NCBI GenBank assembly: GCA_025618425.1
Contig: CM046844.1
Coordinates: 1,435,500 to 1,499,499 of the forward strand
Source: Heliocidaris tuberculata
Lineage: Eukaryota; Echinodermata; Echinoidea; Camarodonta; Echinometridae
DNA length: 64,000 bases
Direction of reading: 5' to 3'
Shown here: positions 1-64,000 of the stretch, one piece after another
Layout: every line of letters starts with the position of its first letter
How positions within the stretch are numbered: position 1 is the stretch's first letter
Program-made: the position numbers and the translations under genes
The notes under the pieces: model-generated
Seen by the model: only the letters and a program-made list of their open reading frames with translations
The model's database searches: none
Told to the model about the DNA's origin: nothing

Positions 1-125
1 TACATGTATTATTCCGATTATGTACATTTTTAAATGTGGAATTGCATGTTTTTATTAATGTAAAATGTTTTTATTGTGATGGAATCTAATAAACTGAACT
101 GAACTGAACTGAACTGAAATCGGAA
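1..125 (+). repeat. Retroelement-like 3' tail with AACTG pentanucleotide repeat
   Basis: An AT-rich tract ends in an AATAAA-like stretch followed by about five copies of AACTG (92-118). Non-LTR retrotransposons often end this way, with a short tandem tail. The body would lie left of the window, so the family cannot be named. A simple microsatellite is the alternative. Confidence 0.4.
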
Positions 126-635
126 TATCAGTCATTGAAAAATAATGAAGCAAAAAACACACAAACAAACAAACAAACAAAAAAACACACAAAGGCAACA
201 CAACAAGAGGCAAACTACAATCATATGTTATAATCAGGAAAATGAAATGATTAACAAGGCCACCGATGATAGTTAGATAAGGATATGGATACTTCCATCT
301 TCTTTTCTCGTGCCCCTCCACTCCCTTTCCTTTTCTCATTTTTGTCATATTTTTCTCAATTCGATTGAACTTGAATTTGAACTTGAAAACTATTCTCCAG
401 CAATAAACACATAGCAAATGGCATATGCGGAGATTTCTTGTCAAGGCCGGGGGACGAGAATAGCCTTTGCCACTGGTTGCTGTACAAAATTAAAAATTTC
501 CGGGGGGGGGGGGGAAGCATCCCCCATCCCCCGGGTCCGGGGTCGCCGCCCATGGCAAATGGTAAACAAAAGATTGGAGAACATAATCATATCCTCGTAA
601 TTCCGCCATTGCCTCTACACATTCAAACTAATACG
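126..635. other. Intergenic, no gene recognised
   Basis: AT-rich sequence with (CAAA)n-type low complexity near 165-190 and a poly(G) run near 502-514. I see no exon or gene here. Confidence 0.5.
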
Positions 636-645
636 TATAAAAGAG

Positions 646-710
<65 letters not shown>

Positions 711-830
711 AGTACAGAGATTCTTTCTTGAAGACTAGTATCTTTCATCTGGTTTACTGGTCCTTTTCAGGACTTCACCTTTTAAAGAAAAAAATCTCTG
801 TACTCCTATTCTCTTTTTCGCTCTTTTATA
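636..830. repeat. Imperfect palindrome carrying an expanded (AT)n tract
   Basis: The left arm TATAAAAGAGCGA (636-648) and GGAGTACAGAGATT (near 708) have their complements at 785-830. An uninterrupted (AT)n tract at 650-707 splits the left arm; the right arm has only a short CT-rich spacer at that place. The layout suggests a small hairpin MITE whose left arm gained a microsatellite. Confidence 0.55.
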
Positions 831-973
831 TCTCCTTTTCTCTCCTTGTTCTACTATCCTTCTAATGTTACATGTCTAAAACCCAACAGTCCTTTCAGGA
901 CTTACACACAATCATGGTGAACCGTAAACCTCATCAACATTATCTATTCCACCTCGCAATATACAGTGGTATA

Positions 974-1675
974 CAGTGCGTCCCAGAAAAAGTTAACAGT
1001 CAGAAAGAAGTCTCCCAAAATAGATATTTCAAAATATTAGAAGCGAAGTTTCATTTCTGTGGATAGCTTACAGTCTCTTTTATTAAATGACACCTAAATA
1101 CCTGAAGGCCACTTTCGACTGGTATCAGCACTGTTGAGAGTCATGTAAAGGCTTAGAAATGTTCATATTTTGATCAATAACAGACAATTGATTAAAGAAC
1201 AGACATTGTTCTCTGAATCTACTTACGTATCCCATCAGCATTATTATCTGATTATGCTTTAGTGAGCAATTAACTACTTTTTAAAAGTGTTTTGAAATAT
1301 CAATTTTGGCGAGTTTTTAATTCAAGCTGGCTTTCTCAGTCAATCATAGAGTTTTGATGGGATATTTCAGCACATACAGAAACCAAGCCTATTCTTTCAT
1401 GAATTGCTATTTAATAATCAGAATATGAAAATTTCTAAAGTGTTTTCAAGAACTCAACTTTGCTAATACCAATACAATTTTTTAGTGAATAATGGATTTT
1501 GCATAATTTTCACTACAATGGCTTTTACTCACTCAAGCGAAAAATATGGTCAGATGTTTTTTGACAGGAGAGACCCTGAGCTATCCACAGGTATAAGAAT
1601 TTTCTACAAATATATTTTGAAATATTTATTTGGGGAGACTTTTTCTGACTGTTAACTATTTTCTGGGACACACTG
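974..1675. mobile_element. Non-autonomous mariner-like element with long TIRs
   Basis: The ends CAGTGCGTCCCAGAAAA and its near-perfect complement at 1658-1675 are flanked by TA dinucleotides (972-973 and 1676-1677). Similarity between the ends continues inward for about 115 bp, including GTTAACAGTCAGAAA and CTGTGGATAGCT on both sides. TA duplication and a CAGTG..GTCCCAGAAAA terminus are typical of Tc1/mariner elements. The 702-bp body has no transposase reading frame, so it would depend on a transposase made elsewhere. Confidence 0.8.
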
Positions 1676-1677
1676 TA

Positions 1678-2099
1678 GAGCTTTCCATAATTAACCATGT
1701 CAACTAATAAGGGGTGTCATTCAAGATTCAAAAGGACCCTAATGTATCACGTCATCTTATCTTCTTTTGAGATAAGCGGCCTATATTTTTTTTCCAAAAG
1801 AGCGCATTATCGAGAGTAAAACCTAGCTGCAGCAACCACTTTCCTTTGAAATATGAATTACAATTAACTTTGATTAAAATGATTAATGGATGGAAATGCG
1901 TTTCCTCAATCAATGGTCTTATACCATTAGTCTATTGTCGGACGAGGGCCGATAGAACGTTAATCATTATTAATTCACGCATAGTGGAGCAATCAGCTAT
2001 ATTACTCAATATGATCAGGAGGATTTCTGCACTGTTTTGGGTTGAAGTGGGGTGTGTATCGGACTAAATTTGCCCAATAGTCAGTCGAGGTTTAATATA
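1678..2099. other. Intergenic, no gene recognised
   Basis: Unique-looking AT-rich sequence with a short open frame that has no recognisable domain. No RNA gene or splice structure is evident. Confidence 0.4.
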
Positions 2100-2107
2100 C
2101 ATAGGTT

Positions 2108-2370
2108 CAGGGGCGGCGCTACAGGGGGGGGGGGCAGGGGGCGGCCGCCCCCTTTCTTTTTTCAAGCGAGCAAAAAAAAAAAAAAAAAAAAGAAGAAGGG
2201 GGAAAAAAGGAGAAAGAGAAGGGGAAATGGAGAAGAGAAGGCTAGGCCATGCAATTATGACATAACTGTTATAGTCCCATTTGTTATTTCAAGACCCTCG
2301 ACGTGCGACGTTGCTATACGCGTCATTTTGCCCCCCCCCCCCCTATCTAAATACCCTGGCGCCGCCCCTG
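2108..2370 (+). mobile_element. hAT-type MITE, family copy 1
   Basis: The element begins CAGGGGCGGCGCTACAG and ends with GGCGCCGCCCCTG, an inverted terminus. It is flanked by the 8-bp near-duplication CATAGGTT / CATAGTTT (2100-2107 and 2371-2378, one mismatch). The interior has a poly(G) run, GGGCGGCCGCCCCC, a purine-rich A/G tract and a poly(C) run. Sister copies lie at 23542-23799 and 49435-49671. The 8-bp target duplication is the hAT signature. No coding capacity. Confidence 0.85.
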
Positions 2371-2499
2371 CATAGTTTACAATTTTTCTTTGAACAAGCA
2401 AAAGTGTTATTTTTGTTTATTTCCCGGAAAAGATGAACAGTAGCCTATTCCAAATCTGGCCCCTTCCACATGTCCCATCGACGGGAGGCACTCGTTTTT

Positions 2500-2605
2500 C
2501 TGAAGATCCATAATTCCGAAAAACAAATTTCTAATAATAGGACATACAAAGTCCGAAAATGCAATAAGGTTCATAATTCCGATCATTTTTTGCATTATTC
2601 CAGAG
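2500..2605 (-). repeat. Degenerate TTCATAATTCCGA motif repeat
   Basis: The motif CATAATTCCGA recurs at about 2507 and 2570 with intervening TCCGAAAAT. The same motif, mostly in the opposite orientation, forms the cluster at 44925-45115. It appears to be a dispersed low-copy repeat; its class is unknown. Confidence 0.4.
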
Positions 2606-2727
2606 GTTGGCTTTTCTCTAGTTGATGAACATTGATCTCTTGCCTTTAACTTTGTTGGTATACAGAACCATGCCATCGAATTAACGAGATTAGGAAGAAT
2701 GACATCAATTTCGTTGTCACAAGAAGG

Positions 2728-3690
2728 GAGCTAAAGTTTAAGTTTCGCTTGTAGTTTAAAAACTTTAAGTTAACTTGTAGTTATTCCCTAATTCGTCCCT
2801 CAAACGTGAATAAAATATTTCCTAAAGCGCAACCCTAATCCCTGTGAAGACCTGTGAAGACCTGAAAAGCAAATACATATCATATAAACATTAACTTTAT
2901 ATAAAGGGCTGGACCTAGCTTCGATGGCAACGACGGACGTCAAAACACGTACGGTTTTTTTTTTTTTTTTTTTTGAGTTACTTCATACTACTTCTTACTT
3001 CATACTTCATACATCTTATCAATGTATTTTTGCTCTAAAAGTAAATTTCACTGTAATATGATTATCCAGTTATTATCATGCAATCTGCTAATTCTTCATC
3101 CGGACGATTTAACAACGTCCGCCGTTGAGAAATCGAACAAGGTCAATGGCGATTCACTTCTTCTCACCCTAATTGCACCACACCTGTGGTCATTCCTATA
3201 ATGCAAATAGGTATTAGTCTCGCTCTTCTAAGGAAATACATTTATCTTGTAGTTTCAGACAGTATAAACGGACTCGTATTTTCGAAACTTTAAGTTTACT
3301 TGTAGTTCTATAGAACCACAAGCGAGCTCGTGGTTAACGCTGAAACCACGAGCAGCAGGGGGTCCTCCGTCGCAATTTCGGATCATGTGGACAGAATAGA
3401 CTTTAAGTTTCGCAAGCTCGTAGTTAACGATGACCTCTCTGCTCATGTTAAACTTCCGGGTCATACTCTTCGAGCGGATTATGAACACAGGATCTATTTG
3501 TGTACTGTACACACAATCGATAGTATCTACTCCCGGTGTTAACAACGACGATCGCTCGGCTTGTAGTTTCAAAACAACGAGTATCGTTGTTTCCGGCCCG
3601 TGTGAACCGTCGTCGTGGTTAGTGAGTCGTTGTTTCGTTAACTTAAAGTTTCACTAACTTAAAGTTTCGAAACTAGAAGTCCCGTATGAA
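2728..3690. mobile_element. Palindromic foldback repeat, copy 1 (interrupted)
   Basis: Motifs such as AACTTTAAGTT, CTTGTAGTTTC and GAAACTACAAGC recur in both orientations, giving a heavily self-complementary sequence. It matches the copy at 23940-24405 in inverted orientation. The end at 2728-2790 is separated from the rest (from about 3243) by roughly 450 bp absent from the other copy, which points to a later insertion holding a poly(T) run. Short open frames here are artefacts of repeat composition. It lies just downstream of GPCR A, as the other copy lies downstream of GPCR C. Confidence 0.65.
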
Positions 3691-3807
3691 CGTAGCTTTA
3701 AATATTCCTTTAAAAAATACTTCAGAATTAGACTTATGTACATATGTCAAACAGCACTTTTTTTTTCTTTCTCAAAAAAAAAAAAAAAAAAAAAAATCTT
3801 TTATTGG

Positions 3808-4989
3808 CTATCGTCGTCGGCACAGTACTTTGTAAATTGTTTTCTTGAAATCGTTGCGTGTGAAAGCGTAAACAAAAATATTGACGGTGCAGTTGCTCGC
3901 TGCCATAGAAGCTACAACTCTGAAACTGACGCCATTCAGCCGCTTACCCGATGCTGAGGCATATGTCAAAGCAATAGTAAAAGGCAGCCATGCTAATAGA
4001 TAACAACCGGTGATGATTAGAGGTGTACGTAGTGTGCGTAGATTTTGCCGCAAACCATTCCGATCGATTTTCAAACTACGGTCATTACCGCGTATTTTAT
4101 TGGCACCGTCGTTATGATGTGCTTGAACAAAATTCTGAACATTCGGTGGTGGTGGTGGTGGTGGTTGGTCTATCGGACCACCTTGAATTAATCTTATTTC
4201 AAGTTCGGGCTTGTCAGAGGTAGAACAAAGGCTGACAGTTGAGCAAACAGTTTGAACATCATCGTTGCGTGATTTAAATCGAGCCACTACGTTTTGCTGT
4301 GCAGAAATCTGCCGAGAATGACGCCGTGTTATGCGTAGAATGTCAGCGTACATGAGCAATAGAATAACTGCAACCATCCATAAAAAAGAAAAACACGAAA
4401 TTGTATAAGGTAGAAAAGAAGGATCAGAAAAATCTACCTGGCATTGTCCTATTTCTTCTTGATACGCGATTATGTTGAATGATATTTCTGAAATAGCAAC
4501 ACCCATTACCACAAAGCCCACTACGGATAATGCGACTGAAACGACAGAAACAACGGCCTTATTTCGAGTAGCAAAACTGTCATACAAGAAAGGTCGTGTC
4601 ACCTGGATGTAACGATCAACGTTCAACAAGAAAACAAAGTTTGCCCCTACTGGTGGAGCACAAGTTCCTATAAATCCTGTCACTTTGCAGAAAACAGTAC
4701 CGGAAGTGCTAGAGATCCATTCGTTATACCATACAAAGATTGGAGCACTCAGTAACATACTAGCAGTTATGAGATCCGCAACAGCGAGGGCGCTGTAAAA
4801 GACTCTGGTCGCTTCGCCCAAGGTTCCTTCCGGTATTCGAGGGATGACGCTGAGGGTAAGGATGTTGCCAAAGATGCCGATGACAGCGACCATTGTCACC
4901 ACGACGGAACCGACTACCTCGTTAATGAATTGTCCTATATAGGGACCAGGAACAGTATAATTGCCTGGGGTTGTCATGAATGTGTCCAT
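3808..4989 (-). CDS. Single-exon rhodopsin-class GPCR (paralog A)
   Basis: A 393-residue seven-transmembrane receptor of GPCR class A, probably at the plasma membrane and coupling an extracellular ligand to G proteins; the ligand is unknown. The N-terminus carries an N-glycosylation sequon (Asn10). TM1 has GN at 41-42, TM2 LAVAD with Asp72, and TM3 ends in DRY at 125-127. Cys101 and Cys183 fit the TM3-ECL2 disulfide. TM6 has CYLLAWLP (Cys329 to Pro336). TM7 has NIFVY (370-374) in place of NPxxY. Helix 8 ends FKKTIYKVLCRRR with a possible palmitoylated Cys390. The third intracellular loop has seven or more prolines in a row near 276-282. An upstream in-frame ATG exists at 5013, but the start at 4989 aligns with paralog C, and a splice-acceptor-like TTTTTAGTTGCAG precedes it, suggesting a 5'-UTR intron. 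It probably belongs to the sea urchin lineage-expanded sensory GPCRs (inference). Confidence 0.93.
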   Translation of the reverse strand: MDTFMTTPGNYTVPGPYIGQFINEVVGSVVVTMVAVIGIFGNILTLSVIPRIPEGTLGEATRVFYSALAVADLITASMLLSAPIFVWYNEWISSTSGTVFCKVTGFIGTCAPPVGANFVFLLNVDRYIQVTRPFLYDSFATRNKAVVSVVSVALSVVGFVVMGVAISEISFNIIAYQEEIGQCQVDFSDPSFLPYTISCFSFLWMVAVILLLMYADILRITRRHSRQISAQQNVVARFKSRNDDVQTVCSTVSLCSTSDKPELEIRLIQGGPIDQPPPPPPPNVQNFVQAHHNDGANKIRGNDRSLKIDRNGLRQNLRTLRTPLIITGCYLLAWLPFTIALTYASASGKRLNGVSFRVVASMAASNCTVNIFVYAFTRNDFKKTIYKVLCRRR

Positions 4990-5360
4990 CTCACCAATAT
5001 CTTGTTCCTGCAACTAAAAACAGTTTGAATAGTTTTGTTGTTTTTTTTTAAATAGAGGAAAATAAACGTATAAAGGGTTCCTACTAAGCACTTTGATTGC
5101 TTTTAAGTTTCATTTTCAAATCAGTATGGTAAATTCTGGAACCAAAATAAGTCTTGGCCAGAAAGGTGTACGTCTTCTCAGATATCGATTAGAGTACGGC
5201 AGATTTTGAAAAGCAAATGGTCCTTCACTTTTTTTCAAGCACCGAACTAAATTCCTTCAGGTTATTACTTCATTGTTGTGTGTTCAACTTGTTAGGTCAC
5301 TTTGGTTCTCCTTTTTGTAATTAATGAATGGCCAGCGGTGACACGGGGGTGGGACTTTCC

Positions 5361-5440
5361 CAGAGGCGTCAGAACGTCGGGCTCGTACAAAAGATCCCTC
5401 CCCCAATCCGTTGTCCGAGCCAGACGTTCCGATGCCTCTG
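5361..5440. repeat. 80-bp imperfect hairpin
   Basis: CAGAGGCGTCAGAACGTCGG at 5361 is complemented by the sequence ending GATGCCTCTG at 5440, with about 22 of 25 arm positions pairing around a 30-nt loop. It could be a small MITE or the ends of a deleted element. It lies upstream of GPCR A. Confidence 0.6.
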
Positions 5441-5807
5441 AGCTTAACCTTTACCCCATCTAGTTCCCATTCCTAGCACAACCTCCCACAGGTCCCGTAC
5501 GTGATCTTTTTCATGATTGAAAAGCGAAGAATAAAGATTTCTTATAGCATTATTACTTCTTGGGCATCTCCGGGTGCTGAAGAGCTTACTAGTTTTCCGA
5601 TTCTCGATTGAAAAAAATATATCCCCATTATTGATTATTTCCCTTCTTCTCTTTTTTCCCCTCTTTTCTTCCCCGGAGAAGGAGGCACATGGTCATGCAG
5701 ACTATTTTACGTTATAAAGCGGATGAACCGAGAGAAAAATTTAAAATACTTAAACCCAATATTCTAATGCACTTCAGAAGTTAAGCATCAAGTACTAAAG
5801 TGTTTTC

Positions 5808-5839
<32 letters not shown>

Positions 5840-6510
5840 CAACAAATCTCCATAGCGTTGGGCACCGGAAAATAGTGGAAATGCATGTGCCCCCAGCCTA
5901 CCTTGGCTACGCCCCTCCTTATTCATAACGTCTTTAAGCTTCGGATTCATTCAGGAACATAATAGGGCAATTCCAAGATATTCTACCTATGCGTCACTAA
6001 CAACATCTAAGATTTTAATATACCTGATGGCTGTAGTACTTGAATAGCTCTACTCGAGGTTGATACAGACCAGATAGGAAGTGAAATGACACGTTTTTGT
6101 TCTTTACTCCAGAAACCTTGGTAATGACTAAATACCTTGGACTTGCCCAATAGTATTCTCTAAACCTATCAATTTTTTTTATTTTATTTTTTTTTTTTGG
6201 GGGGGGGCATATGACAAATATATAATCACGTGTGGCTTTTGTCACCCTGCAAGTTTCACATTTTCCACAAGTTGCGTGCAGGGGCCTGAAACTACGACCT
6301 TGGCATCAAGTGATCATCCTTTTTATATTGAGTCTTCATGGAATGTGCACACTTAGCGTACTTAATTCCTGCACAAGGAACGTAGACATGTACTAACTCA
6401 ACCAAAGTTAAAGACCCCCTTTGTAATGGATAGAATAGGAGAAGCCTCTATTTTAAAATAAAAAATATCCCTGCATCGATCATTATAATCTATTATATCT
6501 TTGATTCCCA
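5441..6510. other. 5' flank of GPCR A, no gene recognised
   Basis: AT-rich flank within the left duplication arm. It includes a poly(T) run near 5815-5839 and a MITE-like fragment reading GGCTACGCCCCT near 5907-5918, whose homologue stands at 21266-21280. No exon is recognisable. Confidence 0.45.
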
Positions 6511-6514
6511 TATC

Positions 6515-6868
6515 CAGGGGCGGATACAGAAATCTTTTCATGTGGGATGTGGGCACACAAGTCCGAAAAATCTTTGTTCAGGAAAAAATAAGTGATAACA
6601 TTCTTTAGCTGCTAATCAACAGCTGTATTGAAAAAAGGCGACAACTCGCATTTTCAGGTGCTTTTTTTTTTCTATAAAGAGGGGGCACAATAACAAAATA
6701 ATTTAGAGGTAAGCCAATACCATAATATTATATACCAAATTTAAGATTCAAACTCAAATTCACTTATTGATCAAAATAAAAACATGAAAGATCATTCATT
6801 GTATGATAACACAAACGTAGAATTATAGTTTAAAGTTACAATATTACATCTGATGGGATCCGCCCTTA
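6515..6868. mobile_element. MITE with CAGGGGCGGATAC-type ends (left-arm copy)
   Basis: It begins CAGGGGCGGATACAGAAATC and ends near GGGATCCGCCCTTACC. The homologous element sits in the other duplication arm at 20333-20755 in inverted orientation, so insertion predates the duplication. The interior is AT-rich, without coding capacity. Confidence 0.55.
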
Positions 6869-7539
6869 CCCATGCCTAAAAGAGAAGGGAAAAGGCTTTT
6901 TCTTCATGTAGCTTTAAGCTTACCTGGTTTTGAAATCTCAACGTTGTTTGTCAAATGTCGTGGCAGAAAGAGCAAACGCCCAAACTGAAGTATCAGAAGA
7001 TGATATAGTTTGGATAACATCTGGTGAAAACCAAAGATTTGATCAAAGAAGACGGTTTGGTGTTATCAGCTAAAAATAGTGTTGTACTATTTTTTTTTAA
7101 TAGTTAATTTCGATTAAAAGATTTCAGTCATGAGACAGATGATGCGACGTCAGAAAATGCGAAAGTTTGGATCAAGCTGCTGACAACTTCTTCTCTTCTG
7201 TGATCAGCTACATTTAGTTTGGTGTTGTAAACACTCTCCTTTATAGCTGAAGTGAAGAGTATTGTCGACGTAGCCCATATCAAACAGACTGACAAAAACC
7301 AATATTTATGAAGAGATTTCTAGAAAGAAAGAAAGAAAGACAACAAAAATTGAAGCCTCAGTAAGCCAATTGAAACTCAACCTTGAAAAATTATGGCTCT
7401 CTTCTGCTCCATTAGTCAGGTATCGGTGACTGCTGCCTATGCACATCGCAAACAAGCGTTAGAATGCCCGTTTTCATCATGATATGGTCAGGGGTGGCGC
7501 GCCGAGGGGGGGGGGGGTTGCAGGGGACACAATGCCCCC

Positions 7540-7890
7540 CACTTTTCGAAGTACCCCAAAAGTGCCCTTTTTATTTCTGAAAATGCACCATTTCTCTCTG
7601 ATAAGTGCCCTCTTTACTATTAAAAGTGCCCCTTTTCTTTTTTGATAAGTGCCCTTTCCCCTTCTGATAAGTGCCCATTTTCACATCTGATAATTGACTC
7701 CTTATCTCTAATAAGTGCCCTTTTCTCTTTCTGATAAATGCAATTTTACTTCGGATAGTAGCCTAGTTTCCTCTCCCGTAAGTGTCCCTTTTTCCTTCTA
7801 ATAAGCGCCCCTTTTCAAATATAATGATTGCCCCCCCCCCCCTTTCTCCCTAATATGTGCCCTTTTCTCCCTTGATAAGTGCATTTTTAG
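7540..7890 (+). repeat. Degenerate tandem array with TGATAAGTGCCC core
   Basis: About a dozen imperfect units, 25-35 bp each, carry a TGATAAGTGCCC or similar core followed by a pyrimidine-rich spacer. A poly(G) run precedes it at 7506-7517. The array lies in a part of the left arm with no clear counterpart in the right arm. Confidence 0.7.
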
Positions 7891-7894
7891 TTCT

Positions 7895-8330
7895 AATTAA
7901 TCGTCGCAAACCGTAGGCGATTTAAACATAGAGCTTTGACGTGAAAGGCTTGCGTTTGCTTCTTTGGCGAAATCACTTGTTCTCGAGAAGTATACACGAA
8001 CAGTTCGTGAATAGTTCGAAAAATGATCGGACGAACTCGCTGCTTTCGCGAGACATGCGGGAGACATTCTCGAAACTGTCGGAATCTGTTTGGGGTTTTA
8101 TGAAGATTTCGCGAACATCACGCACGTCGTGAGTAGGTTGTGCGCATATGACGAAGTTTTTTTTAGACATTCTAGAGAACAGATCACGAACAAATCACGA
8201 CCCGGGATGCTAGAGACCTTCGCAAGAAATTTTAAACATTTCTTTTTAAATTCAACGATTTTTTTCAAACGATTGACGACGCTTCCGACCCTACGCCTTC
8301 GTGACCTTGCTATATAAGGTCCAGGTTACA
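7895..8330. other. CpG-rich segment of unknown nature
   Basis: Unlike its AT-rich surroundings, this stretch is rich in CG dinucleotides (TTCGTGAA, TCGCGA, GACGACG). Overlapping short open frames on both strands show no domain I recognise. It may be a fragment of a mobile element; I see no function. Confidence 0.35.
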
Positions 8331-8439
8331 GATACTTAGATTCATTAAGAATCCATGTCGTGATGAATAATTCATTCATACTGCAAGGCAATATGCAATT
8401 GCTTGTACTATGTATTAATTAATTATGCTGATTTGATGG

Positions 8440-9150
8440 ACTTCACGCCATAGTAGTATGAATATAACCATGAAACTGAAGGGGCGGCTCCTTGATTTTT
8501 GTAAAAGGGGTTCAATTTCTGAACAGTCTCACACCCCCCCCCCCAAAAAAAAGAAAACAAGAAAAAGGTATTCGAGCATAAAAAGGGGGCTCAATCCGCA
8601 AAACTCAATGATGTATATTTTCACTAATTAACAATCCTGAACCATGCTGCTTTATTGACATCAAACTAAATCAACTTTAGCAGCCATCCACTTATTTTGG
8701 ACAAATGCATAGGGGGGGGGGGGGCGGAGTGCAGCCCCCCCCCCCCTCCCCCGAGGATTTTGAAAATCCCTATATTCGGACGACCACCACCTCATATTCG
8801 GGCAGTGAAGTGCCCGAATGTCCTCATATTAGGGTAGTGATGTGCCCGAATATGCGCTCGCTCGCAAAAAATTAGAAACCGAAAAGTTGACATTCGTGCG
8901 AAAGACAGCCCCCGCACACACATACACAAACAAACACACACCCTCGCGAGCACGCACACACACCTCTATGAATGGCTCTGAATAGAGCTTTCCAGCCGTT
9001 ATTTTTTGTTAATTCTTGATTTAAATCTTGATTTATATATTCTCGCACATGTATATTTATATGTATGTATTGATGATCTTTTATAAGGAAAATAAAACCA
9101 ACCAACCAACACACACACACAAACACACACCTAGAATTCATCATTTCTAG
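8440..9150. other. Intergenic with poly(G)/poly(C) runs and (CA)n
   Basis: It contains runs of C at 8536-8548, G at 8712-8724 and C at 8736-8748, a short cluster of CCCGAATAT/TATTCGGGC motifs near 8775-8860, and (CA)n tracts near 8915-8965 and 9105-9130. No gene seen. Confidence 0.5.
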
Positions 9151-9986
9151 AATGTATGAATGCCAACTGTTATGATTATCCCAAGTTACATACGAGCACC
9201 ACGAGACACCAATTGCTTTTATTGGCCTGCATTCATGGCAGCCTTAATTACTTCAGGTACTTTGCAACTACCGTCGCCATACCAACAGCTTTATCAATTT
9301 CCTTTGTTGTTTGTAGTTTTTTATTTCATTTTTTTTTTTGTTATGACGAAATCGGGCTTTACTCTACCTGCCAGGATGCGCAGAGCTCTTTTACAGAACT
9401 GGACAACTTTTTCCGAAGGTGAAGGATAGTAGAAACTGAATTTGCGTATACCCAGGAAGGGAATAGTTATATAACTGAGGAATCATTAAGAGTTTTGTTG
9501 TCTGTAACATTTGAGAGAATAACTAGACTGCTACTAGAGTGCATTCGAATTATTTTCTTTACAGCCCCGACTAACATTCGGAGAGTCATTTTGTCGGCAA
9601 CTTTTTATGAAACAGCGAAGTCTTTTACAGGTGAGATTAAACAAACAACTCCACTACATTTTCTCGAGGTATGAGCTAAAAAAATTGTGTAATTAAAGGC
9701 ACGACATGTAAAAATGTCTTTGAAGCTTGCTTGGGCTAAACTCACTTTAGAGTGATCTCTCTGAAGCATCACCTTATATGAACTATGATGTATGAAAATT
9801 AATAACTCTGTTTATAGGCGTTGATCATGACTAGCGACTAACATGACTAATGCCCGTCGCTTAGAAGGCCTCATGTAATATATTGCTGTTATGAATATTA
9901 TTAATATTATCATAGGAAATATTATTACTATTATACGGAATAAGAGCATGCTAAAGTAATTCAACAATTCATTTCACTGTCCTCTT
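9150..9986. other. Intergenic, no gene recognised
   Basis: Two overlapping short open frames near 9156-9429 lack recognisable domains or splice signals. The rest is AT-rich. Confidence 0.4.
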
Positions 9987-10783
9987 CCCCTGCAAACCAA
10001 GCAAGTTGATTTCTGTTGATGTGCAGGGATGCATACAACTCATATTTTGTTATTCAAACATATAAATATGTTTCATAGATTTTTAAATATGTTTTTAAAA
10101 TCATTTTCTCAGACATGTTAAGCTCCACCCCCCAAAATTTTTCCAGGGCCCCGTTGCATAAAACTTACCATTAATGGTAACTCTGCTATCTATGGTAACT
10201 ACCATGGTAACATCACTCAACAGCCAGTCAAAATCAAGGTTTCCATGGGAGTTACCATTCATGGCAAAGTTACCGTTAATGGTAAGTTTTTTGCAACGGG
10301 GCCCAGATCTCATTCCTGCAATGACATCATCTGTCAATCATTAGTGAGCTAAGGAGAGACAGTGGTATGTAGCTATAACCAGAGATGACTATCTGTTCTA
10401 ATAGACCATACAATGCCTACATAGGAGTTGCTATGTCAGACATGCTGTAGCATCACCAGGAAAAGAAGGGTAATGAGGAGGTACTGTTTGAAAGCATGCA
10501 ATTCTATTGTGAGCATGTGCTGAGCAGGGGGAAGTTACATACCACTGACTATTGTAGAATGTTGTTGTAGCTGACTGATGATTGACAGATGATGTCATTG
10601 CAGGAATGAGATCTGGAGCATGTTTTCAGGGTGGAGCTTAGGAGGTTGGGGAAAATATTTCAAAAAACATTAAAAAATCTATGAAACATATCTAGATGTT
10701 TGAATAACAGAATATTAGTTGTATGCATCCCTGCACATCAACAGGAATAAACTTGCATTTGGGTTGCGTTTGGGTTGCAGGGG
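9987..10783. mobile_element. 0.8-kb palindromic element upstream of GPCR B
   Basis: Both ends read CCCCTGCAAxCCAA inward, and the arms (9987-10135 plus 10305-10375; 10510-10783) match almost throughout, sharing GATGTGCAGGGATGCATACA and ATGACATCATCTGTCAATCA around a loop of about 130 bp. The left arm alone carries an extra MITE at 10146-10304. It looks like a foldback transposon with no coding capacity. Its right end lies 249 bp before the start codon of GPCR B, so it may affect that promoter (inference). Confidence 0.75.
10146..10304. mobile_element. 159-bp palindromic MITE inserted in the left arm
   Basis: The ends GGGCCCCGTTGCA / TGCAACGGGGCCC are near-perfect inverted repeats, followed inward by AAAACTTACCATTAATGGTA and its complement. 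The opposite palindrome arm (rc of 10605-10640) reads straight through CTCCAGATCTC, showing the empty site. The exact target duplication is ambiguous because the terminus overlaps CCAG. Confidence 0.8.
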
Positions 10784-11032
10784 CCTTTTAAATTCACTTT
10801 TTGTACGATGTACACTCCCACGTGGTGAGAGGTCCTACGTCAGCAAAGACGAGTCACGTGCAACGGGTAGAACGTATATCACTTCACCCAATCTGAAATC
10901 TTATGACGTTTCCTTTTCCAAAACTATTTATTTTTAAGTGCTAGGATGATCTACGGAGAAGCTCAAGTCAAGATTCTGAAAGTATGCCATTGCATTTTCC
11001 GTAGTCTGTTACAGGATAGAACTTCTTGAGAC

Positions 11033-12205
11033 ATGGATGCGTGGTCGACCCCTCCGAGCAATAGCACACCAGCCGGTGACAATTTAGTGCTGATCATTAC
11101 GAATACGGTCGGGATCGTTATGGTGACAATAATTGCCATCATCGGCATCGTTGGAAACATCCTCAACCTCATCGTCATCCCTCGAATACCGGAAGGAACC
11201 CTGGGCGAAGCGACCAGAGTCTTTTACAGTGCCCTCGCTGTGGCTGACCTCATGACCGCTGCAGTATTACTTAGCGGTCCATTCTTTTTCACCTTTAATG
11301 GATGGATCTCTAGCACTTCGGGCAATGTTTTCTGCAAAGTGACAGGATTTCTAGGAACTTGTGCTCCACCAGTGGGGGCCATCTTTATTTTCTTGTTGAA
11401 CGTTGATCGTTACCTCCAGGTGACACGACCTTTCTTATACGACAGTCTTGCTACTCGAAAGAAAGCTGTCGTCTCTGTTGTAATAGCTGCAATATTGATT
11501 GTGGGTGTTGTGTTGTTGTGCATTGCTCTTTCCAAAAGATCGTTTTCCGTGATCATGTTTATAGAAGAACTAGGAGTATGTCAGGTTAATTTTTCAGATC
11601 CCTCCTTCCTACCTTACACAGTTACGATGTTTTCTTTTTTATGGATGATTGCAATTATCCTGTTGGTGATGTACGCTGACATTCTACGCATAACAAGGCG
11701 TCATTCTCGGCAGATTTCTGCACAACAGAATGTAGCAGCTCGCTTTGTGCCACACAGAAATGATGCTCAAACTGTCACTTCCACTGTCAGCCTTGTCACC
11801 CATGATCCTATCTATAACATGACGGAAGTTGAAATTCATTCCACAAACCAACTACCACCACCACCACCTAACGTTCAGAATTCTGTACAAGCACACCTTA
11901 ATAACGTTTCAAGGAATACAGGCGGTAACGGCCAGGGGTTGAAAATTGACCGAAAAGGTTTACGGCAGATTTTACGCACACTGCGTACCCCTTTAATAGT
12001 CACCGGTTGCTTTGTAATGTCATGGCTGCCGTTTACTGTATCACTGACGTATGCTTCAGCATCGGGTGAGCGGCTAAACGGCGTTATTTTTAAAGTGGTT
12101 GCTTCTCTGGCAGCTGGCAACTGTACCGTCAATATTCTTGTGTACCTTTTCACTAGGAAGGATTACAAGAAAACATTTCGCAAAGTACTTTGTCGACGAC
12201 AGTAA
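11033..12205 (+). CDS. Single-exon rhodopsin-class GPCR (paralog B)
   Basis: A 390-residue class A receptor clearly homologous to paralogs A and C but more divergent. It shares the block around RIPEGTLGEATRVFYSALAV (51-70), Asp72 in TM2, DRY at 125-127, Cys101, the FSDPSFLPYT segment before TM5, the HSRQISAQQNV motif opening the third intracellular loop, SWLPFT in TM6 and NILVY in TM7 instead of NPxxY. The N-terminus has a glycosylation sequon at Asn10. The third loop has a run of five or more prolines encoded by CCA repeats near 11855-11870. An acceptor-like CTGTTACAG stands about 19 bp before the ATG, as in A and C. It sits alone in the spacer between the duplication arms. Ligand unknown; a chemosensory role is an inference from the family. 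Confidence 0.93.
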   Translation: MDAWSTPPSNSTPAGDNLVLIITNTVGIVMVTIIAIIGIVGNILNLIVIPRIPEGTLGEATRVFYSALAVADLMTAAVLLSGPFFFTFNGWISSTSGNVFCKVTGFLGTCAPPVGAIFIFLLNVDRYLQVTRPFLYDSLATRKKAVVSVVIAAILIVGVVLLCIALSKRSFSVIMFIEELGVCQVNFSDPSFLPYTVTMFSFLWMIAIILLVMYADILRITRRHSRQISAQQNVAARFVPHRNDAQTVTSTVSLVTHDPIYNMTEVEIHSTNQLPPPPPNVQNSVQAHLNNVSRNTGGNGQGLKIDRKGLRQILRTLRTPLIVTGCFVMSWLPFTVSLTYASASGERLNGVIFKVVASLAAGNCTVNILVYLFTRKDYKKTFRKVLCRRQ

Positions 12206-12424
12206 CCAAGATCATGTAATTTATTCTGAGTATTATGAAAAACTATTCACTTCTTACTGGATGAAATAGTAAAAAAGGCCTGTTCCCTTTTTTCTAAAAA
12301 GCTGCATAAATTTTCACGGTAAATTCGGCATGCAGAATGGTCCTGAAGGAACCGCCAAAGAGGGTAGACATTAGTCATGTTAGTAGTGGCATCTTATCAT
12401 AAACTGTTGGAAACTTAAACTACC
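12206..12424 (+). other. 3' flank of GPCR B
   Basis: AT-rich sequence immediately after the stop codon, probably holding the 3' UTR. No clear canonical polyadenylation hexamer could be assigned with confidence. Confidence 0.3.
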
Positions 12425-12580
12425 ACTCACGTTTTCTTCGGCGTCCCCCAAGGAACTATCCTCGGACCTCTCCTGTTTAAAGCCTACATCAATGCGGGGG
12501 TCTTGTGATGTTCTCTCCTCTATCCTTTTCCTCGACGATTCAGATATGTCGCACTTCTGTTTAGATCCTAGTCATTTCCT
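12425..12580 (+). pseudogene. LINE reverse-transcriptase fragment
   Basis: One frame reads HVFFGVPQGTILGPLLF followed by KAYINA, the RT motif of non-LTR retrotransposons (usually GVPQGSxLGPLLFxxYIND). It meets a stop at about 12506. After a frameshift, LFLDDSDMS appears near 12527-12552, the equivalent of the catalytic F/YADD segment with the first variable position changed. Only these core motifs remain, so it is a dead, truncated LINE copy about 220 bp downstream of GPCR B. Confidence 0.8.
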
Positions 12581-14205
12581 TTAGACTAAAAATACAAAGC
12601 TAAATACCAGATATCTGACTTAATGTAGAAACTTTGATTACCAGTTATCCGACAGAAAATCAATAACGTTTAAACAAGACTTTTTCTTTCTCGCTGGAGA
12701 CAATGAATTCGACATTACTGCAATCAAGGAAACATCTAATTTGCAAAATTTATCATTAATAATAGGACTGCTTATTTGTGGAAATCACTTACTGAAAAAA
12801 CCAGCTAATATTTGCTTAATAACGAGAGTTAACAATGATATCACATGTTTTTCCACCTCGTACCCTATTCATGATAATTATACACCATACTTAAACTGAG
12901 GTGAGATAAACGATAAACTATTTAGAACTTATAGAGAAAGTCTGATTATGCAATACATAACAAAGTAATTAATTTTTACTGAATACATGTATATCACACA
13001 GCATGAAACGCACTTCACACAGGTTTGGTTATCTGGAACTGTACATGTGGCATCAAAAATGTGATGCAAAGTTATATTTATGGGATATTAGAGCATTTTA
13101 GACGCAATCCGTTTTGTGTGACATAGTACCATGATATTATTTTTCGCATTGAAATAAAAAGAACGAGAAAGCTCTCATATCATTTTGTCTACTTTTCCAG
13201 AAGGAAATCTTCTCTTTAATTAGCTAGACCATTCCCTTCCTGGAAAACACGTCAAGCTATACAAAGGAAGCACTCTGAATGATTACTATTGCTGATTGTT
13301 TACGCTCACACAATCATCCAGTATTGTTATTATCCCCCCCCCCCCCCCTGCCTTCTCGAGCGGTTACACATTCTGAATAATATCCTTTGGAATTCAGTAT
13401 AATTCCATTCAATTCAGTTTGATTAAATTCATTTACATTTTATTCATCTAATTAAAAAAAAATGCATTAATATCATTGTACATAAACAGGAGCAGAAGCT
13501 AGAACTTTGGTGTTTTAGCTGTAATTGTAACTGGCATAAACGAAAAACACATTTATATAATATGTGTAATCCAAATACGTACTTCTAAAAAATGCATTCT
13601 TATAGAGGCAGATAAAAAGTCACTTCATTCCCAGTTCATTCGACAAGAATAAGGTTTGATTGTACCGCACAACGATCTAAATACAAAATGAAAAACGTGA
13701 GTACACCGAGTAGTGTTGTGATTATACACGTCTGAAAACGGCTGAATATATATCAGTGGTTATGTCTCTGAAGAATAGTCACTGACATTGATTAAACAGC
13801 TGTATGAAAGTTAATCAGTGTGGGGTCATTCAAATTATTTAGGAGTTACGAATATGCCTGTCTTTGCAAATTATTTTGTTTGTGATGTAAATACATGGTA
13901 TTTTGTTATTTTATTAGGAAACTTCATTGACATTGACATCAGTATTTTGTTTTACAATACAAAACATTAGTATTTATAAACAAAATTAACAATCACAATC
14001 ATGGAAATGAGATGGGGGAAAAAAAGAACAAAAAAAGTCATAACAGGGCTATTCAGATTTAACATGTGACAAATCATAACTCATAATCAAACTGGATATC
14101 TATTGATATAAATAATGAAATAGAAAATCATAAAAGGACTAAAATGAGACAAAATACTAGTATCGAATTGGAATATTGTATTGATATTAACAATGATTGG
14201 GTCAA
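12581..14205. other. Intergenic, no gene recognised
   Basis: AT-rich spacer with a poly(C) run near 13336-13350. I found no long open frame, clear TIR pair or RNA gene. Confidence 0.5.
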
Positions 14206-14212
14206 AACACTA

Positions 14213-14440
14213 GGCCCGAATTCACAAAGGAGGTTTAAACCATGGGTAAGGTTTAAAACTCCGTAAGCGTACTAAAATAAGCGTAAATAAGCGCACATTG
14301 CCCATGCGCGCGCTCAAAGAAAACATATGATTGGATCGGATTCCGTGCGCATGTACGCTTAAAAACCCAAGGAGGGGGTTTAAACCAGCATGGCCCGAAT
14401 TCTCAAAGGAGGTTTGGTTTAAACCATGGTTTAAACCAAG
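14213..14440. mobile_element. MITE ends in direct repeat (GGCCCGAATTC family)
   Basis: GGCCCGAATTC.CAAAGGAGG followed by TTTAAACCATG occurs at 14213 and again at 14392 in the same orientation, with short palindromes such as GGTTTAAACC. This looks like two partial or head-to-tail copies of one small MITE. The matching inverted right ends are not clear. Confidence 0.5.
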
Positions 14441-14499
14441 AACAATTAATCTAAAAGGTATGTAAGATGAAGTCAAAAGAATGAAAAGAGTCATCTATA

Positions 14500-15590
14500 C
14501 GTTTTATCGAAATAGGCTTGGGTCACGTTTGACAGATAAACGATAACGATATTTTCAATTACAGAAATCTTGAGTTCTGGGAAAGGTGAAAAATAATTTG
14601 TGAGTTTCTCATTCCTTTTATGTCATTTTAGAAGAACATCACAGTAGAAACATCCCCTGAAAAGGATTGCCCTTCAAATGCTCTTATATTCGAAATATGA
14701 CTAGAAATAGCTGAAATGTTCGGGCCGAACATTCATACCACTTGTGTGTAGTCCCATATACTCATTTCTATGTGCAGTACGTGTGCTTTTCAGTGAGATT
14801 GTGTCAATTTCTTATCTTTTTTGATGATTCCAAAACAACACAGTATAAAACAATTATTGTGCAGACATGATCAACTTTTCCCAATTCCTTTGAGACAGTT
14901 TCTTTCACAATGTAATTGCATGACCAGAACTCTACTTTATCTTTAAAGGTACATCCTACTATGAGGTGTGTATACGTATGAGTATGCTCGTTTCTGTTAA
15001 TAGTAGGACAGCTCTAGGGTGAACCTTTCATGAAAAGTCTCGTTATCGTTGACGATATCGGACAATTGTGACTCACGTTTTAAGGAAAGCTTTTGATAAA
15101 GTTTCGAGACATGTTCTTGGTATAAATTGTTTATTCAGGGTATTGGTGGTAGTCTTCTATGAGTGTCAATAGCGATTATAATCAAGGAAATGAGCTACAA
15201 AAATAAATATGAACCATTAAGAGAAACAATCAACCAAGAAGATTATTTGAAATTACGTCAAAAATTTAATTGTGAAGAAACATATTACCACAATACCATG
15301 GTTAGGCATGTTACGATTCAGTGCACATAACGTACTCATCACTTATTGAGAAAGGGAGATTTTTTTTTTTTAAAGAAGACCAATAATCTCCTCCACATGA
15401 ACACTCATGTGTATACAATATATTTGGTATGTATTGCTTAACAGATTTCTTTTATATAAAACGAAGGACATAAAGAAAAAAAGAGAAGTAGAATAATCAA
15501 TACATGACACAAATGTGTTAGTATGTATTGTTAGCTTATTTCCTTTGCTTTCCTGATATATATATGATTTACCTTATCTTTGTTACACAC
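14500..15590. other. Intergenic, no gene recognised
   Basis: AT-rich spacer without a recognisable gene, RNA or repeat boundary. Confidence 0.45.
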
Positions 15591-15599
15591 TTTACCCGT

Positions 15600-16262
15600 G
15601 ATGGGTAAAAAGAGAACGGGCATGTTTGTTGGGTGACATTTAAAGTGTATACCAATCACCAACAAATATTTTGCTCTGTTTGTGAGAGGTTCAATGTCAC
15701 TCTACTATTATTCAAAATATGAGCTTCAAATGTTGATTCTATATAAAGAGATATTGCAAGTTACTAGTAAATCACACTCTCAATATACACTACAGTGACT
15801 TGTAAGGAGACTAGGCGACGCACCCATACACTGGGCATTGTGACGTGCGCCTGTAATCCAGCTAACAGTGGAAGTTATAAACTGATTCAGCGGACCCAGG
15901 TTCGAAACTGAGTCACGTCTTTCGGATGGTGACGTTAAAGGTCATTCCCCAGACGTAAATAATATATCTGATTGATACACGTCTGTAAAAACACAATTAC
16001 ACACTCACGCACACACACACACGCTCGCATAGAATATGGGCCCGCGCGGAACCGCGTTTTATGTGATCCTTTATTTTCCTCATACTCCTTAACCGTTAAC
16101 CCATAGAAGCCCAGGTAAAGTGTTTTGAGGTTGATTTTATACATATAGCTTTACACAAATTATTGTGATATTTGATAACTCAATAGTGGGTAAAATATAC
16201 CTCCCCATGTCGGGTAAAATTTTACCCAACAAACATGCATGTTCCCTTTCTTACCTTATACA
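15600..16262. mobile_element. TIR element with an embedded SINE-like insert
   Basis: GGGTAAAAAGAGAACGGGCA then TGTTTGTTGGGT near 15601-15645 is matched in reverse complement at about 16195-16255. The inner part includes the SINE-like unit 15797-16030 and a (CA)n tract. Exact termini and target duplication were not resolved. It abuts the 42-bp minisatellite. Confidence 0.5.
15797..16030 (+). mobile_element. SINE candidate with 7SL RNA-like head
   Basis: The segment 15831-15866 (CTGGGCATTGTGACGTGCGC then CTGTAATCCAGCTAAC) resembles the 5' Alu domain of SRP 7SL RNA, which reads GTGGCGCGTGCCTGTAGTCC then CAGCTAC. It is followed at 15887-15909 by GCGGACCCAGGTTCGAAAC, resembling either a pol III B box or a 7SL segment. 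It ends in (CA)n. 7SL- and tRNA-derived heads can look alike here, so the origin is uncertain. Confidence 0.45.
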
Positions 16263-16362
16263 TAGGTATGATTTTACCCAACTCTTCTTCCAGTGTATAG
16301 AATGTGAGTAAAAGAAAAAGGGAAACCCATATCCAAGCCCGCACATTTAAAACAAAAAAAAA

Positions 16363-17955
16363 TTGCTTGAATACATGTATATTGCAATGGTATCATAGTT
16401 GATAATGCTTGAATACATATACATGTATATTGTAATGGTATCATAATTGATAATGCTTGAATACATGTATATTGCAATGGTATCATAGTTGATAATGCTT
16501 GAATACATGTATATTGTAATGGTATCATAGTTGATAGTGCTTGAATACATGTATATTGCAATGGTATCATAGTTGATAGTGCTTGAATACATGTATATTG
16601 TAATGGTATCATAGTTGATAATGCTTGAATACATGTATATTGCAATGGTATCATAGTTGATAATGCTTGAATACATGTATATTGTAATGGTATCATAGTT
16701 GATAATGCTTGAATACATGTATATTGTAATGGTATCATAGTTGATAATGCTTGAATACATGTATATTGCAATGGTATCATAGTTGATAGTGCTTGAATAC
16801 ATGTATATTGTAATGGTATCATAGTTGATAATGCTTGAATACATGTATATTGCAATGGTATCATAGTTGATAATGCTTGAATACATGTATATTGCAATGG
16901 TACCATAGTTGATAATGCTTGAATACATGTATATTGTAATGGTATCATAGTTGATAGTGCTTGAATACATGTATATTGTAATGGTATCATAGTTGATAAT
17001 GCTTGAATACATGTATATTGTAATGGTATCATAGTTGATAGTGCTTGAATACATGTATATTGTAATGGTATCATATAGTTGATAATGCTTGAATACATGT
17101 ATATTGCAATGGTATCATAGTTGATAATGCTTGAATACATGTATATTGCACTGAATGGTATCATAGTTGATAGTGTTTGAATACATGTATATTGTAATGG
17201 TATCATAGTTGATAATGCTTGAATACATGTATATTGCAATGGTATCATAGTTGATAGTGCTTGAATACACGTATATTGTAATGGTACCATAGTTGATAAT
17301 GCTTGAATACATGTATATTGCAATGGTATCATAGTTGATAATGCTTGAATACATGTATATTGCAATGGTATCATAGTTGATAATGCTTGAATACATGTAT
17401 ATTGTAATGGTACCATAGTTGATAATGCTTGAATACATGTATATTGTAATGGTATCATAGTTGATAGTGCTTGAATACATGTATATTGCAATGGTATCAT
17501 AGTTGATAATGCTTAAATACATGTATATTGTAATGGTATCATAGTTGATAATGCTTGAATACATGTATATTGCAATGGTATCATAGTTGATAATGCTTGA
17601 ATACATGTATATTGCAATGGTATCATAGTTGATAATGCTTGAATACATGTATATTGCAATGGTACCATAGTTGATAATGCTTGAATACATGTATATTGTA
17701 ATGGTATCATAGTTGATAGTGCTTGAATACATGTATATTGCAATGGTATCATAGTTGATAATGCTTGAATACATGTATATTGTAATGGTATCATAGTTGA
17801 TAATGCTTGAATACATGTATATTGCAATGGTATCATAGTTGATAATGCTTGAATACATGTATATTGCAATGGTATCATAGTTGATAATGCTTGAATACAT
17901 ATACATGTATATTGTAATGGTATCATAGTTGATAATGCTTGAATACATGTATATG
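16363..17955 (-). repeat. 42-bp minisatellite, about 38 copies
   Basis: The unit is ATGCTTGAATACATGTATAT followed by TGCAATGGTATCATAGTTGATA. Because 42 is divisible by three, the minus strand stays open in more than one frame for over 1 kb, giving 14-residue periodic artefact peptides. Units differ at a few diagnostic sites: C/T in TTG(C/T)AATGG, T/C in GGTA(T/C)CAT, and A/G in TTGATA(A/G)TGC. A 6-bp expansion (ATATAC) occurs only in the second unit and the second-last unit. One unit (near 17150) has a CTGA insertion and one (near 17074) a TA insertion. Confidence 0.97.
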
Positions 17956-18395
17956 TCATAGCTCAAACAATCCCAGCTCATGACGATATTTGTATTTCAG
18001 CGAATAAAATCCCTTGCACCCGGGGTCGTCGTGGCGTCGATATCGGCAAGGTTTGCTGAACTGAGATCACATTTTCTTGAGATATGATCCCCCTATTTCA
18101 ATTTTTCATTTTTAATGTCATAATGTTCATAATCATCGAATTATAAGATTCTGTATAACTCTCTTTAGACTTTAGAATAATGGTTCTGTTTATTAATCAC
18201 AGTCCGATAACTTCATGTATATGTTGTATATACTGCGGTATATTAATCTTTTAAAAATATTATTAGTACTGATGCGAAATGAGTAGCATATTTGTGAATA
18301 TATGTATTCCTACCCTCCCTTTCTCTCCTATTCTCTCTCATTCTCTCTTCCCTTTTCATCTATGTTCCATTTATCTATTTTCTCTCCCAAACTAT

Positions 18396-18798
18396 AAGTG
18401 ATATGTTAACCATATTTGGTAACTTTGTAGAGGCTTGATAAAATCTGAGCTGCCTGGCCTTACATGCTATCGGTGTATGTAATATGGTGTAAAAATGGAG
18501 CCCAGGAAAAAAAGAGCACTTCAAAATCATCATGTGCTTCACAAAAGTAAACATATGCAAGTGACCGAAAATGCCAGACTCATTTTCCCCCATAGACTCA
18601 GTGTTAGACTAAAGCGTATGGCCATACGCTTTCGTAAATGGGAGTTTTCAGTCATAGATACCTTAATAATAGCATTATATATTTGAAAACCTTTCTATGC
18701 CTGGCTATTTATTTATCCTTCTGAACATCATTATACAAGACAGATATCAAAATTAAACAATTTATTACATCAAGCCTCCACAAAGTTACCGAATCCCT
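18396..18798. mobile_element. TTAA-type MITE, tandem unit 1
   Basis: The unit contains TTTGGTAACTTTGTAGAGGC near its left end and its complement (CCTCCACAAAGTTACCGAAT) at the right end, before CCCTTTAA. It shares its right TTAA with the next unit. Its left terminus is less well preserved and lacks a clear TTAA. The interior includes GGAGCCCAGGAAAAA and ACTAAAGCGTATGGCCATA, both repeated in unit 2. Confidence 0.7.
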
Positions 18799-18802
18799 TT
18801 AA

Positions 18803-19191
18803 AGTGATTTGGTAACTTTGTAGAGGCTTGATAACATCTGAGCTGCCTGGCCTTACATGCTATCATTGTATGTAATATGGTTTTAAAATGGAGCCCAGGA
18901 AAAAAAAGCACTTCAAAATCATCATGTGCTTCACAAAAGTAAACATATGCAAGTGACCGGAAATTCCAGAGTCATTTTCCCCCATAGACTCAGTGTTAGA
19001 CTAAAGCGTATGGCCATATGCTTTCGTAAATGGGAGTATTCAGTCATAGATATCTTGCATTATATATTTGAAAACCTTTCTATACCTGGCTATGTATTTA
19101 TCATTCTGAACATCATTATACAAGACAGATATCAAAATTTAACAATTTATTTAATCAAGAAATCAAGCCTCCACAAAGTTACCGAATCCCT
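18803..19191. mobile_element. TTAA-type MITE, tandem unit 2
   Basis: It begins AGTGATTTGGTAACTTTG and ends GTTACCGAATCCCT, flanked by TTAA at 18799-18802 and 19192-19195. TTAA duplications are characteristic of piggyBac-type elements. It is very similar over its whole length to unit 1 and is arranged head to tail with it. Confidence 0.8.
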
Positions 19192-19379
19192 TTAATACAA
19201 AGCACGAGCAATTGCAGCGATTGCATATTGCCTTTAAATAAAAACGAAATCATTCATCACGACATGAATTCTTAATAAATCTGAGTATCTGTAGGCCTTA
19301 AGAAGTGAAAAATACTAGAAAAAAATATGAAAATTGCGAAGAGAGCACCTCGCGACACGAATACAAGTTGAGGGTTGCC

Positions 19380-19568
19380 CATAATATATAGTAACCACAG
19401 CCATACGAGACTGTGGTTACCATAATATATAGTAACCATAGCCATACGAGACTGTGGTTACCATAATATATAGTAACCATAGCCATACGAGACTGTGGTT
19501 ACCATAATATATAGTAACCATAGCCATACGAGACTGTGGTTACCATAGTAACCATAGCCATACGAGAC
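19380..19568. repeat. 41-bp minisatellite, about 4.6 copies
   Basis: The unit is ATAATATATAGTAACCATAG followed by CCATACGAGACTGTGGTTACC. Copies are almost identical, differing mainly at one C/T site in the first unit. Each unit holds GGTTACC and GGTAACC-like inverted motifs, so single strands could fold. Confidence 0.95.
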
Positions 19569-20332
19569 GATGGAGGGGGAAATGAGGGTGCTGCAGCCCC
19601 CTCCTCCTTTCGAGCACTTTTAAAATTTCCTATATTGTTTGCGATTGTGCATGCGCAGAAATCCGCGATACTTGACTACTGGCGCAGCAAGAAGCCCTAT
19701 ATTTTTCAAGGTTGATTATCAGTTGGCTGACTGAGACTTCAACTTTTGTCTTCCTCTCCAGAAATCTCTTCATAAAAATTGGGCTTGGTTATTCTGTTTG
19801 ATATATCGAGCGTGAACATGGGCTACATATCGACTATACTTTTTCACTTTAGCTAAATGAGTGTGTCTACAAACCAAAATAAATTTTGGTTTGTGACAGC
19901 AGACAGTCTGTATTTGAATGATTTACTCGTTTGTCATCAGATTTATCTAAACATTTTCATTTTCTGACATCGCATCATCTCCTTGTGACTGAAATCGCTC
20001 CATCAAAATCAAACTACTTTTCATATATCGAGTATAAATCTTTCTCCATGTACCATACTGACAATACTCTTATCATGCGGTTGGAGTGTATTACCAAATT
20101 GATTAACCTGATACAGCTGATCACAGCAGACAATCGGCTTTGATCGAATTTTTTATTTCCACCTAATTTTCTAAAACTTTATCATATTCTGACACTTTTG
20201 TGCGGGCGATTGTTTTTTTTCTGCAAACGACATAAGAAACAACGTTGAAAGGTACTAGGTCATAACCAGGTAAGCTGAAGATTTTTTTCTTCTTCTCTTT
20301 TAGCCATGGGTATAGGTAGGGGTGCATGGTTC

Positions 20333-20755
20333 CAGGGGGCGGACTACTTTTTACAACCCATCTGTTATAATATTGAAAATATGACTTTCAAATTATGATT
20401 TAGATTTTTGTTATCCAATGAATTAAACTTTATTATCCTTTGTAAACTGAAAATTGAGAATGATCCTTGATGTTCGGATTTTAATCAATTGATGAATTAG
20501 AACTTGAATTCAAATTTGGTATTGACCCTACTCAAGTTCCCCCATATTGTGCCTCCCAAATATTTTTTTCTTGTGCCCCCCCCCCCTTTTTTTATAAATA
20601 AGTTGCCTTTCATTCAAAAAAAGTAGAGGTTGTCAAATATTTTTTAGTGATTAATTAGCACCTAAATAATGTGATAAGCTATTTTTACCTGTCAAAGATT
20701 TTTCAGACTTGTGCCCCCTCCCCTCCATTGGAACAAACTTATGAATACGCCCCTG
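20333..20755. mobile_element. MITE with CAGGGGCGTATTC-type ends (right-arm copy)
   Basis: Read on the minus strand it begins CAGGGGCGTATTCATAAG at 20755 and ends near GTCCGCCCCCTGG at about 20333. It is the counterpart of 6515-6868 in the other duplication arm. No coding capacity. Confidence 0.55.
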
Positions 20756-20759
20756 GATA

Positions 20760-22080
20760 TGGGGATTAAAGATATATAGATATTATTGATGAAGGAGAAT
20801 AGCTAATTTTTAAAACATTTTTATTTAATTCTGTCGTGCCATAACAAAATTGAATCTTTGAAAGTGTTACTTTGGTGGTGTATACATTTCTTTTGCAGAG
20901 AAGTACGTTTTAAATCAAGTCTGCACAAAATTCAATTAAAAAAGAGATATCGATATGTTGAAGTCGAATATTTTGAGCACTTGATGAAAAGGTCGTAGGT
21001 TTCAGCCCCTGCAGGGTACTCCGTACCCTGGGGAGAAACTTGTAGGATGATAAAAGTCACACGTTGACGATGAGATTGAATTGAAGCAAATCCAATGTAT
21101 TTTGGTCATGATATTGGTGTCTCATGCGCTGCCCAATTTTGCAGAGTTATGAACATAAATTTCACTTCACATCTGATCTGGCTGAAGCTCTACTAGAGCT
21201 ATTACACTCTAAATGCCCGAATGAATCTGATGACTGGGGTGACAATATAAACGTTAGCTATAAGTAGGGGCGTAGCCAACGTAGGCTAGGGGGCACATGC
21301 CTTTCGATTACTTTCTAGAGTCACACAGGTGCCCATATGAAAATCTGTAAAAAACATTTGTAACAAAAGATTGATGACTGCATGCTTAATCAAACTGAAA
21401 TGTTACATTCATAAGCTCTGAAGTGCATTAAAATGTTAAGTTTCAATCTACTAGGCTATTTAATTTTTTTTTCGCCCTCTTTACCCGTACATTTTAATGC
21501 TCCAGCCCTAAAATAAACTGCTGTGATCCTCCTCCCTGCAGAAAATTGGGTAAACTGAGGACAAGGGAAATAAGAGGGAATTTTTTTTTTCAATCGACAA
21601 TCGGAAAACTAGTAATCTCCTCATTCCCCGAAACAAGAAAAAGACCATGTACAGGACCTATGGGAGGTTGTGCTGGGGTGAGAATGAGATGGAGTGACGG
21701 TAATGCCCCCCCCCCCCCCCCCACCACTGGTGGCCATTTATTGATTATAAAAAGGAAAACAAGGGTGGCCTAGCAGGTTGAACACATAATAACATTGTTG
21801 GAAGCAGTTACGTAAAGAAGTTTACTTCGGTTTGTGGTAGAAGTTGACTTATGGTTGCTTTAAAGATAAACTGAATGAGGACCATTTGCTTGTCAAATTA
21901 TGCCGTACTGTAATTGATATCTGAGAAGACCTACACCATTATAGCCAATAATTATTTTGATTTTCTACTTTTCCATACAGATTTGCAAATGCAATTTACC
22001 ATCAATCACTGTAAAGTGCTCAGGAGGAACCCTTTATACGTCTACTTTCCCCCTATTAAAACTATTCAAACTGTGTTTAG
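20760..22080. other. 5' flank of GPCR C, no gene recognised
   Basis: Flank within the right duplication arm, with a poly(C) run near 21706-21722 and a MITE-like fragment GGGGCGTAGCCAACGTAGG near 21265-21285. A pyrimidine-rich stretch ending AGTTTAGTTGCAG near 22074-22086 resembles a splice acceptor shared with the GPCR A upstream region. Confidence 0.5.
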
Positions 22081-22099
22081 TTGCAGTTTAGTTGGTGAT

Positions 22100-23260
22100 A
22101 TGGATACATTCATGACAACCCCAGGCAATCATACTGTTCCTGGTCGTGATATAGGACAATTAATTAACAATCTAGTCAGTTCAGTCATAGTGACAATCAT
22201 TGCCGTCATCGGCATCGTTGGAAACATCATCAACCTCAGCGTCATCCCTCGAATACCGGAAGGAAACCTGGGCGAAGCGACCAGAGTCTTTTACAGCGCC
22301 CTCGCTGTTGCTGACCTCATAACTGCTTGTATGTTACTTACTGGTCCAATCTTTAAGTATAACGAATGGACCTCTAGAACTTCCGGTACTGTTTTCTGCA
22401 GAGTGACCGGATTTCTAGGAACTTGTGCTCCACCAGTAGGGGCCAGCTTTATTTTTTTGTTGAACGTTGATCGTTACATCCAGGTGACACGACCTTTCGT
22501 ATATGGCAATCTTGTTACCCGAAAGAAAGCCGTCGTTTCTGTTGTTTCAGTCACATTATCCATAGTGGGCTTTGTGGTAATGTGTGTTGCTATTTCAGAA
22601 ACATCATTCGACATAATCGCGTTTCAAGAAGAAATAGGACTATGCCAGGTAGATTTTTCCGATCCTTCTTTTCTACCGTATACACTTTCGTGTTTTTCTT
22701 TTTTATGGATTTTCGCAATTATTCTGTTGGTCATGTATGCTGACATTCTACGCATAACACAACGTCATTCTCGGCAGATTTCTGCACAACAGAATGTAGC
22801 GGCTCGTTTTGTGTCACACAACGATGATGTTCAAACTGCTTGCCACAAGCCCAAACTTGAAATGAGAGTAATCCAAAGTGGTCTGATGGATCAACCACTA
22901 TCACCACCACGAAGTAATGTTCAGAATTCTGTTCAACGTGTTCAAGCACATCGAAATGACGGTGCCGATGAAATACGCGGTAACGACCGCAAGTTGAAAA
23001 TCGACTGGAATGGTTTGCGGCAAAATCTACGAAAACTATGTACACCTCTAATCGTCACGGGTTGTTATCTATTAGCATGGCTACCTTTTACTATTGCTTT
23101 GACATATGCCTCATCATCGGGTAAGCGGCTGAATGGTGTCGGTTTCAGAGTTGTAGCTTCTATGGCAGCGAGCAACTGCGTCGTCAATATTTTTGTTTAC
23201 GCTTTCACACACAGTGATTTCAAGAAAACATTTTACAAAGTACTGTGCCGACGACGATAG
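22100..23260 (+). CDS. Single-exon rhodopsin-class GPCR (paralog C)
   Basis: A 386-residue class A receptor, the closest relative of paralog A: the first 15 residues differ at one position, and FSDPSFLPYT, the HSRQISAQQNVAARF region and the TM6-TM7 block are shared. It has a sequon at Asn10, Asp72, DRY in TM3, WLPFT in TM6, NIFVY instead of NPxxY in TM7, and a C-terminus FKKTFYKVLCRRR. It is shorter than A through a one-residue gap before the NEW motif of the first extracellular loop and a shorter third intracellular loop, where the proline run is broken to PLSPPR. The reading frame is open back to an ATG at 21914, but the ATG at 22100 aligns with A and lies after an acceptor-like TTAGTTGCAG. 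Probably a sensory receptor; ligand unknown. Confidence 0.93.
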   Translation: MDTFMTTPGNHTVPGRDIGQLINNLVSSVIVTIIAVIGIVGNIINLSVIPRIPEGNLGEATRVFYSALAVADLITACMLLTGPIFKYNEWTSRTSGTVFCRVTGFLGTCAPPVGASFIFLLNVDRYIQVTRPFVYGNLVTRKKAVVSVVSVTLSIVGFVVMCVAISETSFDIIAFQEEIGLCQVDFSDPSFLPYTLSCFSFLWIFAIILLVMYADILRITQRHSRQISAQQNVAARFVSHNDDVQTACHKPKLEMRVIQSGLMDQPLSPPRSNVQNSVQRVQAHRNDGADEIRGNDRKLKIDWNGLRQNLRKLCTPLIVTGCYLLAWLPFTIALTYASSSGKRLNGVGFRVVASMAASNCVVNIFVYAFTHSDFKKTFYKVLCRRR

Positions 23261-23541
23261 CCAATAAGTTACATTTTTACAAAAGAAAAATGCAATTGAA
23301 TATATGACAATAGTCTAACTTTGAGGCATTTTAGGCATTTAATTAAGAACCCTTACTGATGTAACCATATCTGACATATTATAAGCATGATAAGTACACA
23401 ACAGAAAAAATGTGCAAAAAAAATTTTGGACTGTAAATGGATGTAAAAATGTAAAATGTGATAACTTTAATATCTGTTGCTTGTCAGAGAACGTTTTATT
23501 AAGGATTATTAAGGAGGCACCTGAAAAATGTGGGAAGCATT

Positions 23542-23799
23542 CAGGGGCGGCGCTACAGGTGGGGGGGGGGGCAGGGGGCGGCCGCCCCCTATCATTTTTC
23601 AAGCGAGCAAAAAAAAAATAAGAAGAAGGGGGGAAAAGGAGAAAGAGAAGGGGAAATGGGGAAGAGAAGGCTAGGCCATGCAATTATGACATAACTGTTA
23701 TAGTCCTATTTGTTATTTCAAGACCCTCAACGTGAGACGTTGCTATACGCGTCATTTTGCCCCCCCCCCCCCTATTTAAATACCCTGGCGCCGCCCCTG
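23542..23799 (+). mobile_element. hAT-type MITE, family copy 2
   Basis: It begins CAGGGGCGGCGCTACAG and ends GGCGCCGCCCCTG, with a perfect 8-bp target duplication GAAGCATT at 23534-23541 and 23800-23807. It is nearly identical to copies 1 and 3 inside. It lies about 280 bp downstream of the GPCR C stop codon, so it could fall in that gene's 3' UTR. Confidence 0.95.
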
Positions 23800-23939
23800 G
23801 AAGCATTTGTTTGTGTGCTTTGTTTCTCTTGTCAAATATTTCTTATTTGTCCAAGCTCCCCTATGGACGGAAAACTTGAATCCGGTGCAGTCATGACTGT
23901 AGGTATACTGCAAGCTCTGAATAGCTAAGCTGATACGGC

Positions 23940-24405
23940 ACTTGTGATTTCAAAACTTTAAGTTAGCCAAACTTTAAGTTAGCGAAACAACGACTCACTA
24001 ACCACAACGAGGGTTCACATGGCACGAAACAACGATGCTCGTTGTTCTGAAACTACAAGCCGAGCGATCGTCTTTGTTAACACCGGAAGTAGATGCTGAT
24101 TGTGTGTACCGTACACATACAGTTCCTATGTTCATTATTCATTTATCGTTAACTACAAGCTTGCGAAACTTTAAGTTTATTCCGTTTACATGGTCCGAAA
24201 CTGCGACGGAGGACCATCCACTGCTCGTGGTTTCGGACTTAACCACGAGCTCGCTTGTGGTTCTAGAACTACAATTAAACTTAAAGTTTCGAAACTTCGA
24301 GTCCGTTCATACGGTCTGAAACTACAAAATAACTACAAGTTAACTTAAAGTTTTGAAACTACAAGCGAAACTTAAAGTTTAGCTCCTTTCGTGTGAACCT
24401 GACTA
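23940..24405. mobile_element. Palindromic foldback repeat, copy 2
   Basis: It is composed of repeated and inverted AACTTTAAGTT, GAAACTACAAGC, CCACGAGC and similar motifs, and matches 2728-3690 in inverted orientation at high similarity. It is uninterrupted here. A segment at about 26275-26360 resembles its two flanks joined without the element. No coding capacity. Confidence 0.65.
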
Positions 24406-24409
24406 ATGT

Positions 24410-25390
24410 CTAGTCTGAGTATACATGTATTTTCACTGCTTTCAGTGAAATTTTAGTTATACTGCATCTAAATTCATTAGGAAAATTAATTAGTTATCAA
24501 TCATGTGTCAATGTTCCATTGTAAAGACTTGCATGAGTTGGCAGAATATGAAAGCTGCGCTAATTACCCTTCGGAGCTGTATAAATGATTGAAATACAAT
24601 TTCGACGCTTCGAGGTCATAAATAAAAATTCGATGCCATTCTCATAAAAGATGATTAACCCAATAGCTGTTACTTTTTATTTATATGAGGAGATAAAAGT
24701 TATATCGATAACCACGTTGGTGTAGGAGCACAATTTTATGAGGGGCTATGATATCTTGTTCGAACCTTATTCCCACATACTTATGACAGAGAGTATTTTT
24801 TATATCTCATCCTTGCTGATCGATCCACTTTTATGGATTGGCCTGCATGCATATCTATTAAAAAAAAAAAAAAAAAAAAACTAAAACAGCTCCTGTTTTC
24901 ATATCATCCCAAATATATCATCTGGATTGTCATATTTAGTAGTGCAAAATGATTGATGGCCTAAGAGGTGAAGTGATAATGAGCAATGAAGCTAGTTACA
25001 AAATATTAATACTTTTAATTCGTGATGATAGACACTGGTGGAACATTAATCATGGGCATTTTCCTGTATAATCTAAACATTTTGTATCTGTATATGAGAC
25101 AACTGTAGCAAGAATATCTAAAGTCTCAAAATTCATTGCACCCCAACCCCGGCTTGTGCTTGTGTCGCAAAAAACAGGGTTGCAAAATCATGATTCAGTC
25201 TACATGCTATAGAATCCTTATCACTACTTGGCAAAGAACACATGTTATGATTATCAACTATACCACAATCACCTGGGAAGGGGACTTTACCTGGTCACGA
25301 AACCACTTAGCGATTTTATCTTTCTACTCCATGTATAAGTGCTGTGGACACTTAACCTGCCAAAATGTTGCTTTGCAAACATAGTGGGAA
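24410..25390. other. Intergenic, no gene recognised
   Basis: AT-rich sequence with a poly(A) run near 24860-24881. An 82-codon open frame at 25136-25384 has no domain I recognise and runs into the microsatellite. Confidence 0.4.
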
Positions 25391-25397
25391 AGGATAG

Positions 25398-25574
25398 TAA
25401 TAATAATAATTATAATAATAATAATAATGACGATAATGATGATGATGAGGATAATAATAATAATAATAATAATAAGAAGAAGAAGAAGAAGAAGAAGAAA
25501 AAGAAGAAGAAGAAGAAGAAGAATGATAATAATAGTGACGATAATGATGATGATAATAATAATAATAATAATAA

Positions 25575-25605
<31 letters not shown>

Positions 25606-25721
25606 AAGAAGAAGAAGAAGAAGAAGAAAAAGAAGAAGAAGAAGAAGAAGAAGAAGAAGAAGAAGAAGAATGATAATAATAATGACGATAATGATGATGA
25701 GGATAATAATAATAATAATAA

Positions 25722-25752
<31 letters not shown>

Positions 25753-25829
25753 AAGAAGAAGAAGAAGAAAAAGAATGATAATAATAATGACGATAATGAT
25801 TATGATGAGGATAATAATAATAATAATAA

Positions 25830-25860
<31 letters not shown>

Positions 25861-25922
25861 AATGATAATGATAATGACGATAATGATGATGATGAGGATA
25901 ATAATAATAATAATAATAATAA

Positions 25923-25953
<31 letters not shown>

Positions 25954-26115
25954 AAGAATGATAATAATAATGACGATAATGATGATGATGAGGATAATAA
26001 TAGTAATAATAATGATAACAATGATAGTAGAAATAATGATAATAAGAATAATAATAACAATGATAATGATGATGATGATGATAATAATAAACATAATAAT
26101 AATATTGATAATAAT
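25398..26115 (+). repeat. Modular (AAT)n/(AAG)n trinucleotide array
   Basis: Blocks of AAT and AAG repeats alternate with a nearly constant connector (ATGATAATAATAATGACGATAATGATGATGATGAGG-like, with small variants) six times. Period-three composition leaves several frames open on both strands, giving poly-Asn/Lys, poly-Ile/Arg and poly-Leu/Ser artefact peptides. I treat none as coding. Confidence 0.97.
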
Positions 26116-26119
26116 AATT

Positions 26120-27232
26120 GTGCAATATGTTTATGATATTGAATTCATTTGTTTTTTTTATATCCAGGAAACAGACTTGTATGGGTTCGATCAAACCTTT
26201 TTTTGTTTTCCCGAGACATATTTTTATGTCTGAATAAATTTAAATCAAATCAAACAAATCTTCGATTAGCCACTGTGGATATACTGTAAACTCTAAAAGT
26301 CTAATCTGAATAGATTTTTAATTACTTTCAATGAAATTTTAGTTATACTACATTTAAGGTATTTAAATGATGCTGGAAAATTACACAATGGGGGGGGGGG
26401 GGCGTAAAAAGAATTCATAAAGAGAAGAGAGAATTCACTCTACAAAGGCCTAAGCTACACCTCAAGAGCTCCAGCTCCTGTCTTGTCTCAATGAATGGCA
26501 GTGTCGAACCAGGGGTTATAACGAAATGCAGGATATATGCATAACAAATGAAAGAAAACACCATTTTTTAAAGAATGAAAGTCAAATCGGGTGATTTAAT
26601 AATGTGCATGAAGTAAATCATATTATAGACGAATAGAAAATGATTGATTAGAATAATAGGGAATGTATACTTGTATACACATGCCGCAAAGCAAAGCTGT
26701 TACATCTTTTTCTTCTATTGAAACAGAGAGAAAAATGTGTGTGGGTGTGGGTGTGGGTGTGCGCGTGTCTATGTTGTTTAATTCAATGCCATCTTTATAA
26801 AAACATTTTGCAAGACAATGAATAAAAACATATTAGATTGCAAATCACAAAATAATAATGAAACTAAACTGGGCACAACTGATATAATAAAACCAAAAGG
26901 GTTTTGTTCGGACAGTTTCCCAAGTGATATATAATTTGGTAGTTACAAGACGGTTTATATATAGGCAAACACTTCTCTCCCTTCTCCTTGAGCCTTTTCA
27001 GTTGTTGCATAACATTATGAAATTTGCTTTTATAACATAGATGTCAGTTTCAGTAAATTGATCCATCAGGCAATTTCCGACCATTGATTCATACCCAGAT
27101 GGAAGCTGTAAAAAAAATGACAGACTGTGAATTTAATTTATTAGCTTTCATCTTTCTCACCTAGGATTATGCGAAGATTGCAATACGAATTTAGCAGGAG
27201 ATGAATTCTATATACACTGTAGTAATGAAATT
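26120..27232. other. Intergenic, no gene recognised
   Basis: AT-rich with a poly(G) run at 26391-26402 and a short (GTGTGG)n tract near 26738-26762. The part at 26275-26360 is a diverged direct repeat of the sequences flanking the foldback repeat at 23940-24405. Confidence 0.45.
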
Positions 27233-27340
27233 TGATAAATGTGAAATAATAGTGGAGCGCCTTGAGCACCTTATTACGTCGTGGATATGAGCGCTATAAA
27301 AATACCCAATGTTATTATTGTTATTATTATCATTATGATC
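27233..27340 (+). mobile_element. SINE 3' end fragment
   Basis: The sequence GAGCGCCTTGAGCACC, then GGATATGAGCGCTATAAAAA and an (ATT)n tail, matches the 3' part of the minus-strand SINE at 49037-49320. Only the 3' end is present; the tRNA-like head is missing. Confidence 0.7.
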
Positions 27341-27817
27341 AGAATTTGGTGAAAACTTGAATAATTCGAAAGGAACCTTTAGAAATTTGGGATGCGAAGA
27401 GAAATTCATTAATACATGTATAATTTTCCTCTTTTCTCAAAAACCTAAGTACCCTGAGAGGTAACTTAGAAAAAAATTAAACAATAAAGAGCAAAAAAAA
27501 AAGTGCTATGGAATGGAAAATGCCATTATATAACTAACTCCATTATCCTCTTTCCATTTACTTTGTTTCATATTTAAAAAATACCTTTGTATTTATATTA
27601 TGACTTTCATTATCATTTGCTATATGCTGTATTACATTCCTTGTATGTATATTATCTACATTTTTTTCTGATCGATGATATTATTGTAACTTATCGTTTG
27701 CTATATAATTATAAAACTTTATTTATCATGATTACGATCTAAATTACTCACATGACTGCAAGTACATTCTGAAAGGACATAATTAGGACCTATATCTATT
27801 GTTATATACCGGTTCTA

Positions 27818-28335
27818 GGACACCTACCCCCTGGACAACCACCCCCGGTTAACCACCCCTAGGATAACCACCCTCGAGGACAACTACCCCCTAGGACAAC
27901 TACCCCCTAGGACAACTACCCCCTAGGGCAACCACCCTCTAGGATGATTACCCCCCCCCCCCCGACTAACTACCCCCTAGGGCAACCACCCTCTAGGACA
28001 AGTACCCCCATACAGCTACCCCCTAGGGCAACCACCCTCTAGGACAACCACCCTCTAGGACAACTACCCCCCGGACAACTACCCCCAGACAACTACCCCC
28101 AGACAACTACCCCCTAGGACAACCACACTCTAGGACAACTACCCCCCGGACAACTATCCCCAGACAACTACCCTCTAGGACAACTAGCCCCCGGACAACT
28201 ACCCCCGGACAACTACTACCCCCAGGCAACTACCGTCTAGGGCAACCACCCTCTAGGACAACCACCCCCTAGGACAACTAACTACCCCCGGACAACTACC
28301 CCCAGGACAACCACCCTCTAGGAAAAGTACCCCAA
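27818..28335 (+). repeat. Left arm of TU-like element: 12-15-bp tandem repeats
   Basis: About 38 units of the form GGACAACTACCCCCTA, with recurrent variants GGGCAACCACCCTCTA and GGACAACCACC. A poly(C) expansion at 27950-27963 interrupts one unit. Confidence 0.95.
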
Positions 28336-28339
28336 ATTG

Positions 28340-30105
28340 AACTTAACATCGCATTGAACAAGATTGAGCTCGTTCGCTATGCTCGCTTGCCAAAATGGCA
28401 TTTAGCACAATTTCTGTCCCGAGCTGCAACAATAAAACCCAGATAATATACCAAATTTTATTAAAAGGGAAGTGTTTGTTTTCGCTCATGCTTGCTCGCT
28501 TAATTGTTCCTACTCCAACCTCCAACAATAAAACCTAGTTTATCACATTAAAAAAACAAAAACAAAAACAAACAAAAAAATAGTTTATGTATACAAATTT
28601 TCCATAACTTTTTTTTTTTTTTTTGCTCGCTCGCTACCTCGCTGGCCGAAATGGAAGTACCACTAACAAGCACACTGAATACGATGGTGCCCGCCACGAG
28701 TTACTAGTACTCTTAATTGTAAAATATTGCTTTAGATTTCTCCAATGCATAAAGCAGATATTCCCATGTGCAATATCAAGTCTCTATTGGACGTTTTGCA
28801 TGGTCAGCAATTAAGGGGGGACGGGACGGAAAACAAGATGGATGAGAAAGCAACCTAGAATTGTAAATACAATACAATACAATACAATACAACCTAGAAC
28901 GCAATGTTCGGAAATTTATGCCTTTTCACCATCAAGAAATTTATGAATAATAGCATAAATGACTTTTGAAACATTTATTCCATCAAAGACGCTATAATGA
29001 CGGAGAGAATAATCAGATCTTCACACTTTTGAGACACTTAAGATTATTATGAAACAAAACAATTTTGACGCTCATTTCATTGACATTTGGATCAGGGGGC
29101 ACTGTGCCCCCTATTTTTGGTAGAAAAAAAGAAATTGGCAAAGTTATGGCAAATTTCGGCAAAAATTTCAGTAAATTTGGGCAAAATTCGACAAAATCCT
29201 GTATTAAAATACATGACACTAAGAAAAAATTGGGAAAGTTAATTGAAAAAAAAAAAAAAAATCATGTTCAGACACGACATAATTTCCCGGAATTAATGTT
29301 TTTTTGTATGTTTCACTTTCTGCGTATTATTTCAGTAACTATTATTATGAATAGTTACTGATTAATAGTCTCTTCAGTTCCTATCCAAGTTTATATTTTC
29401 GTAGTTCTGTATGTAAAAATGCGTAACAAATTATAATCATTTGATACAGATATGGTTTCATATTGCCAAATAGACATAACAATGATCTGCTTATCAATGC
29501 GCCAGATTTGGCCATTTCAAAGACTATATAAATGTATTATATTTGTTATTTTATGTATTGCACTGCACTTCTCCCGCCTTGAACTGGGGTTTACCCAAGT
29601 GTTTAAAAATGAATATCAATTTTTAAAAAATGAATTCTTTCATGTGAAATTATTCGCATCTGTCGTTATACGCACTAATAGAGCGCCTCCGCGCGGCTTC
29701 TGAGTTGTTGCCAAGGTCAAGCTAAACCGAGAAGTCTGCTCAAAGTACCTAGCCGGACTGGCAAGATTTTGCCTTTTGGGCGAGGAGGTGTTAACTTTCT
29801 GTTACAGGCGTATGACAGGTGTACCAAAGCTTGCGCGCGCTGCGAATTTTCTTCTCAATTTAGGCCTTGTATATTGTAAGGATCCCACCCCCCCCCCCCT
29901 TTATTTTCCCTCTCATCTTATATAATATATAAGGCTTTGTCTGCTACAGAAAAACAAAGTAATATATAATTAAGTCATAAAAAGGCTTATTTTTTAACAA
30001 CGCAACTGAGATGGCGTAAATATTCATATTTTGAATGACAGCACCGTAAAAATCAAAAACAACAACAACAACACCTTTCTCCCTTTCTCCTTGCTGTTCT
30101 GCATC
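28340..30105. other. Interior of the TU-like element, left part
   Basis: AT-rich, with two CTCGCT-rich patches (28370-28395 and 28622-28650) and a poly(C) run near 29887-29900. A pentanucleotide stretch (AATAC)n at 28863-28890 is bounded by the direct repeat AACCTAGAA (28851 and 28891). No transposase motif recognised. Confidence 0.45.
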
Positions 30106-30107
30106 AC

Positions 30108-30335
30108 CAGGGGAGGATTTCACTAACGCTTGCGATGCATCGTTAACCCTTCGCAAGGGCTTGAACCCATCGTAAGAGCCTGAACCCATCGCCCGTGGAC
30201 GATGGGTTGCTTTTCGATTTCACAAAGCTCCTGCGAAGGGTTTACCCGTCGCAAACCCATCGCAACGCAGCGGATGCTCAAAGGGTGATCGCAGACTCAT
30301 CGTAGGGCTGCGATGGGTTCAAAAACTAACTTCCT
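30108..30335. repeat. Left subterminal cluster of CCCATCG/CGATGGG motifs
   Basis: AACCCATCG and its complement CGATGGGTT occur several times in about 220 bp, with GATTTCAC at the start and again near 30215. A shorter set is at the right end (35230-35330). Clustered subterminal motifs are often transposase-binding sites (inference). Confidence 0.55.
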
Positions 30336-30339
30336 GTCC

Positions 30340-33300
30340 CAACGGAGCGTGTGGCGCGAAATCCTTTGCAAGTTAAATTCGCTTTATTTATTTGTTTTTT
30401 ATTGTGATGGTCTGTTTTAAACTTATCTCAATCATTTGTGGCTCGCATTCTGGTTAATATAGAACGTTCTCTCTCTCTCTCTCTCTCTTTTTTTTGTTGA
30501 CTTTCTGCTAATTTTCTTTAAAATTTTAGATGAAATGTTTGTAATTATTTTTGATTTTTTTTTTTTTTTTTTTTTTTGGGGGGGTAATTATTTATTATTT
30601 CTTCTTTTTTAATGGAAGGCCTATTATTCGTTAATTATCATTGCATTCATCTTTTTTATTTTTGTGGTGGGGGAACAAATAAATTTAAACCATTTTGGGG
30701 ATGTTCCCCCCCCCCCCGCCCTCAATAAAAAGGCATAAGTGGTAACTTGTTCAAAAATGTTTGCACACTGTGGAACTCTTTCTTCTGTCCCTCTCTCCAT
30801 TTCACCGATTTTGTGTTCTAATTAACTCATGAATAAATTACTTGCTTTCTCCATTTCGCTTACCCGATGATTCTTTTCTTTTTTTTCTTTTCTCTCTTCT
30901 CATTACCTCGACCTTTCTTCCCTCTCTCTCTTATTTTCTAGATATGTAAGTCTACAACCCCTGTTCTTGAATCATCTATTTCTTTCACTCTTACTACTTC
31001 TCTCTCTCTCTCTCTATCTTATTGCTTTTAAGTATTATATTATGTATAAATCCCTTTATTTCTCAGCACATTAATGTTACTCTAAGAATTTCAACTTGTT
31101 TTACACATACTACAAATCTCACGAGTATAAACATATATGAAATACAAATCCAACTGGCACTGTCTTGTCAATCGAAGTCTACAGCTCCACATGGATTTTT
31201 ATTAGTTAACAATCAAAAAAGTAACACACAAAGTGACTGGAAAAAAAAATCATGAGTTTACATAATAGTAGCTTGGGCGGAAATTGCAATGAAAGTGTTG
31301 TTAATCCGAACTCAATCTCATCCAGTCTAAAGTAACAAGAATTTGCAATGAATTTAGACATAGGTGTACGGGCACATTTTCGCGAGGGGGGGGGGGGGGG
31401 GGGGTGATGATTCTTGCCAGTATATCAACTTACTATTTTCTAAATTTTGTGATCAAGCAGAGTGAAAATTCTGCCCGAATATCGGCACTTTCAAAACCCT
31501 CAGGGAAGCTGCAGCCAACACCCCCCCCCCCCCCCCGCCTGGTACGCTTTTGAATTTGGATTGAATCAATATAATTTTTAGTGAATTTATAGGCAAATTT
31601 CAATTGGTTTTATTTAACTTCAAAACAGTGCATGTAGGATATTTAGATGAAGATACGATTCCAAAAGGGAACTGAGCCATAATGAATATACATGTATAAT
31701 TCAAAATAAATTTTCATTATGCATTTTGAGAATTCTACAACTTAAAAGGTTGTCAGCAGAATACGGTTGATGTATAGAGATGTAGCATTACTCGTGTCAT
31801 ATAACACTTTACTATTGGCTAAGTGGGTATCAAATATACCAGACAAGTGGGTTAATCATGCACAAATTAGCATTAAACATCATCATTATACAAATGACAG
31901 TAGTTATATTTAAAAAAAAAAACCCTCCTTAATTACTATTTATCACACCCAAATTCTAAGGAAACAATGATATCGTAGAATAGCATTACAAAGAGCAGGC
32001 CTGTTTGAATGCAATTTAATGAATAAGGAAACATTATTTATGGCAATAAATAAAACTTCACGAACAATAGAATGTCACCTTTATCAAATGTACAACAAGC
32101 AGAAGAAACAGGAAAGAGAAGTAGCAGAAATTCGAGATGGCATTCAGTAAGTTCCTCGTGTTCTTTGGGTATTAAAAAAAAATCAAGTTTGGTATTTCAA
32201 TATTAATATCTACAATACAAACAATGATTGTAATCAGAGGTATCACCAGCAGCAATATAATAGTTGGGGGAGTGGTGGGCTAAGGGGCAAGGAAAATCAT
32301 GAGGGGAGGGGGGACACATCGTGGCAAAGCAAGAATTATTTCACTAATAAAATTTGACTCCTGTCCCATCTTCTCATGCCTGGTGCAAGCACTGTATGCC
32401 ATTATTCATATCTCTCCAAATTAGTCCTAACTGTACATGTACCCAACTAAATGAACATGTTGGATGTGTAATCGCCCCTGAAATTAAATTGTTATGCTCC
32501 TCTCCTTGTATATTTTCTATCACATAATAACTTTTGTATTTTTGTATTATTTTGGATTTAATCTTAATTTTCCGGTAAACCGTGCGCTTAGAAACATCCG
32601 TATTAAGCCCCTAATAAATGTATTGTATTATTATTATTATTATATGATTGCATCAATGACTGTTTTAGTAATGTTCTGCACAAAAGACAATCATTTTTTT
32701 TTTGAAACACAATATAATCATAATTATAAGTTTTACCACTAGCCCGCATCCAAACCAATTCACAAGTAACAATAGGATCAGAGGCGTCTGTTGATTTCTT
32801 GAAAATCCATGGATCCCTTGTAATGTGATTTAAAAAAAAAAAAAAAAAAAAAACCTCAATTTTCTCATCTTTTTAGTGCCATCATCATCTTGTCAATTGG
32901 TAGGTGATGCATCTCATGCGTTTCTTTCTTTACTGCTTTCTTCATCTTCTTTCCTTCTGTTCCTCCTTCCTTCTTGGAATTCATGCAACTATGATCTAGT
33001 AAGAAGTGAAGAAAAAGACGTATATTATGATTTACCTTAATTTCCAGTCAAAATGAAAAAGAAGGAAGATGAAGCGGTATATCTTCTTTAAAAGTCAGAA
33101 GTTCACATTGAAATTGGTCCATCAATTTATCTTTATTTTCAAAGTAGGAAAGGATGGAAGCCCGCTTATAGGATTTTTAAAAATGTAAAAAACTTAATAG
33201 ACAGGTTATTAGATTGAAACATGAACAACAGTCAATGCAGAGGTATACATTTCAGGGGCATATTTAGCTTGTCTTATGTTTCTAGAACACTGAATAAACA

Positions 33301-35230
33301 AACAAAACACAATAGTAATAGTTGTAACAAAAATGAAGATTTGAAAAGTCGATGTTCCATATGTGACTAAATCTTACCTTCCAATAGGTATCCTCTCTAC
33401 CCTCTCGTTGCGATGTCTGCACATATTTTGTTGAACGTATTCTCCACCTTTTGCAAAAGTCAAGTGATAGAAAGAAAAAAAAAATAGCGGGCAGGGTGAT
33501 TTTGGGTGGGATTTTGTTGTTGATGATGATCATCTTCACCTGTTTGACAAAGCATATTATACATAGTCTAGAAAAGCTTGTGGGGCAGGGGGGGGGGGGG
33601 GGTGATATTCAAATATGATTTCGATATCAAGCAACAACAACAATAGCTTTGATAAAATTCTTGGTGTCAATTTACTGTATCATTTGTGTCACAAGATGTT
33701 CTTAGTTTCAGACTATCTGAAACTTAGGAGTCCATGTAGACATGCCATATGCAAATGACAATGTAAACAATACAAACATAGGCCTACCTGTTTTATTCCA
33801 GCTGTATCAGAATTTCTTCACAATATCTTTCAAGTCCTCCACTCTCTTCAGCATTTTCTCCTAACTCCTGTCACTTCTTCCTCTGAGGCAACATCTTCAT
33901 CTTCTTCCATCCTCACAAGTAAAGATGAGACCTTTGCAAGGTGACACAGAGCTCTCATGCTAGTCTGACTTCTGAAAGTAAAAAAAAAAATATGGAGTAG
34001 ATCTATTAGCTAGTAAATCAATGTGGTGTGAATTCATTTTTATTTTTTTATTCATTTATTAATAAAAAAATTTTTTTTTTGTGTTTTTTTTTGGGGGGGT
34101 AAGATTTTTCTTTCATCGGTCTGAAAAATCAGTTGGACTTAAACAGAATGAACGAACACAATTTGCCCAGTTGGGAGCCAGACTAAATCAAAGTAAGAAA
34201 GGATATAAAGTCTAGGAAAGTACGAGCATACACCAGACAGTAGCCTGTACTTATAGAGAGAAGAAGAATCTAGACCCTGTTCGACCTAAATTTAGATCCA
34301 ACAATGTTATTCTAGTTAGCACTGCTGGTTCTATATTTGTCCATGGTCCCAAAATCTAGATGCAACAGTTCTAACGTTAGATTCTAATCTACATCTAGAA
34401 TAGATCTAACGATAGACCCAACTTAGATTGACTAGGCTTAGGTCTAGATCTACTAGTCTAAAAAAGACCCTATTAGGCTATTTCCAGGTTGTTGTTGGGG
34501 GGGGGGGGGGGTTAGATGGATCTAGGCCTAAAGGAATTTCTTTTTTGCTTGTATTATTTCATACGAGGAGAACACTGTGGTTGAGCTCGTATTTTGTTCT
34601 CGACATTAGTCTATTACTCTATAAATAACTTTTGTTACTTAACTTTGAAGTTTGATCTAACGTTAAAGTTAGTTACATAATTACAGTCTTTCTTAGTTAC
34701 TCCAGAGTCCCATGTTACTTACGGTACTAGACTTGTCTTAGAGTTAGACCAAGTTAGATCTATTTTATGATTAGACTCTCTATGTATTTTATATTTTTAC
34801 AAGTGTTAAAGATTTAAACCATTGATATTCTATAAATAAACTAATTCAATTCAATTCTTCTCCACTTCGATTCCACACAAACACGTACACTGTAACAGTG
34901 CGACATCTAACGTAGATAGCCAGTGGCAGTGCGGTTCTCTACCGCACAGTTTGCATCGCTAGTACCGCTACACCGCGACGAGTAATGACAATAACACTGT
35001 AAACTCCTGCGTAGATATTAAATACTTATCAAAATCTTCAACAGAATGTGTAATTGTAGATTATCTTACCTAACTGATATTGTGACAGTCGTTAACATCC
35101 ATTTTGGTGAAGTTAAGAACAAAAATCACTTAAAAATCACAAATGATCGTACACAAATCCCGCGGGCTAAAATGATGGCTAAAAATGACCCCATCCTCGT
35201 TCAAGAAGTATTTTTCGAATAAAAATGCAT
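30340..35230. other. Interior of nested element, no gene recognised
   Basis: AT-rich, with (CT)n at 30470-30488, poly(G)/poly(C) runs near 30707, 31387, 31520, 33590 and 34497, and a cluster of AGATCTA/TAGATCT-type words at 34260-34760. Short open frames carry no recognised domain. Confidence 0.4.
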
Positions 35231-35351
35231 CGCTGCTGCGATGGGTTTTGTGAAATCCTCTGAAACAACTCCACGCAGCTGCGATGAGAAGGGTGCGAAC
35301 GATGGGTCTTGCGATTAATCGCTCGTGAATGTTAGTGAAATCCTCTGGACC

Positions 35352-36305
35352 CCCTCTACTCCCCGTAGTAAGATTTTATTTAAATTGTAAGGGCTCTCAA
35401 GGCTTCAAGCTTCTGCTTATCTTGGAGCTCTAAGTTCTGTTGGAAATACGTTTCTGTGATCATATTATATAAACTGTATACTATGTACTTGTATTTCTAT
35501 GCAGAACTGAATAAATGAAATGAAATGAAAAATGAAATTTAGAGGAATCAAAAGACATATTTGTTGGTATTGCAATAATCTTGGATAGCTCTAAAGTGCA
35601 AACAGCAGTATGCGCTGTACAAGTGACAGTTATAATTATCATTTGGGGCCATAGATTCTGTCTGAATCTTACTCGCAGACCGTTGTAGATTGTTATTTTA
35701 AGTTCCCCTTTTTAGTAGGAAACGCGGCAAGATATTGGATTCATTATTCGTGAAAATACATAGGCCTACTTATACTCACCCAAACCCTTGGTTATAACCC
35801 CCAAATTTCCAGGAGATCTTAATGTGGGAGAGCAACCCCTTATACATTTCCCAGTTGGTATTTAATATTGAATATATCATAGAACTTCACAGAACGTTAC
35901 CTTTGAAAAAAAAAAAAAAAAAAAACAATCACAGAGTTTTTCGCCCAAATTTGATGGAAAAATGCAACAGTACAATGCACCATCAAACACCGAGTTTAAA
36001 CACCCAACTTTTAAAACAAAAATGTAATACCAGGGGAAATCTCCCCCCCCCCCCCGGTGCTCCAGGGTATAGACACATTCAACTGCAATCATATAATTTT
36101 TCTTGTGGTGTGGTGAATTTTAACATTATAAATTATAATTCACACCAAAATCCTTAAAACTATAACCAGATTCCCAAAAAGTTCTTACCGTGGGAGGTAG
36201 ATACCCCCTCCTCCGGATACTCATTATATCCTTACTGATTGTTGGTCACCTCCCCCCCCCCCCCCCCCCCCACGTCCTCCCTTGGCCGAAAACAGTTTAA
36301 ATACC
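35352..36305. other. Interior of the TU-like element, right part
   Basis: It contains an AATGAAATGAAATG tail-like stretch near 35510-35538 that resembles a retroelement 3' end, and poly(C) runs near 36043-36056 and 36252-36271. No gene recognised. Confidence 0.4.
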
Positions 36306-36309
36306 GTCG

Positions 36310-36943
36310 AGTATCTGGGAGTTGTAACTGTTTTGGGGGATAGTTGACCTACATGTCATGGGTGAGAGTATGTTGGTTGTTGTCCGAATGATAATCACCC
36401 TAAGTCGTTATTGTCCGGGGGTAGTTATTTGGGTGGTAGTTACCTTAGGTGGTAGTTGTCAAGGAGATGTCCTAAAGGGTGGTTGCCCTAGGGGGTAGTT
36501 GTCTGATGGGTAGTTGTCCGGGGGGGGGGGTAGTTGTCTGATGGGTAGTTGTCCGGGGGGGGGGGGGGGTAGTTGATCTAGAGGGTGGTTGTCCTAGGGG
36601 GTAGTTGTCTGGGGGTAGTTGTCCGGGGTAGTTGTCCTAGGGGGTAGTTGTCTGGGGGTAGTTGTCCGGGGGTAGTTGTCCTAGAGGGTGGTTGTCCTAG
36701 GGGGTGGTTGCCCCAGGGGGTAGTTGTAGGGGGTACTTGTCCGGGGGTACTTGTCTTAGATGGTGGTTGCCCTAGGGGGTAGTTAGCTGGGGAGTAATCA
36801 TCCTAGAGGGTAATTGTCCCGGGGGGTTGTCGTCCTAGAGGGTGGTAGCCCTAGGGGTTAGTTGTCCTAGGGGGTAGTTGTCCTGGAGGGTGGTTATCCT
36901 AGGGTGGTTATCCGGGGGATGGTTGTCCAGGGGGGAGGTGTCC
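36310..36943 (-). repeat. Right arm of TU-like element: 12-15-bp tandem repeats
   Basis: Units of TAGGGGGTAGTTGTCC and variants, the reverse complement of the left arm. The outer 300 bp match the left arm unit by unit. The inner part (36310-36500) is more degenerate, and poly(G) expansions occur at 36521-36530 and 36555-36569. Confidence 0.95.
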
Positions 36944-36944
36944 G

Positions 36945-38100
36945 GATACCATCTACTTCATAATATTCCATGTAGATAAAACAAAAAGACTAGATTTATG
37001 TTGTGTTTATACCTTTAAATATACAAAATATACATCCTATCTGTTCGGAATATACTCCTGAATAATTTATCATGGTTCCATTTTTCATAACACAATATTT
37101 TTTGTTACATAATTATTATATATCTAATGTACATGTATTATGTTTATGCCTGCCTCCATTATGACTCCCAATAATTTCGTTGTATTGTTCAAATATCTTT
37201 CTGTAGCTACATTTTTGTGATATATGATGCAGTATACTCTATCGTTTGTTACATTATAACATCATTTTTTTATGATGCTCTACAATATTTATAATTATGC
37301 TTAGGAAACAAAACAATGATATATATCAGTGATGTTTAATAAATAGAGTGCTAGTGCGGGGCAATATAATACATGAAGTACTCGGTTGTTGCCGATCTAT
37401 GACTTACGTTATCAGCATCTTATAAGACGTGATTAAGAGGGAAATGACGTACATACCGAACACCGCGGGTGATATTACATTGTTCTTTCCTCTCGGTCGT
37501 TTTATCAATTAATCTCTGCACGATGGCATGCAAATTATTACTCAAATTATTCTAAAAGGAAATGGTTTAGTGGAGTAAGTCGTGGAAGGTCGTGGAAGTA
37601 TGTTCATGTATATAGAAGCTTTCGATCAGTTTTAAAGCTAAAGCTTGCGGTGCTTTAAAGAGGGTAAAATTGTTGGTGCTACATCGAGTATACAATAAAC
37701 ACTTTAAACACGATAAAAACTTCTTTCGAAAAATAAACTCAAGGGTAATTTCAAAGGCCTATTGTACTGCCCATAGAAATAATGTTCGCTCATTTCTAAA
37801 GGTGATAGACAGGTCTATTGAAATTGCCTTCAGTTGATTTTTCGAAAGTAGTTTTCATGGTTTTTATCGTGTTTTTACTAAATTGTATTTATTTCATACA
37901 GAAGTAAAAGAACGTTTGAGTTGATGTTTCGTAAAACGTTTCTTGCTCCTAATATTTTCAGGGTCATTTTGTCTGCTAAAACCCGGCTCAAACGAGGCCT
38001 CATTTGCTGACGTCATAGACCTCGTCAGTGACTTTTACGGTCTTTTACGCGTAAGGAAAGAGTGATATAGTTTTTAAAATGATCGCAAAATGAATTTTTG
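36945..38100. other. Intergenic, no gene recognised
   Basis: AT-rich flank right of the TU-like element. A short inverted motif pair around AACTCAAGGGTAATTTCAA / TTGAAATTGCCTTCAGTT (37736-37835) suggests a small hairpin. No gene seen. Confidence 0.4.
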
Positions 38101-38103
38101 TCG

Positions 38104-38520
38104 TTCCATTTGGGATCCTCATCAAGCGACTTACATCAGCAACTTGGAGAGAGTCCAGAGGTGCAAGATTCCCCGTCATCAATGATTACAGAAAGACCAG
38201 CAGTGTTACTGATATGCTCCTCAAGTGGGACACTCTTCAACGGCGCCGTACTCTTGCAAGGCTTACTTCAGTCTTCGAAGAAACTCCCTCATTAATACCA
38301 TCGAATATAAGTCACCTTCAACGCAATTACAACAGTGGGCCAGCAACCAGGCAAAATCAACCCTTGAACTACAATAATATCCATACCAACAAAGATTGCT
38401 ATCGTTACTCACTATACCCCATCAGAACCATCCCAACTTGGAACTCTCTCTCATCTGAAATAAAATCTGCCCCGGCACCCGATAGCAAATCATTTAACTC
38501 AGTATTGTAAAAATTCTAAT
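38104..38520 (+). pseudogene. LINE C-terminal fragment (frameshifted)
   Basis: Translation gives WDPHQATYISNLERVQR in one frame and, after a frameshift near 38163, ARFPVINDYRKTSSVTDM then LLKWDTLQRRRTLARL, and finally YSLYPIRTIPTWNSLSSEI. This order (WDP...Y...LE.VQRRAARF...L.W..L..RR...R....WNSLP) is the conserved C-terminus of jockey/CR1-type non-LTR retrotransposon polymerases. The frameshift and missing upstream domains show a dead, 5'-truncated copy. The following 100 bp may be its 3' UTR. Confidence 0.85.
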
Positions 38521-38724
38521 TTTAATTGCAACAGCATGCATGAGGGACTGCACGTTTATAGCCCGGAAGTGGCGGTTGGTGCAGTAGAGACAAGACAAGA
38601 TAATTTTGATAACTGGCCTATGGGTTATATTCCTTCACAGGCTCTATAAGCGCATGTACTGACGCAGACGCAATTCTTTGTTGAGAGAAGCAATAGGCCT
38701 TATGATTTTATATCCGTTTTATAC

Positions 38725-39481
38725 CAGGGGCCGTATTCTGAAAACTATGTTATCTTTCATGTTAAGGAAAATTATATACCTCATACATAGATTCTTATTC
38801 ACTGATTGGTCAAAACTATAGCACATGACACAGCGTATCTCGATCTATCATTGCGTCAGAGGGTTTTGACGTTCTATCAATTGACCTAAAGGTCAAATGA
38901 TAGAAGGCCAAAACCCTGTGATAGAACGCGTAACCCCTCCGCGACTTTTGCACACACGTGCGTACACAAAATTTGGTTCAGGTTTTAAGAGCGCTTTCGC
39001 GAGTTGCTAGGCTACGTGACTGCGTTCAATATACGCGCAGCGAGTAAGAATTCAACATGGCGAGTGACTTAGCAACTGAATCAATTAATAAAAAGGATGA
39101 AGTATATAAAACAAATATGGACTGCTCTGTAATCGGATGGTGGTGGGAATTATCGCTCCCTCGGTGGTGTTCATACCGGCCCTTCTATCACCCCCTCGGC
39201 TTCGCCCGGGGATGATAGAAGGGCCGGTATAAACACCACCTTGGGAGTGATAATTTCCACCATCATCCTCATAAGCAGTCAATATTTGTATACTATGTTA
39301 ACTGTCATAACAAACTAAAATTGCGCGCTATAAACACTAATCATTGGTGCTTGCTTTACGCTAGTAAAGCCATCTTTGCGCAATCATTAACCAATGACTT
39401 GTCCTGATTTTGATTTGTTATTACAATTAACATCGTTTTACAACCATAAAAGATAACATCGTTTTCAGAATACCACCCCTG
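38725..39481. mobile_element. Palindromic MITE with two internal hairpins
   Basis: The ends CAGGGGCCGTATTCTGAAAA and its near-complement (39445-39481, ending CAGAATACCACCCCTG) are inverted. Inside lie a hairpin at 38861-38917 (GGGTTTTGACGTTCTATCA with its complement) and a larger one at 39100-39280 centred on GGCTTCGCCC. No 8-bp target duplication is visible. No coding capacity. Confidence 0.7.
39133..39267. repeat. Long internal hairpin with about 60-bp arms
   Basis: GATGGTGGTGGGAATTATCG continues to GGCCCTTCTATCACCCC on one side and returns as GGGGATGATAGAAGGGCC to CCACCATCATCC on the other. The arms pair with few mismatches around a GC-rich loop of about 14 nt. Confidence 0.8.
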
Positions 39482-39482
39482 G

Positions 39483-39765
39483 CCAGCTCATTAGTGTATA
39501 ATGAATCAGTGGTTCTCTCTCTTCATCAAAAATTATTGGGTTAATTAGCATAAGTCCGGAAAATCTTTTCTTCAGACTTCTTTGATTTTTGTTCAAGCAG
39601 AGAAAGATCTTATAGAATCCTCAGCTATTGTATTTTTTCTCTCATTGAGTGGAATATTAAAATAGATTCGCGATGAAGAAAACATTCTGACAAGGATGTA
39701 GATTCCCTAATAATTTTGGTTACCATAGTGAAAGCAGTGCAATTATCGCTTAAGCATATTAGCCC
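39483..39765. other. Intergenic, no gene recognised
   Basis: AT-rich sequence between two MITEs, without a recognisable feature. Confidence 0.4.
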
Positions 39766-39769
39766 CCTT

Positions 39770-40131
39770 CCACTGACCATCTGAGGCTCGTCTGATCCCC
39801 CAAATGCGAAAATTTTGGCGTTCCGATGAGTTCCGATGAAATCTGTGCCGACAAGCGTATTTTCCGATAAAGATCCGACATTGATCGGGGTAATCGGATG
39901 AAAGACTATGAGCCGCCCGATATTTGTCAACTGTTTTTATCGGCGGCGTCCGATTCATATGATTGCGGTTGGAGGGTAATTCGAGGGTGATCTGGCACTA
40001 ACCCGACACTTCCGACAATCGCCCGACACCAATTCGACTAATCGGAGGGTAATCGGACACTGACCCGATACAGGGCGGATTTTTCGCCAAAATCGGAAAT
40101 CATGTATTTTTAAAAGTGGGTCAAACGGACC

Positions 40132-40165
<34 letters not shown>

Positions 40166-40779
40166 ACACAGTAACCGTCCTTTTCTTCCTTGGACCCATC
40201 TTCACAATAAGGATCTTGGTGAAGCACAGTAGCACGGTTATTGTCCGATTAAAATCTGTCAAGCGCGAGTGTTGGCTGATCTTGGGACCACCCTCCTTTT
40301 ATAGACCGTTGCTGTCAGATGTCACCACTTGTTATGCGATGAGTGTCTGGTGACAGTTCAGTAAATGAGCTATTACCCTCCGATTTCACAACGAATAGAA
40401 ATCGGACGGTGCAAAATATCGTTTACCCCCCGATGAGTGTTGAATTTGCGCTGGGCGGCTATAGAACCTGTCGGGCAGACAGCAGATTGCAATAAGATGA
40501 GCGTCCGATGACGGTTAATCATCGGACACTCAACAGAGACTGTCATCGGACGTCGGCTGTACACGCCCGATAGCCGCACAACACAAATCTGACACACATC
40601 GGACTGACTCGACACTTATCCGACACTGACTCGACTTGCAACCGGAAATGGCGTCCGATGGCGAACTAAGCTCTGAGGTTAGTTCTTTCATCGGACGATC
40701 TCGCCTCATCGGATGACGCCCGACACGTCTGACACTGACCTGATGTCAACCGACACAAATCAGATTCATCGGACTATGA
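39770..40779. mobile_element. Non-autonomous element packed with TCCGAT/ATCGGA motifs
   Basis: The left end CCACTGACCATCTGAGG and the right end (complement CCACTGTCATAGTCCGATG) are weakly inverted. Within about 1 kb, some 30 copies of TCCGA or TCGGA occur in both orientations, often as CATCGGAC, with small hairpins such as GTCCGATGA (40503) pairing TCATCGGAC (40519). GC content and CpG density exceed the flanks. A 35-nt poly(C) run interrupts it at 40131-40165. Repeated short motifs at this density resemble transposase-binding subterminal repeats, but the superfamily is unclear. Confidence 0.5.
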
Positions 40780-40899
40780 CAGTGGCAGATCCAGAAATTT
40801 GAAATAGGAGAGTGCGCCAGCGGCTAGGGAGCGGAGGGTGTGGGAGGGGGTATCCCCTCCCATGGTAAAAATCACAAAACAGGTCTGGATCCGCCACTG
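40780..40899. mobile_element. Short MITE with CAGTGGCAGATCCAGA ends
   Basis: CAGTGGCAGATCCAGA at 40780 is complemented by TCTGGATCCGCCACTG ending at 40899, and the middle is GC-rich. It directly adjoins the preceding element and shares CAGTGG with it. No clean target duplication. Confidence 0.65.
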
Positions 40900-41049
40900 T
40901 GTGATACGATACACTTCAGTGGGTGACCGGAAGAAAAAACTTTGCTTCCGACGAGTGACCGATAAGCAGAAAGCTCTGTGGAAGGGGGTATTAGATCTGT
41001 TCAATTTCGGTTTATTCACAATTATGAAATATACAATGCGGTGGTCCAA

Positions 41050-41690
41050 GGACTAATCCGCAAAGTTGACATGGTAAAATTAATCTAAATAAATATTGAT
41101 AAAGAGATTGCTAAAGTACATATTTGAAATTAAATGCAGAATTTTAGAGAAAGATTTTGCATCAGAAAGCAAATCAAATAATAACTTCTTTTTTTTCAAT
41201 TCACTTTTATTTATTCACATCCATAAAAAGCAAGGTATATTTTAGAATATATTTTATATTTAAATTATATTTTAGAGTTTAGAAATAACCTATTTCTAAA
41301 CTCACTATTAATGTAATAGTTCAAAATAAAGAATCATGTACTTGTGTAAAACGGGCATTGTTGGAGATGTCACACTTCTCTCGCTAACCCGTTTTCCTAT
41401 TTTGTCTATAGGCTATAGAAAAAAAGTGTTTTGTTATTAGATTTTGCTTTTACTGAACACCACTTGCCATCTCATAAACGTACGACGCGGCAGTCACCTT
41501 GAATTCTTCAGAGATGATTTTCCCCCATTTTCATAAACACTTTACATGCCGACGGCAATAATTACCAACACACTTTCGCCTTGTTTCATTCCACTTAGCT
41601 CTGCAGTATAACGTGCAAATTGCGGCTGACAATTAACTGTAAATAAATTAGTTCACACTGAGCATGCCCAAGCTTTGTAATAAAGGTTGT
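41050..41690. other. Intergenic, no gene recognised
   Basis: AT-rich sequence with a short inverted pair GAAATAACC/TATTTCTAAAC near 41282-41302. No gene or RNA recognised. Confidence 0.4.
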
Positions 41691-41700
41691 TGCTGACAGT

Positions 41701-41849
41701 GCCATCCATACATAGAGTTTGGCCAACTCTGCTCCAATGGGTTACAATATGGCAGCCTGTTGCTTTGTTAGGCAAGCATGTAACAAAGGCATATACGCCA
41801 TGTTGTGCCCAACTGAAACCGAGTTGGCCAAACTCTGCGTATGGATGGC
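41701..41849. mobile_element. 149-bp palindromic MITE
   Basis: GCCATCCATACATAGAGTTT then GGCCAACTC at 41701 is complemented by the sequence ending ATGGATGGC at 41849, and pairing continues inward (AATATGGC with GCCATGTT). No coding content; open frames over it are shadows of the palindrome. Confidence 0.75.
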
Positions 41850-41949
41850 TCTGGTTGCGGACAGTGAACATCGCCCTCTTTTGTTTTGTTTTCACATTGT
41901 ACTGTTGAAGGATGTAAAAAAAAATGAAATGAGTTTCGACAAATAAATG

Positions 41950-42453
41950 ACAAAAAAAATTTGTGTTTAGATGATTCAGGAGACGAGTTTCCTCAAGGGC
42001 TTTACATTTGATCTGTATGATCAGACATGATTTGAAAAGAATCTCATGTTAGATGTTGTTTATAGGATATTAATGGATTCATCATATTCAGTGGCATCGG
42101 GACGTCTTTGTTTCTTCGTTTTCTTTTGTTTGTTTGTTTGTTTGTTTTTACGAGGGAAGGCAGTCTTAGCTTTTTGTTATAGAAAAAGATTGCATGTTTA
42201 TTCATGATTTGAGGAGATTCTTATTTTAAATCATTTTGACATAGTAGCTACTAGGAGCTTGAGATGGATACATCATAATAATATTGTTTATTTGTTTTGT
42301 TTGTTTTACTGGGAAAGGGTCATTCGTTTGTTGTTGTTTTTTTAAAGTAAAAGATGAATGAGTGTTAATGATGAAAAATATGCATTATGTCTATTCATAT
42401 ATCATCTCTATTATGCATAATATAGTAGCCTGTGATTTGGATTTAGCATCCCA

Positions 42454-42527
<74 letters not shown>

Positions 42528-43060
42528 CATTCTTATTTTCAAGTCATACATGTACTTGTTTAGTTCGCAGTTTCTTTGCACCACATCCATTCGTTTCCAC
42601 GTAAAAATCCGAGAAACTTTTTTTTCCCATCCCCAATTTAGATTAATCCCTAAGGTTTGAATCCCCGTCGCCTCATCAAAAAAAAAACCAAACTAATTAC
42701 ATAAAAAAATTAAAACAGCAAAAGCAAATTTTATTCGCTCAGTTTTGAAAGATCTTGGACGACAAAGCATACTTAGAGCAAAACCTTATTCTGAAGCAAG
42801 CCTTTCGGGTTGTAGTTTGAATCTGAGAGAATAATACTTCTTACTTTGTATTAAAGTTGAATTCATATTTCATATTAAGAAAAAACTCTGAGTCTCTGGA
42901 GGCAATCTATACTACTATGTGCGCTATACGTAATTCAATTTTTTAAAGAGCTAATCGTTACTCACAAAGAGGTGTCTTAAGATAAAGATTTACTCAATAC
43001 CCCGAGTTAGAGTAATTGCATGAATTTTTTCGACATTACTTAATCATTGAGAGACAGTTT
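41950..43060. other. 5' flank of GPCR D
   Basis: AT-rich, with TTTG-repeat stretches near 42122-42146 and 42290-42305 and the microsatellite at 42455-42530. A CAGTTTCAG acceptor-like site lies just before the GPCR D start (43054-43063). No other gene. Confidence 0.45.
42455..42530 (+). repeat. (CT)n(CA)n compound microsatellite
   Basis: About ten CT units pass directly into about 25 CA units with occasional CG interruptions. Confidence 0.95.
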
Positions 43061-43071
43061 CAGTGTCCACG

Positions 43072-44466
43072 ATGTTGACTACAAATGCTATCTTGAGCCT
43101 TGTCCTATCGGTAGTCCAATTCATGATTGGCCTACCAAGCAACGCACTTATCATTGGAGTCTATGCGGGAAGGAAACCCCAGAAGACCACGAATCTCCTG
43201 ATCATCTGCCGAGCCGCCATCGACATCATAGCGGCAACGATCACTGCTCCAATGAACATTATCTATGCCTTGACCGACACTGATCCTTTGTGTTCATTCA
43301 CGATCTTTCTGAAAGATGGCATTTCGTACTCGTTGTTTATCATGGCTTTGGCTGTTGCATATGATCGGTTCGTCGTCATCTGCAAACCATACGACGAGCG
43401 GTCATCAAAGAAAAGAGGCGTCATCATGGTCACCTCAAGTATCTCCACTTCACTATTTCTGTCGATGGCGGGGACAATCAATGCACGACAGAGTGTACCC
43501 GGTGGCATCTGCCATGCCACCTCGCATGCGTCATCGGTTGCGGATGGTTGGATGAAAACGGTCGTGTTTGTAGCCTCGGACATCGGGTGCCTGATCTTCT
43601 ACGGGCTCGTATACATCACCTTCCGCAAATATGCTCGAGTTCAAGTCCGCAAAGGGGGTCGACTCAGTACGATCAGGGAGGGTCGAAGAAGACGTCGCTT
43701 GTTTGGAAGGAGAGTGCAAACACAAGAGTCTGTAACGTCAACGTCTTCGAGGTGTATCCATGTCGAGCTTGAGCCAGCACCACCGACAATGACAATGAAC
43801 TTCATCCACTCCGAGATCCACACCGAATCCGAATGTAGTCTAAACGCTGTGAGAGAACCCAAGACCACGAACATACAACACAAAGAGGTGTGGGTGAACC
43901 CTCGCCCTTTGCCCACTCATAAAAGTGGCCCTAGTCAACGAAAGCTCAAGGATCTACAAAATACGCGAGCAGGACCATCGAGAGCTTCAACAAGCAGAGG
44001 GAGAAGGAATCGTTTCTCAGAGTCAAGTGCCATTTCACCGATGACAGCGATAAACAATCCCTGTAAAGAAAGTCGATCGATCTCCGTTTCGGCGATCATC
44101 AGTAATAGTACCGTCAATGTCCATCATAATCGTCCTAACGAAACCTCCTCAAAGACCACATCTGCTGACCTTGAGGCAGTTAATCAACGTCTGGCTCAAG
44201 AGCATCAAACCACTGTCACGATGCTTGCTGTCAACGTCTTTCTTGTTTTCTCATGGATTCCTGCGGTCGTCTTCTACCACATCGACAATGACATCGAGGA
44301 CCAAAATGAACCCAACTTTCTCGTCATACGTTTAACACAGTTGAATCATTTTATGAGCTGTTTCATTTACGTGCTGACCAGTACACAGTTTAGGCGGGAC
44401 GCCCTGAGCATAATCCGTAAATTAGGGCTTTGTGGCAGACATCAAGAAATTCACATAGAAATATAA
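43072..44466 (+). CDS. Single-exon rhodopsin-class GPCR (gene D)
   Basis: A 464-residue class A receptor unrelated in detail to paralogs A-C. TM1 has the GLPSNALIIGVY segment with the conserved Asn; TM2 carries an Asp in RAAIDII; TM3 ends AYDRFVVICKPY, so DRY is DRF (98-100). The third intracellular loop is very long (roughly residues 195-375), basic and Ser/Thr-rich, and gives way to TM6 with VFLVFSWIP, where Ser replaces the usual Cys of CWxP. TM7 reads HFMSCFIYVLTS and lacks the NPxxY Asn and Pro. The frame is open to a GTG at 43063, but 43072 is the first ATG. A splice-acceptor-like TTTCAG precedes it, so an upstream 5'-UTR exon is possible. Ligand and coupling unknown. Confidence 0.9.
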   Translation: MLTTNAILSLVLSVVQFMIGLPSNALIIGVYAGRKPQKTTNLLIICRAAIDIIAATITAPMNIIYALTDTDPLCSFTIFLKDGISYSLFIMALAVAYDRFVVICKPYDERSSKKRGVIMVTSSISTSLFLSMAGTINARQSVPGGICHATSHASSVADGWMKTVVFVASDIGCLIFYGLVYITFRKYARVQVRKGGRLSTIREGRRRRRLFGRRVQTQESVTSTSSRCIHVELEPAPPTMTMNFIHSEIHTESECSLNAVREPKTTNIQHKEVWVNPRPLPTHKSGPSQRKLKDLQNTRAGPSRASTSRGRRNRFSESSAISPMTAINNPCKESRSISVSAIISNSTVNVHHNRPNETSSKTTSADLEAVNQRLAQEHQTTVTMLAVNVFLVFSWIPAVVFYHIDNDIEDQNEPNFLVIRLTQLNHFMSCFIYVLTSTQFRRDALSIIRKLGLCGRHQEIHIEI

Positions 44467-44695
44467 ACATGATACACGGGTTTAGGAAAGGGGTGAGATG
44501 TGATATAATTTATGCATGGAACATGATTCAAATTTGCTATGACTCATCGATTTTACAAGAACTATTCTAATCAGTTTAAACCCCCTTTTCATGAATACCT
44601 AGGATTTTATTTCTTTAAAAATTAATACTTTGTAAAGATATACAGCACGTAACCTTCGTGACTGTCCAATTTTTTGATGATGCATTGTACATGTA

Positions 44696-44893
44696 TAGTG
44701 GAATCTCGTTGATATAAAGAACATTGTTAAACCAACTCATCGTAGCAAAATCAACTTTCCGGTCCCACTCCTTAGCATTCTCTTGTTTTTTTTTTTTGGT
44801 TTTTTTTAGCCCTGATATATATATATATATGATTCAATATAACACGGTAATTACCTTACTCCCAAGGAGTTTTGTAACAATGAGGTTCCACTG
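44696..44893. mobile_element. TA-flanked MITE, copy 1
   Basis: The ends TAGTGGAATCTCGTTG and CAATGAGGTTCCACTG are inverted and flanked by TA (44694-44695, 44894-44895). Inside, read from the right, ACTCCTTGGGA, GGTAATTACC and ATATCAGGGCTAAA match the copy at 56921-57097. It carries an (AT)n expansion near 44815-44831. TA duplication suggests a Tc1/mariner-mobilised MITE. Confidence 0.8.
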
Positions 44894-44924
44894 TATAAAT
44901 GGTTACATGTCGTTTTATCCGAAG

Positions 44925-45115
44925 GTTCATAATTCCGAAAAAGTAACAGAACTCATTATTTTGGAATTACTAACCTTCGGGATAACGAACCTTCAGAATA
45001 ATGCAACGAATCTTCGGAATTATGAACCCTATTTCATTTTCGGAATAATGAACCTCCTGGTATGGGAATTTTGTTTCGGAATTATGAACCTTCGGAAAAA
45101 CAAACCTTCGGAAAA
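44925..45115 (+). repeat. Cluster of TTCGGAATTATGAACC-type motifs
   Basis: At least eight imperfect copies of CCTTCGGAATAATGAACC or its complement occur in 190 bp, in both orientations. A related sequence is at 2500-2605. The cluster looks like a degenerate tandem/inverted repeat; an open frame across it is a repeat artefact. Confidence 0.6.
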
Positions 45116-45299
45116 AAGACTGCATCCCCCTGCTATATATTGTATTTGGTATACGACTGATAATAATGCTATGATTTCTCCCTATGAAAATAATATTTTT
45201 ATTGTAATTTGTGCTCTTTATATATCTCTTTTGTTTTCAACACCTACTGTCTTGTTCTGCGTGTTAGCGAGATCTTTTGAAATGTTTTAAGATTTTTTT

Positions 45300-45388
45300 A
45301 ATGAGAAATTCAGACATTGGCTGCTAATCACGAATCGTATTAAACCATGACAAAAAATGATAAATCATTAAAAATAATTGGGGAGGGT
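45300..45388. other. Intergenic, no gene recognised
   Basis: Short AT-rich spacer before a SINE fragment. Confidence 0.3.
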
Positions 45389-45393
45389 TAATG

Positions 45394-45445
<52 letters not shown>

Positions 45446-45515
45446 TATCGGATATTTTTTATACAGCGCTTATATCCTCCATAAATGGTGCTCAAGCCGC
45501 TCCAATTGTGAAAAA
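45389..45515 (-). mobile_element. SINE 3' end fragment (minus strand)
   Basis: An (AAT)n tract (45394-45441) is followed by GGATATTTTTTATACAGCGC then TTATATCCTCCATAAATGG and TGCTCAAGCCGCTCC, matching in the same orientation the 3' half of the SINE at 49037-49320. The tRNA-like head is absent. Confidence 0.7.
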
Positions 45516-45519
45516 TAAT

Positions 45520-46535
45520 TTCTGAGCTATCTCATTCAATGCTGTTTACTGTATATTTTCAGCACGATCCACATTATATCTTATCATTTTAATGATTTCG
45601 AAATCTAAAAATAAACGAATATTCATTTGTACTAATCCATAGTCAAACCTCTCTTAATTGTTTTTTTTTTTCACATTGCAAAATCCCTTGCAATTATCAG
45701 GCTTTCTTCTCCACCTATTGTAGGTCATTGGCATTCACTTCTATTGACGTGAAAAGTACAATTAAAATGTAATTACGTAAAGCGACATTTTTCTAATCTC
45801 GGTGCATTATATGTACTACAAATTAACACGAATAAAACAACAATGGCAAAATTATTTTAAATATTATATCACTTTATTTATTCATAATGTTAGATACATG
45901 TATACAATCCATTCCTTCGAGTCTGAACACCTTTACCCATCCCTGTTACTATTCACTTTACCTCATAAACATATACACTATTTTTCCCATCACCTCTTCT
46001 TTCTCTTTTCGTTCAATAAGCCACTTCGTAATTACAATTTGCGCATGTGCAGATAATGGTCATTTTGTACCGGGTACAATTATTGACCTTTATATGCTGT
46101 CATTTTTTACGCACCATGATGCGCGCGCCAATATGATTTTACATGTTAAAACCATATACGCACATGGTCAAAACAAGTAGCGCGTCCAGATGCGCGTGCG
46201 CGTACAAATTGGGGTCATTTCAGGGTCATTTGTACCATGAACCAATCACGAACTGGATTATTCATGAACCATTTTATCATTGTGCTTTTTGGATTTTTTT
46301 TTTTTTCATTTATAAGCCCAACAATCTCCCCCTCAAAGTGAGGCCCCTAGCTGCCTTCGCAATTTTTGTTGGAATAGTGGAGTTTTAAAAAAGGATGAGA
46401 ACATAACATGATGAAATTCTTCAATCTCTGTTGATATGATAAAACATTATCTCAATGTTATAATGCTGTTGAATATATATCATACAGTGGTATATCGTTG
46501 TACATGTTTAAGTATCAAGGCATTATACATTGCTA
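45520..46535. other. Intergenic, no gene recognised
   Basis: AT-rich, with a CG-containing patch at 46020-46230 (GCGCGCGCC, GATGCGCGTGCGCG). Overlapping short open frames show no domain. Confidence 0.4.
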
Positions 46536-46539
46536 TGTT

Positions 46540-47192
46540 GGCTAAGATTGAACATTGTATTGAACAATGCACGAGTTTTAAATGTCTGGGTATTTTTATT
46601 GATGACAATCTATTATGGTCTAATCATGTAGATTATTTATGTAAAAAAGTATTTGCAGGTCTTGCCATGCTCAGGAGAGTAAAACCATATGTTGATGAAA
46701 CTTCAATGAAATTATTATATACATGATTATCTTATTCAATCACAAATTGATTACTGTTGTGAAATTTGGGGGAATAGATCTTTGAGTCATATAGAAAAGA
46801 TAACGAAATTACAAAAGAAAGCTGCCAGATTGATATTAAATTGTAATATATATACTCCATCTAATGAATTATTTGGTCGCCTGAAATGGATGCCTTTTAA
46901 GGAACGGGTTAAATATTTTAGATGTATATTTGTTTTTAAATGTCTTAATGATTTATCTGCTGATGTTTACAAAGGTATTTTTAAAGAAGTCTCAACGAAA
47001 CATAATATCAACACTCGGCAATGTGCTAATCATGACCTTATAATTGGTAAATGTCATACAGAATATTATAAGCATGCAATATGTAATGACGGTGCAACTC
47101 TATGGAATAATTTGCCTATAAATATAAAGCAAACAAGTAATTTAAACAATTTTAAATTTTCCTTGAAGAAGCATTTTCTGAATCTGAGTTAA
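46540..47192 (+). pseudogene. LINE C-terminal fragment (jockey/CR1-type)
   Basis: Frame one reads CTSFKCLGIFIDDNLLW then SNHVDYLCKKVFAGLAMLRR, the thumb region after the RT core. After a +1 shift at about 46724-46731 it continues LIQSQIDYCCEIWGNRS, IEKITKLQKKAARLIL and ATLWNNLP, ending in a plausible natural stop at 47192. This order is diagnostic of non-LTR retrotransposon polymerases. Endonuclease and RT core are missing, so the copy is 5'-truncated and inactive. The downstream 3' UTR runs to the tail at 47524-47550. Confidence 0.9.
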
Positions 47193-47550
47193 GATATTGT
47201 CACTGTTTGGAATCAACATTATTTATTTTTTTCTGCTCCCAAGGTTTCCCTTTCTCTATCTCTCATTCTTTATATTATCATTGTTTATCCTTATATCAGT
47301 AAGTTTAATAGTTATGATTACTGACACTGATTATTTATTGTGGTTTAGTTTTGATACAGTTTTATTGAATTCGTTTATAATTATTTATGTTACTGCTTAT
47401 TTGATATATGTATGCTCATCTGATTGTAATTCAAATCATTTTTAATTGTATATAGTTTTTTGTATTTTCAGGGCCCCATGGAAGATCAACTTTTGTTGAA
47501 TGGGCTACCCTGATGAAATATCAATAAATAAATAAATAAATAAATAAATA
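47193..47550 (+). repeat. LINE 3' UTR and (AAAT)n tail
   Basis: AT-rich 3' UTR with GGGCTACCCTGATGAAATAT at its end, followed by about six AAAT units (47524-47550), a usual tail for this class of LINE. The tail abuts the inverted repeat at 47550. Confidence 0.65.
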
Positions 47551-47740
47551 AGAGCTCTGTGGTTCTCGACGTTTCGATCAGTATGCTCTGATCGTCATCA
47601 GGAGAATGACTAGAACCAATCAGGCTGTAAATCGGATCCCTCCGTAGGCAATAAATAGCCTCTACTGGGCAGTGTTCTAGTCATTCTCCTGATGACGATC
47701 AGAGCATACTGATCGAAACGTCGAGAACCACAGAGCTCTT
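47550..47740. mobile_element. Perfect 67-bp inverted repeat with hammerhead-like core
   Basis: Arms 47550-47616 and 47674-47740 are exact reverse complements over 67 bp, with a 57-bp loop. Each arm, read outward from the loop, contains CTGATGA, then GATCAG-AGCATA-CTGATC, then GAAA, then CGTC and GAGAA, which complements the preceding TTCTC. This is the order of a hammerhead ribozyme (stem I, CUGAUGA, stem II, GAAA, cleavage triplet). One extra C separates CUGAUGA from stem II and stem III is minimal, so activity is uncertain. Penelope-like retroelements are known to carry hammerhead motifs in their terminal repeats, so this may be such a terminal fragment (inference). Confidence 0.7.
47674..47740 (+). 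ncRNA. Hammerhead-ribozyme-like motif (right arm)
   Basis: TTCTC, CTGATGA, a 6-bp stem II with an AGCATA loop, GAAA, CGTC, GAGAA. The conserved core words are intact. The unpaired C after CTGATGA and absent stem III loop deviate from the canonical fold; the left arm holds the same motif on the minus strand. Self-cleavage, possibly as a dimer, is a hypothesis. Confidence 0.4.
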
Positions 47741-47799
47741 AGCGGAGCTCACCCGCTATTTTCAGGGCTCTTATTCCTTGAAAGAATTACATGGTGTAA

Positions 47800-48235
47800 C
47801 CCTGAAAAACTAAACCTACAATTCAAGAAAAATATCATTTCCCAAACATAATGTTTTTACAGAGGCAGAAAAACACTCTTTCTTGAGTGGTTACACACGT
47901 GACCAACTAAATTTTCACCTCTAAAAGAAAAGAATATCCATTCATTCATTTATGAAAATTTGCTTTCAAACTGTTCAGAGCAATCCTATCATACACAAAT
48001 AAAAAATGGAAACTTGCACTCTAAGGCAAATAGAGAAAAGCAGGTTTGATTACCAACAAGACGTTTTTTCGTGCGAGTTCACACACGTGACCGACCTAAT
48101 TTTGACCTATGAAAGAAAATGATGTACTCTCATTTAGAATAATCACCCTCTGTCTGTTACGGGTAAGACTGTTATTTAAAAATCCAAAATGAGAGACTTC
48201 TACTGCAAGACAAATACTGAAAAATTAGGTTTAAA
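47800..48235. repeat. Diverged tandem duplication, unit near 185 bp
   Basis: TTACACACGTGACCAACTAA near 47900 and TTCACACACGTGACCGACCT near 48087 head two similar blocks that each continue through TTTT.ACCT.T.AAAGAAAA. Divergence is considerable. Confidence 0.5.
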
Positions 48236-49036
48236 TGAACTATTTTTCAGGATTTTGATCAACAACCCAGACGGTAAATGTAATACGTATGATATGTACA
48301 GTGGCCTATCTACGGGGGCAGAGGGGGCACGTGCCCCGGGCGGCACTTGAAGGGGGCGCAAAAAACACAAAAGAGAGAAAGAAAAGGGGGAGAAATACAA
48401 GAAATTTATGGTCTTTGAGGGTTATTTGCGCCCCAGTCAGGGACAAAATGCGTAAGAAATGGTGTTTTATAGGGTTTGAAGTGCCAAATTTTTCTAAAGC
48501 ATGGTCGCTTTGCTCCCTCGGAGAATTATATTCAAGATCTAGCTATTTCGCGCCCCTAATGGCGTTTTCAAAATGATATCCATTGACTCTAGTTGCTTTG
48601 CCCTCCCCCCCCCCCCCCCCCCTCCTCCGGCATAAGGCAGGAGCTTGTTAAATTTGGCGCCCCAGATGGGATATAAGTGCATAAAAAGCACTTTCAAAGT
48701 ATAAACCATTCGAAAAAAATCACAAATTTGCCTTGCAATTGCCTTTCTAAATTCCTCAAATATATTTCTTCAGGGTTTTCATTCATTTTGCGCCCCCACA
48801 ATAGGAATGTTCAAAATTTCAACAAAACACTATTGCTAGGTCGCTGTATTCCCTTGGATTTTATTTTGTAAGGGTAAAATACATAAGAAATATCAATTTG
48901 AAGGGTGAAAAGGGGCAAAGAATCTGCCGCTCGGCCGCGTTGCTCCCTCGCTTATTCAATAATTCATCCAATTTGGGCGAACAATCCCGGGGTACGTTCA
49001 TCAAAACTCATTTTCAGTAGTGCCATCATTTCTAAA

Positions 49037-49320
49037 TTAATAATAATAATAATAATATTGGATATTTATATAGCACTCATATCCACCATGAATGGTGCTC
49101 AAGGCGCTCCAATATTACCCTGGCTCTAGCTAGGCTACCGATTTCGGCGCTCACAGCATTCAAGGAATTCATTCCTCACGGTACCCATTTAACACCTGGG
49201 TGGAGAGTGGCAAATGTAGATTAATGTCTTGCCAAAGGACAGTAGTGCCACGCCGGGGTTCGAACCCACGACCTTCCCATCTCCAGTCGAGTGTTTAAAC
49301 CACTCGACTACGACACCTCT
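49037..49320 (-). mobile_element. tRNA-derived SINE
   Basis: Read on the minus strand, it begins near 49320 with GGTGTCGTAGTCGAGTGGTT (A-box-like), then GTGGGTTCGAACCCC (B box, about 49256-49270), a middle part, then GAGCGCCTTGAGCACCATTC, ATATAAATATCC and an (ATT)n tail. The arrangement is that of a tRNA-derived pol III SINE. 3' fragments of the same family occur at 27233-27340 and 45389-45515. Confidence 0.8.
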
Positions 49321-49434
49321 ATATTGCGAGAATCAAAAAGTCTCATTAATCTGAGTTTGGGCGTTGCAGGGGGGGGGGGGGGCCCAGATTTGATAGTTTG
49401 CCCCGGGCACCAGAATACTTAGATACGCCACTGG

Positions 49435-49671
49435 CAGGGGCGGCGCCAGGGTATTTAAATGGGGGGGGGGGGGGGGGCAAAATGACGCGTATAGCAACGT
49501 TGCACGTCGAGGGTCTTGAAATAACAAATAGGCCTAGCCTTCTCTTCTCCATTTCCCCTTCTCTTTCTCCTTTTTCCCCCCTTCTTCCTCTTTTTTTTTT
49601 TTTTTCTGCTCGCTTGAAAAATGATAGGGGGGCGGCTGCCCCCTGCCCCCCCCCCTGTAGCGCCGCCCCTG
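49435..49671 (-). mobile_element. hAT-type MITE, family copy 3
   Basis: It reads CAGGGGCGGCGCCAGGGTAT at 49435 and ends GTAGCGCCGCCCCTG at 49671, flanked by a perfect 8-bp duplication GCCACTGG (49427-49434, 49672-49679). It is in the opposite orientation to copies 1 and 2. It inserted into the right terminus of the 48299 element. Confidence 0.95.
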
Positions 49672-50848
49672 GCCACTGGATATGTAGCACATCATATAAC
49701 ACATGCATGCAAGCTCATATACTTGTTATCACTGCTGTGCTTTTTTTGCTGAACTCGAATTCAAAATAATGATAATCATTCATTAGAAGTATAAAAACAT
49801 AATATAACTGTATAATATAGATTTAGCAATAGATAAAAATAATACCTCCAAATGCCCTATCCATACTGAATATACATGTACCTTATTGCTCCATACACGA
49901 TTTCATACACATTCTATTCTTCAGTAATTTATAATATCATGTACATGTACAAACAGGAGCACATTCACATCTCCATTATATTTTCAGAGATATATATTCT
50001 AAACCATGAAAAGTCCATCCTTTCTCATAAATGTAAATGCTAAAACTCACACAATTCCTAAAAAAAGTACAAGAATAATAAGTAATACACAATGTTAATG
50101 AAAAAGAAACGTTTTGCATGAACCAGACTGTATCTTCTTAACACTGAGCAAGAAAAGTTTCCGATAACTTCATAGTTCATACATAAATAATTTAAAGTTC
50201 AAGATCATTTCATAAATTCACCCTGTACCAAGAAAACTAGAGATAACATTTTAGTTCATGGCTGTGATTATTTTTCAGTTATCGTATAATAATGCTTTCC
50301 TTTCAAGTACTGCTATTAGTTAATTTCAATAATAAGTGGTATAACCACACAATTTTCAGAAACATGATTGAATCAATGCACCATGATTGAGTATTTACCA
50401 GAAATGTTTGCAAGTACTATTGTTACTGTATGTTGATTTGCAGCAAAATCACATTATTTTCAGAAACATGATTGAATCGGGGCACTAGAAACATTGCCTG
50501 CAATCAGAAAACACAGTAGTCCATTTTACATATCATCCGCTGAGCACCAGAAGGGTGTTAATACTTTTTACAGACAGTTAGCACCCTTCTAGCTTCCATC
50601 AGACAATATTCTCTCTTCTACTGCATGTATCTCTACCTTTTAAACAGTTCCAAAGCTATTGCACACTTAGGGTGGGAACTCTCATTGCTTTGGCAAAGAA
50701 CTTTGTTGACCTTTTCGTTATCATTTTGTCACTATTGTCTAGAATTGCAATTGTACCACAGCGAAACGTGAAAATAAATCCTGTAAAAAATACATATCAT
50801 TGTTCAAATGCTACATGGAAGAACATTAGTCTTTTTTTTCTTTCTAAA

Positions 50849-50990
50849 GTTTCAGTGTGCTATTAATCACGTCACATGCAGTTTTTGTACATTTCTTCGA
50901 CAAGATCTGTATTTTTAGTGTTTCAGTACACTATTAATAATGTTTCATGCAATTTTCATTCATATCTTTGACAAGATCTGTATTTACTTT
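50849..50990. repeat. Tandem duplication, unit about 72 bp
   Basis: TTCAGTGTGCTATTAAT...GACAAGATCTGTATTT is followed immediately by TTCAGTACACTATTAAT...GACAAGATCTGTATTT, with moderate divergence between the two units. Confidence 0.75.
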
Positions 50991-51459
50991 ATATTTTGAG
51001 TGCATGAAAGAATAATTATGTCGATGCACCAGGGCCTGTCTAGTAAAGAGCTGCAAATGATTTGAATCAATCAAAATGTAAAATTAATCGCAGCTATGTA
51101 CTGAAAATAAAGGAGATTGTAAATTCGCAATTGACTGAAGGAGAACAATTTGGATCAATCGCAACTCGTTTTAAGAAAAGGCCCACTTAACTTCCTGTTA
51201 GAAAGTATAACATGTACCATATGGAATTTTTTTATAAATTTGTATTTTTATTCATAGCGTAAAATTCTCTCATGTAAATGTATAGTGTTTATTGTCAGTA
51301 ATGTTGCTTCTCAAACTCAAGGCTATACACCTAAAACTGTATAAACTGCAATGGAGTGTGCATTAGTATAATTACACAATAAAGTAACATTTTGTGAATA
51401 TTGGAGATACACATTTTTAAAATAATTATGTCAATATTGTAGTGAATAGAATGGTGGCA

Positions 51460-51517
51460 TATATGTATGTATGTGTATGTGTGTGTGTATATATATATAT
51501 GTATATATATATATATT
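51460..51517. repeat. (GT)n/(AT)n compound microsatellite
   Basis: TATGTATGTGTGT passes into two runs of TA dinucleotides. Confidence 0.9.
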
Positions 51518-52133
51518 TATAATCAAGTTTAGTCTTAATGCTTTGAAATGATTGAATAATTCCTGTGTCATATTATGCACATTTGTATCAAATATTGATC
51601 ACTGACATTACACACCATCATGTTTTGTGTATCAGATCAACAAATTCACTGCAAATATAAAAATATCTATAATCATCTGTACTCACACATAAATATATAT
51701 ATGTTGTAACCAGAATATCTGAGCTACTTGTGCGTATGTATCTGACGCATTATATCATCACAATTAACACAATTTTGGGGTTTATAATTGAAATGATTAA
51801 GTTTCATAAATAGAAAACTGATAATACATATCCACTATGCAGTACATTGGCAATGAAGATATTAAAAACTATTGCTTTTGTAGGTGCATCTCTATTACTC
51901 TCAAATTACAATAGTTCTGTTCCAGGTACCTTTTTAATAGGAGGTTCATCACAACAATAAATAATGTTTTTCAATATGGGAAGACAAGGAATAACTCAGT
52001 TCATTTCAGAAAAATATAGCATTTATAATTTCATCACAGCCATGTACTACAAGCTCAACAATGATACATGTATAAGGCAAAAGGAAGACTAGAATAGTCA
52101 TGATATAGATTTAATAAAACAGGAAAACAGATA

Positions 52134-53040
52134 TAGTACCCAAGGAAGACCTGTGACCAAAACAGCGGCCAAATATGCTATATTTCAGCCTGTAGTACCT
52201 GATATAGATCTAAATGAAAATGAATAAAGATATAAACATAACATAAAAAGTAACTCCCCCCTTAATCGAAATGGTGTAACTTTTTAATGAAAAGGTTCTG
52301 AGCAAAATAACTTGGTAGGAGTGTGCCTACACTAACTGACTAATTTTTCTGTGAAAATGAGATTGATCCATTAAGTTATGATGAGTGAGCAAACATTAAA
52401 GGTAAAATTGTCACTTTTCAAAAGTCACAAGGGCCATTTTGGGGATTCTGTGAAAAGAAATTTTAGCGAATTCAGTATCTGGTGCATATTTAAGTGTTGT
52501 TGTCGTTTATCATCCATCACTTGACCCCCTCACACCTATCCTGACACTTTTCTCATTATTATGGTTGGGTGAGCACAATTTAAAAAAAAATTCAACCCTC
52601 CTGAATTTAAAATTGCAAAATCCATTCAGATTATTAAAAAAAACATAACTTCAGATATTTTTACCAGAATGTATCATCACAGTCTTGTGAACATAAGAGG
52701 TTGTCATTGTGTCATGGTTGAGTGAGCACACTTTAAAAATCGCTCAAGAAATGCTAAAATGTATTGTTAATACAGCGTAAAATATGACCCTTGTGACTTT
52801 TGAAAAGTGACATTTTTGCCTGTTTGCCCACTTATGCATGACTCTATGGAATAATCTCATTTTTACAGGGAAGTTAGTCAGTAAGTGTAAGAACACTCTT
52901 GCCAAGTTATTTTGCTCACAACCTTTTTGTTCAGAAGTTACGCCAATTTGATTAAGGAGGGAGTTACTTTTTTTGTTGTGTTTAGTACCCAAGGAAGACC
53001 AGTGACCAAAAACAGCAGCCAAATGTGCTATATTTCAGCC
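52134..53040. mobile_element. Foldback element flanked by about 57-bp direct repeats
   Basis: The element proper (about 52246-52973) has ends AAAAAGTAACTCCCCCCTTA and TAAGGAGGGAGTTACTTTTT. Long inverted arms include GAGCAAAATAACTTGG / CCAAGTTATTTTGCTC and CACTTTTCAAAAGTCACAAG / CTTGTGACTTTTGAAAAGTG. Outside it, TAGTACCCAAGGAAGACC to TGCTATATTTCAGCC occurs as direct repeats at 52134-52190 and 52983-53040. No coding capacity. Confidence 0.7.
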
Positions 53041-53044
53041 CATT

Positions 53045-54725
53045 TATATAACTTTTTCAAGGTAAGAGAGTTCTAATGAAAGACAGTAAATAGAATATAA
53101 TATAACACATACATGATAACAAAGTAGTATAGTAGTCATAGTATTTTCAGTAGTTGATTAAAGCACATCAATGATGTACTATTAGAAAAGAGGGTTCTAC
53201 CATAAGTACAGAAAATAAGGAATTTAAGGAGGGGAAAAAAATGATCAAATGATAGAGGAAAATGATAAGGATATCAAGATGAATAATAATGAAAAAGACA
53301 AATAATGCTTACAAATATCAGCCAGTATATAAATAATACCTGTAAGATTTAAAAACCTATATAAAAAAAGCAATTACAACACATAATATACTAATAAATA
53401 AAATGAAAACTTTAGGCCTGTGCTTTGGGTTATACATATCTCCCATAAAATCATTTCTCCTTTCAACATTTTTAACGCTCAGAATACAAATGATAAAACA
53501 AAGCTCAAGTTTTGTCATTATTTTGCCATGATCAAATGATCAAAATTGTTACCTCATTTATTCCTAATCTAAACTTCACCAATACAAATTTACTAAAGTA
53601 TTTTTTGTAATGAACTATAGACAAAGTCTAAAACATATTCATTACTTTCCATAATCCCTCTTTGTCATATATTTACTAGTAATCATCAACCACAATAATA
53701 TTTGCATACTTGAAAGCTAAACATGACAATAAGTACAAAATGTACAATTCAATCGCACACTCTAAATGTAATTTGTTGTTGCTATATGCCGTTATCTGTC
53801 CCTATTCCCAGTTAGTTATACACATACCGGTACTCCTTATACATCATCTGATGAATGTACCATCAAGCTTTCTAGTCTTCCAGAAAGTACTATTTTTCCT
53901 CACAATATAGTTTTAAAGAACCAAAATAAGGTGGCAATACTTGATACCAATCAACTTCTATGTCTCTTACATCTAAAAGGAATAATAATAATTAAATTGG
54001 TCCAAAATCATGGAAGACATATAAATGATGGAGCAGCACTACTGAAAAAATGCCAACAAAACTTATGCTCTAAACAGGGCCCTTTTTGTCTATTTTAACT
54101 CCTACAAGATGGGTGAAATTATTATACAAATTTTGACTGATTTGAAGAGCGATGGTTAAAGTCCATGGGTACAATATTTCAAAATTACTGAAGGAACCAA
54201 CAGAACCAATGAAAATAAAAATTGTTTTCTAATATACATATATTTTGGCCAACAGATATTGAATAGCATGATTATTCACAGCTTCACTTCTAGCTGAAAG
54301 CAGGTTTTCAATGTGAGAAACGAAATGCAATACAAATAAAAATACAACATCACAATGGACACTTTTCATACATGTATATTCTGCAAACTGCTTGGGAGAA
54401 TTTTGAAGAAAATTGAAGACCTGCAATCATTTTCATATCCAGCAGAGTGACAATTGACGTGTACCTACATCTGTCCTCCTACCATCAATTGCTGCCTACC
54501 TTTCTGAATCATGTCAAGCTTGGTAGAGGAACAAGAAGCGTGGAGTGGTAGGCCTGAGGAACCTATCAATTATATTAGTTTTCAGTACTCAAATGCATGG
54601 CTGACATCTGAAGCTTCTGTGTGTATGTTGTTGATCTCTCTCCTATATTGTTAAGAATTATGCTTGGGTCTGATGTTAGCTGTTCCACCCATCTTATTCA
54701 TCATCCTTCTCAATCTACACATTTA
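53045..54725. other. AT-rich region, no gene recognised
   Basis: No convincing coding exon. A minus-strand stretch near 54495-54560, bounded by CAG and GTAGGC, could be a small exon, but its peptide is not recognisable, so I do not call it. Confidence 0.35.
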
Positions 54726-54729
54726 AGAT

Positions 54730-55015
54730 AGACAGAGAGAAAAAGAGAGAGAGAGAGAGAGAAAGAGAGAGGGGAGGGAGAGAATGATAGAGAGAGAGAG
54801 AGAGAGAAAGGAAGAAAGAAATATATAGAAAAGGAGAGGGACAAAGATATACAGAGGGGAGGGAGAGAGACAGAGAGAATGAGATACATAGAGAGAGAGA
54901 GAGAGAGAGAGAAAGGAAGAAAGAAATATATAGAAAAGGAGAGGGACAAAGATATAGAGAGGGGAAGGAGAGAGAAAGAGAGAATGAGATACATAGAGAG
55001 AGAGAGAGAGGGGGA
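54730..55015 (+). repeat. (GA)n-rich tandem array
   Basis: AGAGAG tracts alternate with GGAAGAAAGAAATATATAGA then AAAGGAGAGGGACAAAGATA, which appears twice about 125 bp apart. Open frames across it on both strands are artefacts of simple composition. Confidence 0.9.
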
Positions 55016-55089
55016 GGGACATCAAGAGAAAGAAAAAAAAGAAATATTACTAGTTTCTGTTCTCAAAAGTTTTAAATGTACTTGACAAG

Positions 55090-56115
55090 AATAGGTCACT
55101 AACTTCTCTTTCAGTACAATGCCATATTCCTACTTTTATTATCGAAGGGATGCAGATATACGCATATAAATATATATAATTAGATGTACATGTAATTTCA
55201 AATATGATAGAAGTACAGATTAAAAGATACGAAAATATCAAAGAAATCAGTCAGAATTAACTTCTGGGGCTCATCATTATTATACATGAACCATTAAACA
55301 AGATTAATAATATATATTCATTGTCTTACCATGTATATGGTCAATATTTGAAGTTAAGGATACTATAATATTTAACAATGATATAAAAGTTTTGCAATAA
55401 TATCCTGCACATATAAATAAGATATATGTATAGCCTGCACTCATTTATTGAAGAGATTGCTGTGAATTATTCTTTTTTTTCAAGCATGACAAACTCTCTC
55501 TAAAAATTGCATGCATACATAAGTTTTAAAAAAAGAGAAAAGGTTGTTCTGGTGTTATATTTACCATCATCATCCTTTAAAAAAAAAGAAAGGTAATTAG
55601 GGTTGAACACAAAAGCCCATAGGAATCAATACAACTAATGAACACACTTTTCTATTTTTGCCCTCCATTAAATGTCTAATTGGGCTCAAGAGACAAGTTC
55701 TACTTTTGAAAAAGAAAAATATATACACTCTTAATGTGTAATTATGACACTTGAATATGATTTTCTCAAAACAGATCAGTTTTGTTTTCTTCAACTGTGC
55801 CAAATCACAAAACTAAGATCTCTGATATGAAAAAAAAATTCTTGGTTAAAGTTAGCATTCATCATACTCTCTTTAAAAAAAAAAAGTGATCACTGGCATG
55901 ACCCCCAGAGTGCAGTGAAAATAGAGTGAATATAGAGTGAAAATTAACCTTTTTTTAGAGAGAGGGGGAGAACAATCAATATTCACTCCTATATAGATAA
56001 GACCAGAGATCCTCTTGACGCCACCTCTTGACGGTGATCACTGACATGACTCCCAGGGGGAGTGAAAATAGAGTGAAATTCTTTTTTTTTTTTTTACTTA
56101 CAGAGAATAAACTCT
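55090..56115. other. AT-rich region, no gene recognised
   Basis: Contains two diverged copies of GTGATCACTG.CATGACxCCCAG then AGTGAAAATAGAGTGAA (near 55887 and 56034), a short duplicated segment. No gene. Confidence 0.4.
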
Positions 56116-56125
56116 GTTTTGTTAA

Positions 56126-56531
56126 CCCTTTCGAGACAATTGACCACATTTTGTGGTTGGGCTCAATAACTTTTGATTCAGAGCCCTGAAAAATATACTA
56201 GATACATGAGTAGAAAGAGCAAAAATTTCTGCACCCACTGTGTCCATTTTTGTTACATGACAATATTGCGTTTGATGCCAGAAATTTTAAAATGAGAATA
56301 AGATTTAAAATCCTTAAATTGGCAACACATTGAGAGGTTCAAAATCATTGTTTTTATCAAAATTGGCAACTTTTTCAACTTTTCGCAAATTCTTTTAACC
56401 ATGTATATTGTTTTCAAAGACATTACCCCTTATTACAATCTTGTAGTACTAAAAGAAAAATATTATTGTTGCCAATTTAAAGAAGAAAATGTGATCAATT
56501 TAGCCCTTAAATAATTCCTGTCCTGAAAGGG
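56126..56531. mobile_element. TTAA-flanked piggyBac-like MITE, copy 1
   Basis: The ends CCCTTTCGAGACA and TCCTGAAAGGG lie between TTAA at 56122-56125 and 56532-56535. The body has ACATTTTGTGG, CAACACATTGAGAGGTTCAA, TTTTCAAAGACATTACCCC and AGCCCTTAAATAATTCCT, all found inverted in 62892-63296. Non-coding. Confidence 0.85.
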
Positions 56532-56535
56532 TTAA

Positions 56536-56915
56536 ATCAATACTATAAAATCTGTTGAAATAATACTATGCACACAAAATATATGGTTGAGGTGATTCAA
56601 TGGCTAATAGAGGCTAATAGATTGTGAAAAACAACACTGCAAGAAACACAAAAATCTTAACAAAAACGAAAGTGTATGAAAGAAAATATATAAGTCACAC
56701 AAATAATGAAAAATGTTAGTAAAGATGTTACCTAAACGTGAAGACATTGCTGGTGCAGCAAAAAGCTGTCACACAAGCACTTCTTTGTTTTTATCTTCCT
56801 TCTTTATTAGCAAATGAAAAAAATAGGGTTAGATAAAAAAAAATTAATGAATCACACATGAAGTGTCTTTATAATAAGAACTACAACTAATAGTACATGT
56901 GACAGGAAAGAAAGG
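56536..56915. other. AT-rich region, no gene recognised
   Basis: No open frame, RNA gene or repeat boundary recognised. Confidence 0.35.
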
Positions 56916-56920
56916 CATTA

Positions 56921-57097
56921 CAGTGGAACCTTGTTATAACAAACTCCTTGGGACCAAGGAAATTACCTCTTTATATCGAAACCTTGTTATATCAGGGCTA
57001 AAGAAAAACTATACAATACAAAGAATTGGGACCGCAAAATTACTTTGTTACAACAAGAATTTGTTATAACAGTGTTCTTTATAACAAGGTTCCACTG
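56921..57097. mobile_element. TA-flanked MITE, copy 2
   Basis: CAGTGGAACCTTGTTATAAC and its complement GTTATAACAGTGTTCTTTAT..AACAAGGTTCCACTG frame a 177-bp palindromic element, flanked by TA at 56919-56920 and 57098-57099. It is the same family as 44696-44893, in the opposite orientation. Confidence 0.9.
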
Positions 57098-57099
57098 TA

Positions 57100-59185
57100 A
57101 TAAGTGACATCACAAAATTTTGAATAATTAAGCTAGCTCAGCAAAATATAGTGGTAAATAAAAACTGCAAAATCAACAGCTTGACTTTCGCGTATTAGGG
57201 ATATTTCCAAGCAGGGCAGGCACACACTCGATCATGTTTGAATTAATGCTTCTGGTGCATGCCTGCCTAGACTTTGTAGCTAGATGATGCACAGGTGAAA
57301 GAAGATTATTGAGACATGGTCTTTTGTTATAAAAACTTCAAGATTAAAGAGCTACTACACTGGTGTATCCAGAGGCATGGGGGCATGTGCATCCCCCCCC
57401 CAAAAAAAATAATCTCACACAGGAGAAGAATGTGTCCTCTTTATTTTTATTCCCCTCCCTATCCCTATTAATTTCAGCCCCCCAATTTGGGAAATTTGTT
57501 GTTAAAGAAAAACACCTCTAAAATATGATGACTTTCTTTTTTGTTTTCCTTTTTTGTTTTCCTATTTTCTTTGATGTTGGCTAGTCATTGATTTTGGGTG
57601 GCTTGTGCCTCCTCCCCCCCCCCCCCCCTGTCAATCCTGGATCTGCCTGACTGCACTATGTTCTGTATGTAAGCATAGGACAGGATTTTGTGAGTAAACT
57701 ACTGCTGGCTGAGAGTTTTGGTTCAATAAAAATCATATATACACAAATAATTAGATATGCATTCCTAATAATGGGGGAATAAAAACTACTTCTATGAAAT
57801 CTTTTACAAAATGGAAGATATGAAGTGTATTCACAAAGTATATTTACATATTGGTTGAATGGATTTGCTCTCCTCATTTTAGTATTCCAGTGCACAGATT
57901 TTATTGTCATATCATAAAATCATTGTAACATCACAATGTCATGTCATATCATCATGTCATATCATCAAGAGTTATTGTTATAACATTACATGTACTGTTA
58001 ATGATATTACATGTAAGTCACATATAATTAAATATATAATCACCCAAACAAGAATTACAACAAAACATCAAGTGATATTTACAACTTCACAAAAGATTAC
58101 TGCAAAATTGCTACAAATGTGTCTTTTAACATCACAAAGTCATGAAGTCATGTAATCCAACACTGTGCCATGTGCTCTTTAGTCTGTAACACACACACAC
58201 ACACACATTCATAAAACAATTCACTCAATGACATACCGGTACTAACAATTCTTTGGCACAGCAGGAACGTGCTTCATCACTTGCAGGTAAAGAAGGGGAT
58301 GAAATTTAAAAAAATAAGACATGAGTGGGTTTTTTTTTCAATGAATAACTGAATTGATGCAACTTTTCACAAAAAGAGATGATATAAATAAGTGAATTTC
58401 TATTTTCATATGCAGCTATTTTGATTTGAAATTTAAAAAAAGCAGCATCGATAATGGTCTGGGTTTGAAAAAAAGTGAATTACATAACCAGTACAAATAC
58501 CTGTTGGGTATGCAGCAATGTTGACTTTCATACAGTAGGATCTAAACTGGTCTGGATTTTAAAGAAAGAACAACCAACTCCAATTCCTGTTTCCATATAC
58601 AGAAATGTTTACTTTCATCAAGCAGGATTGATAATGGATTTGAGCAGAATACTATTGGTGTGAGCTCTGCTCTCATCATTAGAGTGATTTAAAAAGACCT
58701 CTGGGAGATAAATAAAAATAAACCTTCGCAAATGGAGCTTGTAGCAGGAGGCCTCCTTTCACATCTCTTTACTACAAGACTTTGCTTATCACAACACAAT
58801 GCATGGGCCGCGGGGGGGGGGGGGGGGGGGGGGGGGGCTTGGGGCTACCCACTTTTTTCAGTAGACACATTTTAAAAAATGTCGGAAAAAGGGCTCGACA
58901 ATTGTCATTAATGAGTGAAATCAGATCAGCCCCCCACTTTCAAAAACGCTGCCTCTGAGTGACATTCATCTAAAGGTGTGCAGAAGGATATTTTCACTTG
59001 GGGCCCATCAGATGCTGTTTTAAAGGGGGCGGGGTGCCTTTTCATTCACAAAAGAATTATATGTGTGTGCATGGGCTTGGAAATCTCTCAATTTTCAGAC
59101 AGGGCCGTCTCTCCACTCTACTCCAGGTTACCTCTTAAAATAGTTCACTCATCACCCTCGATTTTGGTGAGGGAATTTCAGGGGC
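57100..59185. other. AT-rich region, no gene recognised
   Basis: Includes a probable degraded MITE at about 57358-57652 (CACTGGTGTATCCAGAGGC opposite CCTGGATCTGCCTGACTG), poly(C) runs near 57394 and 57615, a CATATCATCATGT-type repeat near 57905-57970, (CA)n at 58191-58206, and a poly(G) run at 58813-58838. No exon recognised. Confidence 0.4.
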
Positions 59186-59194
59186 CGGTCTTAA

Positions 59195-59583
59195 GCCCAC
59201 AACACACTATATGTTCAAATGCGATCCGATTTTGGAAATGAATTGAAATAGCACTGAATATGGACCTTTTAACAAATAACTTCTTCCTTATTCAGGTTCT
59301 GAAACATAATATGAATACTGAACATAACAATTTTGGGCGTTGTCAGCCTTCTACCTTCAAATCGTAGTCAATCGTAGGACTGCTCTGACATCACTACGAT
59401 TCTGAGTCTATTTAACCTTTCCCCTAGAAGGCTTGCAATAGGCTGTAATTGCAATTTTACTATCTATATGACTGTTCAGAATCTTAATAAAAATATCTTA
59501 TGTGTTTAAATGTTTTCATCAAATGCCATTACATCTTCTTTCAAAATCAGATCACAGACCAATCGTATAGTGTGCAGTGGGCT
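59195..59583. mobile_element. TTAA-flanked MITE (GCCCAC..ACACACTATA family)
   Basis: GCCCACAACACACTATATG at the left and CGTATAGTGTGCAGTGGGCT at the right are inverted and bounded by TTAA (59191-59194, 59584-59587). The next inner block CGATCCGATTTTGGAAA also has a complement. No coding capacity. Confidence 0.75.
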
Positions 59584-59770
59584 TTAACCCATAAATTGTC
59601 ACATCCCTGCTCACTTGCTCACCATACTGCAGTGACACACACATGTATACACTTGTTTATACTGAATGCTCGCACGACTTTGTAGCCTCATAATACTAAT
59701 AAAGCTGTGTATTCACTAACATACTCATAGCACGGTACAGAGTGTGTCATACGTATGACCTTTTGTTTAA

Positions 59771-60331
59771 AGGGCAATCCAACCTTGGTAATAAAATGAT
59801 TTGTGTGAAAGCAGAAAAGTAAGAAAAAGAGGATGGTGAAAGTTTGAAAGAAATCGGACAAGGAATAAGAAAGTTACGGATGTTTGAAAAATGACATCAC
59901 TAAATCTATGCAAATCTCAATTCTACAATTTAGTGAGTCGATTGTGACAGAGTGGCGAACAACTCTCCCGTTTGTCGTACACTTAAATATCATTAATTTG
60001 TGGTTTTCTCCTAAGCGCCTTTTCCCTAGGGGCAGTACTCAAAATATATTTTAGATGGTATATTGTTATAGGTACTCATAAAAGAAAAAGATCCTACTTA
60101 GTAAAACATTTTGAGAAAAATTACATTTTAATCATTTTGCGTGTTTTGTCCACCTATACATCACAGTGACATTACCAATTCAGCCAATTTGAAACTCCCA
60201 TATGTATAGTGATTTAAAAAATATGTAACTTTCTTATTGCTTGTCCGATTTTGTTCAAACTTTCAACAGTGTGCTTCTCTGATTTTTCTTCATTTTTTCA
60301 GAACAACTTGCCATTAAGACTGGATTACCCT
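59771..60331. mobile_element. TTAA-flanked MITE (AGGGCAATCCA family)
   Basis: AGGGCAATCCAACCTTGGTA at the left and GACTGGATTACCCT at the right are inverted, between TTAA at 59767-59770 and 60332-60335. The arms stay similar for about 110 bp, e.g. GAAAGTTTGAAAGAAATCGG then ACAAGGAATAAGAAAGTTAC and its complement. Non-coding. Confidence 0.85.
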
Positions 60332-60335
60332 TTAA

Positions 60336-61890
60336 TAGTACATCAAAATCTTGTTTTGACACTTCTTTTCATGAGTTGCAATGACAGTTCTGGAGCCATT
60401 TCCAATTTTGCTTTCTTTCTTGTCTAACATACAACAAAGGAGGCACAGTATGGATTAATAATTGTTGGCACCAGTCATGGTACTCAAGGGCATGCATATT
60501 CAGGGTTTTAACAGGTTAATATGATCACTGCATTCTGACCCAAATGACCTTGTAAATACCACCAGGTTGATAGACATATACAGTTATTTTCAGCTCCATC
60601 ACCATCTAACATCAACTTACCATTCAAAGAAAATAGAACTTAATGTTCATAAATATGAAGGTTCCTGAAATCATAAACATTCCCAAGTGAACATTTCACA
60701 CACAAATCTATGTTTATACAGAATTTATAACAACTATGCTTAAGTTAGGAAAAAACATTTGTTACTAGGAAAATAATACCATACATTCAATCAAAATGGC
60801 AGAAGAACCAATGTTCAGTAGGTTATGCTTAAGTGTGCAAGCTGCATCAAATCAAAAGCACAAGCAACAGTAACATGTATCATGATGCATCAGGCTTTTC
60901 AGGTGAAAAGTTTACAAAATATAGAGTTTTTGTCACGGATATTAAATTGGGGGGAAGATATAAAGCATCTTTTAGATAATTATATCTTCTGACATGCATT
61001 TCCAATGAGTCTAATGCCAATTCAGTGGGTTGATAACAATAACAAAAATAATGAAATAAATATATGTGACATGTCATTTTAAGGAACATAGCAATGCGAA
61101 ACTGCAAAGGGCATTCAAAAGCATGTCCAAAATTAAGAAATCCAAGCCTAAAACCCATAAACCTTCACCAGTCATTTCCATTTATGAATTTCATGTCATT
61201 AGAAACCATTATGGATGAGGGTCACCAAGAGCTATAAAGAAAATATGGAAAATGCATGCTGATAGCACTGAAGTAAGCCATGCAAGAGAACCAATAATGT
61301 TACAGGGAAACCCAAGCTTGAACATTCTTTTACATACTCATAGAAAACTTAAATGGATAGTTCCATAAATAAGGGTCCCAATTTATGACATTTGGGTGTC
61401 CCTGTTACATATGAAACACATGTGGCTCAGAGTAAAAGAAAAGATTGGAGTTAGTGAAAATTCAATATTATGCTTAGAATCATTTTACAATCTTACTACA
61501 CTATTTGTATCTTCAATTCAGAGTAAGAAAACATGTGTGTTCCATATATGTATTAAAAAGGGACATTAAAATGTCCAGAACTGGGTCGACCCTTATTTAT
61601 TGAAATACCCAAATAAAACATGAAGCCTAGAAATAAATTGCTGTATAGGGAGACAAGAAAAATGGACCACCCATCTAATTCATGCAGAGCCAAAGGTTTA
61701 TACTTGCAAACACATCATACAGAATAAAAAATTCGAAAGATTTCCTCAAAAGGGGGAGGGGGGGGGGCAAAATCCTGGTACCTTGTGCAGTGCAAAAGGG
61801 ATATGTCGGTAAAAATATCATACAGAATAAATACACAGTGCATAACATTCTGAAGCTATTCTTAAAAATGGAATTTCCATCTACCACATG
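60336..61890. other. AT-rich region, no exon recognised
   Basis: Presumably intronic or 3' sequence of the anoctamin gene. A 14-bp direct repeat ATCATACAGAATAAA at 61712 and 61817 brackets about 105 bp with a poly(G) run. A 92-codon minus-strand frame at 60880-61158 has no recognised domain. Confidence 0.4.
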
Positions 61891-61898
61891 CAGGGAAT

Positions 61899-62286
61899 CA
61901 GTGCTGTAGCTCGGAACCAGAACAGGTCTCAAACTCAGAAGACTGAAGGTTTTGAGCCGAGCCAGACGTGAACCACTTGGTAACAGAGGTCCGGTAGAAA
62001 AGAATTGTGAAAAAACTTACTTTTTGTTATCTTTTATCACTCAGAAAGTATATTTTTTAATGTCTTTGTGGGTATATTTACATGTCTGCCAAGAGTGTAT
62101 TGTAATATTGTAGTATTACAAAGACCTCTAAGGAAAAGAACAGAAATTCATTGGTGTCAAAATTTTGATGATATATTTAAATGTGTTCCTTAAAAATTTA
62201 CCGGACTGGTCCAAAACCTGGCAAGGAATTTTAGAAGTTAACCAGCAAGACCAGACCAGGATTTTGGGTTGTGAGCTACAGCACTA
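61899..62286. mobile_element. hAT-like MITE next to an anoctamin exon
   Basis: CAGTGCTGTAGCTCGGAACC and the right end GGTTGTGAGCTACAGCACTA are inverted, flanked by the 8-bp near-duplication CAGGGAAT / CAGGGAAA (61891-61898, 62287-62294). It ends 60 bp from the splice donor of the exon at 62347-62466. Confidence 0.75.
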
Positions 62287-62346
62287 CAGGGAAAACTAAA
62301 AGGGGGTTAATTTGCAAAAATGGAAAAAGAGTTATAAAAACAATAC

Positions 62347-62466
62347 CTGGAATTCGTGTAGTGCTTGTTTGCCCATGTAAGCTTCCTTCTTTATCTTGAT
62401 TTCTAGTGCTTCAGGAATGTCAGGTACTACGAAGTCAATGAATCTTGAAATGCCAAAAACAAAATG
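62347..62466 (-). CDS. Anoctamin (TMEM16) exon, C-terminal part
   Basis: A 120-bp phase-0 exon bounded by a TTTTTTCACAG acceptor (at 62467) and a GTATTG donor (ending at 62346). It encodes 40 residues beginning HFVFGISRFIDFVVPDIPEA and ending YMGKQALHEFQ. The pattern (hydrophobic helix end, I/LID, VPDIP, then a KIKKE.YM amphipathic stretch) is that of the cytoplasmic C-terminal end of anoctamins, Ca2+-activated chloride channels and lipid scramblases with ten membrane helices. It follows in frame from the exon at 63497-63587. The terminal exon(s) further left were not identified. Confidence 0.85.
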
Positions 62467-62891
62467 CTGTGAAAAAATGGACCAGAGAAGGAAGAGAAAT
62501 GTGAATTTCTCATTGTTTGACATATCGATTCTTAGTATCCGCAATATGGTGCGCTACCCATCGGGTGCAATGGACAGGCCAAAATCTGCAATGCAACGTG
62601 GGAAATAGTTGATATGAGAAAGCCGGAAATGGGAAATCCTTGCATCTGACTGGCTGAGAGCAAATTTGTCAGTAAAAATCACTGACAAGACATGTGATGA
62701 AATGCCCCCCAGGGAGAGCTAGTCTGTCATTTCAAGATAAATGCATTAAAGATAATATAGGGTTATCAACTCACTGACTATTGAAATTTCTCATTCCCGT
62801 AGATTTAATACAAGGCCCACCAGGTTCCAGTAGGTAATGGGTTAAAGTTGCCTGTGATATTTGAGCAACTTAATTAGGGTTCTAATTCTAA

Positions 62892-63296
62892 CCCTTTCAG
62901 GAAAGGAATTATTTAAGGGCTAAATCGATCATATTTTGTTCTTCAAATTGGCATTTTATTTTTCTTTTAGTTCTGCATGGTTCTGATCAGGTGTAATGTC
63001 TTTGAAAACAATAAACATGGTTAGGAATTTTGTCAAAAAGTTGAAAAATTGCCAAGTTTGATATTAAAAAACAATGATTTTGAACCTCTCAATGTGTTGC
63101 CAATTTAAGGATTTTAAAGCTTATTCTTGTTTTTAAATTTCCTTGCATCAAACGCAATATGGTCATGCAACAAAAATGGACATAGTATGTGCAAAATTTT
63201 TGCTCTTTCTACTCATGCATCTGGTATATATTTTAGAGCTCTGAATCAAAAGTTATAAAGCTAAACCATAAAATGTGGCCAATTGTCTCAAAAGGG
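62892..63296. mobile_element. TTAA-type MITE, copy 2, in an anoctamin intron
   Basis: CCCTTTCAGGAAAGGAATTA at the left and GTCTCAAAAGGG at the right, with TTAA at 63297-63300 and a mutated CTAA at 62888-62891. It is the inverted sister of 56126-56531. It lies in the intron between the two anoctamin exons. Confidence 0.8.
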
Positions 63297-63496
63297 TTAA
63301 TATGAAGTATGTTCATACTGTAAGCTAATGGGAAAAGATAATTAATCCATGTGACTCATTTTCTACATAACTGAGGGTCTGCCAGTGCTGTTTTGCAGTG
63401 ACTCCATCTCATAACAGAACTATTACGCAAATGGAAAATAGTAAACTATTATAATAGTAAACATTCGTGGGAGATGAGTAGGTATATGGGCCTTAC

Positions 63497-63587
63497 CTCA
63501 AAAAGAATAACAAAGCCTAGCCTGACTGATAACAGCTGCCAATAGAAGATGGTGTATTCCCCTTTGTCATCTCGGAAGTCTTTATAT
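63497..63587 (-). CDS. Anoctamin (TMEM16) exon, last transmembrane helix
   Basis: A 91-bp exon bounded by a CCAATCAG acceptor (63588) and a GTAAGG donor (63496). It encodes YKDFRDDKGEYTIFYWQLLS then VRLGFVILFE after one nucleotide completing the previous codon. The YRD.R....Y....W..L..RL.FVI.FE pattern is conserved in anoctamins just before and within the final membrane helix. Joined to the exon at 62466 it reads ..VILFE-HFVFGI.., matching the family. Upstream exons with the pore and Ca2+ sites lie beyond the right edge. The paralog cannot be decided from this part. Confidence 0.87.
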
Positions 63588-63589
63588 CT

Positions 63590-64000
63590 GATTGGATAAA
63601 TAAAAACATATTGGAGTAAAATACTAATACATCTACAACAGTGTTACTGTCCTACCAGAAACTTTTGTGCACAATTAATGTTCCCAAATTTCACGAGTGG
63701 TTCAAACTCACAAAAGTTTCATGCCATGAAAATTATTGAATCATAATTGACATAATACTAAATCTTTGCAAAATCGCGAAAAGTTTCTTGCTGTGAAAAT
63801 GGCTGTCGTTACAATTCAAGAAAGTTCCATATCGCTACGTTTCTTGTTTTACAGCATACCAAAATGGAATGGTATCAAACTCAAATTCAACACACAAGAT
63901 ATTTAGAAGGTTCACAGATTTCATAAAGAATTAAAATACTATACTGAATAAACTAGAATATCACTGAAGATGATTAATACCCCCGCCCCAATGTATGTGC
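63590..64000. other. Presumed anoctamin intron, no exon recognised
   Basis: AT-rich to the window edge. It is on the upstream side of the minus-strand exon at 63497-63587. No further exon seen. Confidence 0.5.

Follow-up and report, generated by a model that had tools for sequence, protein, structure and literature searches.

The window, that is, the whole stretch of 64,000 nucleotides from the sea urchin Heliocidaris tuberculata that was analysed (C13:1435500-1499499), contains a transposon at positions 27811-36950. Arrays of a unit of approximately 14–16 bp were located near its two ends with Tandem Repeats Finder, at 27815-28333 and 36420-36943 (the latter in overlapping rows). A near-identical copy of the locus, here called PAR, lies in inverted orientation on this contig at a distance of 617 kb, with 98–99% identity to the window over most of the 40 kb compared. 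The features of the element were as follows:

27802-27810, no strand: left 9-bp target duplication TTATATACC; found in both flanks in PAR, right copy gone from the window
27811-27817, plus strand: left 7-bp tip, G type (GGTTCTA)
27818-28333, plus strand: left arm, about 33 tandem units of 14–16 bp
28334-29354, plus strand: left part of the element body, common to other copies (28837-28885 covered by one or two copies only)
29355-30111, plus strand: left part of insertion A, 757 bp
30112-35346, no strand: nested element B, 5,235 bp, with the ends GGAGGATTTCACTAAC and AGAGGATTTCACTAAC; missing in PAR and in another locus of the family, L014
35347-35536, plus strand: right part of insertion A, 190 bp, with GAAAT repeats at its end
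35537-36419, plus strand: right part of the element body, common to other copies
36420-36943, minus strand: right arm, inverted array; more degenerate units go on inward for some tens of bases
36944-36950, minus strand: right 7-bp tip, C type, GGTATCC read inward (CGTATCC in PAR); its last base falls in a 9-bp deletion

The preliminary description had drawn the limits of the element at the outer ends of the arrays. The array ends themselves were confirmed, and the true start was placed 7 bp outside the left array (27811). PAR has TTATATACC at both sides, and in the right flank of the window copy it was removed by the 9-bp deletion; of several 5-bp matches at the outer flanks of the window copy, ATACC was recognised from PAR as a remnant of the true 9-bp duplication. 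Rfam and tRNA scans gave no matches. Elsewhere in the window, an ORF at 43072-44466 was GPCR-like and, along its whole length, 62% identical to a protein of Strongylocentrotus purpuratus.

The best inverted match between the two arrays (27818-28279 against 36943-36465, 80.6%, 342 bits) was anchored at the outer ends: on each side its start was the outermost unit (27818; 36943), and it faded in the inner half. When the window was compared with itself, no inverted match joined the two ends beyond the arrays. Unit order, read from the outer end inward, was tested by shuffling the units of the right arm 2000 times. The local alignment scored 504, against 307 ± 23 for the shuffled arms (maximum 402), and none of the 2000 shuffles reached 504; in global mode, the true order scored 496 and the reversed order 261. 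The order signal was strongest in the outer half, and after removal of the outer 15 units the score was 252 against 202 ± 17, with 1 of 500 shuffles as high. The arrays had been described beforehand as reverse complements with the same succession of variant units, and an order no better than that of shuffled units had been named as the finding that would speak against it; instead, the true order beat every shuffle. Two further features mentioned in the same description also proved real: separate poly(C)/poly(G) runs in the inner parts, and inner ends that are unequal. Exact 25- and 27-base unit patterns had no matches in viral and prokaryotic collections.

The element had also been given a single cargo of 8 kb with no visible transposase; none was found in the ORFs scanned here, and the single cargo did not hold, as most of it was inserted later. 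PAR and L014 are both continuous across 30111/35347, which makes 30112-35346 a later insertion; it measures 5,235 bp and has short inverted ends. Of the 16 fetched loci, 15 reach across the site of insertion A (947 bp, 29355-30111 and 35347-35536), L028 ending before it; the insertion was missing in 14 of these 15, and L014 has part of it. Without B and A, the element measures approximately 2.96 kb (9,140 − 5,235 − 947 bp), to be compared with 2,937 bp in L013 and 3,003 bp in L021. Eight of the 35 ORFs of at least 55 codons in the window cargo were scanned for domains, and none of the eight passed the cut-off of any family. With these eight ORFs negative and the bulk of the cargo inserted later, a transposase within the 8-kb cargo was rejected. 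In the other fetched copies, of which frame lengths only were inspected, no transposase was seen; the longest frames were 113–128 codons, apart from L016, whose extra sequence contains low-complexity frames of up to 349 codons. An allele lacking the whole element was not found at the window site, the empty site seen being that of the nested insertion B.

The element belongs to a dispersed family. A search of the genome with the left arm gave at least 69 matches (40 of 1754 first-look candidates scored), and 16 other loci were compared together with PAR. The body between the arms was matched, at least partly, in all 16 of the other loci (left part only in L027 and L028). L023, L024, L027, and L028 were left out, having no convincing right tip within the stretch compared, and L019 and L022 were dropped as duplicates of L018 and L020, which gave a set of 11 distinct complete copies (10 and PAR). 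The window copy, as the twin of PAR, was excluded from the duplication and arm-pairing counts and replaced PAR in the per-copy order test. GGACACC (at least 6 of 7 bases) was present at both ends of all 11 copies, just inside the 7-bp tips. Every copy had one tip of the CGTATCC type and one of the GGTTCTA type, with the variants CATATCC (L020) and CGTATCT (L014) among the C tips, and GTTTCTA (L014) and GGTTCGA (L017) among the G tips. GGACACC served as the anchor for finding the tips, so the seven bases outside it played no part in the choice.

Target duplications were measured as the longest string common to the 20 bases outside each tip. The string was 9 bp long in 8 of the 11 copies, 8 bp in two (L015 and L018), and 5 bp in one (L025), against a maximum of 7 bp in cross-copy flank controls (n = 110). 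L025 has no clean duplication, and an 8-base string with one mismatch stands in its place; in L018 and L020, the duplication string lies 4 bp off the left tip. The view that the arrays form one inverted terminal structure was thereby borne out, as the body and the duplications recur around the whole unit. Independent satellites and solo insertions were rejected, the body being shared and the duplications flanking the whole arm-body-arm unit. Outer ends that never recur together had been named as a second finding against a transposon; they recur, around their own duplications, in many copies.

With at most one mismatch, the genome contained 1,623 matches to the C-tip pattern and 1,408 to the G-tip pattern, and the reversed-pattern controls did not occur. 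Pairing was sampled with exact tips among the matches listed, taken from C1 and from approximately the first 12 Mb of C2; these comprised 100 C tips (24 with ACACC and 76 with ACAAC) and 26 G tips. All 14 facing pairs within 4 kb among the listed tips joined a C tip with a G tip, 8 of them spanning 0.53–0.73 kb and 6 spanning 2.5–3.4 kb. Among the listed tips, no exact partner lay within 4 kb of 10 of the 24 C tips with ACACC, nor of 12 of the 26 G tips. A fuzzy tip search returned array units instead of tips.

The MULE transposase domain (PF10551) had 14 matches in the genome, the best being C1:2098668-2098943 (60 bits). No arms were seen at these 14 loci with approximately 1.5 kb taken on each side. 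When two of them were extended to 10 kb, the locus on C1 (L044) had an arm, and the other, Phantom-like locus (L043, C6:36594176) had no such arms within the 10 kb taken. The C1 array consists of the same unit as the window arms and ends in GATTCTA-GGAC with ATAATCTTC outside. From this first end, the far end was predicted, before it was read, as ATAATCTTC followed by a C tip; read afterwards, it was ATAATCTTC-CGTATCC-GGACAACTACC with a 30-copy array. The C1 element is thus a sibling of 11,310 bp (C1:2091257-2102566) with an exact 9-bp duplication at both sides, and its arms are 86% identical to each other. Its body had no match to that of the window family, the arms alone being in common. The preliminary description had proposed a search for the same ends with different cargo; here these tip types and array ends recur around another interior, one that carries transposase coding blocks.

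Four coding blocks of the C1 element correspond to residues 49–464 of P0004 (65–67% identity), a 464-residue S. purpuratus protein that is marked MULE and FLYWCH and is the best relative. Most of the 72 hits were marked with both domains, and the top four relatives were all from echinoderms (S. purpuratus, Diadema, Lytechinus, and the crinoid Antedon). Related transposase pieces were also noted on C17 and elsewhere. No counterpart of residues 1–48 of P0004 was found in the C1 element, and the frame shifts between two blocks; for these reasons, no claim of a working transposase is made, and an active source was not found. The combination of FLYWCH and MULE in one transposase, which marks Phantom, is annotated for P0004 and most of the hits, the C1 match covering residues 49–464 only. 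The putative C1 gene encodes a MULE (DDE) transposase domain (PF10551), and the window copy is non-autonomous. Target duplications of MULEs are 8–11 bp long (PMC6446971), often 9 bp, and the strings of 8 or 9 bp in 10 of the 11 copies and the exact duplication of the C1 element agree with this; long terminal inverted repeats, another MULE feature, are present as inverted arms of approximately 0.5 kb in the window and also in the C1 element. A sibling transposase of the C1 type is probably the mover of the window family.

The two arms agreed in unit order in all 11 copies (0 of 500 shuffles as high in each). The order in the C1 element's own arms was weakly better than shuffled (2 of 500), and when its left arm was set against arms from four copies, the order agreed in all 8 comparisons (at most 1 of 500 shuffles as high). 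Arms of the same copy were not significantly more alike than arms of different copies, whether over the outer 150, 300, and 450 bp (p = 0.60, 0.38, and 0.35, respectively) or over the outer 100 bp (p = 0.085). Likeness at 300 bp was 394 for left-left, 408 for right-right, and 390 for left-right comparisons; over the outer 150 bp, the values were 192, 229, and 202, and the right-right excess indicates a slight inequality between left and right. Trees built from two segments of the body were nearly star-like. As arms within a copy are no more alike than arms between copies, gene conversion need not be invoked for resident copies. The earlier suggestion of conversion between the arms thus found no support for resident copies, and as the cause of their common order it was rejected on the arm-pairing test. 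The simplest reading is that a source with nearly identical arms spread and that each arm then drifted alone.

TU elements are sea urchin foldbacks with outer domains of 15-bp tandem repeats, 8-bp target duplications, and varied middles. At the level of this general description only, the window family resembles them in host, foldback form, and outer tandem repeats of about this length; 9-bp duplications are the rule here. TU is cited as a sea urchin foldback in PMC4079207. Among the elements compared, the closest documented match is Tm1 of root-knot nematodes, which has asymmetric 7-bp outer motifs inside mostly 9-bp duplications, GGA, and 13–15-bp tandem repeats in variable number. It includes non-autonomous and MITE-like classes, with a Phantom-like MULE transposase in the putative autonomous class (PMC3169594). 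The window family has the same architecture (asymmetric 7-bp tips, GGA, tandem arms, and 9-bp duplications), with a unit of 14–16 bp. Compared by eye, its unit GGACAACTACCCCCTA and tips CGTATCC/GGTTCTA did not match Tm1 motif C and the Tm1 tips. Because the repeat motif and tips are unlike the Tm1 motifs printed, the window family is not a member of Tm1, from which it also differs in body and repeat sequence and in the phylum of its host. The resemblance across phyla between CCTACCC-GGA of Tm1 and CGTATCC-GGA here is suggestive only.

In Aedes, Muta1 combines a terminal motif with 12-bp subterminal tandem repeats, which its authors term a type 2 foldback; it has 8- or 9-bp duplications and many non-autonomous derivatives, and it transposes in yeast (PMC5225508). 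Muta elements are grouped with Phantom (PMC6446971). However, the ends of Muta1 are 145 bp long with a palindromic 10-bp motif, whereas the window family has arms of approximately 500 bp and two different 7-bp tips. Tetris and Galileo of Drosophila have long inverted ends of variable length with internal tandem repeats, and Tetris has 8–10-bp duplications and no known transposase (PMC4079207, PMC3573991); their units are approximately 210–220 bp, against 14–16 bp here, and the Galileo transposase is P-type. Rehavkus is similar in its 9-bp duplications and in a minisatellite near an end, but the minisatellite stands only before the 3′ end and a PHD finger is present (PMC6446971), while the window family has arrays at both ends and its transposase relatives carry FLYWCH. 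In the literature searched, which lacks most subscription papers, no previous description of a sea urchin MULE foldback was recognised.

We consider it highly probable (approximately 0.93) that the window structure is one copy of a new Mutator/foldback family built on a known plan. The foldback transposon with tandem-array ends, as first described, is supported by the order test, the recurring ends, and the target duplications. The family would consist of non-autonomous cut-and-paste DNA transposons of the sea urchin, with the window copy at 27811-36950 and each end formed by a 7-bp tip, either C or G in type, then GGA and approximately 0.5 kb of 14–16-bp units, inverted. These ends are probably recognised by a Phantom-class MULE transposase of the kind that sibling elements (e.g. 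C1:2091257-2102566) encode, which would integrate the element and duplicate 9 bp of target. We infer that such a transposase moves the window family and that the two arms of its source were nearly identical. The arms would descend from one array present at both ends of the source element, which would account for the common variant order in both arms, and would have drifted in each copy since. The window copy would later have gained insertion A and the nested B and lost its right duplication by the 9-bp deletion. A high-copy sea urchin foldback family with minisatellite-like arms gains a probable mover, the Phantom-type MULEs. In practice, wherever arrays of the GGACAACTACCCCCTA unit turn up in genomes of this kind, the possibility that they are transposon ends should be examined before they are called satellites.

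Movement by a non-MULE transposase, for example a P-type one as in Galileo, is very unlikely. Foldback-like ends are reported from different superfamilies, the P-type Galileo included, but the 9-bp duplications agree with those of MULEs (8–11 bp), and MULE transposase blocks are enclosed by arms that share the unit and tip types of this family. In addition, the plan of 7-bp tips followed by GGA and short tandem units is that of Tm1, whose putative autonomous form encodes a Phantom-like transposase. A pair of separate minisatellites, or else a segment duplicated locally in inverted orientation, could have been homogenised by gene conversion between the arms, as inverted arms are able in principle to convert each other and as the preliminary description suggested; with the same structure found at many loci and within-copy arms no more alike than those between copies (p = 0.085–0.60), we regard this as extremely improbable. 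The chance that a solitary repeat bearing a minisatellite inserted twice, independently, and that the two copies came to face each other is next to negligible. Unit order alone would be compatible with such insertions, since a common source gives the same order, and between-copy arms match as well as within-copy arms. Against them, the arm-body-arm unit recurs inside one 9-bp duplication in 8 of the 11 complete copies, and the listed tips form facing C/G pairs at characteristic distances.

Within the Mutator/foldback family, the body lies one way relative to the tips in 9 of the 11 copies and the opposite way in PAR and L014, which form one clade in both body-segment trees (99/97 and 98/97) and differ in their target duplications. 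A single inversion between the arms accounts for this flip, provided that the inverted form then transposed; an exchange of tips would look alike. Tentatively, and with more doubt than confidence, the C and G tips might be an obligatory pair for the transposase, with the long arms kept alike in the source. Recombination between the arms could then invert the interior with the pairing intact, one inverted form (the clade of the window copy, PAR, and L014) might have become a source, and the shared order might be re-established at the source or as the element transposes, with no part played by resident copies. If this reading were true, the tip-GGA-array plan shared by nematode and sea urchin elements would mean that asymmetric ends are old in Phantom-type MULEs. 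The observed pattern of one C and one G tip gives direct access to the question of end pairing by MULE transposases, and the window family is a clean system for studying how slippage-prone repeat arms stay matched, for which this first test favours common descent over conversion in place. The class of short facing pairs (0.53–0.73 kb) looks MITE-like. One facing C-C pair was present among the listed tips, 11.1 kb apart, its second member already paired with a G tip 0.6 kb off, and two listed C tips 0.66 kb apart pointed in the same direction.

The facing pairs of the 7-bp outer ends of the transposon fell on C1 and C2 partly into a short class, 8 of 14 pairs spanning 0.53–0.73 kb, which looks MITE-like. 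Two examples are:
C1:3654013-3654596, short-class facing tip pair
C1:15482245-15482771, short-class facing tip pair
Two C tips (CGTATCC-type ends) lay in the same direction at C1:35174918-35175581, with a spacing of 0.66 kb.

The Phantom-type protein, kin to MULE transposases, was matched piecewise at three loci on C17, where the open frames were 105–107 and 422–427 codons long:
C17:15665275-15667782, residues 1-183
C17:15720046-15722985, residues 1-183
C17:18112396-18115335, residues 1-183

Nested element B, inserted into the window copy of the transposon (30112-35346, 5,235 bp), had short inverted ends (15 bases exact), and CCATCGC-type motifs were grouped within each end in opposed orientations. 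Its empty site was visible in PAR, the near-identical copy of the window's locus on C13, and in L014, another copy of the transposon, with a 2-bp overlap (GG). Insertion A (29355-30111 and 35347-35536) ended in GAAAT repeats and, at a guess, resembles a LINE or SINE 3′ end.

Most of 17967-62205 was matched at 98–99% identity by an inverted copy on the window's own contig, at a distance of 617 kb (C13:2051000-2090999). This copy is either the product of a recent segmental duplication in inverted orientation or a second haplotype that was not resolved. The window also held four long GPCR-like ORFs, three of them akin and located within mutual repeats, inverted or direct:
3808-5013, GPCR-like ORF
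11030-12205, GPCR-like ORF
21914-23260, GPCR-like ORF
43051-44466, GPCR-like ORF
A minisatellite at 16364-17954 was built from a 42-bp unit, present in approximately 37 copies with 94% matches.
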